Below are positions 1-64,000 of a stretch of 64,000 nucleotides of DNA, piece by piece. Made by a program: the position numbers and the translations under genes. Within the stretch, counting starts at the first letter, position 1; every line of letters begins with the position of its first letter. This DNA comes from an uncultured Hyphomicrobiales bacterium. GTDB taxonomy: Bacteria > Pseudomonadota > Alphaproteobacteria > Rhizobiales > Beijerinckiaceae. The DNA is taken from positions 1 through 64,000 of the forward strand of contig CAIZEI010000091.1 of the NCBI GenBank assembly GCA_903931945.1. Reading direction: 5' to 3'. The notes under the pieces were generated by a model. The model had not been told where the DNA came from, ran no database searches, and worked only from the letters and a program-made list of their open reading frames with translations.

Positions 1-901
1 CGGCTCTGATCGCGGCTTCGTCGAGCGCTTCAGGATCGATCGGTCCGATCAACCCGTAGGCGTTGCGATCTGTTGGCAGATAAACCGGAATGCCGCCGCT
101 CAGCAACAGCGCTCCATGATGCGCCGCTTTGTGGTTGTTGCGGTCGAAGAGCACGAGATCGCCCTCGGCAACGAGGGCTGACAACGCAATCTTGTTCGAC
201 GCGGACGTGCCATTGAGCACGAAATAGGTCTTCTCCGCGCCAAAAATAACGGCAGCTTCCTTTTGCGCCTGCAATGCAGGCCCTTCATGGGTCAGAAGAT
301 CGCCGAGTTCCAGCACCGAGTTGTCAAGATCGGCGCGAAACATTTCCTCCCCGAAATGCTCCATAAACGTCCGCCCGACAGGACTGCGGCTGTAAAAAAT
401 GCCGCCATTATGGCCAGGACAGGTCCAGAGCTGATTGCCTTCTTCGCCATAATCGACGAGCGCGCCGAAAAATGGCGTTTTCAGCGTATCGGCATATTGC
501 TTGAGGCGGCTAACAAGGTTCTTGGCGATGAACTCGGGGGTTTCTTCGGCGAGGAAGACATAGCCGTCGATATAGTCCAGGACCTCGACCGGAATATCCT
601 CGAACCGCTTGCGACGAATCAGCAATACGATGGGCATTTCCAGACCTCGGCGGCGCATCAGATTGATGAGCGAGGCGTTCTTGCCCTCAAGGCCCTTCTT
701 GCCCCAGTCGACGACAAGACAACCGATTGCGGCATCGGTCTGCACCGCAATCTCTGCGTCTTCATTGCGCCGCGCCTTGACGACCTGAAACCCCATGCGT
801 TCAATCGCCGCAACAATCTGGTGAACGCGCGCGCCCTCCAGATCATCCGCATTAAAGCCGGGGGCGCAAAACAGAAAAGTGAAGCGTTGAGCAAAGTTCA
901 T
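1..901 (-). CDS. Orn/Lys/Arg decarboxylase, N-terminal part (partial)
   Basis: PLP-dependent basic amino-acid decarboxylase of the AdiA/LdcC/SpeF fold type; it would remove CO2 from arginine, lysine or ornithine. About 300 of a usual 700-780 residues are visible, the rest lying beyond the left edge. Residues 1-130 look like the receiver-like wing domain. The PLP domain begins with TCPGHNGG near residue 150 (family motif TPGHxGG) and continues with the conserved block FDRNNHKAAHHGALL. The PLP lysine is not in view. The start is the ATG preceded by AGGAAAC. Substrate cannot be told from this part. It is divergent from the cupin gene to its right. The long opposite-strand reading frame over it is a shadow. 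Confidence 0.88.
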   Translation of the reverse strand, partial: MNFAQRFTFLFCAPGFNADDLEGARVHQIVAAIERMGFQVVKARRNEDAEIAVQTDAAIGCLVVDWGKKGLEGKNASLINLMRRRGLEMPIVLLIRRKRFEDIPVEVLDYIDGYVFLAEETPEFIAKNLVSRLKQYADTLKTPFFGALVDYGEEGNQLWTCPGHNGGIFYSRSPVGRTFMEHFGEEMFRADLDNSVLELGDLLTHEGPALQAQKEAAVIFGAEKTYFVLNGTSASNKIALSALVAEGDLVLFDRNNHKAAHHGALLLSGGIPVYLPTDRNAYGLIGPIDPEALDEAAIRA

Positions 902-1048
902 GGCGGCTGACGTTTCCTGCTGGGCTGCGCCACCTGCATCCAAGAACACCACAGATATGCGACAGCGAACCCCGTGGCGCTCTTTTAACGGATTTCCAGT
1001 CCACGTATAGATGCCAGGCATGGGAAATCCAGACAGGCGGAGGGCGAT

Positions 1049-1390
1049 ATGCGACTTGGGGGCAATCTGTTCGCCAGGCTTTTGCCGGACGCGGCGGTCG
1101 AATGTTGCGACGATTTGTTTGGCAACAGGGCCGCGCGTATCGAGCGCATCGTGTCGCTTGGGCAGGCGACACCGGAGGGCGAGTGGCTCGATCAGGATCG
1201 GGATGAATGGGTTGTCCTGTTGCAGGGCGCTGCGAAACTGCAATTTGCCGATGAAATCAGCCCCCGCACGATGCGCCCAGGCGACTGGGTCGCGATTGCA
1301 GCCCATGTGCGCCACCGCGTGGCATGGACAGAGCCTCAGGCCGCCACCGTCTGGCTGGCAGTTCACATTTCAGTGGACGCCGCAGCGTAA
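1049..1390 (+). CDS. Small cupin-domain protein
   Basis: A single-domain cupin of 113 residues. Cupins are small beta-barrels, often metal-binding, that act as enzymes or sensors. The barrel signature is visible as DEWVVLLQGAAKLQF (residues about 50-64), followed by RPGDWVAI and a His pair in AAHVRHRVAW. This resembles the stand-alone cupins of many proteobacteria whose substrate is unknown. GGAGGGCGAT directly before the ATG supports this start over longer overlapping frames. It stands alone, convergent with the binding-protein gene downstream. No function beyond the fold can be assigned. Confidence 0.8.
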   Translation: MRLGGNLFARLLPDAAVECCDDLFGNRAARIERIVSLGQATPEGEWLDQDRDEWVVLLQGAAKLQFADEISPRTMRPGDWVAIAAHVRHRVAWTEPQAATVWLAVHISVDAAA

Positions 1391-1402
1391 CGCCAGGCCC
1401 CG

Positions 1403-2371
1403 CTACTGGGCCATAATATGCGCATCCGCAATAACGGCGCGATATTTGGCGACCTCCGCCGCCAGGAAGCGGTCCGTTTCTTCGGGACCGAAGAACTGCA
1501 CATCGTAACCCTCAGTCTCGTAGATTTTTCTGATCTCCGGCGCTTCAAGCGCTTTGGCGATCGACCGGGCGAGAAAATCGACGATGGTTCTGGGCGTGCC
1601 GGCTGGCGCCAGCACAGAGCCCCAGTTGGTGACATCTGCCGCGGCCGGCAGAAGCTCGCTCATCGTTGGGACGTCAGGCAGGAGACGATACCGCTTCGGG
1701 CTCGTGACAGCGAGGGGAATAACCAGACCCGATTTGATCATCGGAATGGCCGAGGCGTCGGTCATCAGATAATCGAGCCTGCCACCCGCCAGTTCGACCA
1801 GCGCAGCCGCCGAGCCATTGTAGGGCACATGCGTAACCTCGATCCCGGCGGCTTTCCTGAAAATCTCGCCGCCCAGATGCGGACCCGCGCCAATGCCCGA
1901 CGACCCATAGTTCAAATTACCCGGATTGGCTTTGGCGCGAGCGATAAGCTCAGCCAGCGTATGGATACCTGACTTGGCGTTAACCGCTATGATGAAGGGT
2001 GAAGTCACTGTCAGCGCGACGCCGGAGAAACTTTTGACCGGATCGTAACGCAGGCCCGGATAGAGGCTTGCCGAAATCGCATGAGAGGTCGCGGCCTTGA
2101 AAAGCGTGTAACCATCCGGCTTTGCTGCAGCAACATAAGCTGCGCCCACCGTTGAACCGGCGCCGGTGCGGCTTTCGATAATGACAGGCGATGACCACAG
2201 TCTGGAAAGCTGCGCCGCCAAAGGCCGCGCCTCGCCATCTGCTGAGCCACCCGGCGGATAGGGAATCACCACGCTGACAGTGCGCGCGGGGAATGCCGCG
2301 TCCTGCGCCTGCGCAGCCCATGCAAACAATGCTGAACAGCCCAATATCGCCAACGTAACGCTCTTGTGCAT
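1403..2371 (-). CDS. Bug/TctC-family periplasmic binding protein
   Basis: Extracytoplasmic solute receptor of the tripartite tricarboxylate transporter family (322 residues). A signal peptide covers residues 1-22, ending in a typical Ala-Gln-Ala site. The mature start FPARTVSVVIPYPPGGSADG is the Bug hallmark; this loop binds carboxylates. Later blocks (VPYNGSAAALVELAGG, PDVPTMSELLP) are also family-typical. A strong GGGAGG site precedes the ATG. It starts 11 nt after the stop of the deacetylase gene, so the two are co-transcribed. No TctA/TctB membrane partners are in the window, and ligand prediction from sequence is not possible. Confidence 0.92.
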   Translation of the reverse strand: MHKSVTLAILGCSALFAWAAQAQDAAFPARTVSVVIPYPPGGSADGEARPLAAQLSRLWSSPVIIESRTGAGSTVGAAYVAAAKPDGYTLFKAATSHAISASLYPGLRYDPVKSFSGVALTVTSPFIIAVNAKSGIHTLAELIARAKANPGNLNYGSSGIGAGPHLGGEIFRKAAGIEVTHVPYNGSAAALVELAGGRLDYLMTDASAIPMIKSGLVIPLAVTSPKRYRLLPDVPTMSELLPAAADVTNWGSVLAPAGTPRTIVDFLARSIAKALEAPEIRKIYETEGYDVQFFGPEETDRFLAAEVAKYRAVIADAHIMAQ

Positions 2372-2382
2372 GAAGCCTCCCG

Positions 2383-3249
2383 TCAGGCGCTGGCGGCAGC
2401 ATCAACCGCCTTTGTCTGCACTGCATAGGCGTCGATAATTTCGCCGCCGGTTGCAAACCACACCTTGTCATGCCCGGCGATATATTCAAGCGCCCGGTTG
2501 AGATAACCGATGCGATGCGCAGCGCCAATCAGGAATGGATGCAGGGCGATACACAGCACACGGCCATTGCGCGCGCCCTCGGCATACAAGACATCGAAAG
2601 CGTCGCGGATGCGCCGTTCGAAATCGGCGACGCTGATAGAGGGCATGTTGAACAGCGGCATATCGTTGATTTCAATGGAATAGGGAATCGAATAGAGCCC
2701 GTTGTTCATCCGGTAGGGCAAATCGTCATTCACCCAGTCGGCGACATATTCAACGCCAGCTTCTTTCAACAGATCGAGTGTGTTGAAGGTTTCGGTCAGG
2801 CCCGGCCCGAGCCAGCCTTGCATCTTCAGGCCGTGGTCCTCGATGATGGCGCGCGTCTGTGCGATCACCCGACGCTCGGCGGATATATCCAGACCCGAAA
2901 GCGATTTTGAATTGGTGAGCCCATGTCCCATCAATTCCCAGTCAAGATCGACCATGGCCTTCATGATGCGGGGATAATGGAGACCGACCTCGCCATTGAG
3001 AGCCACAGTTCCACGCGCATTGTGTTTGGATAGCACGTCCATGATGCGCCAGACGCCGACCCGGTTGCCATAATCACGCCGCGAAAAGTTTCGGACGTCG
3101 GGCGCCAGGTCGCCGATCTCAATATGGAAATGTTCGACATTCGGCACGATCCAGACCGCAACGCGAGCCCCGCCGGGCCAGCGGATGGCGGGGGCGTCCG
3201 GCAACGCGCGATACGGAAAGAATTCGTGCGGGCGATCTGCATTCATTGT
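2383..3249 (-). CDS. Polysaccharide-deacetylase-family hydrolase (PuuE-like)
   Basis: NodB-fold deacetylase of 288 residues, closest in style to the cofactor-independent allantoinase/PuuE and peptidoglycan deacetylase-like group rather than secreted chitin deacetylases, because it has no signal peptide. Visible blocks are WPGGARVAVWIVPNVEHF near the N terminus, MGHGLTNSK (a family His) around residue 135 and ALHPFLIGAAHR near the C terminus. The chosen ATG has AGGGGAA upstream; an ATG five codons earlier lacks a site. It leads a two-gene unit with the Bug protein and is divergent from the SDR gene. It could hydrolyse a cyclic amide or N-acyl compound; this is inference. Confidence 0.83.
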   Translation of the reverse strand, partial: TMNADRPHEFFPYRALPDAPAIRWPGGARVAVWIVPNVEHFHIEIGDLAPDVRNFSRRDYGNRVGVWRIMDVLSKHNARGTVALNGEVGLHYPRIMKAMVDLDWELMGHGLTNSKSLSGLDISAERRVIAQTRAIIEDHGLKMQGWLGPGLTETFNTLDLLKEAGVEYVADWVNDDLPYRMNNGLYSIPYSIEINDMPLFNMPSISVADFERRIRDAFDVLYAEGARNGRVLCIALHPFLIGAAHRIGYLNRALEYIAGHDKVWFATGGEIIDAYAVQTKAVDAAASA

Positions 3250-3391
3250 CCGGTTCCCCTGCAAGCGATTGCTGCGCCGATGATGTCAGGACTTTACGAC
3301 CTCTGTCAAAATAAATGGAACGCCTTGCCTGACCGCACGAAGCTCCATAGTCTGGCGAACCGATAACATCTGAGTGGGAGGAGGAGCCAGG

Positions 3392-4120
3392 ATGCCGGTT
3401 GCCATTATCACGGGCGGAGCGAGCTGGTTCAGCCGCGAGACCGCGCGACAGCTTCTCGACGAGGGCTGGGACATTGCGCTTGGAGACACGAATCGGCCCG
3501 CACTCGATAACGTGCTGGCTGCGCTGGATGACAACCGTATTTCCGGCGACACGCTCGATGTGACGGATATCGGCGCTGTCAAAACATTTGTGAACGGCGT
3601 GATCGGGAAACACGGGCGGATTGACGCTCTGGTGAATGTCGCAGGCGGCACGAACTATCTCAACATGCCGCGACTGCCATTTCACGAGATGAAACCTGAA
3701 AACTGGGATCTGGTGCTGCGACCAAATCTATACGGGACGTTGAATTGTTGCCACGCCGTCCTGCCGCATATGATTGCGGCCAGCCAGGGTTCCATCGTCA
3801 ATATTTCATCGGGCATGGGCCTGCGCGGGACCGCTGGCATGTCGACCTATTCGGCAGCCAAGGCCGGCATTATCGGCTTTACCCGCGCGCTCTGTCAGGA
3901 AGTCGGCGCCTATCATATTCGCGTCAACTCTATTGCGCCGGGCAGCGCCGAATCGCGCTGGCAGCCGGATTTGCAAAAAGGCGGCGCACGCCTGCCGCCG
4001 ATCGGTTCGCGCACCAGCGCACGCGATGTCGCAAACGCCATCGTCTTTCTCATTTCCGAGAAAGCAAGCCATATTACCGGGGCTTGCCTCGATGTCTCTG
4101 GCGGATCGTCGCTACATTAG
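3392..4120 (+). CDS. SDR-family oxidoreductase with altered Gly motif
   Basis: Short-chain dehydrogenase/reductase of 242 residues. The Rossmann start is IITGGASWFSRETAR (residues 5-19), where the usual TGxxxGxG has Trp and Ser in place of the last two glycines. The rest is orthodox: NVAGG (82-86), catalytic Ser around 139, Tyr153 and Lys157 in STYSAAKAG, and a C-terminal ITGACLDVSGG. GGAGGAG precedes the ATG; a GTG six codons earlier is less likely. It is first in a plus-strand unit with an FMO-type monooxygenase and a PQQ-type dehydrogenase, so it likely handles an alcohol/ketone in the same pathway. Cofactor binding may be unusual. Confidence 0.9.
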   Translation: MPVAIITGGASWFSRETARQLLDEGWDIALGDTNRPALDNVLAALDDNRISGDTLDVTDIGAVKTFVNGVIGKHGRIDALVNVAGGTNYLNMPRLPFHEMKPENWDLVLRPNLYGTLNCCHAVLPHMIAASQGSIVNISSGMGLRGTAGMSTYSAAKAGIIGFTRALCQEVGAYHIRVNSIAPGSAESRWQPDLQKGGARLPPIGSRTSARDVANAIVFLISEKASHITGACLDVSGGSSLH

Positions 4121-4131
4121 GAAGTCAGATA

Positions 4132-5586
4132 ATGGGTGCTGTTAAACTGCATGGCGCTGCGGCTGGACTTGTTGACCTTGAAACAGAAATCCGCCGCGAT
4201 CTTGAAATTCTGGATTATCCCGTCAAGTCGTGGTTGCGGCCATTCAAGCGCGATGATGGCGCGCACGTCTTCGATGTTGTTGTAATTGGCGGCGGACACA
4301 GCGGTCTCTGCGCCGCCTTTGCGCTAAAGCGCGAGAAAATTTTGAATTCAATTGTCCTCGACGAAAATTCTGAAGGCGAAGAAGGTCCGTGGCAAACCTA
4401 CGCCCGGATGCCTGATCTGCGCACCCGAAAATCGGTTACCGGCGCGGAACTTGGTTACGCCAATCTCACCTATCGGGCATATTTTGAAGCGCGCTTTGGC
4501 GAAGAAACCTATCAGGAACTGAAACGTATCACATGCGGCGAATGGACATCCTATCTTTTATGGATGCGGCGTCTGCTGGAATTGCCTGTGCGAAATGGAG
4601 TGCGCGTCGAAGGCATCGAGCCGGAAGGAAACATCTTCCGTCTCAAGACAAACGCCGGCGGCGCGCAAGACTATATTTTGACCCGGCGCGTCATTCTGGC
4701 CTCTGGACCGCTCTCAACTGGCGGCACAAATATTCCAGACTCGATTTCGACGAACCTGCCAAATTCATTCTATGGCCACGTCTATCATTCGGTCGATTTC
4801 GAACGCCTGAAAGACAAAACAATCGTTGTCATCGGCGCAGGCGCATCGGCTTTCGACAATGCAGGCACAGCGCTCGAACAGGGCGCCAAAGCAGTCCATA
4901 TGCTTGTGCGCAGACCGCATATACCCCGCCTCAGTCTCATCCGTTGGGCCGACTGGTCAGGCTTTATGAACACCTATGCCGATCTTGACGATGAACAGAA
5001 ATGGAAACTCGCATCCGAAGTGCAACGCAATCCCTCGCCGCCGCCCATGCGTGCGCTCAACAGGGTCGACAAGCGCGAAAATTTCCATATCCATTTCAAC
5101 TCGCCAATGATTGCAGCAGGGATTGAAGATGGAAAAGCGGTCATTGAAACGCCTGCGGGCAAACATCGCGCGGATTATGTACTGTGCGCGACCGGTTTTG
5201 CTTTCAATCTTGAGCGCGCCCCGCTGTTCCGGCCTTTTTTCAGCGACATCGCCTTGTGGAAGGATCGTTTTGCCGGACCACCCGGAGGATCGGAGAAGTT
5301 CTCGAATTCGCCCTATCTTGGGCGCCACTATGAATTTCTTGAAAAAACGCCGGGCGCCGCGCCCTGGCTGAAACATATTTTCAATTTCACCCAATCGGCA
5401 ACCCTCAGCATGGGGCCGACGGGGCGCGTCAGTGGATTGAAATATGGCGTGCGCCGTTTGATGATCGGTGTTTCAAACAGTTTTGTTCGCGAAGATTTTG
5501 AGCAACATCTCGCGTCCGTGAAACGGTACAACGATTCAGAGCTTGACGGGCATCCGTGGGTGGAAAAGCCGCCGGCAGCGATCTGA
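4132..5586 (+). CDS. FMO-type FAD/NAD(P)H monooxygenase
   Basis: Flavoprotein of 484 residues with two dinucleotide folds: VVVIGGGHSG for FAD (residues 49-58) and IVVIGAGASA for NAD(P)H (231-240). Between them FYGHVYHSVDF (213-223) fits the flavin monooxygenase fingerprint FxGxxxHxxxF. Class B enzymes of this type insert oxygen into ketones (Baeyer-Villiger) or heteroatoms. An N-terminal extension of about 45 residues precedes the FAD fold. The start is the ATG 11 nt after the SDR stop; a much longer frame reaching into the SDR gene is spurious. It overlaps no confirmed gene downstream, the next start being 26 nt away. The substrate is unknown. Confidence 0.88.
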   Translation: MGAVKLHGAAAGLVDLETEIRRDLEILDYPVKSWLRPFKRDDGAHVFDVVVIGGGHSGLCAAFALKREKILNSIVLDENSEGEEGPWQTYARMPDLRTRKSVTGAELGYANLTYRAYFEARFGEETYQELKRITCGEWTSYLLWMRRLLELPVRNGVRVEGIEPEGNIFRLKTNAGGAQDYILTRRVILASGPLSTGGTNIPDSISTNLPNSFYGHVYHSVDFERLKDKTIVVIGAGASAFDNAGTALEQGAKAVHMLVRRPHIPRLSLIRWADWSGFMNTYADLDDEQKWKLASEVQRNPSPPPMRALNRVDKRENFHIHFNSPMIAAGIEDGKAVIETPAGKHRADYVLCATGFAFNLERAPLFRPFFSDIALWKDRFAGPPGGSEKFSNSPYLGRHYEFLEKTPGAAPWLKHIFNFTQSATLSMGPTGRVSGLKYGVRRLMIGVSNSFVREDFEQHLASVKRYNDSELDGHPWVEKPPAAI

Positions 5587-5611
5587 AATCCAGCGCAAAA
5601 AGGACCAAGCG

Positions 5612-7315
5612 ATGAGCACGAAGGCGGGATTCGACTGCGCAACGCTTGGCATTGTCTGTTTTATGGCAGGCAGCCCGGCAAAAGCTGCGGACGTCAGCTT
5701 TGAGCGTCTGCTGCATCCTGAAACCGCAAATTGGCTCACCAACAATGCCGATTACAGTTCGCACCGCTTTTCGACACTGACGACGATCAACGCATCCAAT
5801 ATCGGCAACCTCAGGCCTGTTTTCACGGTGGGGGTTGGCGGCGCTTCGGCCAAGGAAAATCTGGTTGCGACGCCGCTCGTCGATGACGGGTTTTTATATC
5901 TGCCCGACGCCTGGGGCGCTGTCTACAAGATCGATGTGCGCTCGGGCAAACTTGGCCGCATCGTGTGGAAAATGGACCCCGGCCAACAAAAAATCGACCG
6001 CAATCGCGGCGTGGCGCTCTGGGGCAACCTGGTAATTTCCGTCACGAGCAATGATGGACGCGTCATCGCAACAAACCGCGATATCGGCAAGATCGTTTGG
6101 GACAAAAAGTTGAGCGATGAACCTGACCTCACGCTCAACGCCGCCCCTTTGGCGCTCGAAAATACGATCATCGTCGGCGCCTCGGGCGGAGATCAGGGCG
6201 TCCGCGACTGGGTCGCCGCGCTCGACGCGCGCACCGGAAGGGAAATCTGGCGCACCTATTCAGTTCCGGCGCCGGGTGAGCCCGGCAGCGAAACTTGGAA
6301 AGACAAGAATAACGCGTGGCGCACCGGCGGCGGCGCCTTTTATGTCACCGGCTCCTATGATCCTGCGATTAACGTCACTTATTGGGGCGCAGGCAACCCC
6401 ACGCCAAAATATGATTCGTCCTATCGTCCTGGTGACAATCTTTACACCAACTCCGCGCTCGCACTCGACGCTGCGACGGGAGCAATCAGATGGTGGCATC
6501 AGTATACGCCGAATGACACGATGGATTATGACGAGGTCGGCACGCATATTCTTGTCGATGCGACTCTCAATGGCGCGGAGCGGAAGCTTGTCGTTCATGC
6601 CGCGCGCAATGGCTTTGAATATGCTTTCGATCGCCTGAATGGCCAATTTATCAGGGCCACGCAATATGTTCCGGAAGTGACGTGGACAAAGGTGATAGAC
6701 GCGAAAACGGGGCGCCCTGTCGACTACGATCCGTCAAAGGATTTGCAGACCTACGCCAATCCCATTGGCAAGATTTTAAATGGCGAGCGCAGCAGCGTGT
6801 GTCCCGGCGTGCCGGGCGCCGGCAATTTCTGGCCGGCGTCCTATAGTGGACGAACGAAGCTTCTCTACGCGCCTGAGCTTGTCGGTTGCACGCATGTGAC
6901 ACGCGATCAGACGCGTCATGTTCCAGGAAAATTCGACGGCGGCTCGTTCGGCTACGACGCGCGCATGACCAGCGGCGTCATCGCGATGGACCCAGCAACC
7001 GGCGATATCAAAAGCCGGGCGTCGATGGATTATCCCAACACGTCCGGGGTGCTTTCGACCGCGAGCGGGCTCGTGTTTACAGCGCTGCTCGATGGCACAG
7101 TGCTGGCGCTCGACGATACGACGCTTGAGACGTTATGGAGTTTCAACGTCGGGACGGGGATCAATGCGCCGCCGATGACATACTCGGTCGACGGCAAGCA
7201 ATATATCGCTGTCGTCACCGGGCTGACGGGAAATCAGGCCGGCCGTCTCGTCAACACGCCTGAGCTTAACGACATGGCGAAATACACCACCATGCTGTTT
7301 GTTTTCGGGCTCTGA
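5612..7315 (+). CDS. PQQ-dependent dehydrogenase-family quinoprotein
   Basis: Secreted beta-propeller quinoprotein of 567 residues, with a signal peptide ending near Ala24. Family blocks are present: SGGDQGVRDWVAALDA, PGEPGSETWKD, RPGDNLYTNSALALDAATG and DYDEV. The Asp of DYD is the catalytic position, and the second Asp matches the lanthanide-type DxD signature of XoxF and PedH. The vicinal Cys pair found in most alcohol-oxidising relatives is absent, the region reading RNRGVALWGN instead. It should oxidise an alcohol or aldehyde in the periplasm and pass electrons to a cytochrome c such as the convergent gene just downstream. AAGGA precedes the ATG. Confidence 0.9.
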   Translation: MSTKAGFDCATLGIVCFMAGSPAKAADVSFERLLHPETANWLTNNADYSSHRFSTLTTINASNIGNLRPVFTVGVGGASAKENLVATPLVDDGFLYLPDAWGAVYKIDVRSGKLGRIVWKMDPGQQKIDRNRGVALWGNLVISVTSNDGRVIATNRDIGKIVWDKKLSDEPDLTLNAAPLALENTIIVGASGGDQGVRDWVAALDARTGREIWRTYSVPAPGEPGSETWKDKNNAWRTGGGAFYVTGSYDPAINVTYWGAGNPTPKYDSSYRPGDNLYTNSALALDAATGAIRWWHQYTPNDTMDYDEVGTHILVDATLNGAERKLVVHAARNGFEYAFDRLNGQFIRATQYVPEVTWTKVIDAKTGRPVDYDPSKDLQTYANPIGKILNGERSSVCPGVPGAGNFWPASYSGRTKLLYAPELVGCTHVTRDQTRHVPGKFDGGSFGYDARMTSGVIAMDPATGDIKSRASMDYPNTSGVLSTASGLVFTALLDGTVLALDDTTLETLWSFNVGTGINAPPMTYSVDGKQYIAVVTGLTGNQAGRLVNTPELNDMAKYTTMLFVFGL

Positions 7316-7365
7316 CGGCGCATCAGTCGAATTCTGTTTCAGGAACCGCGCACACATGCGGATAT

Positions 7366-7397
7366 CATCGGCGATAGACCAACGCTCATCGCCGATG
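7366..7397. terminator. Hairpin between convergent genes
   Basis: A perfect 10-bp inverted repeat (CATCGGCGAT / ATCGCCGATG) with a 12-nt loop lies in the 93-nt gap between the ends of the quinoprotein and cytochrome genes. Its place suggests a two-way transcription stop, but there is no clean T tract on either side, so factor-independent termination is uncertain. Confidence 0.45.
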
Positions 7398-7408
7398 TTG
7401 TGAATCAC

Positions 7409-7756
7409 TCAATGCAGGATGGTAACATCCCCGGCTTTGGCCGGCCCAGGAACGCTCTTGATATAGGCGTAGATGTCAGCCAGTTGAGACTCGCTGACCA
7501 CCAACGCCGTATAGGGCGGCATGATATCGGCCGGCTTGCGCAGTTGCGCCGCGAACGCATCATAAGGAATTGTATTCGGCGTCAGGCGCGGGCCCGTGCC
7601 ACGCGATCCCTGACCCACGGTGCCATGGCACTGGTAGCAGCCATCAGCCATATACAGGAGTTCGCCATGCTTCGCGTCTCCTGCCGGGGCTGCTGATTGC
7701 GCCAGCGCGGGAGCCGCGCCAAAAGTCAGGACGAGAGAAGCTAAAAGATGTTTCAT
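7409..7756 (-). CDS. Small periplasmic c-type cytochrome
   Basis: Single-haem cytochrome c of 115 residues. The signal peptide covers about residues 1-20 (ends ALAQ). The haem motif is CYQCH at residues about 40-44, and the Met of IMPPYTAL is the likely sixth ligand. GGAGAG before the ATG supports this start rather than a longer one. It lies 10 nt after the stop of the Tat-exported thiamine-diphosphate enzyme and ends the long minus-strand array. Its obvious electron donor is the PQQ-type dehydrogenase encoded convergently 93 nt away. Partner assignment is inferred from position. Confidence 0.92.
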   Translation of the reverse strand: MKHLLASLVLTFGAAPALAQSAAPAGDAKHGELLYMADGCYQCHGTVGQGSRGTGPRLTPNTIPYDAFAAQLRKPADIMPPYTALVVSESQLADIYAYIKSVPGPAKAGDVTILH

Positions 7757-7766
7757 CGAACTCTCC

Positions 7767-9713
7767 TCAACGTCCCTGGGTGACGACATCGACAAGGCAC
7801 GGCTCGCCTTTTTTGACAATTTCGACGGCTTTTTTCAGAATCGGCCCCAACTCCCTGGGGTCTGTAATCGGTCCAAAAGACGCGACGCCAAGGCCTTTGG
7901 CCATCGTTGCATAGTCGATGAATGGGTCGCGCAAAGTGACGCCAATATGGGTTCGGTCGATACCGCGCTGCCGGCGGTTCGCGATACGCTGAATACCCAT
8001 GATCTCCTGATGATAGGCGCGGTTGTTGTGCATCACGTAGAGGATTGGCAACTTGCTGTTCGCAGCCGTCCACAGGACGCCGGGCGAATACATCATGTCG
8101 CCATCCGGATTGATGGAAACCGTGATACGGCCATGTTTCTTGTTGGCTGCGGCAGCGCCCGCGGATGCGGGGGCGCAATAGCCAATGCCAGAACCGCCTG
8201 CGGCGCCGGTGTTGTGGTAGTGCTTGCTCATGTCCCACAGTCGCTGTGGCCATGCGCTCAGAAAGTTGCCGGTGGTCGAGGCGAGCGACCAGTCTTCACT
8301 CCGGATGGCTTCATAAATTTCTGCGCATAGACGCCCCGTCGCGACCGGACTTGCGTCCCAGGCGTAGAGCGCATCGGCCCGCGCCGCAGTCAAAGCTTTG
8401 GCGTGGTCGGAGGCAATCTTTTCGCCGCGCGCTTCAAATTTGGCTTTCATCCCGGGGTCGATCAGTTTGCGCAACGCCTCTGTCAGATACGGGAGCGAGG
8501 CTTCCGAATCCGCCGGAATTGCAAGATCGACCGGCTGGTAACGCATGAAGTCCTGATAATTCGCGTGGTTGAAAAGATCCGCCGAACTGATGCTGATCAA
8601 TTTAGCGTCTTTTTTGATTCGGGAATCCGACCAGCTTTCGATATTGTCGTGAAAACTGTGCGTGGCGTTATAAAAGTCGAGCAGTTCAAGACCCAGTATC
8701 ACGTCCGCCTGCGCGACCAGGCCACGCGAGCGCTCGCTCATGTTGTACTTGTGACGGGTTGGAAAATTCATTCGGCTTCCCATGTCGCAGACAGGAACAT
8801 GGAGCGTTTCAGCAAGCTCGACGAGCCGGTCAATGCCAGCCTGCGTGCGCGTGTTGCGATCCGCAACAATGACCGGGTTTTCGGCATTCACGAGTAGTTT
8901 GGCGACTTCCGCCAAAGCATTCTGGTCTCCTGAAACAGGCGCAATGCGTGACAGTTTTGGTATTTCGAGCTTCGGGTTTTCCGGAACCGGTCCATCCTGC
9001 ATTTCGCTGTCGATAATAATCAACGTGGGCGCCATAGGCGGCGTCATGCCGATCTTGTAGGCCCGCACAGCGGATTCGCCGAAATGGGTCAGGGACGCCG
9101 GACTGTCGTCCCATTTGATAAAGTCCCGAACCAGCGCGCCAGCGTCCTGAACCGAATGCGCCCAGACAGCGTTGCTGCCCCGCTTGGGGGCGTCGACCGT
9201 ATTGCCCGCCATGATGTAAACCGGCACGCGGTCGCACCAGGCGTTGTAGATCGCCATCGAGGCGTGTTGCAGACCGACTGTGCCGTGCGCGAGCACGAGC
9301 ATCGGTTTGCCCTCGATCTTGGCGTAGCCGTGCGCCATGGCTACCGAGGCTTCCTCATGTGTGCATGTGTGCCAGTCAAGCGTAGAATAGTTGATCAGCG
9401 ATTCATGCAATCCGCGAAAGCTCGTGCCAGGATTGGCGGCGATCTGCGTGATGCCGAGGCTTTGAATGACATCGACCATGTAGTCGGAGCCTGCCGTTCC
9501 CTGCAGGATCGGCATTTCAGGCGGCGTCCCGGATTCCATACGGGGATTGGGCGCAGGCGTGACCGGACCGATGGGCCTCGGCGGCCCGTCAGGTTGGCCG
9601 GGCGTTTGAGCCTCAGCGGCCAAAGGCGCGCCAATAACAGCTGCGCCCGCAACGCCAGCCCCACGCAACAATCCACGGCGACTGAGTGCAGGATCCTTTT
9701 TGCCACGCGACAT
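7767..9713 (-). CDS. Tat-exported thiamine-diphosphate-dependent enzyme
   Basis: ThDP enzyme of the acetolactate synthase/benzoylformate decarboxylase superfamily, 648 residues, normally cytosolic. Here residues 1-35 form a twin-arginine signal: SRRGLLRGAG, then a hydrophobic Ala/Val stretch and an AEAQ cleavage region. The ThDP activating Glu is about residue 120 in THEEASVAMAHGYAK. The C-terminal ThDP/Mg motif runs from DGDMMYSP to MHNN with the usual spacing. The start is the ATG preceded by GGGGAGG. It likely folds with cofactor before export. The reaction is unknown: 2-keto acid decarboxylation to an aldehyde is the natural guess, and the neighbouring cytochrome and quinoprotein would oxidise the product. 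Confidence 0.88.
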   Translation of the reverse strand: MSRGKKDPALSRRGLLRGAGVAGAAVIGAPLAAEAQTPGQPDGPPRPIGPVTPAPNPRMESGTPPEMPILQGTAGSDYMVDVIQSLGITQIAANPGTSFRGLHESLINYSTLDWHTCTHEEASVAMAHGYAKIEGKPMLVLAHGTVGLQHASMAIYNAWCDRVPVYIMAGNTVDAPKRGSNAVWAHSVQDAGALVRDFIKWDDSPASLTHFGESAVRAYKIGMTPPMAPTLIIIDSEMQDGPVPENPKLEIPKLSRIAPVSGDQNALAEVAKLLVNAENPVIVADRNTRTQAGIDRLVELAETLHVPVCDMGSRMNFPTRHKYNMSERSRGLVAQADVILGLELLDFYNATHSFHDNIESWSDSRIKKDAKLISISSADLFNHANYQDFMRYQPVDLAIPADSEASLPYLTEALRKLIDPGMKAKFEARGEKIASDHAKALTAARADALYAWDASPVATGRLCAEIYEAIRSEDWSLASTTGNFLSAWPQRLWDMSKHYHNTGAAGGSGIGYCAPASAGAAAANKKHGRITVSINPDGDMMYSPGVLWTAANSKLPILYVMHNNRAYHQEIMGIQRIANRRQRGIDRTHIGVTLRDPFIDYATMAKGLGVASFGPITDPRELGPILKKAVEIVKKGEPCLVDVVTQGR

Positions 9714-9794
9714 GGCGCCCTCCCCGGTAATAATCTGGCTTATCCTGTCCCGCGCATTCAGCACGGCGACAGAAGTTTTTTGAATAGGAGCATT

Positions 9795-10748
9795 TTAACG
9801 CCTGTCAGGCAAGCCTGACGCCGGGCCGACGACGCCAGGCGCAAGACAGGTCTGCACGGGCGCGCAATCCAGGCGGATGAACGCCTCGATCTCCTGCTCG
9901 ATCGGATCGCCCGCGCCGAAGCCGATGCGAAAACATGAGGTATAATGGTTCTGTCCGCTTTGGCGCACAAATCGTGGCAAGCGCCCGTCGCGCTCGAACA
10001 ATGCATTGACCAGCGTCAGCGCCTGGTCCTGAAAATCATGGGTTTCGATTTCACCCACAGTCACCATGACCGGCAATTTCGAACGGCGCAGGCCCGGCAA
10101 GGGAGAATGCGCGATGTAGTTCTCGCCAAAATAGTTTCGCGCATTGCCAGGGTTTTTCATGCGCGCGAAATCGTAGTAGCCCGAGCCCACGATAGCGCCC
10201 ACAACGCCGCGCGTATCCTCTCCCATCCGGGCGACCAGATCGGCGACAAGAACCGCGCCCGCAGAATGGCCCATGATAACGATGCGTTTGGCGTCGCCGC
10301 CATAGGCCGCCGCGTTCTGTCGCACCCAATCCAGCGCGGCGCAAACATCGTCCTGCGCGGCGGGCGCGGGGTCGGTCGTCGCCAAACGATAGGTTGTATT
10401 GACGCCGAGAAAGCCGCGCCGCGCGGCCCAGACTCCGATGTTATGGAAATAAGGAAGACCAGGCGACTTCTTGTCGCCGCGCACAAATCCGCCGCCATGA
10501 ACGTAAAAAAGCACCGGTCGCAGCGCGACACTATCGTCGGGCTCGAATATATCAAGGCGGTGGCGCGCAGCGGGCCCATAGGCCATATCTTCATGCAATC
10601 GGACGCCCGCATAGGGCGCGGACTCATGCAGATTGGCATAAAGCCGCTGCGATTTTGTTAGCAACTCCCGCGTCAATTCGCGGCCCAGCGGCGGCACGGA
10701 TGCGCGCAAATGCGCTTCAATCGATCGCCTCCCTTCCAAGGAAACCAT
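9795..10748 (-). CDS. Alpha/beta hydrolase, HSL-type carboxylesterase
   Basis: Cytosolic esterase-fold protein of 317 residues. The oxyanion-hole motif HGGG is at residues 84-87 and the nucleophile elbow GHSAG at 160-164 (Ser162). A His in SGQNHYTS near residue 275 is the likely triad base. This is the hormone-sensitive-lipase/arylformamidase-like branch, acting on esters or amides of small acids. AAAGG precedes the ATG; a longer frame running into the MFS gene is a shadow. It sits 11 nt after the MFS stop in the same array, so it probably hydrolyses an imported ester or a lactone/amide intermediate. Confidence 0.88.
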   Translation of the reverse strand: MVSLEGRRSIEAHLRASVPPLGRELTRELLTKSQRLYANLHESAPYAGVRLHEDMAYGPAARHRLDIFEPDDSVALRPVLFYVHGGGFVRGDKKSPGLPYFHNIGVWAARRGFLGVNTTYRLATTDPAPAAQDDVCAALDWVRQNAAAYGGDAKRIVIMGHSAGAVLVADLVARMGEDTRGVVGAIVGSGYYDFARMKNPGNARNYFGENYIAHSPLPGLRRSKLPVMVTVGEIETHDFQDQALTLVNALFERDGRLPRFVRQSGQNHYTSCFRIGFGAGDPIEQEIEAFIRLDCAPVQTCLAPGVVGPASGLPDRR

Positions 10749-10759
10749 GCTTCGACCTT

Positions 10760-12127
10760 TCACTCGGCAGGTTGCGACCTGGCGCCGGAAACCGACGCCT
10801 CGCGGCTGACATTCAGGGCGCGCAGGACAAACGTCAAAGCAGCGCAGAGGAAAGCCGAACAGGTCACATAAAGAAAGATCGCCGCCACGCTGAATTTGGC
10901 GGCGATCAGCGCCCCGCCGAGCATGATGCCGAACAGCGAGCCAATACGCCCGGCGCCAAGCGTCCAGCCGATGCCGGTGGAGCGCATATGGGTCGGAAAG
11001 TAGGTTCCTGTCAGCGCATTGATTCCAGGCGTACCGCCCATGGATAAAAATACGCCGTTGAAAACCATCAGCGACAGCAAAGCCCAGACCGGAACCGACG
11101 CGCTGATAAAGGTGAGAGTCAGGATGCAGACGCCACTGATCAAAAACGCTGTCAGCAATACATAAAATCGGTCGAAACGATCCATCAGTCGACCGACGGT
11201 CAGCGCGCCAGCAACCGCGCCGACCTGATACATCGTCAGCGCCAGGATCGATTGACCTTCGGGCAGGCCACCCTGATTGAAGGCAATCGGCAACCAGCTT
11301 GTCAGCAGGAACGTGACGGCAAGCCCCAAAAACGAAATCGCCCAAAGAACCGACGTTCCGGGGGCTCGTCCATTGCGAAACAGTTCCGCAACGGGCTGTC
11401 CTGACGAGCGCTCTTCGGAGGTCGTAAAGGTTGCGACATCAGATATCGTCGCTTCGGGCGCCACCTGCCGAAGCAAATCGGCGACGCGCACGCCGTTCCT
11501 TTCGCGCAATACGAGAAACCGCAGCGATTCCGGCAACAGGAACATCAGCGCGAGCGCGAGAATAACAGGCACGACGCCGCCAACCATGAACGCTGCCTGC
11601 CAGCCGCCAAGACGCAGCAGCCAGGCTGTTGCGAATCCCGCGGCTGCTGCGCCAATCGAAAACCCGACCCACACGCTCGACGTGATAAAGGCCTTCCGCG
11701 ACCTGGGATAAAATTCGACGCCGAGCGCAACTGTGTTGGGCATGGCGCCACCGAGGCCAAGACCTGTCAGAAAGCGTAAAACAATCAGACTCTCCACCGA
11801 CCATGCCCAAGCGGTCGCGAATGACAGCACGCCGAAGGCCAGCGTTGAGGTTACGACGAATGTCTTGCGGCCGAAGCGGTCAGCGAGCGGGCCGCAAACG
11901 AGGCCGCCAATCATCAATCCAACCAGCGCAACCAGAAATACGGGTCGCAGGTCCGCAGGCTGGACATTCATCGCCTTCACGAGCGCAGGGCCAAGATAGC
12001 CGATCACCTGTGTGTCATAGCCATCCATAAACAGAACAGCCATACAAAGGAACAGAATGCGGGTCTGAAAGGCGCCAACTTTGCGCTGATCGATAAAAGC
12101 GGCGACGTCTATTGCGGCATCAGCCAT
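10760..12127 (-). CDS. MFS transporter, aromatic acid:H+ symporter family
   Basis: Twelve-helix major facilitator of 455 residues. The MDGYDTQVIGYLGPAL motif in helix 1 is diagnostic of the AAHS family (PcaK, BenK), whose Asp residues couple proton and aromatic carboxylate uptake. The loop-2 motif GPLADRFGRKTF is also present, and LMDRFDRFYV in the second half is its counterpart. GGGGGG precedes the ATG. Its place among hydrolase, decarboxylase-like and M24-fold genes suggests it imports the growth substrate of this array, likely an aromatic or heteroaromatic carboxylate; the exact solute is not predictable. Confidence 0.92.
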   Translation of the reverse strand: MADAAIDVAAFIDQRKVGAFQTRILFLCMAVLFMDGYDTQVIGYLGPALVKAMNVQPADLRPVFLVALVGLMIGGLVCGPLADRFGRKTFVVTSTLAFGVLSFATAWAWSVESLIVLRFLTGLGLGGAMPNTVALGVEFYPRSRKAFITSSVWVGFSIGAAAAGFATAWLLRLGGWQAAFMVGGVVPVILALALMFLLPESLRFLVLRERNGVRVADLLRQVAPEATISDVATFTTSEERSSGQPVAELFRNGRAPGTSVLWAISFLGLAVTFLLTSWLPIAFNQGGLPEGQSILALTMYQVGAVAGALTVGRLMDRFDRFYVLLTAFLISGVCILTLTFISASVPVWALLSLMVFNGVFLSMGGTPGINALTGTYFPTHMRSTGIGWTLGAGRIGSLFGIMLGGALIAAKFSVAAIFLYVTCSAFLCAALTFVLRALNVSREASVSGARSQPAE

Positions 12128-12211
12128 ATCGCACCCCCCGACCGGTCGCTTGTTGCAACCGTTCTATCGAGGATATCACCGCCTGCGCAGCGGTCAAATA
12201 GAGTTCGCTGT

Positions 12212-13264
12212 TCAAGCCGTCTGCAAAAGACGCGCGCCCTTTGGATCTATCGCCAGGATCGCAGTCCAGGCGATGTGACCTGACGATCCGCTCTTGAGCG
12301 ACAGCCGCGCGCAGACAACGTCTCCCGCCCGCAACGGCGCATTGCGCTGTGGCGCTTCCTCAAGCGATAGCCCGATCCCCTGCCAGCTCAATGACCATCG
12401 CGCCGATTGTTCCGCTGTCAGCGACAAATCGATCGTCGTAGCCAATGCATGCAAGATGGCTTTTGCTTCGCGCGCAGGGATCGTCTTGTCATCTCCGAGC
12501 ACGGTTTCCGCACTGGCCCAATAGCCCCTGACACGCGCAGCAACGGCGACAGGAACAGAACCCATAATGACCGGATCGAAATCGTCAAGCGGGCGCGGCG
12601 CGCCGCCTGCACGATCTGCAGTAAGAACCCGCACATCCTGCGCGCCCGCGGCATAGGCGGCGCGCTCCGCAGCGATGATCGCGTGACGGCGACCACGTGG
12701 AAGACTCTGCTCCAACGCCGCCAGCGCGGCCTCAACAGATCTGCCCGCTTGCACGATCAATGCAATCTCACAAGCCGACTTCCTCCTCCGCAGATCGTCC
12801 ACGACGGAGGTCATGTCAGACAGCGTCTCGCCAGCGCCGCGCAAAACCGCGACATAAGCAGCTTGCGCCATCGCTTGCCCCTCGTAGAGGCCCGTCTTCA
12901 GGCCGCCGTGGCCTTCGATCCATTTTCGTATATCGTCAGCCAGATCGCGCTGAACCGTCATGTCAGCGATCCAGCTGAGCCTCAGCGCCGAAGGTTTCAT
13001 TCCCGGGCTGCCCGAAACAATCAGACCGGGCTCGCCCTCCAGGGGGATCAGCGCATAGGCTGCGCCAAGCTTCGGTGTGAACCCGCTAACCCAACTCAGC
13101 GCGCCGTGATCGAACCCGTCGCCGTGAACGATCAACAGGCCGAGACCGGCTATCCGCATGGCGGCCCGCGTGATCTCGAGGCGGCGCTCAAACTCAGCGC
13201 GCGGCAGGATTTCCGGCGCCCAGTCAAAGGGTCCCGTCGGCAGCGAAATATTCATCGCTTTCAT
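12212..13264 (-). CDS. Creatinase/M24-fold protein, catalytic residues lost
   Basis: Protein of 350 residues with the N-terminal creatinase-like domain and a C-terminal part that resembles a worn-down pita-bread fold. The metal and substrate motifs of M24 peptidases (paired Asp, HGxG, paired Glu) cannot be found in the C-terminal half, so it is unlikely to be a peptidase by itself. Its ATG overlaps the stop of the upstream M24-like gene as ATGA, which suggests equal expression and perhaps a heteromer. An earlier start of 32 codons would lie inside that gene and is rejected. The role is unknown; subunit or ligand-binding partner are possibilities. Confidence 0.75.
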   Translation of the reverse strand: MKAMNISLPTGPFDWAPEILPRAEFERRLEITRAAMRIAGLGLLIVHGDGFDHGALSWVSGFTPKLGAAYALIPLEGEPGLIVSGSPGMKPSALRLSWIADMTVQRDLADDIRKWIEGHGGLKTGLYEGQAMAQAAYVAVLRGAGETLSDMTSVVDDLRRRKSACEIALIVQAGRSVEAALAALEQSLPRGRRHAIIAAERAAYAAGAQDVRVLTADRAGGAPRPLDDFDPVIMGSVPVAVAARVRGYWASAETVLGDDKTIPAREAKAILHALATTIDLSLTAEQSARWSLSWQGIGLSLEEAPQRNAPLRAGDVVCARLSLKSGSSGHIAWTAILAIDPKGARLLQTA

Positions 13265-14376
13265 AGCCGGGCTCCTGCCGCGCCAGCAACCAGCAGCCGC
13301 GATGTGTTTTGCGGCAGAATCTCGTGCCCGTTGTCGGTGATCAGGATGGTTTCGCCGCACATCATATATCCAGTTTCCGGAAGAAACTGGTTTGGATGCA
13401 CGATGAACACCATGCCCGGCTCAAGAACGGTTCGATTATCGACGGCGACATCGCCTGGCGCCATCGAGCCGCCGCCGAAGCCATGACCCCTGCGGCGAAT
13501 GAACGGCGGACGCGAATATTGCGCATAGCCTTCGTTCGAGAGATCGTCGTCGATCCTGGCGCAGACATCGCCAACTGTCGCGCCGGGTTTCGCCGCCGCG
13601 ATGCCAGCCAACATGGCTTTGACAAGCAACGGATATTTTTCAACAACACATTGCGACGGCGCCCCGATGCTGACCGTCCTGCAAATCTGCGTGAATTGCC
13701 CTTCAACGCAGGGCGACAATTCGCAAAGCAGGAGATCGCCAGTCTCAATCGGTCGCTCGCTCGATGGCATGACTGCATCGGCGCGTGGACCTGAATTCAG
13801 CATCAGGAATGAATCGTTGGCGCCAAGCTCTTTCATGTACAGGTTGACTTCAATAGCGACGTCGCATTCGCGCCGTCCCGGCCGCGCAATTTCGAGCAAA
13901 CGGTCCATGCCAAGTTCTGCAATGCGCGTTCCCCGTCTGACGTGATCAATCTCCGCATCTGTCTTGCGAGCGCTCACCGCATAGAATGCTTGGTCAAAAG
14001 CAGGAAGTTCGCCGAGGCGCTGACGCAACGCGCCGGCAAGACGCCTCGGCAGTGTTGCAAAACCGACCGAGCCGGCGTTGCGGGGATCAAAATCAATGTC
14101 CTGGAGGTCGTCCAGACATGTGACGCCGTCGATGTTGGAACGTGGATAATGCCCGGCGTCATGTTCCAGACCAAACCCGTATATCCGGCCCTCTGAATTA
14201 AGCACAGCCAGCGCAGGGCCGATCGCGCGAAAGCCCGTGAGATGTTGCACGGGATTGAAACGGTCGATCTGATGATGGCCGTTTGAAGCCAGCAGCAATC
14301 GCTGAACGCCCACCGCGCGCATGGCTGCGGCAATGGCGGATTTGCGATCCTCGAGCGAGTGCGGCTTAAGGCTCAT
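13261..14376 (-). CDS. M24-family (creatinase/Xaa-Pro-type) hydrolase homologue
   Basis: Pita-bread-fold protein of 371 residues with an N-terminal creatinase domain (about 1-140). Of the five M24 metal ligands only His298 (RRRGHGFG) and Glu342 (CGETILIT) are kept. The first Asp position is Glu219, the second appears as Gln230 and the first Glu as His327 (IVHPNQ). Classic dinuclear peptidase activity is thus unlikely; creatinase and related metal-free enzymes are precedents for altered sites. Both ends overlap neighbours as ATGA, with the decarboxylase-like gene upstream and its degenerate partner downstream. A C-N hydrolase role on a small guanidino or N-acyl compound is inference. Confidence 0.83.
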   Translation of the reverse strand: MSLKPHSLEDRKSAIAAAMRAVGVQRLLLASNGHHQIDRFNPVQHLTGFRAIGPALAVLNSEGRIYGFGLEHDAGHYPRSNIDGVTCLDDLQDIDFDPRNAGSVGFATLPRRLAGALRQRLGELPAFDQAFYAVSARKTDAEIDHVRRGTRIAELGMDRLLEIARPGRRECDVAIEVNLYMKELGANDSFLMLNSGPRADAVMPSSERPIETGDLLLCELSPCVEGQFTQICRTVSIGAPSQCVVEKYPLLVKAMLAGIAAAKPGATVGDVCARIDDDLSNEGYAQYSRPPFIRRRGHGFGGGSMAPGDVAVDNRTVLEPGMVFIVHPNQFLPETGYMMCGETILITDNGHEILPQNTSRLLVAGAAGARL

Positions 14377-15323
14377 GGCGCGCAAAACAATTCATATACG
14401 GACCATATCCGGCTGATCAGTCCCTGCTGATGCGTGTAGCGTATCATGGTCTCAAGATTGCGGCGATTGGCTTCGCCCAATCCATAGGCCCAGGGATCCC
14501 TGCCAAGCAAGGCGTTCTGTTCTTCCAGGGCCCAGCTGAACCAGGCGAGCGGCACCACGCGGGGATTGGCGACACGCCTGTAGGCGATGGATTTGGCGGC
14601 TTCGAACGCTTTCATCAAACTCGCCGGAACCCAGGGATGCGCATCGACGATATCCCTCTTCACAACGGTCACATGCATGATCGGAAATATGCCGGTGCGC
14701 TTGAAATAGTCCTGCTCAGCGGTCTTGTAGTCAGGGAACAGCCTGACAATGCGAGGATCGCCCGCCAGAAACGGATCAGGAAATTCCGGCTGCATCAGCG
14801 CGTCGAGATCCCCGTTCATCAACATCTCGTTGAGGTTCTGGCCCTTCTCAATTCGGGTGAGCCTCAAATCAGGCGCCGGTGTAAAATCGATATCTTCGCC
14901 GCGCTCGGTAAACCAGTGAACGGAGCGATGCGGCAGGCCCCATTCCTCCTCGAGAATGCCCCTGATCCAGATATTGCCGGCCGGCTGAAAATTGGTTCCC
15001 CCAATGCGTGCGCCTTTCAAATCGGATGGCTTGACGAATCCACTCTTTGGATTGACGAAAACAAAGCCATGCCGAAAGCGCCGATGCGTATAGGACGGGA
15101 TTGCTGTCCACGCAAAACCACGATCTCTGGCCATCACATAGGCAGGCGCATTGAATTCACACACGTCATAAGCGCTTTCTTTCGCCATTGCCCAATGCCG
15201 GTCGCGCGCGCCAAATCGCGTGTCCGATACAAACTCGATCCCCTCCGCCTTGACCGCGCCGGATGTCAGGGCTCGGGTAATCTCGTAATCGCCGCATGCG
15301 AGCGTCAATTTCAGATCGGTCAT
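14373..15323 (-). CDS. 4,5-dihydroxyphthalate decarboxylase-like protein (Pht5-like)
   Basis: Protein of 316 residues with a periplasmic-binding-protein fold but no signal peptide. It begins LKLTLACGDYEITRAL, as in the 4,5-dihydroxyphthalate decarboxylase (Pht5) family, which turns 4,5-dihydroxyphthalate into protocatechuate. GARIGGTNFQPAGNIWIRGIL and the C-terminal DPWAYGLGEANRRNLET are family-typical. Many members are of unknown substrate, so it may act on another carboxylated ring. It begins 20 nt after the hyuB-like gene. A phthalate-type dioxygenase cluster exists about 35 kb away and would be a natural partner. A longer start inside the upstream gene is rejected. Confidence 0.82.
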   Translation of the reverse strand: MTDLKLTLACGDYEITRALTSGAVKAEGIEFVSDTRFGARDRHWAMAKESAYDVCEFNAPAYVMARDRGFAWTAIPSYTHRRFRHGFVFVNPKSGFVKPSDLKGARIGGTNFQPAGNIWIRGILEEEWGLPHRSVHWFTERGEDIDFTPAPDLRLTRIEKGQNLNEMLMNGDLDALMQPEFPDPFLAGDPRIVRLFPDYKTAEQDYFKRTGIFPIMHVTVVKRDIVDAHPWVPASLMKAFEAAKSIAYRRVANPRVVPLAWFSWALEEQNALLGRDPWAYGLGEANRRNLETMIRYTHQQGLISRIWSVYELFCAP

Positions 15324-15342
15324 ATCGGTCGCCTTAACGGGT

Positions 15343-17067
15343 TCACTTGCGCGCACGCAGTTGGCGTGTCGCTGCCTCGTCGATCGTAAAAAGAGCGGCG
15401 TCGATCGCCACGCCATATAGCTCGCGCGCAGTTCTGACGCTGACGCTGCCTTCTATAACATCCCTCTGAACTCTCTCAACCGGACGTTCGAATGGATCGC
15501 CATAGCCGCCGCCGCCGCCCGCTCGCACAATGACCCGTTCACCGGGCAGAACGGGCTGCTTGTCGAGCGCAACAGCCGAGACAGTGGTTCCATCGAGACG
15601 CTCCATCACAGCGTCCATCGGCATGGCGTCGCCGCCGCCATGCAGCCCCCAGGGCGCGAGTTTCGTGCGTTGCAAATGGGTGTCCATAAAAAATTCCTGC
15701 TCGCCCGCGACAACAATTTCCGCGCCAAGTCCACCGCGATACAGACCCGCGCCGCCGCTATCGATGCGCAATCTGTGCGCCTCGATCGTGAGCGGGTAAT
15801 AGGCCTCCTGAACTTCCACCGGCGCGTTATGCACACCCCCCTGACAGACAGACACAACGCCGCTGACGCCATCGCCATCGGGCTTTGCGCCAAATCCGCC
15901 ACCGAATATATTGAGACAGATAAAGGGGCGTTTGCGCCTCTCATCGCGCCCGTACATGGCGATTCCACTCATGTCGCCCTTATGCGCCGCAGGAATTCGG
16001 TCCGGCAAAACATCCGCCAGCGCTTTCAAAATGGTGTCGATGACCGTAGGCAAGGACGCTGACCAGAATGTCAGCGGCGCAGGCGCCACCGCGCTCAACA
16101 TCGTGCCGGAGGGAATGATAACCTTGAGCGGGCGCATCTCGCCTTCGTTCACAACTCCGTTCGGTTGCGTCACGCATTTGAAAGCAACGCGCGCTGCCGC
16201 AATAGCCCCCGATTCCCCCGAGTTGATCGGACCCTTGCGTTGTGCAGGCAGCCGCGAAAAATCCACCGTCATTTCATCGCCAGCGACAATCACCCTGACT
16301 TGGATCGGCAGCGTTTCATCCAGCGCCAGAAAATCATGATCCATATAGGAGGATGCTTCATAAACGCCATCGGGAATCGCCCGTACCGCGGCGCGCGCAA
16401 GCTTCTCGGACTGGTCCCAGATCGCGTGAATGCAAGCGCGCATCGTAATGGCACCATATCTTTTCCAAAGCTCGCCGAGACGGCGTTCGCCAAGACGACA
16501 GCCCGCAATCTGCGCGCGCAAATCGCCGAACGACGACTCCGGAAAGCGAATATTGTCGCGTATAAGACGCAGCAGGTCTTCATTGGGTTTGCCAGCCCGG
16601 TAAGCCTTGACCGCACAGATCTGCAAACCCTCGTCAAAAAGTTCGCGGCTTTGCGTCGAACCAAAACCGCGACTGCCGCCGCCTACATCGACCCAGTGCG
16701 CGCGCAGGGCTGGAAAGGCGATCAGTTCGCCCTCATGAAAGAACGGCGTGAACACAACGACATTGTTGAGGTGTTGTCCGCAGAGGCGAGGGTCGTTGCT
16801 GATCAGCACATCGCCAGGTTCAAAGCCGTCGCGGCCATGGATATCGATGGCGCCTTTCACCGCCGCGCCAAGATCGGCGAGAAAAATCGGCAGACCGCCG
16901 GTGTTTTGCGCGACGATATTGCCATCCGGATCGACAATGCCAACGCAATAGTCACGCACTTCGAAAATCATCATATTGTAGGCGGTGCGGCACAGCACAG
17001 TCGCCATTTCGTCGGCATGGGCGACAAGCGCGTTGCGGACAACTTCAAGGGTGATCGGATTGACCAT
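15343..17067 (-). CDS. Hydantoinase B/oxoprolinase-family subunit
   Basis: HyuB-type subunit of 574 residues. With HyuA-type proteins it forms ATP-dependent cyclic-amide hydrolases (N-methylhydantoinase, 5-oxoprolinase) or acetone/acetophenone-type carboxylases. Conserved blocks include NPITLEVVRNAL at the N terminus, SNDPRLCGQHLNNVVVFTP near 100, the NSGESGAIAAARVAFKC region and a C-terminal AGGGGGYGDPFER. The ATG is 2 nt beyond the hyuA-like stop, so expression is coupled. With the creatinase-fold pair downstream the context recalls creatinine/hydantoin catabolism, but the aromatic genes also allow a carboxylase of an aromatic ketone. The substrate remains open. Confidence 0.92.
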   Translation of the reverse strand: MVNPITLEVVRNALVAHADEMATVLCRTAYNMMIFEVRDYCVGIVDPDGNIVAQNTGGLPIFLADLGAAVKGAIDIHGRDGFEPGDVLISNDPRLCGQHLNNVVVFTPFFHEGELIAFPALRAHWVDVGGGSRGFGSTQSRELFDEGLQICAVKAYRAGKPNEDLLRLIRDNIRFPESSFGDLRAQIAGCRLGERRLGELWKRYGAITMRACIHAIWDQSEKLARAAVRAIPDGVYEASSYMDHDFLALDETLPIQVRVIVAGDEMTVDFSRLPAQRKGPINSGESGAIAAARVAFKCVTQPNGVVNEGEMRPLKVIIPSGTMLSAVAPAPLTFWSASLPTVIDTILKALADVLPDRIPAAHKGDMSGIAMYGRDERRKRPFICLNIFGGGFGAKPDGDGVSGVVSVCQGGVHNAPVEVQEAYYPLTIEAHRLRIDSGGAGLYRGGLGAEIVVAGEQEFFMDTHLQRTKLAPWGLHGGGDAMPMDAVMERLDGTTVSAVALDKQPVLPGERVIVRAGGGGGYGDPFERPVERVQRDVIEGSVSVRTARELYGVAIDAALFTIDEAATRQLRARK

Positions 17068-17069
17068 AT

Positions 17070-19133
17070 TCACTCCGCGACTTCGATGAGAAGGGGCCCC
17101 ATGGGCAAGAGCGTCAGGCAATCTCCAGGGTGAATGACCGTTGTCGATACGCGTTCCTCAATGATTGCGGGCCCCATCACAGTCGCTCCGACCACAAGAT
17201 TGTCGCGATCGAAGACCGGACATTGCATCGCTCCCTGTTCGAAGATAACGCTGCGGGCGCCCTTTGGATTTCCGGTCGCGATGTGGCGGAGGTCGCGGAC
17301 GCTTGCAAAGGATTTGACGCGTCCTTCGATTTCGCCAACAGCCACAAGGCGAAGATTGACGACTTCCACAGGCTCCTGGTACGCGGCGTGGCTGTATTGC
17401 GCCAAATGCTTGTCATCGAATGACTGGCGCGCTTTCGCCAACGAATCAAGAGATACCGCGCCAACGAGTGGAACCGTCAGCGTATATTCCTGACCGAGGT
17501 ACCGCAGATCGAGCGCACGTGAGAGAATGGCGTTATCACGATTCACGCCATCGCGCTTCAAGGTCGCCGCGGCCTCCGCGGCCATGTCATCAAAACAGCT
17601 TGCGAGGAGCGCCGGATCGCTCGATGCGAGATCGCAAATCAACGTGCGGACATAGTCATGCCGCACGTCGGTCATCAACATGCCGAAGGCGGAAAAGGCG
17701 CCCGGCAATTCTGGCACGATGACACGCGGCAGCGACAATTCCCTCGCGATGCTGAGCGCATGCAGGGGCCCCGCGCCCCCCGATGCGACAAGCGCAAACC
17801 CGCGGGGGTCATGACCCTTGGCGACGGAGACCTCGCGCACCGCAAGCGACATCTTGGTATCAGCAATCTTGACGATGCCGAGCGCAGCCTCTTCGATGCT
17901 CAATCCCAAAGGCCTCGCAATTCTGACTTCGATCGCGCCTCTTGCCGCCGGCAGATCGAGCTTCATCTGGCCGCCAAGAAAATGATCGGGGTCAAGTCGT
18001 CCCAAGACAAGATTGGCGTCGGTGATCGTGGGCTCGACGCCGCCGGCGCCATAACAAACCGGCCCCGGCGCCGAACCGGCGCTGAGAGGGCCAACCTTCA
18101 ATCCGCCTGCTGCGTCGATCCAGGCGATGCTGCCGCCACCTGCGCCGACTTCGACAATATCGACCACCGGCAGCATCATCGGATGGCCCTGACCCTGGCC
18201 GCCGATGTGATAGCCTGAGACAACGCGCGCCTCGCCTTTTTCGATCAGGCTCGCTTTGGCTGTCGTGCCGCCCATATCGAAGGAAATCACATCGGGAATC
18301 CCGAGCGCCACGCCAAGCCGCCCCGCGCCGATCACGCCCGCAACCGGGCCCGATTCCATCATGGTGACAGGCTTTTCCCTCGCAACGCTGGCGGACATGA
18401 CGCCGCCATTTGATTGCATCACGAGGAAATTGCCGGCAAAACCCGATGTCTTCAGCCGGTTCTCAAGTTCGCGGACATAGTTGGCGACAATCGGTCCGAC
18501 ATAGGCGTTGAGCACAGTCGTCGATGTGCGCTCATATTCGCGAAATTCGCGGAGGATTTCATGCGACAGCGAAACATAGACGCCCGGCGCCTCAACCTCG
18601 AGCACCGCTTTCACGGCCTGTTCATGCGCCGGGTTGCGATAGGCGTGCAGCAGTACGACGGCTATGGCCTCCACACCCTTCTCGACCAGCGCGCGCACGG
18701 CGATACGGGCGCTTTCAAGGTCAAGCGGGCGCGTGACTTCGCCACGCGCGTTCATCCGCTCATCGACTTCCATCGTCAGATCGCGCGGCGCGAGCGGTTC
18801 GGCCTTGCTGAACAATAGATTGTACGCCTCCTGCCGGTCGCCGCGCGCAATTGTGTAGATGTCGCGGAACCCACGCGTCGTGATCAATCCTGTTCTGGAG
18901 CCCTTGCGTTGAATCACCGTGTTGATGGCGATTGTGGACCCGTGCAGGAACCAGGCCGCCTCCGACAAATTGACGCCGGCAAAGCGCAGGCAATCGAACA
19001 CGCCATTTGACAGGCTGTCATAAGTCGTCAGACTTTTCGCGTAGGATAGTCGCCCGCTCCTGCGCGACCAGCTCACAAGGTCGGTGAAGGTGCCGCCTAT
19101 ATCAATGGCGATGCTCAGGTCGTTTTCTGACAC
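17070..19133 (-). CDS. Hydantoinase A/oxoprolinase-family subunit
   Basis: HyuA-type ATPase subunit of 687 residues. The N terminus IAIDIGGTFTDLVSW is the actin-like phosphate-binding loop, and a second nucleotide region follows at ISFDMGGTTAKASLI. The block EVGAGGGSIAWID is typical of the family. ATP is used to activate a cyclic amide or carbonyl for hydrolysis or carboxylation together with HyuB. A GTG start is chosen because GGGAGG lies 10 nt upstream; an in-frame ATG 40 codons earlier would overlap the hydrolase gene. It is followed at once by the hyuB-like gene. Confidence 0.92.
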   Translation of the reverse strand: MSENDLSIAIDIGGTFTDLVSWSRRSGRLSYAKSLTTYDSLSNGVFDCLRFAGVNLSEAAWFLHGSTIAINTVIQRKGSRTGLITTRGFRDIYTIARGDRQEAYNLLFSKAEPLAPRDLTMEVDERMNARGEVTRPLDLESARIAVRALVEKGVEAIAVVLLHAYRNPAHEQAVKAVLEVEAPGVYVSLSHEILREFREYERTSTTVLNAYVGPIVANYVRELENRLKTSGFAGNFLVMQSNGGVMSASVAREKPVTMMESGPVAGVIGAGRLGVALGIPDVISFDMGGTTAKASLIEKGEARVVSGYHIGGQGQGHPMMLPVVDIVEVGAGGGSIAWIDAAGGLKVGPLSAGSAPGPVCYGAGGVEPTITDANLVLGRLDPDHFLGGQMKLDLPAARGAIEVRIARPLGLSIEEAALGIVKIADTKMSLAVREVSVAKGHDPRGFALVASGGAGPLHALSIARELSLPRVIVPELPGAFSAFGMLMTDVRHDYVRTLICDLASSDPALLASCFDDMAAEAAATLKRDGVNRDNAILSRALDLRYLGQEYTLTVPLVGAVSLDSLAKARQSFDDKHLAQYSHAAYQEPVEVVNLRLVAVGEIEGRVKSFASVRDLRHIATGNPKGARSVIFEQGAMQCPVFDRDNLVVGATVMGPAIIEERVSTTVIHPGDCLTLLPMGPLLIEVAE

Positions 19134-19150
19134 AGACGTTCGGCCTCCCG

Positions 19151-19861
19151 TTACACCTTCAGATGCAGATGGCGGGCCAGGAACGCGACCGCGCGACGCC
19201 AGGAGTCTTCTGCAGATCCTTCGCGATATTTTTCCGGATGGGCAAAATTGCAAAACGCATGACCGGTCTTTTCGTAGCGATGGAATTCGACGGATTTACC
19301 AAGCCGTTTGAGTTCCGCTTCCAGACGGTTGACGTCGTCAGGCGATGGATTGGTATCCTCCATGCCGTAAAAGCCGATGACGGGGCAATTGATATTGGCG
19401 AACCTTTCAAACGGCGAGGGCCCTTCCTTGCCACGGCTGGCGAAACATCCGCCGCTATACCAGGCGGCGCCAGCCTTGAATGCGGTGTTTGTCACCAGCC
19501 CGAGATATGTCGTTCGCCCACCCATGCAATGGCCGAGCAGGCCAATGGCGTCGCCGCGCACACGCGGATTGGCTTTCAGCCATTGCACGCAAGCTTCAAC
19601 ATCGGCGGCCAGATGGCTATCGCGCAGCGCCTCTTTCTTGGCGTCGCGCGTCGCAGTCCTGTCGCTGTGGTGATAGTTATTGGGCGCAATCGTCAGGAAT
19701 CCCTCGCCTGCAAGCCGGTCGGCCCAGACGCGCGTGAATTCATCGACGCCATCCTGATGATGGGCGAAGACAAGGCCCGGGTGCGGGCCGGAACCGGAGG
19801 GCTCCGACACATAGCAATCCATCGCCACGCCGCTGGCGGCAAGTTCGATCATCCCCTTCAT
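19151..19861 (-). CDS. Dienelactone hydrolase family protein
   Basis: Alpha/beta hydrolase of 236 residues with a cysteine nucleophile: Cys112 in GHCMGG, Asp169 in YGMEDTNPS and His201 in KTGHAFCNF form the dienelactone-hydrolase triad. Such enzymes open enol lactones arising in ring-cleavage pathways, though many members act on other small esters. GGGAGGACTGCG before the ATG is a strong site. It is the first gene of the ten-gene minus-strand array and faces the binding-protein-like gene across a 145-nt divergent promoter region. Its presence supports an aromatic or lactone intermediate in the array. Confidence 0.92.
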   Translation of the reverse strand: MKGMIELAASGVAMDCYVSEPSGSGPHPGLVFAHHQDGVDEFTRVWADRLAGEGFLTIAPNNYHHSDRTATRDAKKEALRDSHLAADVEACVQWLKANPRVRGDAIGLLGHCMGGRTTYLGLVTNTAFKAGAAWYSGGCFASRGKEGPSPFERFANINCPVIGFYGMEDTNPSPDDVNRLEAELKRLGKSVEFHRYEKTGHAFCNFAHPEKYREGSAEDSWRRAVAFLARHLHLKV

Positions 19862-20006
19862 CGCAGTCCTCCCTGGTTTTCAGAAACGGTTTGAAAGGGC
19901 CATTGCATATTCTGTCAAGCCGCGATAGCAAAAGGCGTCGATTAAGATGCGAGCGGAATGCGCCCCGACGGCGCGGCCAGGCGTCGCTGGTTCAAGGGAG
20001 GGTTTC

Positions 20007-21119
20007 GTGGACAAGGTGTCATTTCCTTACAGGTCGGGCAGCCACCTGATGTTTCTCCACGTGGTCGCAGAGTCCGGCGCGTGGGAAAAACACGGCCTCG
20101 ACGTGAATTACAATTTCCAGATTTCAAAGTCCGACGCCCATAGCGCCATGGATGCAGGCGAGGTCGAGTTTGTCGGCGGCAATCATATCTCCGCCTATGG
20201 GGCGCGGGCGCGCGGTGATGATTGGGTCTATATTGCCCAATCGGTGAACGAATACCGCACAAAACTGTGCGTGCGCCCGGATTCGGGCATTGAGGGGCTT
20301 GCCGATCTGAAGGGCAAGCGCATCGCAACCTCAGGAAATCATCCCTCGCTCAACGACTGGCTCTATCTCAAGCAGCATGGCCTCGATGTCGATCGCGGCG
20401 ATATTGAAATGATCAAACGCGTCAGCGGACAGATTTCCGTCAATGCGCAGCCCGAGGGCAATGAAGACCCCGATGCGCCCAAGCCAAAACGTGTGCCGCA
20501 CTGGCACTGGATCAGGGATGGCCAGGTCGACGCCGCTCTGCTGCCTGCGCCCGCAAACCTCTTTGCGGAAGCCGCAGGACTGAAGCTGATCGATCTCGAC
20601 CCCATGCCAATGATCTGGTTCACAACAGTGTCGTCCAATCAGCGGTTCGTGCAGCGGCACCCCAATCTCGTCGAGCGTTTTCTGAAAGGCATGATCGAGG
20701 GGATACATTTCTACAAGACGCAGCGCGAGCGCTCGATCAAGGTGATTCAGGAGCGCTGCACCAAAGATGGCCCCATGACCTACGAGCAGGCGGCGTTCTG
20801 CTGGGACAATACCGCGTCCAACCTTGACTCCCGCCTTTTTCCCTCATTGCCCGCCATCCTCAACGTTTTCGAGGAGGCCAAACGGCAAGACAAGGATTCT
20901 CATCACGTCAATCCGCTGGCGCTCTGGGACACGCACCACGTCCGGCGAATCGACGACATGGGTTTTGTCGACAATCTCTATAAGTCCAGCCCCGGCCCGG
21001 ACGCGAAATACGCCCGCGACCTTGACTTCCAGCAGGAGAAAGCGACCAACGCCGCCAAGGTGATCGCGGCGGTCAAGGCTTGCGGCCATTCGCATAATGA
21101 GGATTGCGACTGCGATTAA
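20007..21119 (+). CDS. Cytosolic NMT1/binding-protein-like protein with Cys/His tail
   Basis: Protein of 370 residues resembling ABC substrate-binding (NMT1/SsuA-like) and Pht5-like proteins: FVGGNHISAYGARARGDDW and DLKGKRIATSGNHPSLND are the typical lobes. No signal peptide is seen, so it is more likely an enzyme or sensor in the cytosol than a transporter receptor. The C terminus is a short acidic tail rich in Cys and His (CGHSHNEDCDCD), which looks able to bind a metal. A GTG start is chosen on AAGGGAGGG; an upstream ATG lacks a site. It is 13 nt from the luciferase-like gene, so the pair is co-expressed. Confidence 0.8.
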   Translation: MDKVSFPYRSGSHLMFLHVVAESGAWEKHGLDVNYNFQISKSDAHSAMDAGEVEFVGGNHISAYGARARGDDWVYIAQSVNEYRTKLCVRPDSGIEGLADLKGKRIATSGNHPSLNDWLYLKQHGLDVDRGDIEMIKRVSGQISVNAQPEGNEDPDAPKPKRVPHWHWIRDGQVDAALLPAPANLFAEAAGLKLIDLDPMPMIWFTTVSSNQRFVQRHPNLVERFLKGMIEGIHFYKTQRERSIKVIQERCTKDGPMTYEQAAFCWDNTASNLDSRLFPSLPAILNVFEEAKRQDKDSHHVNPLALWDTHHVRRIDDMGFVDNLYKSSPGPDAKYARDLDFQQEKATNAAKVIAAVKACGHSHNEDCDCD

Positions 21120-21132
21120 GGGAACAACACCG

Positions 21133-22155
21133 ATGCAATTTGGTATTTTTTCGAACGGCCAGCGGCGCAACGCGATCGCAAGCATATCTTACGAAGAGGA
21201 CTTGCAGGAAATCATCCTCGCCGATGCGCTTGGATTTCGCGAGGTCTGGATCAGCGAACACGGAACATTCGTCAGCCGGCCTGAGCCCGATCATCTCCCC
21301 TGCGCGGATCTGCTGATCACAAAGGCCTCCGCGCTGACGCAGCAGATCAAATTCGGTCCCGGTATCCGTCCGTTGCCGTTTTTCCATCCGCTGCAAGTGG
21401 CGACTGACAGCGCAGTTTGCGACCATCTGACCAATGGTCGCTATATGGCCGGGTTTGGCTTGGGGCTTGGAGGCGGCGGCGAACCGCGCGGCAAACTGCC
21501 AGGCACGCCCCGCGAAATGTCTGCCGAATCGATCGATTTCATTCTTCGCGCCTGGAGCGAACCCGAGCCCTTCGATTTCGATGGCCGGTTCTGGCAGGTC
21601 AAGAACGTGCGCATCGTTCCCAAACCCTACACCAGGCCGCGCATGGATGTCGGCATCGCCTGTTCGCGCACCGACAGCACCATGGAAATGGCGGCGCGCA
21701 AAGGCTTTTTCCCGCTTCTGACATGGACGACGCCTGCCGCGCCGCTCAGCACAATGATCGAAACCTATCTGCACACGCCGGGCGAAGAGCGTGCGCCCTC
21801 GCGGCGGAATGTGCGCATCGGGCGTTTTGTTTATATCGCGGATTCCACGGCCCAGGCGAAACGCGAATTGAGCAACGTCGATATCGAGCCCATGCGCCGC
21901 AACCGGCTCGATGGCTATGTGCCCAAGGGCGGCACGCGCGACGATCTCAGCCTCGAACATCTCGTGGACTGCGGCGCATTTATCGCCGGGGATGTCGATC
22001 GGGTCACCAGCCTGCTGGCCGAATTCCACCATGACACCGGCGGTTTCGGCACATTGTTGCTGGTCTGCGGCAAGGATTGGGGAACGAAGGAAGGTCGCGA
22101 CCGCACCTGGAAACAGTTCATGGCCGAGGTCGCGCCAAAGCTGGCGAAGCTGTAG
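21133..22155 (+). CDS. LLM-class flavin-dependent oxidoreductase
   Basis: Luciferase-like monooxygenase of 340 residues with a TIM-barrel fold. MQFGIFSNGQ opens strand 1, the EVWISEHG block carries the conserved Glu-His, and RYMAGFGLGLGGG is the typical Gly-rich flavin/phosphate region. These enzymes use reduced FMN from a separate reductase to oxidise sulfonates, amines, ketones or rings. AAGGGA lies before the ATG. It follows the binding-protein-like gene closely and converges on the UbiD gene downstream. No flavin reductase gene is adjacent. The substrate is unknown. Confidence 0.9.
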   Translation: MQFGIFSNGQRRNAIASISYEEDLQEIILADALGFREVWISEHGTFVSRPEPDHLPCADLLITKASALTQQIKFGPGIRPLPFFHPLQVATDSAVCDHLTNGRYMAGFGLGLGGGGEPRGKLPGTPREMSAESIDFILRAWSEPEPFDFDGRFWQVKNVRIVPKPYTRPRMDVGIACSRTDSTMEMAARKGFFPLLTWTTPAAPLSTMIETYLHTPGEERAPSRRNVRIGRFVYIADSTAQAKRELSNVDIEPMRRNRLDGYVPKGGTRDDLSLEHLVDCGAFIAGDVDRVTSLLAEFHHDTGGFGTLLLVCGKDWGTKEGRDRTWKQFMAEVAPKLAKL

Positions 22156-22171
22156 GGGCAGTCAGCCCGGA

Positions 22172-23647
22172 TCACTCCGTCAGATACCCGAACTTCTTCC
22201 GCGCCAGCGCGCGCATTTCCGGCGAGGGCTGGTTGACCTTGGGGAATTTGTCTTTCCAGTAGAAGGGCTTGCAAGCGTCAATAATGGCGCGGCTATTGGT
22301 GAAATCGCCTTTCGCCTTGCGTTCGGGTTCGATGCGTGGATCGAGCGGGGTCGACCAGGCGTTGGTGATGATATCGATCGAGGTCGCAGGGTCCGAGCGC
22401 GTCAGCACCGCCCACATCACTTCTTCCAGATTCGACACATCAATGTCGTCGTCAACGACAATCACATAACGCCCGGCATAGGCGCCCGAATGACACATGG
22501 CCGCGACATGGCCCGCCTGCTTGGCGTGCCCGCCATAGCGCTGCTTGATCGCCACGGCGAGCAACAAGCGGGCTGTGCCGATTTCATGCGCCCAGGCCGC
22601 CGTCACATCTGGCACGCCGGCTTTCACGATGTTTTCACGCACAATGGCCGATCGCGTGAGCGCCCGATAACGGGCGATTTCATCTGGCGGGCGCTGCGGC
22701 GCGCAGCCCAGCAATATTGGATCGTTGCGATGATAGATCGCCTTGATATCCATCACCGGTTCCGGTCGCACGTCTGACCCGTAATAGCCAAACCATTCGC
22801 CAAACGGCCCTTCGGGTTTCATGTTGCCCGGTTGCACAAATCCCTCGATGACGATTTCCGCGTCGGCGGGCACCGGCAATCCGGTAATCGGCGCCTTCAC
22901 GAGATCGACGGCTTTGCCGCGAATGCCACCGATGACTTCATATTCGCAGACGCCATAGGGGATTTCGCTCGACGACATCAGGAACGACATGGGGTCGCAA
23001 CCCACCACAATCGCAACGGGCATGGGTTCGCCGCGCGCCTCATATTTGTCGCGCATAATGCGGCCGTGCTTGCCCGGCGAAATGTAAAATCCAACGCTCT
23101 GCTTGTCGTGGATCATCACACGATAGGTGCCGCAATTGATCCAGCCATCTTCGGGATCGCGCGTGACATTGAAACTGCCTGTGCCGATGTAGCGCCCGCC
23201 ATCGTCCTCATGCCATTTGGGCGTCGGGAATATGCCGATATCGACGTCCTCGCCCTTGATGACATTTTCAAAAACCGGCCCGTCGTTCACATAACGCGGT
23301 TCGATGCGCTTGAGGTCGGTCATATAATTAGTGCGGAACGCCTCGCTCAATTCAAGTTTGTTCATGTCGGTTGGAAAACCCAGCGTCATCGCTGCGCGCT
23401 TGCCGCCAAAAAAATTCACCAGCACGCGGCTGCCTTTCAGCGTGCCGGGAACATCTGTAAAAATAACCGCCGGCGCCTTCTCGTCATGCAGCAAAACCTC
23501 CGCCGCCATGCCGATATCCTGCTGCCAGCTCAGGCCGCTCGCCTCCCTGACTTCGCCAAGTTTGCGCGCCTCCTCGATCCATTCGCGCAAATCGGTATAG
23601 GCGAGATCTGCGGTCACCGGCTTGCCCGCAGCTGCGTCATTTGGCAT
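22172..23647 (-). CDS. UbiD-family prenyl-FMN decarboxylase (first copy)
   Basis: UbiD-fold (de)carboxylase of 491 residues. It should use prenylated FMN to remove or add CO2 on an aromatic or unsaturated acid. GTYRVMIHD contains the conserved Arg and PEGPFGEWFGYYG the conserved Glu pair of the active site; DDGGRYIGTG is a further family block. No ubiX gene, whose product makes prenyl-FMN, is in the window. It converges with the luciferase-like gene and is divergent from the quinone-oxidoreductase-like gene. It differs clearly from the second UbiD copy, so the two probably have different substrates. Confidence 0.9.
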   Translation of the reverse strand: MPNDAAAGKPVTADLAYTDLREWIEEARKLGEVREASGLSWQQDIGMAAEVLLHDEKAPAVIFTDVPGTLKGSRVLVNFFGGKRAAMTLGFPTDMNKLELSEAFRTNYMTDLKRIEPRYVNDGPVFENVIKGEDVDIGIFPTPKWHEDDGGRYIGTGSFNVTRDPEDGWINCGTYRVMIHDKQSVGFYISPGKHGRIMRDKYEARGEPMPVAIVVGCDPMSFLMSSSEIPYGVCEYEVIGGIRGKAVDLVKAPITGLPVPADAEIVIEGFVQPGNMKPEGPFGEWFGYYGSDVRPEPVMDIKAIYHRNDPILLGCAPQRPPDEIARYRALTRSAIVRENIVKAGVPDVTAAWAHEIGTARLLLAVAIKQRYGGHAKQAGHVAAMCHSGAYAGRYVIVVDDDIDVSNLEEVMWAVLTRSDPATSIDIITNAWSTPLDPRIEPERKAKGDFTNSRAIIDACKPFYWKDKFPKVNQPSPEMRALARKKFGYLTE

Positions 23648-23973
23648 TTCATTCTCCCAAACTTATGGCGTCGGCGCATAGGGCCTGTGTTCGCGGATTG
23701 CGGTTTCGCCAGAAAAGCAACGCATATCGACTGCGCCATAAAGCATTGCATTCTCCGGCCCGTTTCGGTTGGGCGATGGTGGTCGCAGACGCGCGGCAAG
23801 TCAACTGCCCGATGGCCAAGCGACCGAGGCTTGCCCGATCGATTACGATGGATAAAAAGCCTGCACGGTTGCAGTCAATGAAAATTCAGGCAAAGACAGA
23901 ATCAGAATTGCCGGTTCAAGAGCTGAGACGCGTGCGGGGGAAAATGCGTCCACAGCCAAAACAGGAGACGCCG
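23648..23973. other. Gene-free divergent region
   Basis: The 326 nt between the divergent UbiD and quinone-oxidoreductase-like genes hold no convincing gene. An open frame that extends the downstream gene upstream by 111 codons has no ribosome site or family similarity and is rejected. The region should contain both promoters; no clear operator was found. Confidence 0.6.
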
Positions 23974-24945
23974 ATGAAAGCCGCCATGTTGATTGCGCCA
24001 CGTCAGGTGGAAGCGCGCGAGGCCCCTGTGCCGAGCCCGGGACCGGGCGACCTGCTGGTGCGCGTGCGCGCAGCGGGCCTCAATCGCGCTGACGCAATGA
24101 TGGCGGGCGGCTCGATGCATGGCGCGCGCGGCGGGCCCGGCACGATCCTCGGCATTGAATGCGCGGGCGAGGTCGCAAGCCTTGGCGCCGAAGTGACCGG
24201 GTTCAAGCCCGGCGACCGCGTGATGTGTTCGGGCGGAGGAACGTTCGCTGAATATACGGTTGTGCCCGCCGTGCGCGCGAACCTCGCGCCTGCCGGGCTC
24301 GACTGGCGTCAGGCCGGCTCGATGCCTGTCGCCATGCAGACCATGCATGACGCCATCGTCACCAACGGCGGATTGAAGAAGGGCGAAAGCGTGCTCATTC
24401 AGGGCGCCAGTTCCGGCGTCGGGCTACTCGGCCTCCAGATCGCCAAGGCCATGGGCGCGGGGCTTGTGATGGGCGGATCGACCAACCCCGAGCGCCGCGC
24501 AAAACTGAAAGACTTCGGCGCCGATATCGCGCTCGATACGACGGACCCCGCATGGCCCGACCACGCGCGCGAGGCGACGGGCGGCAAGGGCGTCAATCTG
24601 ATCATAGACATGGTGTCTGGCGGCGTCATCAATGGCAATCTGAAAGCCGCTGCGATCCTGGGCCGCATTGTGAATGTCGGGCGGCTCGGCGGCATGAGCG
24701 GCGATTTCGATTACGATCTCCATGCGCTCAAGCGCATCAGCTACATCGGCGTCACCTTTCGCACGCGCACAATTGAAGAAGTCGGCGAGATCGTGCGCCG
24801 CGCACGGATCGATCTCTACGACGCCGTGGCGGCAGGCAAGTTGCGCCTGCCGATTTCCAGCGTCTATCCACTCGCGCAGGCGGGCGAGGCGCTGGAGCAC
24901 ATGCGCGCCAACAAACATTTCGGCAAGATCGTGCTGGAGATGTGA
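23974..24945 (+). CDS. Zinc-free MDR / NADPH:quinone oxidoreductase family protein
   Basis: Medium-chain reductase of 323 residues like QorA/zeta-crystallin. The GroES-like domain includes GIECAGEVASLGAEV and GDRVMCSGGGTFAEY. The Rossmann motif is IQGASSGVGLLGLQIAK around 145-161, where QOR-type proteins bind NADPH. Cysteine ligands of a structural zinc are missing. Such enzymes reduce quinones or enones. CAGGAGACGCCG precedes the ATG. It is followed 84 nt later by the second UbiD gene on the same strand, so it may reduce a product or precursor of that enzyme. Confidence 0.9.
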   Translation: MKAAMLIAPRQVEAREAPVPSPGPGDLLVRVRAAGLNRADAMMAGGSMHGARGGPGTILGIECAGEVASLGAEVTGFKPGDRVMCSGGGTFAEYTVVPAVRANLAPAGLDWRQAGSMPVAMQTMHDAIVTNGGLKKGESVLIQGASSGVGLLGLQIAKAMGAGLVMGGSTNPERRAKLKDFGADIALDTTDPAWPDHAREATGGKGVNLIIDMVSGGVINGNLKAAAILGRIVNVGRLGGMSGDFDYDLHALKRISYIGVTFRTRTIEEVGEIVRRARIDLYDAVAAGKLRLPISSVYPLAQAGEALEHMRANKHFGKIVLEM

Positions 24946-25029
24946 CGCGGCCGCCCGCTGGTTAATTTCGGCGGATGCGCGAAAATCGCTATCGATCCAG
25001 AAATGATGACGAACACCGGGAGGACACAC

Positions 25030-26514
25030 ATGGACAATCGCGAAGGCATGGCGGCGGCGGCGCTGGGCGATTTGCGCAAATGCCTCGAGCTTGCAGAGTC
25101 CATTGGCAATCTCGAATATGTCGATGGCGCGGACCCCGACCTTGAACTCGGCGCGCTTTACGAAATCAGCCTTGAATCCGAGCGCCCCCCGGTGCTCGTA
25201 TTCCGCAACATCAAGGGCTATCCGCCGGGCTACCAGGTGGCGGTCAATGTGCGTTCGTCTGAAGTGTTCGACACCGGCGCACGCGGCCTCGAACTTGTCC
25301 AGAACTATCGTCGCCACAGGCGCAAAAGCGTGGCGCCCATACCGCCCGTCGTCGTCGACAAGGGTCCCACGCTGGAAAATATCCATGAAGGCGCGGCAGT
25401 CGATATATCGGCGTTTCCCGCGCCGCGCTGGCATCAGGACGATGGTGGCCGCTATATCGGCACTGAATGCATGGTCATCACGCGGGATCCCGATACCGGC
25501 TGGGTGAATTTCGGCACCTACCGCGTGCAGGTGCACGACAAGACAACGCTGGTCGTGTTTATCGAGCATGGCAAGCATGGCGATGTCATCCGGCGAAAAT
25601 ATTGGGCGCAGGGCAAGCCCTGCCCGATGGCGATCAGCGTAGGGCAGGCGCCCGTGCTAGGCGCAACCGCCGCCTCCACGCCCGGACCGGGCGTGTCTGA
25701 ATATGATATTGCTGGCAGCAGGCTCGGCCGGCCGATCGAGGTGATCGAGGGGCGCCACACCGGTCTGCCTTTTCCAGCCGATTCCGAACTTGTTTTTGAG
25801 GGTTTCATGCCTGCGCCCGAAGTCCGCGCCGAGCCTGAGGGGCCGTTCGGCGAATGGCCCGGCTACTACGCCTCAAGCACAAGGCCTGAGCCGGTGCTGG
25901 AGGTCAAAGCCGTCTATCACCGCAACGATCCCATCATCACGGGCGCGCCGCCGATGAAGCCAACCTTGCCCGGCTTCTGGTACGGCACGGCGGGCTCCTC
26001 ACACATTCGCGCGGCAGCCCTATGGGATGAACTTGAGGCGGCGGGCGTCCCCGGCGTCAAGGGCGTCTGGAAGCTGCCGGGCGGCGGTCCGCGTTTCATC
26101 AACGTTATCGCCATTGAGCAGATGCATCAGGGCCATGCGAAAATGGCGGGCCTTGTTGCGGCGGGCTGCGGCTCCAACGCCTATCTCGGACGCATTGTGA
26201 TTGTCGTCGATCACGACATCGATATCACCAAAACGGCCGAAGTGATGTGGGCGCTGGCGACGCGCTGGGACCCCAAAACACAGACCGATATTATCGACGG
26301 CTGCTGGACGGGCTATATCGACCCGATGATCGAACCCGCGCGACGCGAGAAGGACGATCTCTCCAACAGCCGCATTATCATTTACGCCGTTCGGCCCTTC
26401 GCGTGGAAAAAGGAATTTCCGCAGGTCAATGCGGTGAGACCGGACTATGCGGACGAAATCAGAAAGCGCTGGGCGGGAAAGTTGCGGTTTTTGAATGGAG
26501 ATAGCAGCGCGTGA
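25030..26514 (+). CDS. UbiD-family prenyl-FMN decarboxylase (second copy)
   Basis: UbiD-fold enzyme of 494 residues. FGTYRVQVHDKTT has the conserved Arg and EPEGPFGEWPGYYA the active-site Glu pair; DDGGRYIGTECMV and VVDHDIDITKTAEVMWA are family blocks. It is the phenylphosphate-carboxylase-like or aromatic-acid-decarboxylase type by overall look, but substrate cannot be read off. GGGAGGACACAC supports the start; an ATG nine codons earlier has no site. Unlike the first copy it has an insertion rich in Pro and Gly (ATAASTPGPG) before the central domain. It lies upstream of a Bug protein gene. Confidence 0.9.
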   Translation: MDNREGMAAAALGDLRKCLELAESIGNLEYVDGADPDLELGALYEISLESERPPVLVFRNIKGYPPGYQVAVNVRSSEVFDTGARGLELVQNYRRHRRKSVAPIPPVVVDKGPTLENIHEGAAVDISAFPAPRWHQDDGGRYIGTECMVITRDPDTGWVNFGTYRVQVHDKTTLVVFIEHGKHGDVIRRKYWAQGKPCPMAISVGQAPVLGATAASTPGPGVSEYDIAGSRLGRPIEVIEGRHTGLPFPADSELVFEGFMPAPEVRAEPEGPFGEWPGYYASSTRPEPVLEVKAVYHRNDPIITGAPPMKPTLPGFWYGTAGSSHIRAAALWDELEAAGVPGVKGVWKLPGGGPRFINVIAIEQMHQGHAKMAGLVAAGCGSNAYLGRIVIVVDHDIDITKTAEVMWALATRWDPKTQTDIIDGCWTGYIDPMIEPARREKDDLSNSRIIIYAVRPFAWKKEFPQVNAVRPDYADEIRKRWAGKLRFLNGDSSA

Positions 26515-26537
26515 TGTTTAGGTGGTGCAAAGGACCT

Positions 26538-26671
26538 GCGTCATTCCCGCCGGACGTTTGCTCTGCAATCGTCTTGAGCAAGCGGGAACCCAGTTTGCTC
26601 ATGTCCACGAGCAAAAAACTCTTTCGCCGCAGAAGCGGCTTCTGGATGCGCGCATTCGCGGGAGCGACAAC
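26538..26671. repeat. Palindromic interspersed repeat overlapping a gene start
   Basis: An imperfect palindrome: TGCGTCATTCCCGC at the left is mirrored by GCGGGAGCGACA at the right, and GCGGGAACCCAG inside is mirrored by a copy near TTCTGGATGCGCG. Repeats with the pattern TCATTCCCGC...GCGGGAAT are widespread in rhizobial genomes. It covers the presumed start and n-region of the following Bug-type protein. No transposase is present. Confidence 0.6.
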
Positions 26672-27677
26672 CCCATTTTTCATTATCGCGTTGCTCGTTT
26701 CATCCCCATCGCGCGCCGAAGACGCAACCATCGCGGATTTCTACCGGCGGGCGACGCTTACTCTTGTGGTCGGCGCGGACGCGACAGGCGACTACGATAT
26801 TGCGGCGCGCCTGCTCTCCCGCCATCTCGGCGCGCACATTCCCGGCAAGCCGAATATCATTGTCCAGAATATGCCTGGCGCTTCGGGCATCAAATCGGCA
26901 AACTGGCTTTACGCCGCCGCGCCGCGCGATGGCTCGACGCTCGCGATTTTCAACAAGAGCATGGCGCTTTATGAGGCGACCGGCGTCGCCAACACCGCCT
27001 ATAAATCTCGCGAGTTCAACTGGATCGGCAGCACGGGTCATTCCAACGATCTTGTGATCGTCGCCGCCCGCACAGGCGTGCGAACCATCGGGGACGCCCG
27101 GCAGAAAATTGTGACCATGGGCTCCATCGGCGCGGGCGGCACAATGACGACGCACCCGCTGATTTTGAACAACGCCATCGGCACAAAGTTCAAACTGGTT
27201 CAGGGCTATGCGGGCGGGCAGATTGTCGATCTTGCCATGGAGCGCGGCGAGGTCGATGGGCGCGGCAGCTACAATTGGTCTGATTTGCGTGACAAACACG
27301 GCGATCTCGTCCGGTCGGGCAAAGTCAATATTCTCGTTCAGTTCGGACTGACACGCGAGAAGGACCTGCCCGATATCCCGACATCGGTGGAACTGGGAGC
27401 CAACGATCTGGAGCGTCAGACCTTTTCTTTTTTGTCCGCCGATATAGCCATCGGCAAGTCCTTTGTGATGCCTGCTGGCGTTCCGGCGGCGCGCGTCGAA
27501 GCCATGCGAACCGCTTTCGATGAAACCATGCGGGATCCCGAATTTCTCGCCGATGCGCGAACAATTGGCGCAGATATCAACCCCGCCACAGGCGCAGAGG
27601 TGCGTGCGATTGTCGAAGGCATCGTCGCCGCGCCGACCGAAGTGCGAGACCTCTCGCAAAAATGGATGCGGGAATGA
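26601..27677 (+). CDS. TctC-like periplasmic binding protein, start in a repeat
   Basis: Solute receptor of 358 residues related to the tripartite tricarboxylate family: PNIIVQNMPGASGIKSANWLY, FNWIGSTGHSNDL and VMPAGVPAARVEAMRTAF are typical. A similar protein is encoded near 60 kb (IADFYRR versus VADFYRA after the signal). The signal peptide core FFIIALLVSSPSRA ends near residue 39. The start is uncertain: the chosen ATG and another at codon 16 lie in a palindromic repeat, and none has a strong ribosome site. It follows the second UbiD gene by 86 nt and may serve uptake of that enzyme's substrate. Confidence 0.8.
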   Translation: MSTSKKLFRRRSGFWMRAFAGATTPFFIIALLVSSPSRAEDATIADFYRRATLTLVVGADATGDYDIAARLLSRHLGAHIPGKPNIIVQNMPGASGIKSANWLYAAAPRDGSTLAIFNKSMALYEATGVANTAYKSREFNWIGSTGHSNDLVIVAARTGVRTIGDARQKIVTMGSIGAGGTMTTHPLILNNAIGTKFKLVQGYAGGQIVDLAMERGEVDGRGSYNWSDLRDKHGDLVRSGKVNILVQFGLTREKDLPDIPTSVELGANDLERQTFSFLSADIAIGKSFVMPAGVPAARVEAMRTAFDETMRDPEFLADARTIGADINPATGAEVRAIVEGIVAAPTEVRDLSQKWMRE

Positions 27678-27708
27678 AGCGGACAACCCCTGGCGTCGGG
27701 AGCCAACG

Positions 27709-27735
27709 AAAAAATTATCCCGACTGAAAATCGGG
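27709..27735 (-). terminator. Probable terminator of the B-box membrane protein gene
   Basis: Read on the minus strand, CCCGA and TCGGG form a short stem around a 7-nt loop, followed by ATAATTTTTT. It lies right after the stop codon of the minus-strand gene. The stem is only 5 bp, so confidence is moderate. Confidence 0.45.
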
Positions 27736-27739
27736 CAAA

Positions 27740-28207
27740 TCACCCCAGCGCGAGCGCGCCCACCGCAGCGATCCCGACTGCAACAACAAAATATATGGCC
27801 ATTTCGGATGGGCGCACGCCAAGGTTTTTGATGTAATCCATTATCAAGTCGAGCCATCGACCCGATTTAATGGAATGTTTTTGCGCATGCTGGCGCTCGC
27901 GGCGAGCCGGGCGCTCTTGCCGGGCCGACCCGGCGGGTTCAGGTTGCGGCTGAGCGGCGCGCTCAGGCAGCTCGGCAGGCGCCTCCTGAATGTCCGCTGG
28001 CAGCCTCGGGGCGGCGAAAGCCGCGAAACGGGCGCCAACAGACTGCCCGCCAAGGGATTTGCCCGCCGCCGGCGCCAAAGCTTCAGCGCAAGCCGCCGAG
28101 CAGGCAAGGCCCGGATCCACTTCCCGCGCACAGACGCCGCAGACGCCGCGAAAGCAATTGCGGCACAGGCCGACAGCATGGGCGTTCCGGTGGTTGAAGC
28201 AAATCAC
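27740..28207 (-). CDS. B-box-like zinc-finger protein with C-terminal membrane helix
   Basis: Small protein of 155 residues. The N-terminal 40 residues carry Cys3, His6, Cys15, Cys18, Cys23, Cys26, Cys36 and Cys40, a pattern like B-box or other treble-clef zinc sites. A Pro/Glu/Arg-rich linker follows, and the last 20 residues (MAIYFVVAVGIAAVGALALG) form a tail anchor. A GTG start is chosen because GAGGAG lies 9 nt upstream; the earlier ATG has no site. The topology would put the zinc domain in the cytosol. No function is known; tail-anchored zinc proteins of this kind are scattered in bacteria. Confidence 0.68.
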   Translation of the reverse strand: MICFNHRNAHAVGLCRNCFRGVCGVCAREVDPGLACSAACAEALAPAAGKSLGGQSVGARFAAFAAPRLPADIQEAPAELPERAAQPQPEPAGSARQERPARRERQHAQKHSIKSGRWLDLIMDYIKNLGVRPSEMAIYFVVAVGIAAVGALALG

Positions 28208-28425
28208 GGCGTAAAACTCCTCGGAAAACCCACGCAGGATATTGGCAAAGCATGACACGGCATGTCGTACATTTTTGCTTTGCCCGTAACCCCGGCGGGC
28301 GCTCCCGACTCAATCCGTAGCTACGCCTGAGAAATTGCGCACAAGCGGACGTTTGCACAATCATTTCCTCGAACTTTAATTAATATGCTCCTTTGCGGCG
28401 CCAAAGCCGTCCCACAGAGGCCTGA

Positions 28426-29481
28426 ATGCGAAAGCCTGATTCCCGCAGCCTGCTTGACTGGTACGATCGCCACCGCCGCGATCTGCCATGGCGCGCCCGA
28501 GCGGGCGCGACAACGGACCCCTATGCCGTCTGGCTCTCCGAGATCATGCTGCAACAGACCACGGTTCAGGCGGTTAAATCCTATTATCTGAAATTCCTGA
28601 CGCTCTGGCCCACTGTGGACGCTTTGGCGTCAGCGCCGCTGGACGATGTGATGAAAGCCTGGGCCGGGCTGGGATATTATTCACGGGCGCGCAACCTCCA
28701 TGCCTGCGCTGGCGTTGTGGCGCGCGAGCATGGCGGACGCTTTCCCCCTGACGAGGCCGAACTCCTCCTGTTGCCCGGCGTTGGCCCCTATACGGCGGCG
28801 GCGATCGCCGCTATCGCCTTCGGGCGGCGTGCGGTCGTGGTCGATGGCAATGTCGAGCGTGTCGCAGCGCGGCTGTTTGCAATTTCGCAGACCATGCCAC
28901 AGGCAAAAGCTGCCATCCGCGCAGCCGTTGACGCATTCACACCCAAAAATCGCGCCGGTGATTTTGCGCAGGGGATGATGGACCTTGGCGCGACGATCTG
29001 CACGCCGCGCAATCCCGCCTGTGGGCTGTGTCCGTTCATGCCCGCCTGCGCGGCCCATGCGTCTGGCGAGATGGAGCGCTACCCCGTCAGGACGCCCAAA
29101 GAAAAACGACCGCAACGTGCGGGCGCAGCCTTCTTCCTTGAACGCAGCGATGGCGCTGTGCTTGTGCGCACGCGCCCGCCGCGCGGGTTGCTGGGCGGCA
29201 TGACCGAAGTTCCCGGCACGCCGTGGAGTGGAGATTTCGATCTGGCGAAGGCGGCTGACGCGGCGCCGGTGAAGGCGAACTGGCGCCTGTTGCCCGGGGG
29301 CGTCGACCACATCTTCACGCATTTTGCGCTGCGGCTTTCAGTCTTCGCGGCAAAGGCGCGCGTGGGCTCCAAAGCGCCGGCAGGAATGCGCTGGGCGACG
29401 CACGACGATCTGGCAGACGAGGCTTTCCCGACCGTCATGCGCAAGGTCATCGCCCATGCGCAAAACCGGGCGGAATTTTAA
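28426..29481 (+). CDS. mutY: A/G-specific adenine glycosylase
   Basis: DNA repair glycosylase of 351 residues that removes adenine mispaired with 8-oxoguanine. The helix-hairpin-helix reads [18 protein letters not shown], followed by [12 protein letters not shown] with the catalytic Asp. The iron-sulfur ligands follow the family spacing C-6-C-2-C-5-C in [17 protein letters not shown]. The C-terminal part is the NUDIX-like domain that reads 8-oxoG ([21 protein letters not shown]). AGAGGCCTGA precedes the ATG. It converges on bolA with the stops overlapping by 4 nt. Divergent from the zinc-finger gene. Confidence 0.97.
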
Positions 29482-29711
29482 GCCGGCGCGCTGGTTTTGA
29501 GCGCCAGAGCGTGCAACTGCCCGCCCAGCACATCCTTCAGCGCCGCATTGACAATCTGGTGCTGCTGGACGCGGCTTTTGCCAGCGAAGGCTGACGAGAC
29601 CACCGTTGCAGAATAATGGTCGCCATCGCCAACAAGATCGGTGATTTCAACCCTCGCGTCCGGCAGAGCAGCCTTGATCAACTTTTCGATTTCTTCAGCT
29701 TGCATCGCCAC
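29478..29711 (-). CDS. bolA: BolA-family protein
   Basis: Small BolA/IbaG-fold protein of 77 residues. Members pair with monothiol glutaredoxins to handle iron-sulfur clusters. [28 protein letters not shown] is split here as the family-typical helix with HQ-V and the conserved C-terminal His. A GTG start is preferred since AAGGAG lies 7 nt before it; an ATG two codons later is the alternative. It ends the purL-side minus-strand unit. The monothiol glutaredoxin gene often found next to it is not here, mutY occupying that place. Confidence 0.93.
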
Positions 29712-29734
29712 AGCGGTTCTCCTTGAAACAAACG

Positions 29735-29953
29735 TCAGGCTTGCGGCTCGGCGGCCTTTTCAGCCTCGCCGCCGCCCGACATTGCGGCGGTGATTTTTCC
29801 CGCGACAGAGGATGCCGATTCCATACAGGCCAGCGAAATACCGCCCACCATCACGACGCTGCAGCGATTGGGGTCGGAATATTGCACGGCCAGAACTTCG
29901 GATGCGCGAATGTAGTTCACGCCTGCCATGGATTTCACTTCGATGAAGACCAT
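29735..29953 (-). CDS. Conserved-looking small protein between purL and bolA
   Basis: A 72-residue protein that I do not recognise. Residues 10-50 alternate hydrophobic and polar positions ([30 protein letters not shown]), suggesting a small beta-sheet domain, and the C terminus is Gly/Ala/Glu-rich and probably flexible. It begins 11 nt after purL and ends 23 nt before bolA, all on one strand, which supports that it is expressed. No ribosome site stands out. It could be a regulator or a stray small protein; no function is proposed. Confidence 0.6.
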
Positions 29954-29964
29954 TGTTTGCTCGA

Positions 29965-32172
29965 TCAGATGGCAGCGGCCATATATTTGGGAAACCAGCC
30001 CTCGTGCGCTGAAACGAGGTCTGAAATCAGGATGGGCTCTTGCCCGTGCAGCGTCAATGCATTGCCGCCGGTGGACCCGATGACGACAGCAGGCACGCCC
30101 GCTTTCTCCGCCGCGGCGATGATGCGGCCTGCCGCGCCCTGCGAAGCCGTGAGGAGATAACGCGACTGATCCTCGCCAAAAAGCCAGCCATGGGCAGGAA
30201 CGCCCGCCGGCGCGTCAATGGCCGCGCCAACGCCGCCCGCCATCGCCATCTCGGCCAACGCCACTGCGAGGCCGCCATCCGACAGGTCATGCGCGGCGGA
30301 TACGTCCCCCGCGCGAATCAACCCACGCACGAGGTCTCCGTTTTTGCGCTCTGCAACCAGATCCACAGGCGGCGGCGCGCCCTCTTCGCGGCCACAGATT
30401 TCCGCAAGATACATGCTCTGGCCCAGCCAGCCCCCGGTTGCGCCGATCAGGATAATCGCGTCCCCGGGCGTTTTGAACGCCAGCGTCGCAGTCTTTGCGA
30501 CATCCTCGACCAACCCCACGCCGCCAATGGAGGGTGTTGGCGGAATGCCACGCCCCTGCGTTTCGTTGTAGAGCGACACATTGCCGGACACGATGGGAAA
30601 ATCGAGCGCACGCGCGGCCTCGCCAATGCCTTCGATGCAACCGACGAGTTGTCCCATGGCCTCAGGCTTTTCGGGGTTCCCGAAATTCAGATTGTCGGTC
30701 AGCGCCAGCGGCAACGCGCCAACCGCCGTCAGATTGCGCCAGGCTTCGGCGACAGCCTGCCTGCCGCCCTCAACAGGGTCGGCCTCGCAATAGCGCTGCG
30801 TCACGTCTGTGCACAAAGCCAGACCTTTGGGGCCTTCGCCGAGCCGGATCACGGCTGCATCGCCGCCGGGCTGCTGGATGGTGTTGCCAAGGATCAGATG
30901 GTCATATTGCTCCCAGACCCAGCGTTTCGAACAAAGCTCCGGCGAGCCGACGAGTTTCAGCAACGCCTCGCGGTTCGATAGCGGCGGCACAATCGAATTC
31001 GCAGAAATCACAGGTTTTTTGGGAGTCGCGACCCAGGGACGGTCATACAGCGGCGCCTGATCGCCTAGCTCCTTGATCGGCAGGTCGGCTTTCACCTCGC
31101 CGCCGTGCTTGACGACAAACCGCAGCGTGTCGGTGGTGCGCCCGACAATGGCGAAATCAAGCCCCCATTTGCGAAAAATCGCCTCGGCCTCGGCTTCCCG
31201 CGCGGGATCGAGAACCATCAGCATCCGTTCCTGACTTTCCGACAGCATCATTTCATAGGCGGTCATGCCCTCTTCGCGGCATGGAATGGTGTCCAGATCG
31301 AGTTCGATGCCAAGATTGCCCTTCGCGCCCATTTCGACCGCCGAGCTGGTGAGCCCTGCCGCGCCCATGTCCTGAATGGCGATGACGCAACCCTTGCCCA
31401 TGATTTCAAGACACGCTTCCAGCAGCAGTTTTTCTGAAAAGGGGTCGCCGACCTGCACGGTCGGGCGCTTCTCCTCGCTGCTGGCTTCAAACGAGGCTGA
31501 CGCCATGGTCGCGCCGTGAATGCCATCGCGGCCCGTTTTGGAGCCAAGATAGACAATCGGTCGTCCGACGCCGGAGGCCGCCGAATAAAAGATCGAATCG
31601 GCGCGCGCGATGCCGACCGCCATGGCGTTGACGAGAATATTGCCATCATAACGCGTGTGAAACCCGACCGAGCCGCCGACCGTCGGCACGCCAAAAGAAT
31701 TGCCATAGCCGCCAATTCCGGCGACTACGCCCTCAACGAGATGCCGCGTGCGAGGATGGTCGGTCGCGCCAAACCGGAGCAGATTGAGACAGGCGACCGG
31801 GCGCGCGCCCATGGTGAAGACATCGCGCAAAATGCCGCCGACGCCCGTTGTCGCGCCCTGATAGGGCTCGATAAAGGACGGATGATTGTGGCTTTCCATC
31901 TTGAAGACGCAGGCCACGCCATCGCCGATGTCGATGACCCCGGCGTTTTCGCCAGGTCCCTGAATGACCCAGGGCGCTTTGGTTGGCAGGCCGCGCAGAT
32001 GCAGGCGCGAGGATTTATAGGAACAGTGCTCATTCCACATGGCCGAAAAAATGCCGAGTTCGGTGAATGTCGGGACACGCCCGATCAGTTTCAGAATGCG
32101 TTGGTATTCATCGGGCTTCAGGCCGTGTTCGGCGACAAGCTCTGGCGTAATCTGCGGTTCGTTGCGCGACAC
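29965..32172 (-). CDS. purL: Phosphoribosylformylglycinamidine synthase subunit PurL
   Basis: The ATP-dependent synthetase subunit (735 residues) of the fourth step of purine synthesis, converting FGAR to FGAM with ammonia supplied by PurQ. The length is that of the small PurL, which needs PurS and PurQ; both are present in the window. [35 protein letters not shown] and SMWNEH-type N-terminal residues ([14 protein letters not shown]) are conserved. It lies downstream of an unrelated Bug gene on the same strand, with a 201-nt gap that likely holds its own promoter and a hairpin leader. Confidence 0.98.
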
Positions 32173-32236
32173 TGGTCTTGCCTTGCTGCGAGGCGCCGGG
32201 AGCGGCTGGCCTTTCGATTAAGGCCCCGATGGAAGG

Positions 32237-32269
32237 AAGGCAAGCTTTTTGGAATCGAGCTTTCGCCTT
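32237..32269 (-). promoter_or_regulatory. Possible hairpin in the purL leader
   Basis: About 65 nt before purL, AAGGC and AAGCT on one arm pair with AGCTT and GCCTT on the other, giving two 5-bp stems with a 2-nt bulge and an 11-nt loop. It could be the end of the upstream transcript or a purL leader element. It does not resemble the purine riboswitch core as far as I can judge. Confidence 0.3.
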
Positions 32270-32373
32270 GAAAACAGAAGGCGTTTTGGGAATGTTTCAG
32301 GGATTGCCGCCGTTCGATAACGAACGTCGTTTGGAGAATCGGGCGGCGCCGGCGGCGCGCGGCGGATAACGCA

Positions 32374-33342
32374 TCATTCGATCTTTACGTCGCCATCCCG
32401 GATGATGCCGCCCCAAAGCGCGATTTCATCATCGAAGAATTTTGCGCTTTCGGCTGGCGTCGCGGCGACCGCGTCCTGGCCGAGATTGCGCAACCGTTCG
32501 ATGATTGCGGGCTTGTGAAGGATCTTCGTCAACGTCGCATTGATCTTGTCCACGAGCGGCGCCGGCATGCCCGGCGGCCCGATGAACCCGAACCAGATCA
32601 CCGAACGATAGCCAGGAAAGCCCTGCTCGGCGATGGTCGGCACCTCCGGCATTGATGGAGCGCGTTGCGGACTGCCGATGCCGAGAAACTTGATCTTCTT
32701 ATCACGATACGCCGGTTCAGCAGTGGTGGTGATATCGAATCCAATGTCCGTCTGGCTCGCCATGAGACTCGTCAACGCCGCCGCCGCGCCATTATAGGCG
32801 ACATGCACCATCTTGATGTTGGCGCGGGTTTCAATCTGAACCGTCGACAATTGGGCGGTCGATCCAACGTTGGAGGACATGTACGTCAACTTGCCGGGAT
32901 TGGCGCGCGCCAGCGCCACCATGCCCTGCACGTCGTTGGCGGGAAAATCGGGGCGCGCTGCAAGCACATAGGGAACGCTTGTCAATATACAGATTTTCGT
33001 CCAGCGCGCGGAGTCCATGCCCCAGTCCTTGATGAGCGACTGGGCAATGACGAGGGGCGGCGGAGGCGCCACCATGAGTGTGTAGCCATCGGGCTGGGCG
33101 CGATAGACTTGCTGCGCCCCGATCTTGCCAACGCCGCCCACGACATTCTCGACATAGACCGTTTTGCCCCATTCGCCCGTCAGTTCATCCGCCAGAATGC
33201 GCGCGAGAATGTCCGTGCCCGAGCCCGGCGGAAACGGCATGACGATGCGCACCGTGCGATTGGGAAAGTCCTGCTGCGCCCTTGCAGGCGCGAATGCCGC
33301 CACGAACGCGCAACCCAGCGCCACAAGCCCGGCTATTCGCAT
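32374..33342 (-). CDS. Bug/TctC-family periplasmic binding protein
   Basis: Solute receptor of 322 residues. Signal peptide 1-22 ends APARAQ. The mature start FPNRTVRIVMPFPPGSGTD is the Bug ligand loop, with Ser replacing one usual Gly. HVAYNGAAAALTSLMASQTD and GFPGYRSVIWFGFIGP are typical later blocks. GGGGGA precedes the ATG. It is isolated from any transporter membrane genes and sits beside the purine genes, so its genomic partner is elsewhere or absent. Ligand unknown, probably a carboxylate. Confidence 0.93.
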   Translation of the reverse strand: MRIAGLVALGCAFVAAFAPARAQQDFPNRTVRIVMPFPPGSGTDILARILADELTGEWGKTVYVENVVGGVGKIGAQQVYRAQPDGYTLMVAPPPPLVIAQSLIKDWGMDSARWTKICILTSVPYVLAARPDFPANDVQGMVALARANPGKLTYMSSNVGSTAQLSTVQIETRANIKMVHVAYNGAAAALTSLMASQTDIGFDITTTAEPAYRDKKIKFLGIGSPQRAPSMPEVPTIAEQGFPGYRSVIWFGFIGPPGMPAPLVDKINATLTKILHKPAIIERLRNLGQDAVAATPAESAKFFDDEIALWGGIIRDGDVKIE

Positions 33343-33673
33343 GTTCCATCCCCCGCGCTCAATCGTTCTTCATTCAGGTCATTGTTCCACCTTTTCGCCG
33401 ACACCTTCAAGAGCGGACGTCCCGGAGCCGACGGCGGGCGGGATCGGCTGTGGCCAAGCGGCTGCAGCCTGAACGTATAAAAATCGCCCCCACCCAGCCC
33501 CGCCGTTAACACTTCCGCGTCAGATCGGCACGACTGTCGATAAATGGAACAGCGGTGCGCCCAATTTCCGTAGTGGCAGGCGCAGCCCTCGCGGAAAAGA
33601 CTGGTAAACAAGGCGTTAACAACCCATCGGCGACCGGCCCGACTATTGAAACAAATCGGACATGGAGGCGCCC
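33343..33673. other. Gene-free region
   Basis: The 331 nt between the divergent Bug and TadG-like genes contain only short or overlapping shadow frames, none with a ribosome site and a recognisable protein. It should carry both promoters. No repeat or operator was noticed. Confidence 0.55.
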
Positions 33674-34114
33674 ATGTCCCGAATTGGCAAGCAAAACAAA
33701 CGCAATGGCCTGTTGTCCCATTGCAGCAAATACGCTGTGTTCATGGCTGCATTTGGCGTCTTTTTCATTCTGGGCGGCGGCGGTGTTGATTTTGCCCGAG
33801 CCTGTTTTGCTGAAAACGCGCTGGAAAGAGCGCTCGCCAATACCGCTGACGACCTGACCAGAACCATGCGCCCGGCCTCGCTCTACCGGTTGCAAGCCGA
33901 GGCTGAAAAGCGGCTGGCCGGCGATATCTCTATCTTCGATTTCGGCGATTGCATTATTTCCGTATCGGTCTCCGGTCCGTCTGTGCGGATTTACGCCAGC
34001 GCCGAAATTCCAACCGTCTTCCTGTCGATCTGGCAGCGCCACCGCCTGCCGGTGGAAGCGGCCGTGACTGGCCAGCCGCCGCGACCCTCACGCAATCTCG
34101 CCTGGTGGGTTTGA
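33674..34114 (+). CDS. TadG-like membrane-anchored protein
   Basis: Protein of 146 residues with a short basic N terminus, one membrane helix (YAVFMAAFGVFFILGGGGVDFARA, described by its ends at residues 20-43) and a periplasmic domain. The pattern Gly-rich helix then VDFARA matches the start of TadG/TadE pilus-assembly proteins, where the helix anchors a pseudopilin-like part. It is much shorter than TadG. GGAGG just before the second ATG supports this start. No other tad or pilus genes are in the window. It may be a stand-alone surface or envelope protein; function unknown. Confidence 0.65.
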   Translation: MSRIGKQNKRNGLLSHCSKYAVFMAAFGVFFILGGGGVDFARACFAENALERALANTADDLTRTMRPASLYRLQAEAEKRLAGDISIFDFGDCIISVSVSGPSVRIYASAEIPTVFLSIWQRHRLPVEAAVTGQPPRPSRNLAWWV

Positions 34115-34222
34115 GGCCTGGGCGCGATCCGGTTTTGCGCCGGCCACGCTTCGGCGGTCGTGCGATCTAATCGTTGCTTTTTTGCCACGCACGCGCGCCT
34201 AATGTCACATGGCCCCCCCAGC

Positions 34223-34236
34223 TTGATTCAGATCAA
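34223..34236. promoter_or_regulatory. FNR/FixK-type box upstream of ompW
   Basis: TTGATTCAGATCAA matches the FNR/Anr/FixK consensus TTGAT-N4-ATCAA exactly. It is centred about 93 nt before the ompW-like ATG and about 120 nt after the previous stop. This suggests oxygen- or redox-controlled expression of the porin, as known for ompW in enterics. Confidence 0.72.
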
Positions 34237-34322
34237 CCACCGCATCCCGCAAATTCCATTTCCTAGCACGATCGAATGTTGAGCCTGTCGGCGCAACGGT
34301 TTGTGCAAGGGGTCACTCTATC

Positions 34323-35069
34323 ATGCGCTTCAATTTACGTTCCGCCGTCGCCGGGCTGTTTCTGGCGACCATCGCCCTGCCATCGTTTGCCGCCGATCTG
34401 CCATCGACCAAAGGCGAACCGCCAGCCCCCGCGCCGCTGCCAAGCCTCGTCAGTTACGACCCCTGGCAAATCCGTGTGCGTGTGGTCGATGTCGCGCCGC
34501 TTGCAAGCAACAACTCGGTTTACACGCTTGGTGGAGGATTCGTTGGCAAGGGGCTAACAGTTCAGAGCCAGGTCATTCCAGAAATTGATGTCAGTTATTT
34601 CTTCACGCCCAATATCGCTGTCGAGGCCATCTGCTGCTTCAGCTACCATTCCATCAAGGCCGTCAACGCACTGGCGGCGCTTGGCACGGTCGGCAATACC
34701 TGGGTTTTTCCGCCGACAGTCCTTCTGCAATACCATTTCCGGAATTTTGGCGATTTCCAGCCCTATCTTGGCCTCGGCGTGAACTACACGCATTACTTCA
34801 ACACGAATGCGACAGGCGGATTGGCCGCAGGGCCGCTCAGGATCAATGATTCGTTCGGCGTCGCGCTTCAGGCGGGCTTCGACTACATGTTAAACCGGAA
34901 CTGGGGCTTCAACGCCGATGTGAAATACATCACAATGTCGCCCTCGGCGAAATATCCGGTGGCGCTCGGCGGGCTGAAGAGCACAGTCGCAATCAACCCG
35001 CTCGTTTTTGGCATAGGCGTGACCTATCGCTTTGGCGGAGGCTCATCGTCAGTGGTTGCGAAATATTGA
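34323..35069 (+). CDS. ompW: OmpW-family outer membrane protein
   Basis: Eight-stranded barrel of 248 residues. The signal peptide ends at Ala23 (PSFAA). WQIRVRVVDVAPLASNN is the characteristic first strand of OmpW, and the C terminus ends with aromatic-rich strands (IGVTYRFGGG). OmpW proteins form a hydrophobic channel for small hydrophobic compounds, which fits an organism degrading aromatics. A perfect FNR-type box lies upstream and a strong terminator downstream, so it is a single-gene unit. No strong ribosome site is visible before the ATG. Confidence 0.9.
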   Translation: MRFNLRSAVAGLFLATIALPSFAADLPSTKGEPPAPAPLPSLVSYDPWQIRVRVVDVAPLASNNSVYTLGGGFVGKGLTVQSQVIPEIDVSYFFTPNIAVEAICCFSYHSIKAVNALAALGTVGNTWVFPPTVLLQYHFRNFGDFQPYLGLGVNYTHYFNTNATGGLAAGPLRINDSFGVALQAGFDYMLNRNWGFNADVKYITMSPSAKYPVALGGLKSTVAINPLVFGIGVTYRFGGGSSSVVAKY

Positions 35070-35095
35070 GCGGATCCTGACTATTCTGAATATCG

Positions 35096-35122
35096 AGCCC
35101 GGTTTGCGAACCGGGCTTTTTT
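35096..35122 (+). terminator. Rho-independent terminator after ompW
   Basis: Nine-bp stem AGCCCGGTT / AACCGGGCT with a TGCG loop, followed by a run of six T. It ends the ompW transcript 27 nt after the stop codon and lies in the convergent gap before purQ. Confidence 0.9.
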
Positions 35123-35152
35123 CATGGCGGGTCGCAATCCGCGCCAGCGGAG

Positions 35153-35839
35153 TTAAGCAGCGGCCAGGGCTTCAAACATGGCGCGGCCATCGATGCCGCC
35201 GGCGAGCGGATCGATCAGATTTTCGGGATGCGGCATCAAGCCAAGAACATTGAACTTTTCCGAATAGATCCCCGCGATATCATGCGCGGAGCCATTGGGA
35301 TTGGCTGCGCCACCAACAGTCCCGTTTGCGTCGCAATAGCGGAATGCAACGCGACCCTCGCCCTCGATCCGGCGAAGGGTTTCGTCGTCGGCGACATAAT
35401 TGCCCTCGCCATGCGCGATGGCGACCTTGATCGCCTGCCCATGCTTGTAGGCGCGAGTGAACGCGGTATCGGCGCGCTCGACTCTCAGGTGCTGCATTTT
35501 GCAGATGAAGCGGCGCTCGCGGTTGCGCATCAAGACGCCCGGCAGCAGGCCGCTTTCACAGAGAATCTGGAAACCGTTGCAAATGCCCAGTACACGTCCG
35601 CCGCGCGCGGCGTGGGCGCGCACCGCGTCCATGATATTCGCGCGTCCGGCAATGGCGCCGCATCTGAGGTAATCGCCATAGGAAAAGCCGCCGGGCAACA
35701 CCACAAGGTCTGTTTTGGCGGGCAGTTCGGTGTCGGCGTGCCAGACGATGTCCGGCTTGCGGCCCGATGCTGACGCAAGCGCGCGAACAACATCGCCTTC
35801 GCGATTGGAGCCGGGGAAGAGAATAACAGCGGCGTTCAT
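35153..35839 (-). CDS. purQ: Phosphoribosylformylglycinamidine synthase subunit PurQ
   Basis: Class I glutamine amidotransferase of 228 residues that supplies ammonia to PurL. The nucleophile is Cys87 in VLGICNGFQIL, with His and Glu of the triad in MPHPENLIDP near the C terminus. The start MNAAVILFPGSN is the family N terminus; 22 codons more upstream would be unusual and lack support. It follows purS by 22 nt in the minus-strand order purC, uma2-like, purS, purQ. It converges with ompW. Confidence 0.97.
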   Translation of the reverse strand: MNAAVILFPGSNREGDVVRALASASGRKPDIVWHADTELPAKTDLVVLPGGFSYGDYLRCGAIAGRANIMDAVRAHAARGGRVLGICNGFQILCESGLLPGVLMRNRERRFICKMQHLRVERADTAFTRAYKHGQAIKVAIAHGEGNYVADDETLRRIEGEGRVAFRYCDANGTVGGAANPNGSAHDIAGIYSEKFNVLGLMPHPENLIDPLAGGIDGRAMFEALAAA

Positions 35840-35861
35840 AGCGAATGTCCGGCGATTGAAG

Positions 35862-36101
35862 CTAAATAATCTCGACCCGGTAATTCTCGACCACCATATT
35901 GGCAAGCAGCTTTTCTGCGGCCTGATTCAACGCGGCCTCCGCCGCCGCCCGATCGCTCGAGTCAACCTCGATATCAAAAACCTTGCCCTGCCGAACGCTG
36001 GAAACGCCCGCGACGCCGAGAGATTTCAGCGCGCCTTCGATGGCCTTGCCCTGGGGGTCGAGAACGCCCTGTTTCAGCGTAACCGTGACACGCGCTTTCA
36101 T
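35862..36101 (-). CDS. purS: Phosphoribosylformylglycinamidine synthase subunit PurS
   Basis: Small PurS subunit of 79 residues which bridges PurL and PurQ. It starts MKARVTVTLKQGVLDPQGKA and carries GKVFDIEVDSSD, both typical. The ATG overlaps the stop of the Uma2-family gene upstream as ATGA, so its translation may depend on that gene. A frame reading 40 codons further upstream is a shadow of the Uma2 gene. Confidence 0.96.
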   Translation of the reverse strand: MKARVTVTLKQGVLDPQGKAIEGALKSLGVAGVSSVRQGKVFDIEVDSSDRAAAEAALNQAAEKLLANMVVENYRVEII

Positions 36102-36682
36102 GCTTGAACAGGCTCCAGAATGTCGTCCATGTCCTCGTAAATCTCGGACAGGCTGAGCGCCACGCCCAGATCCGCGAAATCGATAATGTCCCTGGGTTCG
36201 TCGTGGCGGATTTCCATCCAATTCGCGGCGCGGGCGTATACGCGAACATCAATCTGTTCGGGGGAGACAACGACGTAATGGGTCAGCGTAGCTAGATTGG
36301 CGTAGCCCTTACGCTTGAATTCGAGGTCATTACGACGGGTGGACGGCGACAGCACTTCGAACGCCACGAGGATATCGTCACAGATATTCCCGCGCAGATT
36401 GTCGCGCTTTCGAATCATGACGTCAGGTTCGACCGCGCTGATATCAGAAAGAATGACGCCAATGCCGGGGATGGCTTCATGAATCCGCCCTGCGGCGCGC
36501 AACGAACCACCCAGATGAAAAACAAGATTGCCGACAATTCTTTGATGAGGATGTACCGGGCTGGCGTTCAAGAACAGTTCACCCTCCAGCAATTCCCATT
36601 TCTCGCCATCCGGGCGCGTTGCGTTAAACGCGAGAAATTGCTCGACGTTCATCGGTTCAGGATATGCTGCGAGCTTCGCCAT
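36098..36682 (-). CDS. Uma2-family (DUF820) putative endonuclease
   Basis: Protein of 194 residues of the Uma2 family, a PD-(D/E)XK nuclease-fold group common in cyanobacteria and patchy elsewhere. EPDVMI and VAFEVLSPSTRRNDLEFKRKGY supply the Asp, Glu and Lys of the catalytic core; WELLEGELFLNASP is the N-terminal block. AAGGGCGGCTTT precedes the ATG. It lies 10 nt after purC and its stop overlaps the purS start, so it is embedded in the purine unit. Its role is unknown; family members are linked to mobile DNA or defence by some authors. Confidence 0.88.
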   Translation of the reverse strand: MAKLAAYPEPMNVEQFLAFNATRPDGEKWELLEGELFLNASPVHPHQRIVGNLVFHLGGSLRAAGRIHEAIPGIGVILSDISAVEPDVMIRKRDNLRGNICDDILVAFEVLSPSTRRNDLEFKRKGYANLATLTHYVVVSPEQIDVRVYARAANWMEIRHDEPRDIIDFADLGVALSLSEIYEDMDDILEPVQA

Positions 36683-36692
36683 AAAGCCGCCC

Positions 36693-37457
36693 TTACTGCA
36701 CCAGTTTGGGTCCGCTGGAACGGGCAGGTTCGTTCTCCTGCATGATGCCGAGACGGCGCGCGACCTCGGCATAGGCTTCCACGAGGCCACCCATGTCGCG
36801 ACGAAAGCGGTCCTTGTCGAGTTTGTCGTTGGATTTCATATCCCACAAACGGCACGAATCCGGCGAAATCTCGTCGGCGACGACAATGCGCATCATTTCA
36901 CCTTCCCACAGGCGACCGCACTCCATCTTGAAATCGACAAGCCGGATGCCCACGCCAAGAAATACGCCGCAGAGGAAATCGTTGACGCGGATGGCAAGCG
37001 CCATGATGTCATCGATTTCCTGGGGGGTGGCCCAGCCGAACGCGGTGATGTGCTCTTCGGACACCATCGGATCGTTCAGCGCATCATTCTTGTAATAGAA
37101 CTCGATAATCGAACGGGGCAACTGTGTGCCTTCCTCGATCCCGAGCCGGGTCGACAGCGAGCCCGCGGCAACGTTTCGAACGACCACTTCAAGCGGAACG
37201 ATCTCGACCTCGCGAATCAGTTGCTCACGCATATTCAGCCGACGAATGAAATGTGTCGGCACGCCAATTTCATTCAGATGCTGGAACACATATTCCGAAA
37301 TACGGTTGTTCAGCACGCCCTTGCCATCGATCACTTCGTGTTTTTTGGCGTTGAACGCGGTCGCGTCATCCTTGAAATGCTGAATCAAAGTTCCCGGCTC
37401 AGGTCCCTCATACAGGACTTTGGCCTTACCTTCATAGATTCGGCGGCGGCGGTTCAT
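36693..37457 (-). CDS. purC: Phosphoribosylaminoimidazole-succinocarboxamide synthase
   Basis: SAICAR synthetase of 254 residues, joining aspartate to CAIR in purine synthesis. [16 protein letters not shown] at the N terminus (ATP loop) and [10 protein letters not shown] and [14 protein letters not shown] are invariant blocks. The start at MNRRRR follows the usual alphaproteobacterial N terminus; an ATG ten codons earlier is possible but has a poor site. It is followed by the Uma2-family gene and purS, and is divergent from the zeta-subunit gene. Confidence 0.96.
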
Positions 37458-37799
37458 GGGGGTCAACCGTGTCTTGAGAAAATCCATTTTTTGCGTAGCC
37501 AGTCCTGAGGTTTCACAGAATCGTCCCGTTTGGACGAAACCCTGAAACCGGCAAAAACGATGACTCCCTTCGGCCCGGACAGCGTCCGGAAATTCAGGGT
37601 GCATCGTCAAACTAGCCCATTGATGCAAACGATACAATGTAAACACGGCAAATGTCACGTAGATCGCGCGCGGCGCTCTGGAGAAACTGCGCTTGCGACG
37701 TTTGGGCGCTGGAAAAGCCTGGCGCCTGCGGTTATATCGAGTGCGCCAGGGTCGATGGGACAGCGTCCCGTTTTCGCCCGGTGTTTGGGAGAGCTGTCG
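37458..37799. other. Gene-free divergent region
   Basis: The 342 nt between purC and the DUF1476 gene hold only shadow frames. Promoters for both genes must lie here. I saw no clear PurR-like palindrome or riboswitch. Confidence 0.55.
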
Positions 37800-38123
37800 A
37801 TGAGCACATTGGATAATCGCGAAGAGGGCTTCGAAAAGAAGTTCGCGCACGATGAGGAACTGCAATTCAAGGCCAATGCGCGCCGCGACAAAATGCTCGC
37901 TCATTGGGCCGCCGGGCTGCTCGGCAAGTCAGGCGCCGACGAAGAGGCTTATGTCGGCCAGATTCTCGCGGCCGAAATCTCAAAAACCAGTGAAGACGTT
38001 GTTTTCCTGAAGATTCGCAAGGATTTCGACGCGGCCGGCGTCGTCAGGTCCGATCATCAGATACGGCGAACAATGGACGAGTTCCTTGCAAAGGCCAAGG
38101 CGGAAATCAAGACTTCCGGCTGA
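37800..38123 (+). CDS. ATPase inhibitor zeta subunit (DUF1476)
   Basis: Protein of 107 residues of the alphaproteobacterial DUF1476 family, the zeta subunit that inhibits the F1Fo-ATP synthase. [28 protein letters not shown] is the typical N-terminal region, here quoted by its first and last residues 11-38. GGGAGAGCTGTCG precedes the ATG. The next gene on this strand is xerC. Its position beside purC is common in rhizobial genomes. Confidence 0.92.
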
Positions 38124-38185
38124 GTCGCTTCCCGGCGCGCCGGTCTCGCAACGCTTTCTTAGGTGGGGCGCCGCATCCTCACGCA

Positions 38186-39169
38186 ATGACAGACCGCGCC
38201 GCCCTGGCCCAGGCCGCTGACGATGTGATAATTTTTCCCGATGCTGCGCCTGATCTGGCCGCAGCGGGACGGGATTGGCTCAGCCATCTCTCCGGCGAAC
38301 GGCGGCTGTCCAGGCACACCGTCGAAGCCTACGCGCGGGACGCCAGGCAATTTCTCGATTTTCTTGCCGGTCATCTTGGCGAGACGCCCGATATTGCCGG
38401 TTTTTCAGCCCTGACGCCGTCCGATATCCGCGCTTTTATGGCGCAACGACGGCGCGATGGGGTCGAAAGCCGCTCGCTCCTGCGAATCATGGCGGGTGTG
38501 CGCTCGTTCGCACGCCATCTCGAACGTTCGGGAAGAGGCAAGGCTTCAGCCTTCTCCGCGATACGCTCGCCAAAACTGGCTCGCACGCTTCCCAAACCGC
38601 TCGGGCCGGCTCTGGCGCGCGCGGTGACCGACCCGGAGCGCCGGGCAGGCGAGGCCAGCCCACCCTGGGTTCTGGCCCGCGATGCGGCCGTGTTTTGCCT
38701 GCTCTACGGCGCCGGGCTTCGAATTTCCGAGGCTCTGGCGATCGTGCGCCAGGATGCCCCTGTGACCGGACGCGAAACCCTTGGCGTCATCGGAAAGGGC
38801 TCGAAAATGCGCTCGGTTCCAGTCATCGCTCCGGTGCGTGCGGCCATCGAGAATTATATCGGGCTTTGTCCCTGGCCGCTTGAGCCTACCCGGCCACTGT
38901 TCCGGGGGGAAAAGGGCGGCCCGCTGTCGCCGCGCATCATCCAGCTTGCGATGGAACGGCTGCGCGGCGCACTGGGCCTGCCCGATACAGCGACGCCGCA
39001 CGCGCTGCGACATTCCTTTGCAACCCATCTCCTGGCGCGCGGCGGCGATCTCCGCTCCATTCAGGAGTTGCTAGGCCATGCCTCGCTGTCAACGACACAG
39101 CTCTACACGGCCGTCGATTCCACCCGACTGCTCGATGCGTGGCGACAAGCCCATCCCCGGGCCGGATGA
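38186..39169 (+). CDS. xerC: Site-specific tyrosine recombinase XerC
   Basis: Tyrosine recombinase of 327 residues. The N-terminal SAM-like domain (residues 25-130) is followed by the catalytic domain with Arg179 (GAGLRISEAL), Lys207 (GKGSKMR), His272/Arg275 (HALRHSFATHLL), His298 (GHASLS) and Tyr307. It acts with XerD at dif to resolve chromosome dimers. It could be another integrase, but size, complete motifs and the lack of phage genes favour XerC. It converges with ksgA. The ATG has AGGTGG upstream. Confidence 0.93.
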   Translation: MTDRAALAQAADDVIIFPDAAPDLAAAGRDWLSHLSGERRLSRHTVEAYARDARQFLDFLAGHLGETPDIAGFSALTPSDIRAFMAQRRRDGVESRSLLRIMAGVRSFARHLERSGRGKASAFSAIRSPKLARTLPKPLGPALARAVTDPERRAGEASPPWVLARDAAVFCLLYGAGLRISEALAIVRQDAPVTGRETLGVIGKGSKMRSVPVIAPVRAAIENYIGLCPWPLEPTRPLFRGEKGGPLSPRIIQLAMERLRGALGLPDTATPHALRHSFATHLLARGGDLRSIQELLGHASLSTTQLYTAVDSTRLLDAWRQAHPRAG

Positions 39170-39201
39170 CTGCTGCAAGATCGCTCGCCGGAGACGGCCC
39201 C

Positions 39202-40065
39202 TCAGCCCCCCAAAAAACGCGCCATCGCGGCGAATCCCTCAACGTCAACTTCCTCCGCGCGTCTGGTCGGCTCGATGCCGGCCGCTTCGAGCAACGCAAG
39301 GGGCTCGACCGGCTGGCCATGCGCGCTCAAACCTTTCAGGGATTGGCGCAGCATCTTGCGGCGCTGACCAAAGGCAAAGCGGGTGAGGTTGGACAGATCC
39401 GCAGCGCGGCAATCCGCAGGGCTCTCACGCGGCGTGAGTTCGACAACGCTTGAGACGACTTTGGGTGGCGGCGTGAAGGCGCTTGGCGGAATATCGAATA
39501 GAATGCGCGCCCGTGTTCGCCAGCCGGCAAGCACGCCAAGTCGCCCGTAATCCTCGCGCTGGACGGGCGTTGCGACGATGCGCTCGGCGACCTCGCGCTG
39601 GAACATCAGAACCATGCGGTCGAACCACGGCGGCCAGGGCTCGCTCAGCAGCCATTGCACCAAAAGCGGGGTTGCGACGTTGTAGGGCAGGTTGGCGCAG
39701 ATGCGGGCTTTGCAACCCGCCGTTGCGACAAGGCCCGCAAGATCGGTCTCCAGCGCATCGCCATGAATTACGTCTAGCCGACCAGGATAACGCCCGGCGA
39801 TTTGCGCCAGCGCAGGCAGGCAGCGTTCGTCGCGCTCGATCGCGATGACCTTGTGCGCGCCTTCGGCGAGCAACGCGCGGGTGAGACCGCCGGGGCCCGG
39901 GCCAATCTCGACAATGACGGGAACTGCGGCAGGCTGCGCGGCCCGCGCGATCCGCGCGGTCAGATTGAGATCGAACAAAAAATTCTGGCCAAGCGATTTT
40001 TTGGGCAACAGTCCGTGGTCGCGCACAATATCGCGCAGCGCCGGCAGATCGTCGATCGCGCTCAA
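39202..40065 (-). CDS. ksgA: 16S rRNA dimethyladenosine transferase
   Basis: RsmA/KsgA methyltransferase of 287 residues that dimethylates two adenines in the 3' hairpin of 16S r[11 protein letters not shown] at the N terminus, [13 protein letters not shown] as SAM loop and [11 protein letters not shown] as catalytic motif are all present. The start is a TTG that overlaps the pdxA stop as TTGA, so translation is coupled. It is the last gene of the lptF-to-ksgA unit. Confidence 0.97.
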
Positions 40066-41108
40066 GCCGAATGTCTCGCGCCGAGCCTTGCAGCAAGATC
40101 CAACGCCGCCATCAGACTGGCCGGGTCGGCGACACCTTTGCCGGCTATGTCAAAGGCTGTGCCGTGATCGGGCGAGGTCCGCGCGAAGGGCAGGCCCAAA
40201 GTGCAATTGACCCCGGTGTCGAAAGCGATCGTCTTGATCGGGATCAAAGCCTGATCGTGATACATACAGATCGCAGCATCGTATTTGGCGCGCGCTGCGG
40301 CGTGGAACATGGTGTCGGGCGGCAGCGGGCCGCGCGCGTCGATCCCCTCCGCCTGCAATTGCGCGACGGCGGGCGCGACAATCTCGATATCTTCGCGCCC
40401 CATGGTTCCGGCTTCGCCCGCGTGGGGGTTCAGTCCGGCAATAGCAAGGCGGGGCGCCGCCACACCGAATTTAGACCGCAGATCAGCCGCCGTAATGCGC
40501 GCGGTTTCAACAATCGCATCGGTAGTCAGCGTTGCGATGGCCTGCGCCAGCGAGACATGAATAGTCACCGGAACGACGGCGAGGAGCGGCGACCACAGCA
40601 GCATGACCGGGCGAAGCGGTCCCCTGTTCCAGTCGCGTTCGGCCAGTTCTCCCAACCATTCGGTATGCCCCGGATGTTTGAACCCCGCGCGATAGAGCGG
40701 TTCTTTGGCGATCGGATTTGTGACGACGGCCGACGCCTGGCCAGAGCGGACATAACCGACAGCGCGCTCGATCGATTCCAGTGTCGCCGGGGCGTCGTAG
40801 GCGTCAGAAGCTCCAAACGCGCCGCGCACAGGATTGGCGAGCGGGACAACCGGCAGCGCCCGGTGAAAGACCGCGATCGCCTCCGATGGGCTGACAACCG
40901 CCAGCGGCGCCGCAAATCCGAGCGATTTTGCAACGCGTGCGATATGGTCCGGATTCGCCAGCAAAAAGAAGGGCGTTGCAAGCCGATCACGCGCGATCCA
41001 GCATTTCAAGGCGATTTCGGGACCTATGCCCGATGGGTCGCCCTGCGTCAGGGCAAGAATGCCGCTGGCGGCCTTCAAAGCCCGAGGATCGCAAGGCGAA
41101 ACGGTCAC
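40062..41108 (-). CDS. pdxA: 4-hydroxythreonine-4-phosphate dehydrogenase
   Basis: PdxA of 348 residues, oxidising 4-hydroxythreonine phosphate in vitamin B6 synthesis. The N-terminal [19 protein letters not shown] is diagnostic, and [22 protein letters not shown] carries the conserved His. A GTG start is used; GGGACG lies about 9 nt upstream. It lies 13 nt after the surA-like gene and overlaps ksgA. PdxA paralogues also occur in phthalate/terephthalate clusters, but the position between surA and ksgA is the housekeeping one. Confidence 0.96.
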
Positions 41109-41121
41109 GTCCGGCGTCCCG

Positions 41122-42039
41122 CTATTTCTTCACAATGATCGCGCGCGACTTCAACTCTGCGAATTTCTGGTCCGAGACGCCAATCATGCGTTTTGACAGA
41201 AGTTCATTGCGAACAGACTCGGCGGCGTCCGAATCGTCGCGCTCCACGCGGCTGCAAAGGGCCAGCATCACGATGCCCTCCGCCCCGCGCGAGGGCGGAG
41301 TCAGATGCCCGATTTCGGTATGGTCAAGAATTTGTTTGAGCTGCGCAGGCAGCGCAGCCGCCGTGCGGCTGACCGGCGGCTGGATGACCGCATCCGGAGC
41401 GCTGCGCACGAGCGCCTCGCCTGAGTCGCAAGAGGTGAATTGCGAGCGCAGGGCCCCGGCGCTTTTGAAGCGGCTCTCGAGCACTGCGGCTCCGGCGCCG
41501 CCGGGCACGACAAAAATAACCTGGCGAATCGAGTAAATGGCGGCCTTGCCGCCGCCGCGGCGCGCCAGTTCAGCATTGACTTCATTTTCGCTGACTTCCA
41601 GCGTTCGATTGAGCGCGCGGATATACATCAGCCACGCCGCCTCGGCCTTGTACTTCTGTTCGATCTGATCGGAGGTGATCCCGGCGCGGGAAAACGCCGC
41701 CAGCAATTGTTGCGGATCGACCTTCATCTCTCTGGCGGGAAAACCGAGCGCCCAGCCGATATCGGCCTGCGATGGCGAAATCTTGAACTTCGAGGTTTCA
41801 ATCAGTTTCAGCCGTGTGTCGATCACGTCATCGAGCGCAGCCTGTGGGCTGGCCGGCTTGTGCAGGACGCTGAGGATCTTGGCGTGCTGCGCGATATCGA
41901 CGTTTGTGATGGGATCGTCATTGACAGTGGCGACAACATTTTGCGCGGCGGCGGGCGTGACAAACCAGATCGCGGCAAGGGCGGCAATTGCCGCCAGGCC
42001 TCCGCTGCGGCGTTGTGCGGTCATATTCGTTTGCATCAT
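41122..42039 (-). CDS. surA: SurA-like periplasmic chaperone
   Basis: Periplasmic protein of 305 residues with a signal peptide ending AAAQ near residue 33. The N-terminal SurA-like chaperone domain includes NVVATVNDDPITNVDIAQHAKIL; the parvulin-type part is reduced and less clear, so isomerase activity is doubtful. SurA escorts outer-membrane proteins including LptD, whose gene is directly upstream. The start is one of two adjacent ATGs; neither has a strong site. Confidence 0.9.
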   Translation of the reverse strand: MMQTNMTAQRRSGGLAAIAALAAIWFVTPAAAQNVVATVNDDPITNVDIAQHAKILSVLHKPASPQAALDDVIDTRLKLIETSKFKISPSQADIGWALGFPAREMKVDPQQLLAAFSRAGITSDQIEQKYKAEAAWLMYIRALNRTLEVSENEVNAELARRGGGKAAIYSIRQVIFVVPGGAGAAVLESRFKSAGALRSQFTSCDSGEALVRSAPDAVIQPPVSRTAAALPAQLKQILDHTEIGHLTPPSRGAEGIVMLALCSRVERDDSDAAESVRNELLSKRMIGVSDQKFAELKSRAIIVKK

Positions 42040-42137
42040 GATGGGTCGCTCTGATCCAGGGTTTTTCCGTTTCTCACGAATTCGACGCCGCGTATATGGA
42101 GACATGAAACCGTCTGCGCAGCGCTTATGCCATTCTG

Positions 42138-44720
42138 TCAGGGCGTGAGGCTGCTGAGACCATCCTGCACGCCAATCTCGCCCAGACTTGTTGAAACTTT
42201 GGCGTCTCCCAACGTCCTGAGTTTCAGATCGAGCATCACCGTCTGGTTCCGGACGGGATTGCCAGTGCCATCGTCCTGATAGATCGAAGTGTAATTCAGG
42301 CTGAGCGTAGTGTCAGGGTCCTTGTAGCCGACGCCGGCGCCGAATCCGGCGGGGAAGAATAGCGGAGCGGTGCCGCCAACCTGCGGGTTGGCGTCGTAGA
42401 TGTGGCGCGACATGTCGAAAATAACGGTGCCGGTCGCAAACAGCCCATTGTCCATCTGATATTTGAGCGCGCCGGAAATGCCCTCGCGTCGCACGTCGAA
42501 GCCGATCAGCGGTTGCGAATGATAGCGGGCGTATTGCACACTGGCCTCGAAGCCGCCAAAGCGCAACGTCGAGTTCACGTCAATCCGGCGGAGGCGAAAG
42601 GTGTTGGGGTCGAATTGCGTCTTGGCGATGAATGCGAAACTCGAAGCGGTCGAGAATGCAAAACGCGTCACAATGTTGGACTTGCGATTGGAGAGGCCCG
42701 AGCCAGCGCCGGTATTGACCGCGTCCAGCAAAGCGTAGGAGTTCTGGCCTGCAACCTGAAGGGACTGTCCCGCGAGAAAATTGGCGTAGGCGCCGTTTTT
42801 GAACGTCATCGTATATTGCGCGCCATAATTGGCGCGCGCGCCACCCTCAAACCGGTCGTAACCAGAATATTTGTTCCATTCGAACAGGTTGGAATCATCA
42901 AAAACAAGGCTCTGCGCATCCTCGTTGATCAAGGCCTGATTGACCGGCTCATTGGGACGCACGATGATCTGGGCGATAGGCTCGAACACATGCGTCGCCC
43001 AGTCGCCGGCCAGAACGAAGGGATAGCGATATTCAAGCCCGACGCCCGGCGTAACGCTGCCTGCGCTGCGGTCGAAATTTGGACCGAAAAACGCTGCCTG
43101 CGAAGCGTTGGAGATAGTCGAAGCGCCGAAGGTTTCGGTCCGGCCCTGATTGAAGGCGTAATATTCGCCATTGACATGCGCAAAGACAAATGGCGTCCAG
43201 GATTCCCCAAGCGGGTCGATGAACTGGCGCTTCCACGAGGCGTTCAGCGTGGCGCGACTGTATTCGCCGCCAACGCCGCGCACCAGACAACTGCCGGGCG
43301 CATAGACCTTGCAGACGTCAAAAAGGTTATATTGTGAGTCGAGCGTACGCATTCCGGTCGACTGGAAAGCGGCCAGCTGGCGCGAAATATGGGTTGCATT
43401 GGCGTCAATTTCGATACGCCCGCCGATGCCGCCGGTTTTTGCCGGATCAAGATCGACGATCTTGTTCCAGTCGACCACAGGCGCAACGAGCGGCTGCTGT
43501 TCCGGCAGGTCGTATCGGCTCAAACCCTGAAAATAATAGCCGCGCAGGTCAAAATAGCCATGCTCGCCCTGCCCGTTGAGATAGGCAGTCGAGGTGGTTT
43601 CCTGAAAGAAATTCGAGGATGTGACGCTCGAAGGCAGGCGATAGTCCTGAATGAACCACTTGTCCGTCACCAGATTGACATTCCAGCCTGTCCGCCAGTT
43701 CTGGTTCAGGTTAAACTCGCCTTTCGAGTCGACCGAGCCACGAAAGGTTTTATTGCCCGGACCATAGGGCGGCAGGCTGAAAGCGTTGGTATCGCTCTGG
43801 AAAATGCCGGACAGGCGAATATTGTAGGCGCCATCCGCCAGCGCATGACGCCATTCGGTTTGCAGAAACAAACCCTGCCGCGTGTAAAAAGTCGGCGTCA
43901 CGGTCAGATCCATATTGGGCGCAAGCGCCCAGAAGGCCGGGGCGGACGCGCCAAAACCGATTCTCGAATTGTAATTGTATCCTGGCGCGAGAAAACCGGA
44001 TTTTCGGGTCACGCTGGGATCTGCGACGGAAAAATACGGCGCATAGGCAATCGGCACGCCGAGAAATTCGAGATCGGCGTCCTCAAAATAAAATTCCCGC
44101 TCTTCATTGTTGTGAATGATCTTTTTGGCGCGGATTTGCCATGTCGGCGGCTTTTCCGGATTGGCCTCGCAGGGCGTGCAGGCCGCGTAGGTCGCCTTGT
44201 CGAGCACCGTGGAATCGCCATTGGTCCGCTCGGCGCGTGCCGCTGTGAATTGCGTCGCCTCCGCGCTGTCAATGCGCAGACTGTCGATGAACCCGTCGCG
44301 GAAGTCTTTCGTAACGTCCATAACTGCGGCGCGGGCGACTGAGCCGTCGCGCTCGGTCAGTTTGACGTTGCCTTGTGCGAAAATCCGGTCTTTCGCTTGA
44401 TCGTAGCGGACAAAGTCAGCCTGAAGAACCCGGCCCTCATAGTAGATCTGGACGTCGCCGCGCGCTTCAATCGTCTTGCGGTCGCGATCATAGACCATCT
44501 CAGTGGCGTTCACGAGCATCCGCTCGGGCGCGGCGCCGGGCTTGGCGGTCAGGCCCTGCGTGACGCGATCCACCAGCGTCTGCGCCTGCGCCGCCGGCAA
44601 AATGCAGACAGCAAGCATCAGCGCCGCGCTCGCCCATGCAAGACGCAGAAAGAAAGCCCCCGTCGTCAGACTGTCAGTCTGCCGTAGGCGAACATAACCC
44701 GGGCCAGTCCACAGCCCCAT
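42138..44720 (-). CDS. lptD: LPS-assembly protein LptD
   Basis: Outer-membrane LPS translocon barrel of 860 residues. The signal peptide ends AAQAQ near residue 47. The OstA/jelly-roll part follows with MVYDRDRKTIEARGDVQIYY, and the C-terminal two-thirds is beta-barrel. FFSVADPSVTRKSGFLAPGYNY marks the junction, given by its ends. Cysteine pairs occur at YAACTPCEA and CKVYAPGSC, both in positions different from E. coli. It begins immediately after the lptG stop and precedes surA. Confidence 0.96.
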   Translation of the reverse strand: MGLWTGPGYVRLRQTDSLTTGAFFLRLAWASAALMLAVCILPAAQAQTLVDRVTQGLTAKPGAAPERMLVNATEMVYDRDRKTIEARGDVQIYYEGRVLQADFVRYDQAKDRIFAQGNVKLTERDGSVARAAVMDVTKDFRDGFIDSLRIDSAEATQFTAARAERTNGDSTVLDKATYAACTPCEANPEKPPTWQIRAKKIIHNNEEREFYFEDADLEFLGVPIAYAPYFSVADPSVTRKSGFLAPGYNYNSRIGFGASAPAFWALAPNMDLTVTPTFYTRQGLFLQTEWRHALADGAYNIRLSGIFQSDTNAFSLPPYGPGNKTFRGSVDSKGEFNLNQNWRTGWNVNLVTDKWFIQDYRLPSSVTSSNFFQETTSTAYLNGQGEHGYFDLRGYYFQGLSRYDLPEQQPLVAPVVDWNKIVDLDPAKTGGIGGRIEIDANATHISRQLAAFQSTGMRTLDSQYNLFDVCKVYAPGSCLVRGVGGEYSRATLNASWKRQFIDPLGESWTPFVFAHVNGEYYAFNQGRTETFGASTISNASQAAFFGPNFDRSAGSVTPGVGLEYRYPFVLAGDWATHVFEPIAQIIVRPNEPVNQALINEDAQSLVFDDSNLFEWNKYSGYDRFEGGARANYGAQYTMTFKNGAYANFLAGQSLQVAGQNSYALLDAVNTGAGSGLSNRKSNIVTRFAFSTASSFAFIAKTQFDPNTFRLRRIDVNSTLRFGGFEASVQYARYHSQPLIGFDVRREGISGALKYQMDNGLFATGTVIFDMSRHIYDANPQVGGTAPLFFPAGFGAGVGYKDPDTTLSLNYTSIYQDDGTGNPVRNQTVMLDLKLRTLGDAKVSTSLGEIGVQDGLSSLTP

Positions 44721-45803
44721 TTACCCATCTTCCTGATACAAGAGAGCCAGGATCCCCAATAAGCCTCCGATAACTGCTGGCGACCAAGCCGCAACAGGCG
44801 CGCTCAAAAGCCCTGCATTGCCCAGATCGCCAACAATTTTCACAGCTACATAAAGCACGAAGCCCGCCGCCACGCCACCCGCCGCCAAACCGCCGAGTCC
44901 ACCTGACCTGAAAAATTTTAACGAAAAAGCAGCCGCAATGAGCACCATAGCGACGAAAAATGCAGGTAGGGCTAATAAAGACTGAAAACGCAAACGATAG
45001 CGATGCGCGGCCAGACCAGCCTGGATCGAGCGCCGCTCTACCTCCGGCAAGGACCAGAAAGCCACAGAATCAGGCGGCACAAAGGTCTGGGTCACCTGTT
45101 CAGCCCGCAAATTCGTCGCCAGAAGATATTCGCCGACCGCCTGCGCCTCTGCGCCCGGAGCGTTGATTCGGGCTTCGGCCAGCTGCCAGAAGCCCGGCAG
45201 GAGGACAGCGCTTTCCGCGTCCACGCGTTCGACGAACGTTCCGTCGTCTTCAAACACGAATGCTGTCACGCCGCTCAGACGCGCCCCTCTGTCGCTGGAC
45301 TGATTGGCGTGGACAATGGACTGTCCGTCGACGCCGCGCTGGCGAAACCACAGGCTCGTGTCCGTCTCTCGCGAAAGCCCACCGAAAAGCCGGGTTTCCA
45401 GCCGATCGGCGCTCTCTTTCATATAGGCCGCCATCGGATTGTAGGCGGCGACCATGACAATCCCAAGCAATGCGGCAATCGCGACGGCGGGGCTCAGAAA
45501 CTGCCAGGCTGAAACTCCGGCCGCACGCGCGACAACCAGCTCCATCCGCCGCGACAAACTGAAAAAAGCGAACATAGACCCCGCCAGGACGACAAAGGGC
45601 ATGGCCTGTTCTGCAATCGAGGGCGTGCGCAAAAGCGAAAGAAAAGCCGCCGACGCCGCGCCAACGGCTGCGGTCCCACTCGCTCGTCGAAACATTTCGA
45701 TAAAATCGATCAAATAAATCAAAATCAGCATAGCGGCCGCGCCCGCCAGGATGGTTTTTGCAAAGCGCCCGAGAATGTAGCGGGAGAGCGTCCAGCCGGG
45801 CAT
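44721..45803 (-). CDS. lptG: LPS export permease LptG
   Basis: Inner-membrane YjgP/YjgQ-type permease of 360 residues that moves LPS to the periplasmic bridge. Six membrane helices are visible, three before and three after a periplasmic beta-jellyroll. TLSRYILGRFAKTIL is the usual first helix. The ATG is 2 nt beyond the lptF stop and GGCGGGA lies upstream. The stop touches the lptD start. Coupled with LptF and LptB (not here). Confidence 0.96.
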   Translation of the reverse strand: MPGWTLSRYILGRFAKTILAGAAAMLILIYLIDFIEMFRRASGTAAVGAASAAFLSLLRTPSIAEQAMPFVVLAGSMFAFFSLSRRMELVVARAAGVSAWQFLSPAVAIAALLGIVMVAAYNPMAAYMKESADRLETRLFGGLSRETDTSLWFRQRGVDGQSIVHANQSSDRGARLSGVTAFVFEDDGTFVERVDAESAVLLPGFWQLAEARINAPGAEAQAVGEYLLATNLRAEQVTQTFVPPDSVAFWSLPEVERRSIQAGLAAHRYRLRFQSLLALPAFFVAMVLIAAAFSLKFFRSGGLGGLAAGGVAAGFVLYVAVKIVGDLGNAGLLSAPVAAWSPAVIGGLLGILALLYQEDG

Positions 45804-45805
45804 GG

Positions 45806-46954
45806 TTATCCCGCCACAACCTGGCTGACGTCGGTTTCCCCCGTGCGCCTGCTCCATCGTGCGACAAAAGCTCCGGGATCGCCAAGCGCTATCCAGAGCG
45901 CTCCGAAAAGTCCCGCCAGCGGAATGAGATATTGCGCGAACACAGCCGCCAGAGAAGATGCTGCGAGCGCAGCGGCGCCGACCCCGAGCAGGCGCACGCC
46001 CAGCGCCGCAAGGACCGCATTTATGATGGCCATGCCGCGATCCTGCCGGGTTGTGCGCACACCGCCGGCGGCTGCAAAACCAATGGCTGCAAAAACGAGG
46101 GCGTAAAGGGGGTTTGCAATTCGGTCGTGCAATTCGGACCGCAACGCTCCAATATTGCGCTGAACATAAGCGTCGTTGGGATCAGGAAACATCAGATTGA
46201 ATGTCGAGCGCTCCCTTGGCTTGAGGGGAGCGCCTTCAATATCCGGACTGAATTGCGCGAGATCGACGGCGTAGCGATCAAAAACCACCATGACGGGGTC
46301 TTTTGAATTGGCGGTCTGCCGCTGGATGCTGCCCTTTTCAAGAACGAGGTAATTCTGTCCGTCTTTCTCGCTCGTGTAGCCGGCTTCGGCGAGATAGGTG
46401 TTGATATGGTCGGGGTCGCGACGGTCCTGGATGAATATACCCCGAAGGCCCGAGCTCCCTGCCCTTTCGCGATAATGGAAAATAAACCCTCGATCGAGCG
46501 TTGTGAATTGACCTGCGACCACCATATTGGCGAGAAAATCGCTTCGCACGTGCATAAGAATATTGCGGAGACTGACAAAGCCGGCCGGCATGAGCCAGAG
46601 CGACATCACTCCAACCAGGCCGGCTGTCGCCAAAGTGAGAACCCCGAGCGGGCGCATGATCTGCCCCGGTGAATATCCGGAGGCCGAAAGCGCAATCAGT
46701 TCGCTGTCGCTATTCAGTTTGGTGAGTGTGAACACGATCGCCGCGAACAGCGCCACCGGGGCGATCACCATGATCAGCGACGGCAAAACCATCGCCGTCA
46801 CGGATAAAAACACCAGAATTGTTTGGCCCTTGGACGTCAGCAGGTCAAAATCGCGCAGCGCTTCGGTCACCCATATGATGCCTGTGAGGCCCAGCATCGC
46901 GGCCAGGAAGGCCCCCGTACAAAGCCGGAAGAGATATTTTTGCGCAACAGGCAT
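45806..46954 (-). CDS. lptF: LPS export permease LptF
   Basis: YjgP/YjgQ-type permease of 382 residues, partner of LptG. KYLFRLCTGAFLAAMLGLTG opens helix 1; SEIALSASGYS-like residues (SELIALSASGYSPGQIM) mark the coupling helix that contacts LptB. Six helices with a central periplasmic domain are present. GGGAGA precedes this ATG, so an upstream in-frame codon is not used. It heads the lptF-lptG-lptD-surA-pdxA-ksgA unit, divergent from pepA. Confidence 0.96.
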   Translation of the reverse strand: MPVAQKYLFRLCTGAFLAAMLGLTGIIWVTEALRDFDLLTSKGQTILVFLSVTAMVLPSLIMVIAPVALFAAIVFTLTKLNSDSELIALSASGYSPGQIMRPLGVLTLATAGLVGVMSLWLMPAGFVSLRNILMHVRSDFLANMVVAGQFTTLDRGFIFHYRERAGSSGLRGIFIQDRRDPDHINTYLAEAGYTSEKDGQNYLVLEKGSIQRQTANSKDPVMVVFDRYAVDLAQFSPDIEGAPLKPRERSTFNLMFPDPNDAYVQRNIGALRSELHDRIANPLYALVFAAIGFAAAGGVRTTRQDRGMAIINAVLAALGVRLLGVGAAALAASSLAAVFAQYLIPLAGLFGALWIALGDPGAFVARWSRRTGETDVSQVVAG

Positions 46955-47160
46955 AAACGCGGTCTCCCCCGGCGACGCGCCGCGATCCGCCTTCTGGCTA
47001 GCCACTCCTGCTGCGGCGCGCAAGCCTGCCCGTTAGCTCAGCCTCGCGCGGCAAATTCAAGGCTGCGGCCCGCAACAGGCATGTTATGGTTGCAGAGCCC
47101 GGCTTTCTTTGCATGATGGCGCAGCGCCGCGACCGGTTCGGGCCGATGAACGAGGATCGA

Positions 47161-48684
47161 ATGTCCATAACGACCGAAATTTCTTTTGTTTCCCTGTCGG
47201 ACCTCAAGCCTGACGCCGGCGATACGCTGGTTGTTTTTGTCGGGGCGCAACTGGCGCTGTCGGATGCAACCAAATCGCTGCTGGGCGAGGCGGCGAGCGC
47301 GTTGCCGCGCGCAGCCAAAACCGCTCGATTCAAGGGCAAATCCGGCTCTTCAATGGACGTCTTGAGCCCTGCAGGAAGCAAGGCCGGCCGGTTGATCGCG
47401 ATCGGAGTCGAGCCAGCGAAAAAGCCGCCCGCAGGCGCCCCAGCCTATGATTATGCCGCGCTTGGCGGGCAGGTCCTGGGCAAGGCCGGAAGCGCTGCGA
47501 GCGTGCTCATCGCCTTCGATCCGCCGGAGTGGGCAAGCGATTCCCACGCCGCCGCCGCCGATTTTGTCATGGGCCTGAAGCTTCGCACCTATAATTTTGA
47601 CCTCTACAAGACCAAAAAGAAAAAAGACGAAGACAATGACAAGCCTGAGAAGATCAAAATTCAGGTCGGCGTCCTCGATCCGTTGGCGGCCAAGAAAGCC
47701 GCCAAACGGACTGACAGTCTTGCCGATGGCGTGAAACTGGCGCGCGATCTTGTCAATGAGCCGCCCAATGTTCTGTTCCCGGTGGAATTTGCTGCGCGCG
47801 CCCGGAAACTGGAAAAGCTTGGCGTTGAAGTCGAGGTTCTCGATGTCGCCGACATGAAGAAGCTCGGCATGAATGCCTTGTTGGGCGTCGGTCAGGGCTC
47901 GGCGCATGACAGCCGCTGCGTCATCATGCGCTGGAACGGCGGCAAGGCTGGCGCGAAACCCGTTGCGTTCGTCGGCAAGGGCGTGACCTTCGACTCCGGC
48001 GGCATCTCGATCAAGCCCGCTGGCGGCATGGAAGATATGAAGGGGGATATGGCGGGCGCCGCCTGCGTTGTGGGGCTGATGCATGCGCTTGCCGCACGCA
48101 AGGCCAAAGTAAACGCCATCGGCGCCATCGGCATTGTCGAAAACATGCCCGGCGGCAAGGCGCAACGCCCTGGCGATATCGTCAAGACGATGTCTGGCCA
48201 GACGATCGAAATCATAAATACGGACGCCGAGGGCCGGCTCGTGCTCGCCGATGTCCTCTGGCATGTACAGGACAGGTTCAAGCCCCGGTTTATGGTCAAT
48301 CTGGCGACGCTCACCGGAGCCATTCTGGTGGCGCTCGGCAATGAATACGCCGGTCTGTTCTCCAACAATGACGAACTGTCTGAACGCCTGACGACGGCAG
48401 GAATTGCGACTGGCGAAAAAGTCTGGCGTATGCCGATGGGGCCCGCTTACGAAAAGCTGATCGAATCCAAATTCGCCGATATGAAAAATGTTGGCGGACG
48501 CCATGCGGGCTCGATCACTGCGGCGCAAATCCTGCAAAAATTCGTCAAAGATACGCCCTGGGCGCATCTTGATATCGCGGGGACAGGCATGGCTTCGCCT
48601 TCAAGCGATATAAATCAGAGCTGGGGTTCTGGTTGGGGCGTGCGCCTGCTCGACAGGCTGGTCTTCGACCATTACGAAGGCTAG
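47161..48684 (+). CDS. pepA: Leucyl aminopeptidase
   Basis: Dinuclear zinc aminopeptidase of 507 residues. The catalytic half carries [15 protein letters not shown] with the zinc-ligand Lys and Asp, and [14 protein letters not shown], the family signature. It trims N-terminal residues from peptides and in some bacteria also binds DNA. GAGGATCGA precedes the ATG; upstream ATGs lack a site. It is divergent from lptF. An interspersed repeat begins right after its stop. Confidence 0.96.
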
Positions 48685-48690
48685 AACATT

Positions 48691-48807
48691 ATTGGATCCA
48701 GTTGGATTGAATAATGTCTCCGGATTCACAATTTTGTGCGTTTTCTCCCGGCGATTGCGGGGCAATCGTCCGGAGCGGGCAGGTTCCCGCTTCGCCTGAA
48801 AGCGCTC
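48691..48807 (+). repeat. Interspersed repeat, copy A
   Basis: About 117 nt right after the pepA stop, beginning with the pair GGATCCAGTTGGAT and containing TGCGTTTTCT, GCAATCGTCCGGAGCG, GGTTCCCGCTTCG and GAAAGCGCTC. A second copy follows gph in the same orientation. Copies differ at scattered positions. It likely acts as a 3' element or is a small mobile repeat without coding capacity. Confidence 0.75.
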
Positions 48808-48835
48808 GCAGTTCACAGCCTGCCGGGGTTTAGCA

Positions 48836-49369
48836 ATGGCGCGGGTATCAGCAGTTTTGGCCGGGGCTTTGGCAAGCCTCTCGTTCGCCGTCCCGGTCCG
48901 GGCTGCGACGCAGGGCTGCGAGGCCTTCAAATCGTCCATGCTGCGCGACAGCGGCGACCTCAAGGCTGACTTTGTGCGGCCCCTCGTCGTCTCCCGCGGC
49001 GCGGGATCGGGACTTGATTCCTTCGATCTTGTGACCATCGCAAAAATCGACGGCGTTTTGCGCTGTCAGGGCGACAATTTCGTCAATTTCGAAGCGCGCA
49101 TCGCGACACCTGCGGTTAGCGAGCTTCTGGAGCGCTTCGCCCATGTCCAGCGCGCGGCCTCGATGGCGGTTCTCGGTTGGACGCCCGCGCGAGCGGAGCG
49201 CTCGGTCCGCGAAATGGAAGCAGAGGCCGCCGACTATTTGCGCGCGTCCGAAGAGCGCGGCGATGTCAGCATCGCTGGCAAGGTGGAGGAACACGAGGCT
49301 GGCGGCGTCGACCTTGGCCTGATCTGGACCAAAACCGACCGAACTTTTATCGTTCTTCGGAATGAGTGA
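48836..49369 (+). CDS. Secreted protein of unknown function
   Basis: Protein of 177 residues with a signal peptide (cleavage after PVRAA near residue 24). The mature part has two Cys (Cys28 and one near 78) that could form a disulfide, and long amphipathic helices in the middle. I do not recognise a family. It sits between pepA and holC on the same strand and may be transcribed with holC, which starts 33 nt later. Confidence 0.65.
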   Translation: MARVSAVLAGALASLSFAVPVRAATQGCEAFKSSMLRDSGDLKADFVRPLVVSRGAGSGLDSFDLVTIAKIDGVLRCQGDNFVNFEARIATPAVSELLERFAHVQRAASMAVLGWTPARAERSVREMEAEAADYLRASEERGDVSIAGKVEEHEAGGVDLGLIWTKTDRTFIVLRNE

Positions 49370-49402
49370 CCGGCGCAACGCGCCGGCAGTAGGGGCCGCC
49401 TG

Positions 49403-49864
49403 TTGGAAATCTGGTTTTATCATCTGACCCGCCAAAGGCTGGAACAGGCGTTGCCCACACTGCTGGAGCGTTCGCTCCAGCGCGGATGGCGCGTTGTCAT
49501 ACAGGGCGTCGACGAGGAACGCCTCGTCGCGCTCGATGAATGGCTTTGGACCTGTTCAAGCGATTCATTCCTGGCCCATGGCATGGCCAGGGATGGCGAT
49601 GCGCAGATGCAGCCGATTTACCTGACGACCGGCAGCGAGAGCCCGAATGGCGCGCAAATCCGGTTTTTCATCGACGGCGCGGATGTCGCCGATGTGATCG
49701 ATTTGCCAGACGCCGCCTACGAGCGTTTTGTGCTGATGTTCGACGGCGCCGACCCTGAACGTCTTCAGGCTGCGCGAGGACAGTGGAAGCGTCTGAAAGA
49801 TCAGGACCGCAACATGTCCTATTATCAGCAGAGCGAAAACGGCGGCTGGGAAAAGAAGGCGTGA
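49403..49864 (+). CDS. holC: DNA polymerase III chi subunit
   Basis: HolC of 153 residues, linking the clamp loader to single-strand-binding protein. The N terminus LEIWFYHLTRQRLEQALP and LDEWLWTCSSDSFLAHG are characteristic. The start is a TTG with AGGGGCC upstream. Its stop overlaps the next gene as GTGA. The pepA-holC neighbourhood is common in alphaproteobacteria. Confidence 0.92.
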   Translation: MEIWFYHLTRQRLEQALPTLLERSLQRGWRVVIQGVDEERLVALDEWLWTCSSDSFLAHGMARDGDAQMQPIYLTTGSESPNGAQIRFFIDGADVADVIDLPDAAYERFVLMFDGADPERLQAARGQWKRLKDQDRNMSYYQQSENGGWEKKA

Positions 49865-50511
49865 CCGCCGATGTGAAAGCCCGGATTGCAGACCTCGCAG
49901 TATCCGCGCCACTGATTGTGTTTCTCGGAATTGCCATCTCAGGCCTCTGGGGCGAATTGATCTGGCCGCCATCCAGCGTCACTGTGTATCTGGTTGACGG
50001 CGCGGCGGTATTGAACATGGCCAGCATCGTTTGCGTCATGGTTTTGCTGATCGTTCGCCGCCCGCCGCTGCGCAAGGCGCAGGGATGGGCGCCGCGCGCC
50101 GCTGGTTTGGCAGGGTTCCTGTTTCCACTGACTTTTGTTGCGCTGCCAAGGGCCGAGCTGACGCCGCTTTTGCTCGGGGCGTCGAATGCGCTGACTCTCG
50201 CGGGCTCGTTGGCGGCGATCTTTGTCTATCGCTGGCTGGGCGCAGCATTCAGCATTTTACCGCAGGCCAGAGGCCTCGTCACAGGCGGCCCCTACCGCTA
50301 TGTGCGTCATCCCCTGTATCTGGCGGAGTTTGTTTTCATCGCGGGCGTCGCGCTGGAATATCGGCAGCCCTGGCCAGAACTGGCGATGCTCGGGATCAGT
50401 ATCGTTCAATTGCCGCGCATGGCGTTTGAGGAGCGTGTCCTCAGCGAGGCTTTTCCGGACTATCGCGATTACGCGAACCGCACGGCGCGGCTGATTCCAG
50501 GCGTGTATTGA
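49861..50511 (+). CDS. Isoprenylcysteine methyltransferase-like membrane protein
   Basis: Membrane protein of 216 residues with about five helices. GGPYRYVRHPLYLAEFVF near residue 140 is the conserved core of the ICMT/phospholipid methyltransferase family, which transfers a methyl group from SAM. FEERVLSEAFPDYRDY is the typical C-terminal block. Start is GTG overlapping the holC stop as GTGA. The substrate, probably a lipid or a cysteine-bearing molecule, is unknown. Confidence 0.87.
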   Translation: MTADVKARIADLAVSAPLIVFLGIAISGLWGELIWPPSSVTVYLVDGAAVLNMASIVCVMVLLIVRRPPLRKAQGWAPRAAGLAGFLFPLTFVALPRAELTPLLLGASNALTLAGSLAAIFVYRWLGAAFSILPQARGLVTGGPYRYVRHPLYLAEFVFIAGVALEYRQPWPELAMLGISIVQLPRMAFEERVLSEAFPDYRDYANRTARLIPGVY

Positions 50512-50519
50512 CGGGCCGA

Positions 50520-51833
50520 TTATTCCGCGGCCTGTTCATGTCCGGTCGGCGCCCCTTCGAACGCAAGCTCCTCTGCCGAAGCGCCGAGCGTGCGCCAGTC
50601 GTAACCCTTGGCGACGACGCCTTCAAAGGACTGCAATTTGCTTTGCGGCACACGCGGTTGGTGGGCGCCAATCGCACACCCGCCGGCGGCAAAACTCTGT
50701 GCAGCCTCCACCATTTGGCGACGGAATTCGACAATGGCCAGATCGCTCGCGCCAAGCAATTCGTCCTCACGCGAAGCGATAGCGCCTATGGTCTCCCACA
50801 TCGCGATATCCTGATTGGGAATGCCGGGAATCCCGGTGAAATTGCCAAGCCTCATCGCCTGACGGTCTTGCAGATAATTATTGTGGATTGTGCGGATTTT
50901 CTTGCAGTCACGGTCGATGTCGACGCCCACGCGCGCATGAAGAAATTCGCGCCAGGACGCTGTGTCCGGCGTTGTCGCGCCACCCCAGGCGATGAAATGA
51001 AACGCTGTATGCGCATCGTCGACCGGGATGTGCAGGATGGCGATATTATACATGTTGTTGGACGGAATTTGCACTGTATAGGGCGCGATAAACAGCGTTG
51101 TGCGGACATAGTCCTTCATCGCCGCATCCTTGATCGGGCGGCGGATAGCCGAATAACGGAATCCGAATTTGGTGCGGTTGACGTAAAGGCGCGGCGCCTT
51201 GTCCGTGGATGGACGCAGCCAGTTCTGATCGTTGGCCTGCGCGCCTTCGACGCGCGCGGGCACCATGTCAGAGGAATGCAGCGTCGAGGAATGCGCTGAA
51301 TCGATTGCGCCTTCAAGAATCTGCGCCCAGTTGCAATCGACAATGACACGTGAAATGGCAATTTTTGTGTCGGGCGAAGGCTGAAACACAGGTGGGTCGA
51401 ACGCCGGCTTTTCATCCGCAGGCCCCATCCACACCCAGATAAAACCAGCCTGTTCATGCACGGGATAGGATTTGATTTTCACCTTCTGGCGCAAGGGGCT
51501 TTCGGCAGGTTCCGACGACATGTCGACGCAATTGCCGTCTACGTCGAATTTCCACCCGTGATAAAGACAGCGCAGCCCGCATTCCTCGTTGCGTCCGAAA
51601 AACAACGACGCCTTGCGGTGCGGGCAAAAGGCGTCAATGACGCCAACTCGGCCCTCGCTGTCGCGAAACGCGACAAGATCCTCGCCCAGCAACCGCACGC
51701 GCAAGGGGTCGCCATCCCTCTCGCTCACCTGCTCAGAAAGGCAGGCGGGCAACCAGTGACGGCGCATGATTCCACCCATCGGCGCATCGCCCTCAACGCG
51801 CGTCAGGAGTTCGTTTTCGGCTGAAGTCAGCAT
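50520..51833 (-). CDS. Rieske aromatic-ring dioxygenase (phthalate 4,5-dioxygenase-like)
   Basis: Oxygenase component of 437 residues. The Rieske cluster ligands are Cys70-His72 and Cys89-His92 (CPHRK, CLYHGWKF). The mononuclear iron site shows Asp178, His181 and His186 in DSAHSSTLH. Length and order match the single-subunit phthalate-type oxygenases (Pht3/OphA2), unlike two-subunit benzoate or biphenyl enzymes. It would hydroxylate a carboxylated ring to a cis-dihydrodiol. AAGGAGAATTC precedes the ATG. Divergent from the reductase gene, sharing a 114-nt promoter with a palindrome. The substrate is inferred from neighbours. Confidence 0.92.
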   Translation of the reverse strand: MLTSAENELLTRVEGDAPMGGIMRRHWLPACLSEQVSERDGDPLRVRLLGEDLVAFRDSEGRVGVIDAFCPHRKASLFFGRNEECGLRCLYHGWKFDVDGNCVDMSSEPAESPLRQKVKIKSYPVHEQAGFIWVWMGPADEKPAFDPPVFQPSPDTKIAISRVIVDCNWAQILEGAIDSAHSSTLHSSDMVPARVEGAQANDQNWLRPSTDKAPRLYVNRTKFGFRYSAIRRPIKDAAMKDYVRTTLFIAPYTVQIPSNNMYNIAILHIPVDDAHTAFHFIAWGGATTPDTASWREFLHARVGVDIDRDCKKIRTIHNNYLQDRQAMRLGNFTGIPGIPNQDIAMWETIGAIASREDELLGASDLAIVEFRRQMVEAAQSFAAGGCAIGAHQPRVPQSKLQSFEGVVAKGYDWRTLGASAEELAFEGAPTGHEQAAE

Positions 51834-51868
51834 GAATTCTCCTTGCGCCTGTGGCATCCGGCGGATAT

Positions 51869-51882
51869 CTTAGCGATCTAAG
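51869..51882. promoter_or_regulatory. Candidate MarR-type operator
   Basis: CTTAG-N4-CTAAG in the 114-nt gap between the divergent oxygenase and reductase genes. MarR-family regulators usually bind short palindromes of about this size, and a MarR gene lies at the end of the same cluster. Only one copy was found. Confidence 0.4.
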
Positions 51883-51947
51883 TTATCAATACATCGGACA
51901 GATAGTCCTGTCGAGAGGGCTTGCAGCGGGCGCCCGGAAATCTGGAT

Positions 51948-52904
51948 ATGGACATGGCTTTGACACCTTTGCGTATCGCCTCAAAGTCGGAAATCGCCAC
52001 CGGAATTATACGCTTTGAGCTTCAGCGCGGCGATGGCGGCGAACTCGAGCCCTTCACGCCAGGGGCGCATGTTGAGGTTCAGGCGCCCAATGGAATGATG
52101 CGCAAATATTCGCTGTCGGGCGATCCGGAAGACCGGACCCGCTATGAAATTGTGGTCAAGCGCGAAGCCAACGGCGAGGGAGGCTCGCGCAGCATGGCGG
52201 ATGACGCCAGCATTGGCGGAGACCTGTTTGTGTCTGAGCCACGCAATGATTTTCCGCTGGCGTCCGGCGTTTCGAATTTCCTGTTCATCGCCGGCGGGAT
52301 TGGAATCACGCCTGTCATGTCCATGGTGCGCCAACTCAATGCAACCGGCGCGGCGCGTTACAAGCTCGCCTATCTCACCCGCGACAGAGAGGCGACAGCG
52401 TTCCGCGATGAACTCGCCATGCCCGAATTTCATGGCAAGGTCCATGTTCATCATGATGGCGGCGACCCCGATAAAATGCTCGATCTGTGGCCGCTGCTGG
52501 AAAAGCCGATGGGTCGCCATCTCTATTGTTGCGGGCCGCGCCCATTGATGGAGGCCGTGCGCGACATGTCCGGCCATTGGTCGAGCGCAGCGGTGCATTT
52601 TGAAGATTTCGGGTCGTCAAAGCCGGCGCACAGGCCTGACGATCAGCCATTCCATGTAACGCTGGCGCGCAGCGGGCGGCGGCTTGCGATTCCCGTTGGC
52701 GTTTCGATCCTCGACGCTTTGCGCGCCGATGGGCTGAATGTCTCCAGCTCCTGCGAAAGCGGGACTTGCGGAACCTGCAAGACGGCGCTTGTCGCGGGCG
52801 CTCCCGATCACCGCGATCTCGTGCTGGCCGAGCACGAGAAAGCGTCGCATATCATGATTTGCGTATCGCGCGCGCCGGGCGGCGAACTCGTGCTGGATAT
52901 CTAG
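51948..52904 (+). CDS. Phthalate-dioxygenase-reductase-type ferredoxin reductase
   Basis: Reductase of 318 residues in the order FMN domain, NADH domain, plant-type ferredoxin, as in phthalate dioxygenase reductase (Pht2/OphA1). RKYSLSGDP (52-60) binds the flavin, GGIGITPVMSMV is the NAD loop, and the 2Fe-2S ligands are Cys269, 274, 277 and 305. It passes electrons from NADH to the divergent Rieske oxygenase. The start could also be an ATG two codons later. The next gene begins 1 nt after its stop. Confidence 0.94.
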   Translation: MDMALTPLRIASKSEIATGIIRFELQRGDGGELEPFTPGAHVEVQAPNGMMRKYSLSGDPEDRTRYEIVVKREANGEGGSRSMADDASIGGDLFVSEPRNDFPLASGVSNFLFIAGGIGITPVMSMVRQLNATGAARYKLAYLTRDREATAFRDELAMPEFHGKVHVHHDGGDPDKMLDLWPLLEKPMGRHLYCCGPRPLMEAVRDMSGHWSSAAVHFEDFGSSKPAHRPDDQPFHVTLARSGRRLAIPVGVSILDALRADGLNVSSSCESGTCGTCKTALVAGAPDHRDLVLAEHEKASHIMICVSRAPGGELVLDI

Positions 52905-52905
52905 A

Positions 52906-54114
52906 ATGAGCTTGAAGCCCGAGGCAATATTGCGTCTTGGCGTGGCGGGCGTCGGTCGCGCCTTTTCGCTGATGCTGCCGACCCTGACGGGCGATCCAAG
53001 ATTGAGAATCGTTGCAGGCGCAGATCCCCGGCCTGAAGCGCGCGCACGATTTGCGATGGATTTTTCTGCGCGCGCTTTTGAGACCGTCGAAGCCATGTGC
53101 GAAGAACCTGAGATCGATGTGATCTATATCGCCTCGCCGCATCAGTTCCATCGCCCGCATGTCGAGATCGCGGCGCGGGCCGGCAAGCATGTGCTGGTGG
53201 AAAAGCCGATGGCGCTCGCGCTCGACGATTGCGAGGCGATGATTGCAGCTGTGGAGAGGGCTGGCGTCACAATGGTTGTCGGCCACTCGCATGGCTTCGA
53301 TGCGCCCATAGCCAGAACGCGCGCGCTCGTCGAGAGCGGCGCATTTGGCCAGTTGCGTATGATCAACGCCATGCAATTCACAGATTTTCTGTATCGCCCG
53401 CGAAGGCCGGAAGAACTCGATACAGCCTCGGGCGGCGGCGTGATCTTCAATCAGGCGCCGCATCAGGTTGATAATGTCCGTGTCATCGCCGGCGGCCTGA
53501 CGCGCAGCGTGCGGGCCGGCGCTGGCGCCTGGGACCCCGCTCGACGGACGCAAGGCGCTTATTCCGCCTTCCTGAATTTCGAGAACGGCGCCTTTGCGAG
53601 CCTGACCTATAGCGGCTACGCGCATTTCGACAGCGATGAACTCTGCGAATGGATTGCCGAAAGCGGATTGCCCAAAGACCCCACCCGATATGGAGGCGCG
53701 CGCGCAGCGTTGCAGGGGCTCTCGGAAATCGAGGAGCTCAATCTCAAATCGAGCTCGAATTACGGCGGCGCGCAATACAGACCGCCGCATGGCGACGACG
53801 ATGCAGCGCGGCGCTGGCATCAGCATTTCGGCCTGCTGATCGCCTCCTGCGACGGCGCCGACATTCGCCCGCGACCTGATGGATTGATGATCTACGCCAA
53901 TAACGAAAAGCGCTTCGAGCCGTTGCCGCGTCCGCGCGTACATCGCGCCGAGGTCATCGACGAATTGCATGGCGCCATCGAGCATGGACGCGCGCCGCTG
54001 CACGATGGCCGCTGGGCGATGGCCACGATGGAAGTCTGTTACGCCATTCTTGAATCCTCGCGCACGGGCAGGGAAATCATGTTGTCGCGCCAATGCGCCG
54101 GAGCGACGCCATGA
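52906..54114 (+). CDS. Gfo/Idh/MocA dehydrogenase (dihydrodiol dehydrogenase, Pht4-like)
   Basis: NAD(P)-dependent dehydrogenase of 402 residues. LGVAGVGRAF (11-20) is the Rossmann loop and VLVEKPMAL (96-104) the Gfo/Idh/MocA motif with the catalytic Lys. NQAPHQVDNVR fits the second catalytic block of dehydrogenases such as Pht4/OphB, which rearomatise 4,5-dihydrodihydroxyphthalate. It lies directly between the reductase and a MarR regulator, which is the phthalate operon style. The ATG overlaps nothing, being 1 nt from the previous stop; its own stop overlaps the regulator start. Confidence 0.9.
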   Translation: MSLKPEAILRLGVAGVGRAFSLMLPTLTGDPRLRIVAGADPRPEARARFAMDFSARAFETVEAMCEEPEIDVIYIASPHQFHRPHVEIAARAGKHVLVEKPMALALDDCEAMIAAVERAGVTMVVGHSHGFDAPIARTRALVESGAFGQLRMINAMQFTDFLYRPRRPEELDTASGGGVIFNQAPHQVDNVRVIAGGLTRSVRAGAGAWDPARRTQGAYSAFLNFENGAFASLTYSGYAHFDSDELCEWIAESGLPKDPTRYGGARAALQGLSEIEELNLKSSSNYGGAQYRPPHGDDDAARRWHQHFGLLIASCDGADIRPRPDGLMIYANNEKRFEPLPRPRVHRAEVIDELHGAIEHGRAPLHDGRWAMATMEVCYAILESSRTGREIMLSRQCAGATP

Positions 54115-54701
54115 AGTCGACCAAACCTGCGACGCAAGCCATCGTTCATCACTGGCGCGAAGCCGTGCCCAATGACCGGCTCGCCCATTTGATCAAGGAT
54201 GCAACGCGCGGCCTGTCGCGCGCATTGCAACTGCGCCTCGCCGAGCATTCGGTTTCCTTCGGTCACTGGACATTTCTGCGCATATTGTGGGACAGCGATG
54301 GACTGACGCAGCGCGACCTGAGCGAGCGCGCGGGATTGATGGAGCCCACTACCTATTCGGCTTTGCTGGCGATGGAGCGCCTGGGTTACGTCGAGCGCCG
54401 GCGTCAGCCGGACAGCAAAAAGAAAGTCTACGCATTTTTGACGCCGCGCGGCCACGCATTGCGCAACGTGCTTGTGCCGCTCGCCGAGGAGGTCAACGAG
54501 ATCGCCGTTGCGGGCGTCAGGCCGGAGGCGATTTCCGCCGCGCGAGAAATGTTGCTGACAATGATCCACAATCTTGCCGCCGATGAGATGACGCAATTGG
54601 CTGGCCAGCGCCGCCTGCCCTCAACGCGGGAATTGTCGAGTCGCATCGAGCGGGCGGAATCGACCCGCGCGCGGCGTTCAAAAGTCGGGGCGGGGAAATA
54701 G
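54111..54701 (+). CDS. MarR-family transcriptional regulator
   Basis: Winged-helix regulator of 196 residues, longer than usual by a C-terminal tail rich in Arg and Ser. The HTH part includes LTQRDLSERAGLMEPTTYSALLAMERLGYVERR and the wing RQPDSKKKVYAFLT, here quoted by function rather than in full. MarR proteins sense small aromatic acids and repress catabolic genes. The ATG overlaps the dehydrogenase stop as ATGA. It likely controls this cluster; a palindrome in the divergent promoter is a candidate site. Confidence 0.9.
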   Translation: MKSTKPATQAIVHHWREAVPNDRLAHLIKDATRGLSRALQLRLAEHSVSFGHWTFLRILWDSDGLTQRDLSERAGLMEPTTYSALLAMERLGYVERRRQPDSKKKVYAFLTPRGHALRNVLVPLAEEVNEIAVAGVRPEAISAAREMLLTMIHNLAADEMTQLAGQRRLPSTRELSSRIERAESTRARRSKVGAGK

Positions 54702-54708
54702 AGGCGCC

Positions 54709-56091
54709 CTACCTGGCCTTTTCATGGCGCGCGCTGCGGGTGCGCATTGTGACAAGCTCTTCGGCGGCGGTTGGATGCACGGCCATGGTCGCATCGAAAT
54801 CGGCTTTGGTCGCGCCCATTTTCACCGCGATTCCAAGCAATTGCGCCATCTCGCCCGCTTCATGCCCAAGGATATGAACGCCCAGCACCCGGTCGCTGGC
54901 GCCGTCGACAACGATCTTCATCAGCGTGCGTTCAGGGCTGCCGGAAAGCGTGGCTTTCATCGGTCGGAATCCCGCGCTGTAGATGTCGACGATGTCGAAC
55001 TTTTCGCGCGCCTGTTCTTCGCTCAGACCGACTGTGCCAAGTTCGGGCGTTGTAAACACAGCCGTTGCGACATTGCTGTGATCGACGCGAATGTCCTTGC
55101 CGCCAAAGACCGTGTCTGCAAACGCATGGCCTTCGCGGATCGCAACCGGCGTGAGATTGAGACGATTGGTGACATCGCCGACCGCATAGATGGAGGGAAC
55201 ATTGGTGCGCGAATAACCGTCGACCTTAACTGCGCCCACCTTGTCCATCGCGACGCCAGCAGTCTCAAGTCCAAGTCCCCTTGTGTGCGGCAGACGGCCC
55301 GTGGCCACCATGACCTCATCAACGAGCAAGGCCTCGCCGGCGGTCATTTCAACGCGCAAACCACCCGACACTTTCTCAATACGGGCTGGCAGATCCCCGA
55401 AATGGAACTTCACGCCTGCGTGGCCGAGCGCATCGCGCACGCCGTTGCGCATGTCGCCATCAAACCCGCGCAGCACATTGTCGGCGCGCAGCGCGAGGTG
55501 AACCTGCGCGCCCAGCCGCGCAAAAACGCTGGCGAATTCGACCGCAATATAGCCGCCGCCAACAATCAGCAATCGGGAAGGAAATTGTTTGAGGTCGAAC
55601 AACTCGTTCGACGAGATCGCATATTCGAGGCCCGGAATCCTGGTCTCGTAGGTGGGTGAAGCGCCTGGCGCGACCAGAATATATCTGGCCCGGACTTGGC
55701 GGTCGCTCGAAACAAGCTTGACCTCATTGGGGCCCGTCACTTCGGCGCGGGTTTCGACAATCTGCACGCCCGCCTTGTCAAGAGTCTGCCGATAAAGCCC
55801 CGACAGGCGAGAGATTTCCGCCTCCTTGGCGGCAACCAGCCGGCTCCAGTCGAAAACTGGCTTTTCCGGAAGGGTCCAGCCATAACCGGCGGCATCGGCG
55901 AAATCGTCGTGGAAGCGGCTGGCGTAAACGTAAAGCTTTTTGGGCACGCAACCGCGAATGACGCAGGTGCCGCCAAGACGGTATTCCTCTGCGATCATGA
56001 CCCTGGCGCCGTATCCCGCTGCGATACGCGCCGCGCGCACGCCTCCCGAACCGCCGCCAATCACGAAAAGATCTGTATCGAACCCGCTCAT
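54709..56091 (-). CDS. gor: Glutathione-disulfide reductase
   Basis: Flavoprotein disulfide reductase of 460 residues. FVIGGGSGGVRAAR binds FAD; the redox pair is Cys43 and Cys48 in GGTCVIRGCVPKK; the C-terminal dimer block includes HPTAAEELVTMR. This is the glutathione reductase rather than mercuric or lipoyl type by its Gly-rich RGCVPKK motif. AGGGGCC precedes the ATG. It follows the DUF2059 gene on the minus strand and rpiA further upstream, forming a probable unit. It keeps glutathione reduced with NADPH. Confidence 0.95.
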   Translation of the reverse strand: MSGFDTDLFVIGGGSGGVRAARIAAGYGARVMIAEEYRLGGTCVIRGCVPKKLYVYASRFHDDFADAAGYGWTLPEKPVFDWSRLVAAKEAEISRLSGLYRQTLDKAGVQIVETRAEVTGPNEVKLVSSDRQVRARYILVAPGASPTYETRIPGLEYAISSNELFDLKQFPSRLLIVGGGYIAVEFASVFARLGAQVHLALRADNVLRGFDGDMRNGVRDALGHAGVKFHFGDLPARIEKVSGGLRVEMTAGEALLVDEVMVATGRLPHTRGLGLETAGVAMDKVGAVKVDGYSRTNVPSIYAVGDVTNRLNLTPVAIREGHAFADTVFGGKDIRVDHSNVATAVFTTPELGTVGLSEEQAREKFDIVDIYSAGFRPMKATLSGSPERTLMKIVVDGASDRVLGVHILGHEAGEMAQLLGIAVKMGATKADFDATMAVHPTAAEELVTMRTRSARHEKAR

Positions 56092-56106
56092 CCCAGGCCC
56101 CTGCAA

Positions 56107-56661
56107 TCAGATGTCGTGCCCCAGTTTCTTCATTTCTTCCCGCACCCGGTCCATCATCTTGACAGACAATTGCTGCTGCCAGTTACGGATCATCGGGTTC
56201 ACATTGCCAATGATAGTCGGCTGAACATCCACGAATTTCTTGCCAACCGGGCCCTTGAAAAAGACGAGCGCGTCCTTGCATTCCTGCTCGGTCATAACCG
56301 CTGTATAGACGCGAGCGGCGGCCACCACAATTTCCTGCGGGTATTTGCCGAACTCCGGCGCCAGCGTTTCGAACGCTTTTTTCATATCGGCGCCCAGTTC
56401 CGGACGCGTCGTTGTGACGGTCGAATTGATCTGGCCCATGAGGCCCGGAATGACCTGGAGAATTGATGAAGCAAGTCCTGTAACCGCCACCAGTTCCACC
56501 GCCGCAGCAAGATGGGTGGGAGTCGCATTGGGAATCTGGATCGATTGCTGCTGCGGAGCGCTCAGGCTTGGCGCAGCTCCTTGCGCACTGGCGTAACCGA
56601 CGGACATGGCCACTGCGAAGCCGGCGATCACCGGCGCTCTGGAGAGGATATGGAATTGCAC
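56107..56661 (-). CDS. DUF2059-family secreted protein
   Basis: Protein of 184 residues with a signal peptide (cleavage near residue 26, SAQG). The region from about 110 to 175 (AARVYTAVMTEQECKDALVFFKGPVGKKF) matches DUF2059, helical periplasmic proteins of unknown role. The start is a GTG with CAGGGAG upstream. It ends 15 nt before gor on the same strand and follows rpiA by 33 nt. Confidence 0.85.
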   Translation of the reverse strand: MQFHILSRAPVIAGFAVAMSVGYASAQGAAPSLSAPQQQSIQIPNATPTHLAAAVELVAVTGLASSILQVIPGLMGQINSTVTTTRPELGADMKKAFETLAPEFGKYPQEIVVAAARVYTAVMTEQECKDALVFFKGPVGKKFVDVQPTIIGNVNPMIRNWQQQLSVKMMDRVREEMKKLGHDI

Positions 56662-56694
56662 GCGTTGTGGCTCCCTGGTTAGACCAAAACTCTT

Positions 56695-57402
56695 TTACAA
56701 TTGGCCGATGATTTCGACGCCGCCGGGATCGGCGACAATGATTGCGGTTGCAAGACCGGTAAAAAGGCCATGTTCAACGACGCCCGGCACGCGCGCGAGC
56801 GCCTCCGCCAGACCAGCAGGATCGGGGATCGCGCCAAAGCTGCAATCGAGTATGGCGTGCCCGCCATCAGTGAGAAAATACGCGCCCGTCGGCGCAACCC
56901 GCCTCCGGATCGGACCGAGGCAGCCCAACGTATTGGCCGCGCGGGCGATCTGACGGGCGGTTGCGCCAAGTCCAAAGATATTCACTTCGACTGGCAGGGG
57001 GAATTTTCCCAGTATTTTCACCTGTTTGGAGCGGTCCGCGATGACCACCATCTTGCGCGAGGCGCTGGCGACGATTTTCTCATGCAGCAAAGCGCCGCCG
57101 CCGCCCTTGATAAGATTCAGAGCGGGATCGAACTCATCCGTCCCGTCAACTGTCAGATCAAGTTCTGGCGTCTGGTCCAGATCCGTCAACGGGATATGGA
57201 GGGCGATAGCCTGCCGGCGGGTTGCTTCGGACGTCGGCACGCAGACAAGCTCCATCCCGTCCCGGACTTTTTCTCCGACGAGGTCGACAAAATGCTTTGC
57301 CGTCGAGCCAGTGCCAAGCCCCAGACGCATGCCAGAGCGCACCAACTCGACCGCGCGAGCGGCGGCGAGGCGTTTTGCGTGATCGAGAGCGTCAGTAAAC
57401 AT
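56695..57402 (-). CDS. rpiA: Ribose-5-phosphate isomerase A
   Basis: RpiA of 235 residues interconverting ribose-5- and ribulose-5-phosphate. [34 protein letters not shown] and ALLHEKIVA are the conserved blocks, with the catalytic Asp and Lys. The start follows the usual length; no strong ribosome site is visible, and a codon 22 residues earlier is an alternative. It heads the rpiA, DUF2059, gor unit. Confidence 0.95.
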
Positions 57403-57533
57403 ATGCAAGCCGGGGGTTGCCTCGGCCCTGCGATACAGACTCAAGCGACAGAACGCAAATCCCGCCACCGCATCGGCAGACCGGCGTCAGCCCATATGCG
57501 CGCGATACATATCACTCAATCATAGCTGCGATG

Positions 57534-57722
57534 TCAGTGGATCCGCCCGCCTGGTTTGCTGGACTGGACCCGGGCGATCTCTTCCTTGAGCTTTAATTTC
57601 TTTCGCTTGAGTTCCACGATCCGCAAATCGTCGCTGGAGGAATGGTGCAGTTCTGTCTCGATTTCCTTATCGATGGCCTGATGGCGCTTTTCGAGTTCAA
57701 CGAGATGACCTTGCATCGACAT
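57534..57722 (-). CDS. DUF465/YdcH-family small protein (minus copy)
   Basis: Coiled-coil protein of 62 residues of the DUF465 family. HLVELEKRHQAIDKEIETEL and LKRKKLKLKEEIARV form two helices that likely pair. AAGGGAGTTGCCGA gives a good start. The function is unknown. A second, divergent copy lies about 300 nt away on the other strand. Confidence 0.85.
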   Translation of the reverse strand: MSMQGHLVELEKRHQAIDKEIETELHHSSSDDLRIVELKRKKLKLKEEIARVQSSKPGGRIH

Positions 57723-58031
57723 TCGGCAACTCCCTTATTGAAGTGGACAAGCGGAGTGTGACACGTTTGTGAAACCGGGCAAGCGATTTTTGACCGGCGC
57801 CATTCAAATCCGGTTTCCGGAATGCTAAGATTGTGATGCTTGTTTCTGGAATGCCGGGATCGCCTGATTGGTCAGGCCCGCGGCGCGACACGACTGGCCG
57901 TGTGTCTTTCGATCCGACGGGAACGGACGATGTCTTTTAATCCACCAGGTTAATGCGAAGTCTTCGGGCGATCTGGCTTTCATTTCGCTTGAAATCTTTC
58001 TGTGGACAGCAGAATCGAAACAGGATTGACG
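57723..58031. other. Gene-free region between two DUF465 genes
   Basis: The 309 nt between the divergent DUF465 genes hold no convincing gene; the overlapping frames are short and lack a ribosome site. Promoters of both genes probably lie here. No operator was recognised. Confidence 0.5.
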
Positions 58032-58250
58032 ATGGACGGCAGGATCGGCAGGGAGGCTATGGCTGCAGCAGAGGCGGAGCTTGAGCGGTTGCGCGAGGAA
58101 CATCGCGATCTTGACGCCGCAATAGCCGCGTTGCTGGCCGCAGGACCGGGCGACCAGTTGCAGGTTCAACGTTTGAAAAAGCGCAAACTCGCCCTGCGCG
58201 ACCGCATCGCCTTTACCGAAGATATGATCACGCCGGATATTATTGCCTGA
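58032..58250 (+). CDS. DUF465/YdcH-family small protein (plus copy)
   Basis: Protein of 72 residues, again helical with the family pattern (AELERLREEHRDLDAAIAAL, RLKKRKLALRDRIAF). AGGA lies 10 nt before the chosen ATG; an ATG ten codons earlier is less likely. It is a paralogue of the divergent gene and differs enough that the two may have separate roles. It converges with the following secreted protein gene. Confidence 0.82.
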   Translation: MDGRIGREAMAAAEAELERLREEHRDLDAAIAALLAAGPGDQLQVQRLKKRKLALRDRIAFTEDMITPDIIA

Positions 58251-58259
58251 TACAGATGT

Positions 58260-58625
58260 TTATCTAGCAAGCGGCGTGCAGACCACCGCTTCATCCAGCA
58301 CGTAACAAATGGACATGCCGCCGCTGCGCATATCGACGCGAAACACACCCGCTTCATGTTCGTGGCGCGAAGCCAGCAACGCATATTCGCTGGCCGGCTG
58401 CGGCCCGGCGCCCTCGCCGGCGGGATAGCAGAGCGTGACGCCGACGCCGCTGTCCTTGAGGCCGTATTGACAGGCGCCCATTTCGCCCGTGGCGCGATCG
58501 ACCCGATAGACGCGATTCAGATCGGTTTGCGGCGCCGCCATGAAATCATAGCGACCATCGGCCGCGAGCGCGGGGGCAATGATAATTGCAAGACTGGCGC
58601 CTGCAAGGATGGATTTCAAGAGCAT
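58260..58625 (-). CDS. Small secreted protein
   Basis: Protein of 121 residues with a signal peptide (cleavage near residue 22, ALAAD). The mature part repeats a short pattern, YRVDRATGEMGACQYG and FRVDMRSGGMSICYV, suggesting two tandem units with a Cys each, and further Cys near the ends. No family is recognised. It converges with the DUF465 plus copy and is divergent from gph. Confidence 0.62.
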   Translation of the reverse strand: MLLKSILAGASLAIIIAPALAADGRYDFMAAPQTDLNRVYRVDRATGEMGACQYGLKDSGVGVTLCYPAGEGAGPQPASEYALLASRHEHEAGVFRVDMRSGGMSICYVLDEAVVCTPLAR

Positions 58626-58734
58626 GGCGGGTTCCAGCGGCGCGAACCGAAGGTGTCCGCACGGTCCCGCGATCCAATTCCAATTTGGTTAATTTTTGGT
58701 TGATTGCAGCGCGAATCCGGCATAACCCCGGCGC

Positions 58735-59418
58735 ATGAACGCACCCGATCCCCTCCTTGTTTTTGACCTTGACGGAACGCTCGCCGATACGGCGGACGAT
58801 CTTGTCGCGACCCTCAACGCCATCATGGCGCGGGAGGGTTCGCCTCCCATCGCGCTGGCCGACGCCCGCAGCATGGTCGGCATGGGCGCGCGCAAGTTGA
58901 TTTCGCTGGGTTTTGCCGCCGATGGAAAGACCGTAACGCCGGAACGGCTGGAAGAGCTGTTCCACGATTATCTGGCGATCTATGAAGCCAATATCGCCGT
59001 TCACAGCAAGCTTTATCCCGGCGTGCTGTCCGCGCTCGACCGGTTCGCAGATGCAGGATTCGAATTTGCCGTCTGCACCAACAAGTCCGAGCGTCCGGCG
59101 CTGAAGCTGATGAACGAGCTGGGCGTTTCCGGGCGTTTCCGCGCCATCTGCGGGCAGGACACATTTGATTGGTCCAAGCCTGACGCGCGGGCGTTGCAGG
59201 CGACCATCCAGCGCGCAGGGGGCGATATTACGCACGCCATCATGATTGGCGATTCGCGCACCGATATCCAGACCGCCCGCAACGCCGGACTGCCGGTGGT
59301 GGCCGTCGATTTTGGCTACACCGACGTTCCGGTTCGCGAACTTGCGCCCGATGTCGTGATTTCGCATTTCGATGAGTTGTGGGAGGCGGTGGCGCAGGCG
59401 CGCAAGGTGTTTTCCTAG
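58735..59418 (+). CDS. gph: Phosphoglycolate phosphatase
   Basis: HAD-superfamily phosphatase of 227 residues. Motif I is VFDLDGTLADT with Asp11 and Asp13, motif II lies at CTNKSE, and motif IV is MIGDSRTDIQTARNAG. The cap domain between residues 16 and 85 is of the Gph type. It removes phosphoglycolate formed by DNA repair or oxygenase side reactions. The start has no strong ribosome site. An interspersed repeat begins at its stop. Confidence 0.92.
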   Translation: MNAPDPLLVFDLDGTLADTADDLVATLNAIMAREGSPPIALADARSMVGMGARKLISLGFAADGKTVTPERLEELFHDYLAIYEANIAVHSKLYPGVLSALDRFADAGFEFAVCTNKSERPALKLMNELGVSGRFRAICGQDTFDWSKPDARALQATIQRAGGDITHAIMIGDSRTDIQTARNAGLPVVAVDFGYTDVPVRELAPDVVISHFDELWEAVAQARKVFS

Positions 59419-59420
59419 AG

Positions 59421-59540
59421 TTTTTCCGATCCAACTGGATCGAAGAATGTCTTTGGCTTCAAACATTTACGCGTTTTCTTGCGGCGCTTGCGAAGCAATC
59501 GTCCGGAGCGAACCGGTCCCCACTTCGTTTGAAAGCGCTC
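59421..59540 (+). repeat. Interspersed repeat, copy B
   Basis: About 120 nt following gph, sharing with the copy after pepA the order GATCCAACTGGATCG, AATGTCT, GCGTTTTCTTG, GCAATCGTCCGGAGCG and GAAAGCGCTC. It fills the gap between gph and the convergent Bug gene. Both copies begin directly after a TAG stop codon. Confidence 0.75.
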
Positions 59541-60562
59541 TACCCCCCCGACCCTCCGATCACCGCCTTGAAACGCTCGACCGCGCGCGGATCGAATTCG
59601 ACGATTCGTTGCGCGATGGATTTGAGCGCGCCGGCGGTCTTCGGCAAAACCTCCTCCTTCAGGGCCGTTGCGTCGGCCAGAAATTGCGGATCGCGCAGCA
59701 TGTCGTCAAACGCGGTTCGCAACGCCGCCGCCCGGTCCGCCGGGACGCCGGGCGGCGCCAGCAAGGGGCGTCCGACTTCGGTTGTCAGCGACATGAATTC
59801 GAAAATCGCGCGCGCTTCGGGCGTCCCCGCGAGATCGACGAGGGTCGGCGTATCCGGCAATTCCGGATCGCGATTCAGGCCGCCCTGCGCCAGCAAGGCC
59901 ACGAAATCCGTCTCGAGCCAGTCCTTGTGTTCAGCCTTCAGTTGCGACCAGGGGAATGCGCCGCGCCCCTGGATTTCGTTGCGCTCCAGCGCGAGATTGA
60001 TTTCGCTGGCGCCCTTGTAGCCGGTCACGATCCTGAACTTCGCGCCGAGCAATCGATTGGCGAGCGCCGGATAGATGTAATTCTGGGATGTGACGCTCGT
60101 CGAGCCGATGGCTATTTCGTGCATCGTTGCGTCCGCCATAACCGCGACGCCCGACGATCGCCGCACAACGAAAACATCCGTTGGCGTAATGGCGCTGCCG
60201 ATAAACGTGAAATTCCGGGCGTCATAGCGCACGCCGCTTTCGCCGATCGCCTGCCCCAGCGCAAACGTCTGCAAGACCTCGCCAAGCACCGATCCATCGT
60301 GCGGCGCGGCGTTGAAAAGGTGGTTTGCGGCGAGGCGGCCCGCTGCGCCGCCCATATTTTCAACAACGATATTGGGCGCGCCCGGAATATGCCGCCCGAG
60401 ATGCCGGGCCATCAGCCGCCCGACCGCGTCGTAGCCTTCGCCAGCAGTGGCCGCGACAATGAGATGGAGCGGGTTTGCGCGGTAAAAATCGGCGACGCTC
60501 TGCGCCTTTGCGCCACCGCAGGAAAGCAACGCCGCCAGCAAGGCGCCCGCGCGCAAGACCAT
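59540..60562 (-). CDS. TctC-like periplasmic binding protein
   Basis: Solute receptor of 340 residues. Signal peptide ends near residue 21 (GGAKAQ). IPGAPNIVVENMGGAAGRLAANHLF, given here by its ends, and LAPPGVPADRAAALRTAF are the family blocks. It closely resembles the protein near 27 kb in the start of the mature part and overall order, so the two are paralogues in the same subfamily. GGGAGG precedes the ATG. No TctA/B genes are near. Ligand unknown. Confidence 0.9.
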   Translation of the reverse strand: MVLRAGALLAALLSCGGAKAQSVADFYRANPLHLIVAATAGEGYDAVGRLMARHLGRHIPGAPNIVVENMGGAAGRLAANHLFNAAPHDGSVLGEVLQTFALGQAIGESGVRYDARNFTFIGSAITPTDVFVVRRSSGVAVMADATMHEIAIGSTSVTSQNYIYPALANRLLGAKFRIVTGYKGASEINLALERNEIQGRGAFPWSQLKAEHKDWLETDFVALLAQGGLNRDPELPDTPTLVDLAGTPEARAIFEFMSLTTEVGRPLLAPPGVPADRAAALRTAFDDMLRDPQFLADATALKEEVLPKTAGALKSIAQRIVEFDPRAVERFKAVIGGSGG

Positions 60563-60623
60563 AGCAACACCTCCCGTGATTTTTGCCGATGAGAACCCAT
60601 CCTGCGTTTGGGGTCAAACGGGT

Positions 60624-60680
60624 CAGAAGCGTTTTCAAGCGAAATGGGAACCGGTTCGCGTGAAGAACACGCGTAAAAAC
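60624..60680 (-). repeat. Interspersed repeat, shortened copy C
   Basis: On the minus strand TTTTTACGCG, GCGAACCGGTTCCC and TTCGCTTGAAA follow in the order of the other two copies, but the middle part is missing. It lies upstream of the Bug gene, in the gap to the esterase gene. Confidence 0.6.
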
Positions 60681-60725
60681 AGGAACCTTCAATATTTCTA
60701 TGTTCCGACCAAACATGGAAATAGT

Positions 60726-61616
60726 CTAGCAGCCGCGCGAAAGTTTCCCGTCCTGCCATTCAAGCGCCGGGCCGAGCTGGCGTTCCCATGTCGACCATTC
60801 GTGCCCGCCCGGATCGCTCCGGAATGGCGCTGCAACGCCCCCCTTGGCCAAGGCGTCGACGAAAATCTTGTTGGCTTCGCGGAGATTGGGAAAATCATCC
60901 TCGCCCACGGCAAAATAGAAGGGCGAGCGATTTTTGTCGGCGATGTAGGCGGGAATGCGCGGAAAGACATTCCAGCGATTGAACCGCGTCCAGTCCAAGG
61001 GGTCGCCGTAGGCGCGTGCAAACATCCGCGTGGGCCGCTTCGCACGCGCGGCGGGATCGTCGGGCATCGGCAGCCACAGCGCGCCGCTCAGGCTGAAGGC
61101 GGCGGCATATTCTTCTGGATGATCCATCGCGAAGAGCAGCGCGCCATAGCCGCCCATGCTGAGACCGGCGACCGCGCGTCCACCCCGGCAGGCGCGCGTC
61201 GGATAATGCGCATCGATAAAGGCGGGGAGATCGCGGGTCATGGCGGTCGCCATCATACCTTCGCCGCCGGGGTCTGGATTATCGACGAACCAGCTGACGC
61301 CGCCAGTCGGCATCACGATGATCAGCGGCGCAATCCTGCCGCTCGCGATGAGGGCGTCCGCCGTTTCCTGCACGTGGCCCATGGTGGGCCAGTCGCGATG
61401 GGTGCTGTGCGTGCCCGCCATCAGGTATAGAACAGGCCAGCGATGCCCCGAAGGCGGTTCAGCGGCAGGCTTATAGAGTGAAAAAGACAGGGCGCCGCCC
61501 GGCAATCCCGCGCTCGGCGCCGCCAGATCAAGCGAGAGTTCACTCGCCCCGGCTGGCGCGTTCACCGCCATGAAAACGCAAAGCGCAGCAAAACTACTCC
61601 GCAGGCGCGACGCCAT
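60726..61616 (-). CDS. Secreted esterase, FrmB/antigen-85-like
   Basis: Alpha/beta hydrolase of 296 residues with a signal peptide (cleavage near Ala24). The nucleophile is Ser153 in AGLSMGGYGAL. PVLYLMAGTHSTHRDW is the strand-oxyanion region typical of esterase D/FrmB-like proteins, and GGHEWSTWERQL near the end carries the His. S-formylglutathione hydrolases are cytosolic, so this secreted protein more likely acts on other esters. AGGGAATAGCCG precedes the ATG. It overlaps the end of the opgC-like gene by 23 nt. Confidence 0.88.
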   Translation of the reverse strand: MASRLRSSFAALCVFMAVNAPAGASELSLDLAAPSAGLPGGALSFSLYKPAAEPPSGHRWPVLYLMAGTHSTHRDWPTMGHVQETADALIASGRIAPLIIVMPTGGVSWFVDNPDPGGEGMMATAMTRDLPAFIDAHYPTRACRGGRAVAGLSMGGYGALLFAMDHPEEYAAAFSLSGALWLPMPDDPAARAKRPTRMFARAYGDPLDWTRFNRWNVFPRIPAYIADKNRSPFYFAVGEDDFPNLREANKIFVDALAKGGVAAPFRSDPGGHEWSTWERQLGPALEWQDGKLSRGC

Positions 61617-62820
61617 CGGCTATTCCCTGTTGTGTGGCGGGCGCGCTCTGCCGTCGCGCAGGCGGAAGACTGGCGCGTTTGCCGGCATTCTTGAAATAGT
61701 CGACGGTGACGGCGACCCCGTACAGGGCGAAACTGCCGCCCAGATTGACCGCAATTTGCATCAGCGGTCCGTGACCAATAACCGTCAAAACCACGCCAAG
61801 CCATTGGGCGATCAACAGACCGGACAGAAACACAGCCAGCGTTTTCTGCCCCACGCGCATCATCGCTTCGACAAACCAGCCGCGCAGCGCCCGTCCGCCT
61901 TCGCCCGCCAGCAAAAAGGCGAGATAGGCGAGCGCGAGAAAATGCACATAGCGCAATACGCCAAAATGCGTCTTGTCGATCAGCGCCGGCAGCAGCGCTT
62001 CATGGATTTCCGCGCTCCAGGGCGAAGCGCCCCACAGCGCGTAACACTCAAAGCCCCAATGGCAGGAAAATGGCATGGCGGCGGCAAGGATCAGGATCGA
62101 CAGCGCAATCAGGCGCCCGTCGCGCGGCGGCGCCGGCAGCCAGCCCATGCCAAAGGAAAAGCCGGTGAAAAACACCAGTTGCCAGCCGAAGGGATTGAAG
62201 AACCAGGGCCGGTCGCTCCAGGGTTCGGCCGGCAGGTCGGTCAGATGGAAATTGGTCGCCAGCCAGAGGATCAGCGAGAATGCGACCATCGCCCTGAAGG
62301 ATTTTCCGGCGAGCGCCATCATCAGAGGAACCATTGCCAGGATGACGAGATACATCGGCAGAATGTCGAAGAAATTCGGCACATAGGTCAGCGTCAGGAA
62401 GTGGCCGAGGTCCGGACCGGGGTTGGCGAGAAAGGGTTCGAGATTGAGTTCCTCGGACACGACTTTGGTCCCCAGCTTGCCATCAAGCCAGGCGAGCGAA
62501 GCGACGCTAACGATAAACACGCCGACATGCGCCCAGTAGACCTGCCAGACGCGGTAGAGGATGCGGGTCGCGCCAATGCGCCAGCCCGCTTTGATAAAGG
62601 TTCGTCCGAAGGCGAATGAGGATGCAAAACCTGAGCAGCAGACGAAAATTTCGGTGGCGTCTGAAAAGCCGAAGCGGGCGGGAATCCAGTTGACGAATTC
62701 ACTGCCCGGAATATGCGCGTAAAGAATGATGAACATCCCGAGCCCGCGGAAGAAATCGAGGCGGGGATCCCGGGTCGCGCGTCCCGGCGCGGCGGTTTTT
62801 GTCGTTGCCCTGTCAGTCAC
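61594..62820 (-). CDS. OpgC-family membrane acyltransferase
   Basis: Membrane protein of 408 residues with about ten helices. RDPRLDFFRGLGMFIILYAHIP at the N terminus, given by residues 22-43, is the acyltransferase-3/OpgC signature with Arg and His. OpgC proteins succinylate osmoregulated periplasmic glucans. The start is a GTG without a strong site; an upstream TTG is possible, and a long upstream extension over the next gene is a shadow. It follows the small membrane protein gene by 17 nt. Confidence 0.87.
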   Translation of the reverse strand: MTDRATTKTAAPGRATRDPRLDFFRGLGMFIILYAHIPGSEFVNWIPARFGFSDATEIFVCCSGFASSFAFGRTFIKAGWRIGATRILYRVWQVYWAHVGVFIVSVASLAWLDGKLGTKVVSEELNLEPFLANPGPDLGHFLTLTYVPNFFDILPMYLVILAMVPLMMALAGKSFRAMVAFSLILWLATNFHLTDLPAEPWSDRPWFFNPFGWQLVFFTGFSFGMGWLPAPPRDGRLIALSILILAAAMPFSCHWGFECYALWGASPWSAEIHEALLPALIDKTHFGVLRYVHFLALAYLAFLLAGEGGRALRGWFVEAMMRVGQKTLAVFLSGLLIAQWLGVVLTVIGHGPLMQIAVNLGGSFALYGVAVTVDYFKNAGKRASLPPARRQSAPATQQGIADGVAPAE

Positions 62821-62837
62821 GGGAGTCTCTGGCAAAT

Positions 62838-63335
62838 TCAGGTTTTGCGAACCACGGTTACTGCGCCCACAACTAGTCCAAACAGGAGATGGCCCGCCAG
62901 CGAGGCATAGGCAAGCGGAATCCAGCCGAGGAATGGCGGGAACCCCGCAAGCAAATGCGCCATCACATAGAGCGCGAAGACAAACAGGCCGGCGCCAAAG
63001 CCCAGCGCCGTCAACGGCCATGGCAGCGCCGGGATGATCGCCCGTTGCAGCGGCCGCGCAATGAACAGATATCCGAGCGGGTAGAAGGCGAAACCGACCA
63101 GCAGATGAATCGCTTCTCCAAGCGGCCGGTTGTGGAACCCGAACACGCTTTCAACCAGCGCCGCAGGCTCCAGCGGCCCATCAATGCCCGGCAGATGTGG
63201 CGTGATAATCCGCGCCCAGATTTCCCAGGTGAGATCTGCCGCAAGCCCCGCCAGCAGCGCTGTGGCCAGCGTGGCGCCGGTCAGTGGCGGAAAAAGCGCG
63301 CGAGGGTGCGATCCGGCTGTCTCGATAGCGGTCAT
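62838..63335 (-). CDS. Small integral membrane protein
   Basis: Hydrophobic protein of 165 residues with four or five membrane helices, for example LTALGFGAGLFVFALYVMAH and the C-terminal LAGHLLFGLVVGAVTVV. I do not recognise a family. GGAGAGCAGCC precedes the ATG. It is placed directly before the OpgC-like gene on the same strand, so it may take part in the same envelope modification. Confidence 0.75.
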   Translation of the reverse strand: MTAIETAGSHPRALFPPLTGATLATALLAGLAADLTWEIWARIITPHLPGIDGPLEPAALVESVFGFHNRPLGEAIHLLVGFAFYPLGYLFIARPLQRAIIPALPWPLTALGFGAGLFVFALYVMAHLLAGFPPFLGWIPLAYASLAGHLLFGLVVGAVTVVRKT

Positions 63336-63374
63336 GGCTGCTCTCCATACGTTTGATAGATGTTGATGTCGATG

Positions 63375-64000
63375 TCAGGCAATCAATTTGAATTGCGGTT
63401 CCGCGTTGGCCGCAAAAGTCTGTTGCCCCCGTGTCCCGGCGGCATGGAACCGCGCACGAAGCAACGCGACAAAACTGTCGTCGCGTTTCAGGATACGGCG
63501 CGTGGAAAGAATCGCCTCCAGAGCCGTTATGTCGCGCCGCTCGCTGGCGAGCCGCGCCAGCAGCCGCACGAACACATCGCGCTGCGCATTGCTGCCGCCT
63601 ATGCGCGGCAGCTCCCGCAATATGGCGGCAAAATCCACCGCGCCGCCATTCCGCTCCGCCAGCCCCAGAATGGCGCGGGCGAGCGGACGTCCGGCGCAGG
63701 CGCGAACCTCTTCCTGATCGTCGTCTTTCGAACCCGGCGCTTCGATGGCCGTGGCCAGTTCGCGCGCTTCGCGCAGATTGCCCGACGCCGCGAGCGCCGC
63801 AAGATTATGCAGCGCTGCGAAAGTGAGAGTTGTATCGCCAGCGCGCGCAGCTGCGATGGCCGCAGGGCCCCGCCAGCGCGCGCAGACATCCACGCCGAAC
63901 TGTTCGACCCGCACCAGCAGGGCCACGGCGTTGGACATATCGCGAAAGTCATCGCTGGCGCGCGGCCACACTTCATTGTCAAAAATGTCCAGCGCCTGGC
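63375..64000 (-). CDS. Helical-repeat (TPR-like) protein, C-terminal part (partial)
   Basis: About 208 residues are visible; the frame stays open through the right edge, so the N terminus is missing. Pairs of helices with small residues at fixed steps (AALHNLAALAASGNLREARELATAI, summarised by its ends) suggest tetratricopeptide-like repeats. No enzyme motif is seen. A GTG inside the visible part could look like a start but the frame continues upstream. The role cannot be told from this end. Confidence 0.6.
   Translation of the reverse strand, partial: QALDIFDNEVWPRASDDFRDMSNAVALLVRVEQFGVDVCARWRGPAAIAAARAGDTTLTFAALHNLAALAASGNLREARELATAIEAPGSKDDDQEEVRACAGRPLARAILGLAERNGGAVDFAAILRELPRIGGSNAQRDVFVRLLARLASERRDITALEAILSTRRILKRDDSFVALLRARFHAAGTRGQQTFAANAEPQFKLIA

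Follow-up and report, generated by a model that had tools for sequence, protein, structure and literature searches.

A thiamine-diphosphate enzyme with a twin-arginine signal and a small dedicated cytochrome c: an apparently exported pair in a Hyphomicrobiales bacterium that recurs in distant bacteria

A thiamine-diphosphate (ThDP) enzyme with a Tat-type signal, a cytochrome c and a quinoprotein are encoded side by side in the DNA of an uncultured Hyphomicrobiales bacterium, which raises the question of which of these genes belong together and what the unit might do outside the cytosol. An earlier note on this DNA had read the three adjacent genes as one periplasmic module, and all three are present at the positions given below. 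The window is the whole stretch of DNA that was analysed (64,000 nucleotides). A1 and A2 are alignments of the ThDP enzyme and of the cytochrome, respectively. The features are as follows.

3374..4120, plus strand: short-chain dehydrogenase, separated from the monooxygenase-like gene downstream by 11 nt
4132..5586, plus strand: monooxygenase-like, flavin/NAD(P)-binding protein; a 25-nt gap separates its gene from the quinoprotein gene downstream
5612..7315, plus strand: quinoprotein (PQQ alcohol dehydrogenase-like), a convergent neighbour, probably outside the unit
7409..7756, minus strand: monohaem cytochrome c with Sec-type start, 115 aa (PF13442/PF00034, neighbourhood count, alignment A2)
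7520..7522, minus strand: codon of Met79, which by analogy with class I cytochromes c is likely an axial ligand of the haem; invariant in A2
7625..7639, minus strand: haem-binding motif CYQCH, residues 40-44; C40, C43 and H44 invariant in A2 (30 rows)
7767..9713, minus strand: ThDP-dependent enzyme with Tat signal, family I, 648 aa (Pfam TPP_enzyme N/M/C, AF2 model, 66-row alignment A1)
8022..8027, minus strand: codons of Asn563-Asn564, predicted Mg/ThDP site; invariant in A1, aligned with NN of benzoylformate decarboxylase (BFD)
8103..8105, minus strand: codon of Asp537 (DGD), predicted ligand of Mg and the ThDP diphosphate; invariant in A1, aligned with GDG of BFD
9285..9287, minus strand: codon of His143, aligned with His70 of BFD; invariant in A1
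9354..9356, minus strand: codon of Glu120, aligned with Glu47 of BFD (HMMER); invariant in A1
9666..9683, minus strand: twin-arginine motif SRRGLL, residues 11-16, read from the sequence and found in most homologous frames

The ThDP and cytochrome genes share the minus strand, with the cytochrome downstream after a gap of 10 nt. The quinoprotein lies on the opposite strand and converges on them, a point that the earlier note had left out, and it belongs to a separate plus-strand run with the short-chain dehydrogenase and the monooxygenase-like gene. The ThDP protein matched all three Pfam domains of ThDP enzymes (PF02776, PF00205 and PF02775), and these N, M and C domains, together with the cofactor-site Glu, Asp and Asn residues, place it in the ThDP superfamily of decarboxylases and AHAS. 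Its AF2 model (mean pLDDT 86.4) matches BFD, GCL and AHAS structures. Glu47 is the catalytic ThDP Glu of BFD, and His70 is another of its catalytic residues. The N terminus of the protein, MSRGKKDPALSRRGLLRGAGVAGAAVIGAPLAAEA, resembles a Tat signal. The Tat call was made from the motif and its conservation, while Sec-type starts were judged by eye. The motif was found in 83 of the 88 homologous ThDP frames scoring above 400 bits; a contig end truncates three of the remaining five, and two are second copies with low scores (424-427 bits) that lack it. Both arginines are also invariant in A1, whose 66 rows were chosen for having the motif. Judged from these sequences, the Tat motif is conserved far beyond chance and far outside the source genome. 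The Tat-type signal that the earlier note had assigned to this enzyme is thus borne out, and the motif is not missing from most of these homologues, as that note had allowed it might be.

The cytochrome c carries a single CYQCH and matched PF13442 (E 9.2e-10). A same-strand cytochrome lies directly downstream in 79 of 87 ThDP frames above 500 bits, a count over 80 named loci and the source genome that includes the window gene twice (as the window and as L001). Five further frames have the cytochrome on the opposite strand, and for three (L011, L018 and L042) no cytochrome of this family was seen in the DNA examined. Pairs also occur in tandem, two in L053 and three in L070. The ThDP and cytochrome trees of 79 pairs correlate with r 0.617, where the highest shuffled value was 0.112; this shuffling leaves any effect of shared descent in the correlation. 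Records whose titles indicate an isolate and not a MAG also hold the pair: Burkholderia sp., Paraburkholderia solisilvae, Caulobacter sp. S45, Limnohabitans sp. 15K and Sphingomonas koreensis. Apart from clusters read as frames that overlap these two genes, the next gene clusters reach at most 15 of 82 loci, and no third gene family is common to most loci. The locus shows two marks of a periplasmic Tat enzyme with its own cytochrome c, a Tat signal (by motif only) and an adjacent dedicated cytochrome, and the proposed link between the two proteins is conserved well beyond the source genome.

The pairing follows the Tat signal among related ThDP genes. In the comparison of same-genus and source genomes, every row of the homologue search was taken in. 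A cytochrome haem motif lies 116-144 nt past the ThDP stop in all 46 Tat-type frames whose flank is visible (32 + 14), and the Tat motif is present in each of the 45 whose N terminus can be seen. The motif was found in none of 82 non-Tat relatives (81 from this search and one from a search of sampled Pseudomonadota), and a same-strand cytochrome in none of the 80 with visible flank. The contrast is imperfect because two non-Tat relatives of about 440 bits (L259 and L268) have a convergent cytochrome c of another type nearby on the opposite strand. In the source genome itself, a cytochrome lies beside four of four Tat-type ThDP genes with visible flank and beside none of 13 other ThDP genes. 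The neighbours of the non-Tat relatives that were examined indicated no function. Among 398 sampled Pseudomonadota genomes, two matched at E 1e-120, namely the source genome and a non-Tat relative, suggesting that the Tat type is uncommon. No fusion of a ThDP enzyme with a cytochrome came to notice; the long open frames inspected, in L101, L118, L163 and L211, are upstream extensions.

The same arrangement is found in a second, remote Tat-type ThDP clade, which pairs with other cytochromes c than family I. All eight members of family II (24% identity) have the Tat motif and an upstream cytochrome. In family III a Tat-like motif, weaker than elsewhere, was found in eight of eight, and a downstream cytochrome in seven of seven with visible flank. 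The one family III cytochrome that was scanned resembles SorB, the subunit of sulfite dehydrogenase that accepts the electrons, at 66 bits against a cut-off of 93. Clade I and clade II+III each have support of 1.0, and non-Tat lineages with neither signal nor cytochrome lie between them.

From these patterns in the sequences, the ThDP and cytochrome genes probably, although not firmly, encode a two-component periplasmic oxidoreductase in which electrons go straight to the dedicated cytochrome c. The ThDP enzyme would fold and load ThDP-Mg in the cytosol, be exported folded via Tat and be active in the periplasm. There it would attack a 2-oxo acid, or a related alpha-dicarbonyl or aldehyde, to form the usual C2-carbanion/enamine. 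This intermediate would not be protonated to an aldehyde; the Sec-exported cytochrome c would take two electrons from it in single steps, and water would then free the acid product. The reduced cytochrome would pass its electrons to a terminal oxidase, and the acid may enter the cell via transporters. The cofactor residues are invariant in A1, and the nearest profiles and nearest solved relatives are those of benzoylformate decarboxylases, which are FAD-free; the proposed enzyme would likewise work without flavin. One-electron oxidation of a ThDP carbanion has a precedent in the transketolase assay by ferricyanide reduction (PMC3352088). The oxidative outcome is not provable from sequence because non-Tat relatives have the catalytic residues too. 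In addition, ThDP in this fold is buried deep at the dimer interface, so the haem would need a path or a docking site.

The earlier note had proposed another order of events, in which the ThDP enzyme releases a free aldehyde from a keto acid by decarboxylation, the quinoprotein oxidises that aldehyde and the cytochrome takes the electrons of the quinoprotein. The quinoprotein (N terminus MSTKAGFDCATLGIVCFMAGSPAKA) is a PQQ beta-propeller protein (PF01011, E 1.3e-54) whose residues 18-540 align with 6zcv, a quinoprotein ethanol dehydrogenase that is presumably PedH. Against TIGR03075 it scored 431 bits, under the cut-off of 480 for the methanol/ethanol PQQ family. Periplasmic PQQ enzymes use cytochromes c, and the quinoprotein does adjoin the pair in the window. 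Among the scanned loci, however, a quinoprotein lies beside the ThDP gene elsewhere only in two acidobacterial gp6 loci (L014 and L019), directly upstream on the same strand, and there it is of a different subfamily. It was not found in the other 78 of the 80 named loci, whose flanks vary in length and are not long everywhere. In L009, whose ThDP protein is the closest (88% identical), the cytochrome is present and the 1.2 kb to the contig end holds no quinoprotein. Among same-genus genomes outside the source genome, which are fragmented assemblies, no contig combined a quinoprotein match with a Tat-type ThDP gene of full length, and Tat-type ThDP genes without a quinoprotein keep their cytochrome. 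With the quinoprotein unlinked there and on the opposite strand in the window, it was rejected as a conserved third member and is probably not part of the unit, which is of two genes and not three. Thus, of the periplasmic module claimed earlier, the Tat-type signal on the ThDP enzyme and the association with an exported cytochrome c stand, the quinoprotein falls away because the three-gene neighbourhood is not conserved in other genomes, and the route through a free aldehyde is quite improbable.

The enzyme could also be an ordinary, non-oxidative periplasmic decarboxylase or carboligase, with the cytochrome shuttling electrons for a different dehydrogenase of the periplasm, genetically unlinked, that would process the aldehyde. 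Its closest solved relatives are non-oxidative benzoylformate decarboxylases and the His aligned with His70 is retained, yet no third gene family recurs in most loci, non-Tat relatives lack a same-strand cytochrome, and cytochromes recur beside the second Tat-type clade; we consider this reading unlikely. A further reading overlaps with the two-component oxidoreductase and differs from it in the substrate alone: the pair would oxidise an aldehyde, acyloin or alpha-diketone by the same electron route without releasing CO2. Benzaldehyde lyase and glyoxylate carboligase belong to the ThDP superfamily and both are among the profile matches, and an alcohol-oxidising quinoprotein nearby, as in the window, L014 and L019, would supply aldehydes. 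The top profile similarity is nevertheless to 2-oxo acid decarboxylases, and this reading is rather unlikely. The flanks of the ThDP loci differ from locus to locus. UbiD-type decarboxylases lie near nine of the 80 named loci, some loci are flanked by molybdenum-hydroxylase subunits, TctC receptors, a BCAA-type ABC ATPase or PdxA, and the annotated Caballeronia copy adjoins a Rieske dioxygenase/PdxA aromatic cluster. These flanking genes hint, without being decisive, at aromatic-acid catabolism, and the substrates are perhaps aromatic 2-oxo acids. Lastly, a miscalled start could give a false Tat signal beside a random cytochrome neighbour, given a Tat call that rests on the motif and not on a predictor, and a source genome in 203 contigs. 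The comparative counts contradict this, and conservation over proteobacterial and acidobacterial loci and two ThDP clades makes it scarcely credible.

The pairing, recurrent in distant bacteria, points to a means of oxidising keto acids beyond the cytoplasm that seems not to have been described. The open-licence PMC literature, to which the search was confined with subscription papers outside its scope, held no recognisable description of an exported ThDP/cytochrome pair, and the portions of PMC9226611, PMC12502724 and PMC3305326 consulted contain nothing bearing on it. More tentatively, and with slightly less than even confidence, the pairs may form an undescribed respiratory class of periplasmic, flavin-free ThDP dehydrogenases. 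These would deliver the electrons of a Breslow-type intermediate directly to a dedicated haem c. The ThDP superfamily would have given rise to them on two or more occasions, with different partner cytochromes, and bacteria could use them to oxidise keto acids or aldehydes without doing so in the cytoplasm. The electron exits from ThDP chemistry known to us are lipoamide, flavin-quinone and iron-sulphur clusters, all cytosolic. If the proposal is true, a periplasmic cytochrome c would be a new one, the ThDP enzyme would be a new kind of Tat cargo, and keto acids could be oxidised without import.

Several known systems resemble parts of this scheme. Benzoylformate decarboxylase (MdlC/BFD; 1bfd, 4q9d) is the best sequence, profile and structure match, with the same fold, ThDP/Mg residues and aligned Glu and His. 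However, the window enzyme is only about 20% identical to it, adds a Tat signal and a cytochrome partner, scored 161 bits against a cut-off of 493 for the EC 4.1.1.7 family model, and has no clear match to the segment that holds BFD His281. The PQQ alcohol dehydrogenases (PedH, XoxF) share with the window quinoprotein what are presumably the catalytic and lanthanide-type Asp positions, but it lacks the vicinal Cys-Cys disulphide typical of them, has Asp in place of the metal-ligand Glu, and stands outside the conserved unit. Pyruvate oxidase or pyruvate:quinone oxidoreductase (PoxB) would likewise feed the respiratory chain with the electrons of a ThDP intermediate; PoxB is cytosolic and uses FAD and quinone, and the window enzyme scored weakly and below the cut-off against such models (73 of 742 and 67 of 792 bits). 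Pyruvate:ferredoxin oxidoreductase is like the proposed scheme in moving electrons from the ThDP intermediate to a metal centre in one-electron steps, although it uses iron-sulphur clusters and CoA, is cytosolic and belongs to a different protein family. The architecture itself is most like that of SorAB, SoxCD and similar pairs: SorAB joins a Tat-exported cofactor enzyme to a dedicated Sec-exported cytochrome c, and the scanned family III cytochrome is SorB-like (66 of 93 bits), with molybdenum as the cofactor there and ThDP in the window enzyme.

The conserved partner of the thiamine-diphosphate (ThDP) gene is the cytochrome c gene, and the quinoprotein gene is not conserved beside it. An earlier note proposed a periplasmic keto-acid module of these three genes, and all three are present in the window, arranged as follows.

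3374-4120, + strand: SDR, 11 nt before the monooxygenase-like gene
4132-5586, + strand: flavin/NAD(P)-binding monooxygenase-like protein, 25 nt before the quinoprotein gene
5612-7315, + strand: quinoprotein, PQQ beta-propeller family
7409-7756, - strand: cytochrome c gene, cytochrome c family
7767-9713, - strand: ThDP gene, all three TPP-enzyme domains
10760-12127: aromatic-acid type MFS transporter (TIGR00895, 324 bits, short of the cut-off of 419)

The ThDP and cytochrome genes share the - strand, ThDP first, with 10 nt between them, and the quinoprotein gene is convergent on them, so it looks like a member of a separate transcription unit. None of the 25 ThDP family-model matches shown for the ThDP protein reached its curated cut-off; the best was PRK08327 (212 of 456 bits), and the benzoylformate decarboxylase model scored 161 bits (cut-off 493). 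The window also contains two UbiD-type decarboxylase genes (22172-23647 and 25003-26514; PF01977), homologues of which occur in the flanks of 9 of 80 named ThDP loci, and three TctC-type solute receptors (1403-2371, 26511-27677 and 32374-33342; PF03401). A fourth receptor candidate (59540-60562) has no Pfam match.

ThDP loci were sampled in one contig scan, from which the best 80 of 236 matches were retained; their record titles name Alpha-, Beta-, Gamma- and Deltaproteobacteria, Acidobacteria and one acidimicrobial bin. The window protein begins with MSRGKKDPALSRRGLLRGAGVAGAAVIGAPLAAEA. Tat calls were based on an RR motif plus a hydrophobic stretch, recognized by script or eye and not by a predictor. 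The script found both in 82 of 88 homologous frames above 400 bits and L028 was added by eye, which puts the motif of the Tat-type signal that the earlier note assigned to the enzyme in 83 of 88. The remaining frames are either cut at the contig end (L037, L058, L085) or lower-scoring additional ThDP copies that have no signal (L079, L087). Locus L087 (9683-15285) carries, in order, a Tat-type ThDP gene, a cytochrome c gene, a solute-binding protein gene (PF13416) and the non-Tat relative, and L079 (9557-15339) agrees in its arrangement of ThDP and cytochrome genes; these loci perhaps deal with a single substrate class in both compartments.

A haem motif of the same cytochrome family lies on the same strand, no more than 700 nt downstream and mostly at 100-200 nt, in 79 of 87 ThDP frames above 500 bits, a count which the window gene enters twice, as the window and as its own locus. 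The cytochrome is on the opposite strand in 5 more frames, its haem motif 286-1335 nt past the stop, and is absent from the available flanking DNA in three (L011, L018, L042). When flanking frames from 82 loci were clustered, the cytochrome cluster was present in 80. Further large clusters, from 79, 38, 17 and 16 loci, are read as frames overlapping the ThDP and cytochrome genes, and the next was an ABC ATPase (15 loci). Residues G31, C40, C43, H44, G50, R73, M79 and A97 are invariant in the 30 of the cytochromes found that were aligned. An annotated Caballeronia plasmid copy has a thiamine pyrophosphate-binding protein followed by a c-type cytochrome, matching the window order. In addition, pairs occur in tandem, two in L053 and three in L070 (9926-17282), an alphaproteobacterial contig. 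Tree distances of 79 ThDP-cytochrome pairs correlated with r 0.617 (shuffle maximum 0.112), and in 61 of them the nearest neighbour by ThDP protein was also in the top three by cytochrome distance. The two genes move as pairs; shared descent of both would also yield this agreement.

The Tat signal and the same-strand cytochrome go together, as is seen within the genus. A search at E 1e-100 matched 49 of 51 genus genomes, the window's own included, and none of 50 genomes sampled outside it. Full-length genus matches formed groups at >900 bits and at about 390-590 bits. Tat-type rows numbered 49 including fragments, two ending at a contig edge. The Tat motif was present in all 45 with a visible N terminus, and a cytochrome haem motif followed the stop by 116-144 nt in all 46 frames with a visible downstream flank (32 and 14 in two rounds, besides the window gene). 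Lower-scoring relatives had the Tat motif in 0 of 82 (81 genus-search rows and one from another search, a few cut) and a same-strand downstream cytochrome in 0 of 80 with a visible flank. Some loci represent the same gene twice (L093/L002, L095/L003, L163/L009 and others from genome G447). Two non-Tat relatives of about 440 bits, L259 (1018-3299) and L268 (202-3021), the only exceptions among those examined, have a convergent, opposite-strand cytochrome of another type (CAGCH), resembling the downstream cytochrome of family II, described below. A comparison of 66 Tat-type rows with 14 and 5 relatives showed residues H119, E120, H143, H186, D537, N563 and N564 to be common to the groups.

The quinoprotein gave a different result. 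A profile of 23 genus quinoproteins, searched against loci L001-L092 and L145-L164, found a quinoprotein in only three, namely L014, L019 and the locus of the window gene itself, so the proposed three-gene set did not hold up as a conserved unit. L014 (3056-5266) and L019 (7674-9920), both acidobacterial gp6, carry a quinoprotein gene from another subfamily immediately upstream of their ThDP and cytochrome genes, and this lineage possibly has a genuine three-gene unit. At L009, the locus with the closest ThDP protein (88% identity), an unrelated frame occupies the 1.2 kb between the cytochrome gene and the end of the contig. Quinoprotein orthologues (71-75% identity) in four same-genus genomes (G412, G447, G443, G408) are on different contigs from the Tat-type ThDP genes, these assemblies being fragmented. 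Among the fragmented genus assemblies, only the window's own genome has contigs with both, the window's and C35, where they are about 21 kb apart. In the window quinoprotein the Cys-Cys pair is missing and Asp stands where the metal-ligand Glu is expected; among the 23 aligned (a few fragments), 18 have this Asp and 19 lack Cys-Cys. Its subfamily has 9 matches in the own genome, and it keeps both Asp positions typical of lanthanide enzymes.

Further ThDP genes with a Tat or Tat-like start are present in the own genome on contigs C83 and C54. Family II (C83; N terminus MRDLVAQYLSKAISRRGFLDN) is 24% identical to the window protein, which represents family I. A different cytochrome c is directly upstream in 7/7 loci of the genus and also in L072, a betaproteobacterial locus; a second is downstream in 5 of those 7, and L072 has a downstream CAKCH motif. 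Family III, 36-39% identical to family II, has a weaker Tat motif (ISRRxLTxGL) in 8/8, and a cytochrome with one or two haems is encoded downstream in all seven loci with flank, the own copy being cut at the contig end. Its cytochrome in L202 scored 66 bits (cut-off 93) against SorB, the cytochrome subunit of sulfite dehydrogenase. In L072 (5323-12156), two remote Tat-type ThDP enzymes adjoin, each with its own cytochrome c type, in the order Rieske oxygenase, cytochrome II, ThDP II, ThDP I, cytochrome I; the Rieske protein is a ring-hydroxylating oxygenase (PF00355, PF00848). Molybdopterin sulfite dehydrogenase-type and cytochrome c genes lie near two own-genome Tat-type ThDP loci (L165:13035-14916 on C35; L169:3895-5764 on C83), the L169 copy exceeding the sulfite_DH_soxC cut-off (474 vs 420 bits). 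Leaving out a C5 fragment with stops, the own genome has a cytochrome beside 4/4 Tat-type ThDP genes with visible flank and beside 0/13 others (some flanks short, one N terminus cut). In a FastTree of 52 proteins, families I, II and III each had support 1.0, as did II and III jointly, and several signal-less lineages separate family I from II+III. Thus, judging from this tree, the combination of signal and cytochrome has two or more origins or was repeatedly lost.

The AlphaFold2 model of the window ThDP protein (mean pLDDT 86.4) matched benzoylformate decarboxylase, glyoxylate carboligase and AHAS structures, and profile ranking placed benzoylformate decarboxylases on top. Since the ThDP cofactor residues are invariant in the 66 Tat-type rows, the enzyme should form the usual carbanion. 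Nearly every Tat-type form has a dedicated haem c encoded next to it, and no examined non-Tat relative has one on its own strand; the best explanation of this pattern is that the cytochrome acts as oxidant of this carbanion. Import of the resulting acid would follow, for which the aromatic-acid type MFS transporter is a candidate. We infer a flavin-free enzyme and, likewise, its substrate class. One-electron oxidants can capture the ThDP carbanion, as in the assay of transketolase via ferricyanide reduction (PMC3352088). The parts belong to known families; for their combination, searches of open-licence PMC papers on exported or periplasmic ThDP enzymes and on ThDP-cytochrome c coupling gave no recognisable description. 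There is a fair chance that the ThDP-cytochrome pair represents a new class of ThDP oxidoreductase.
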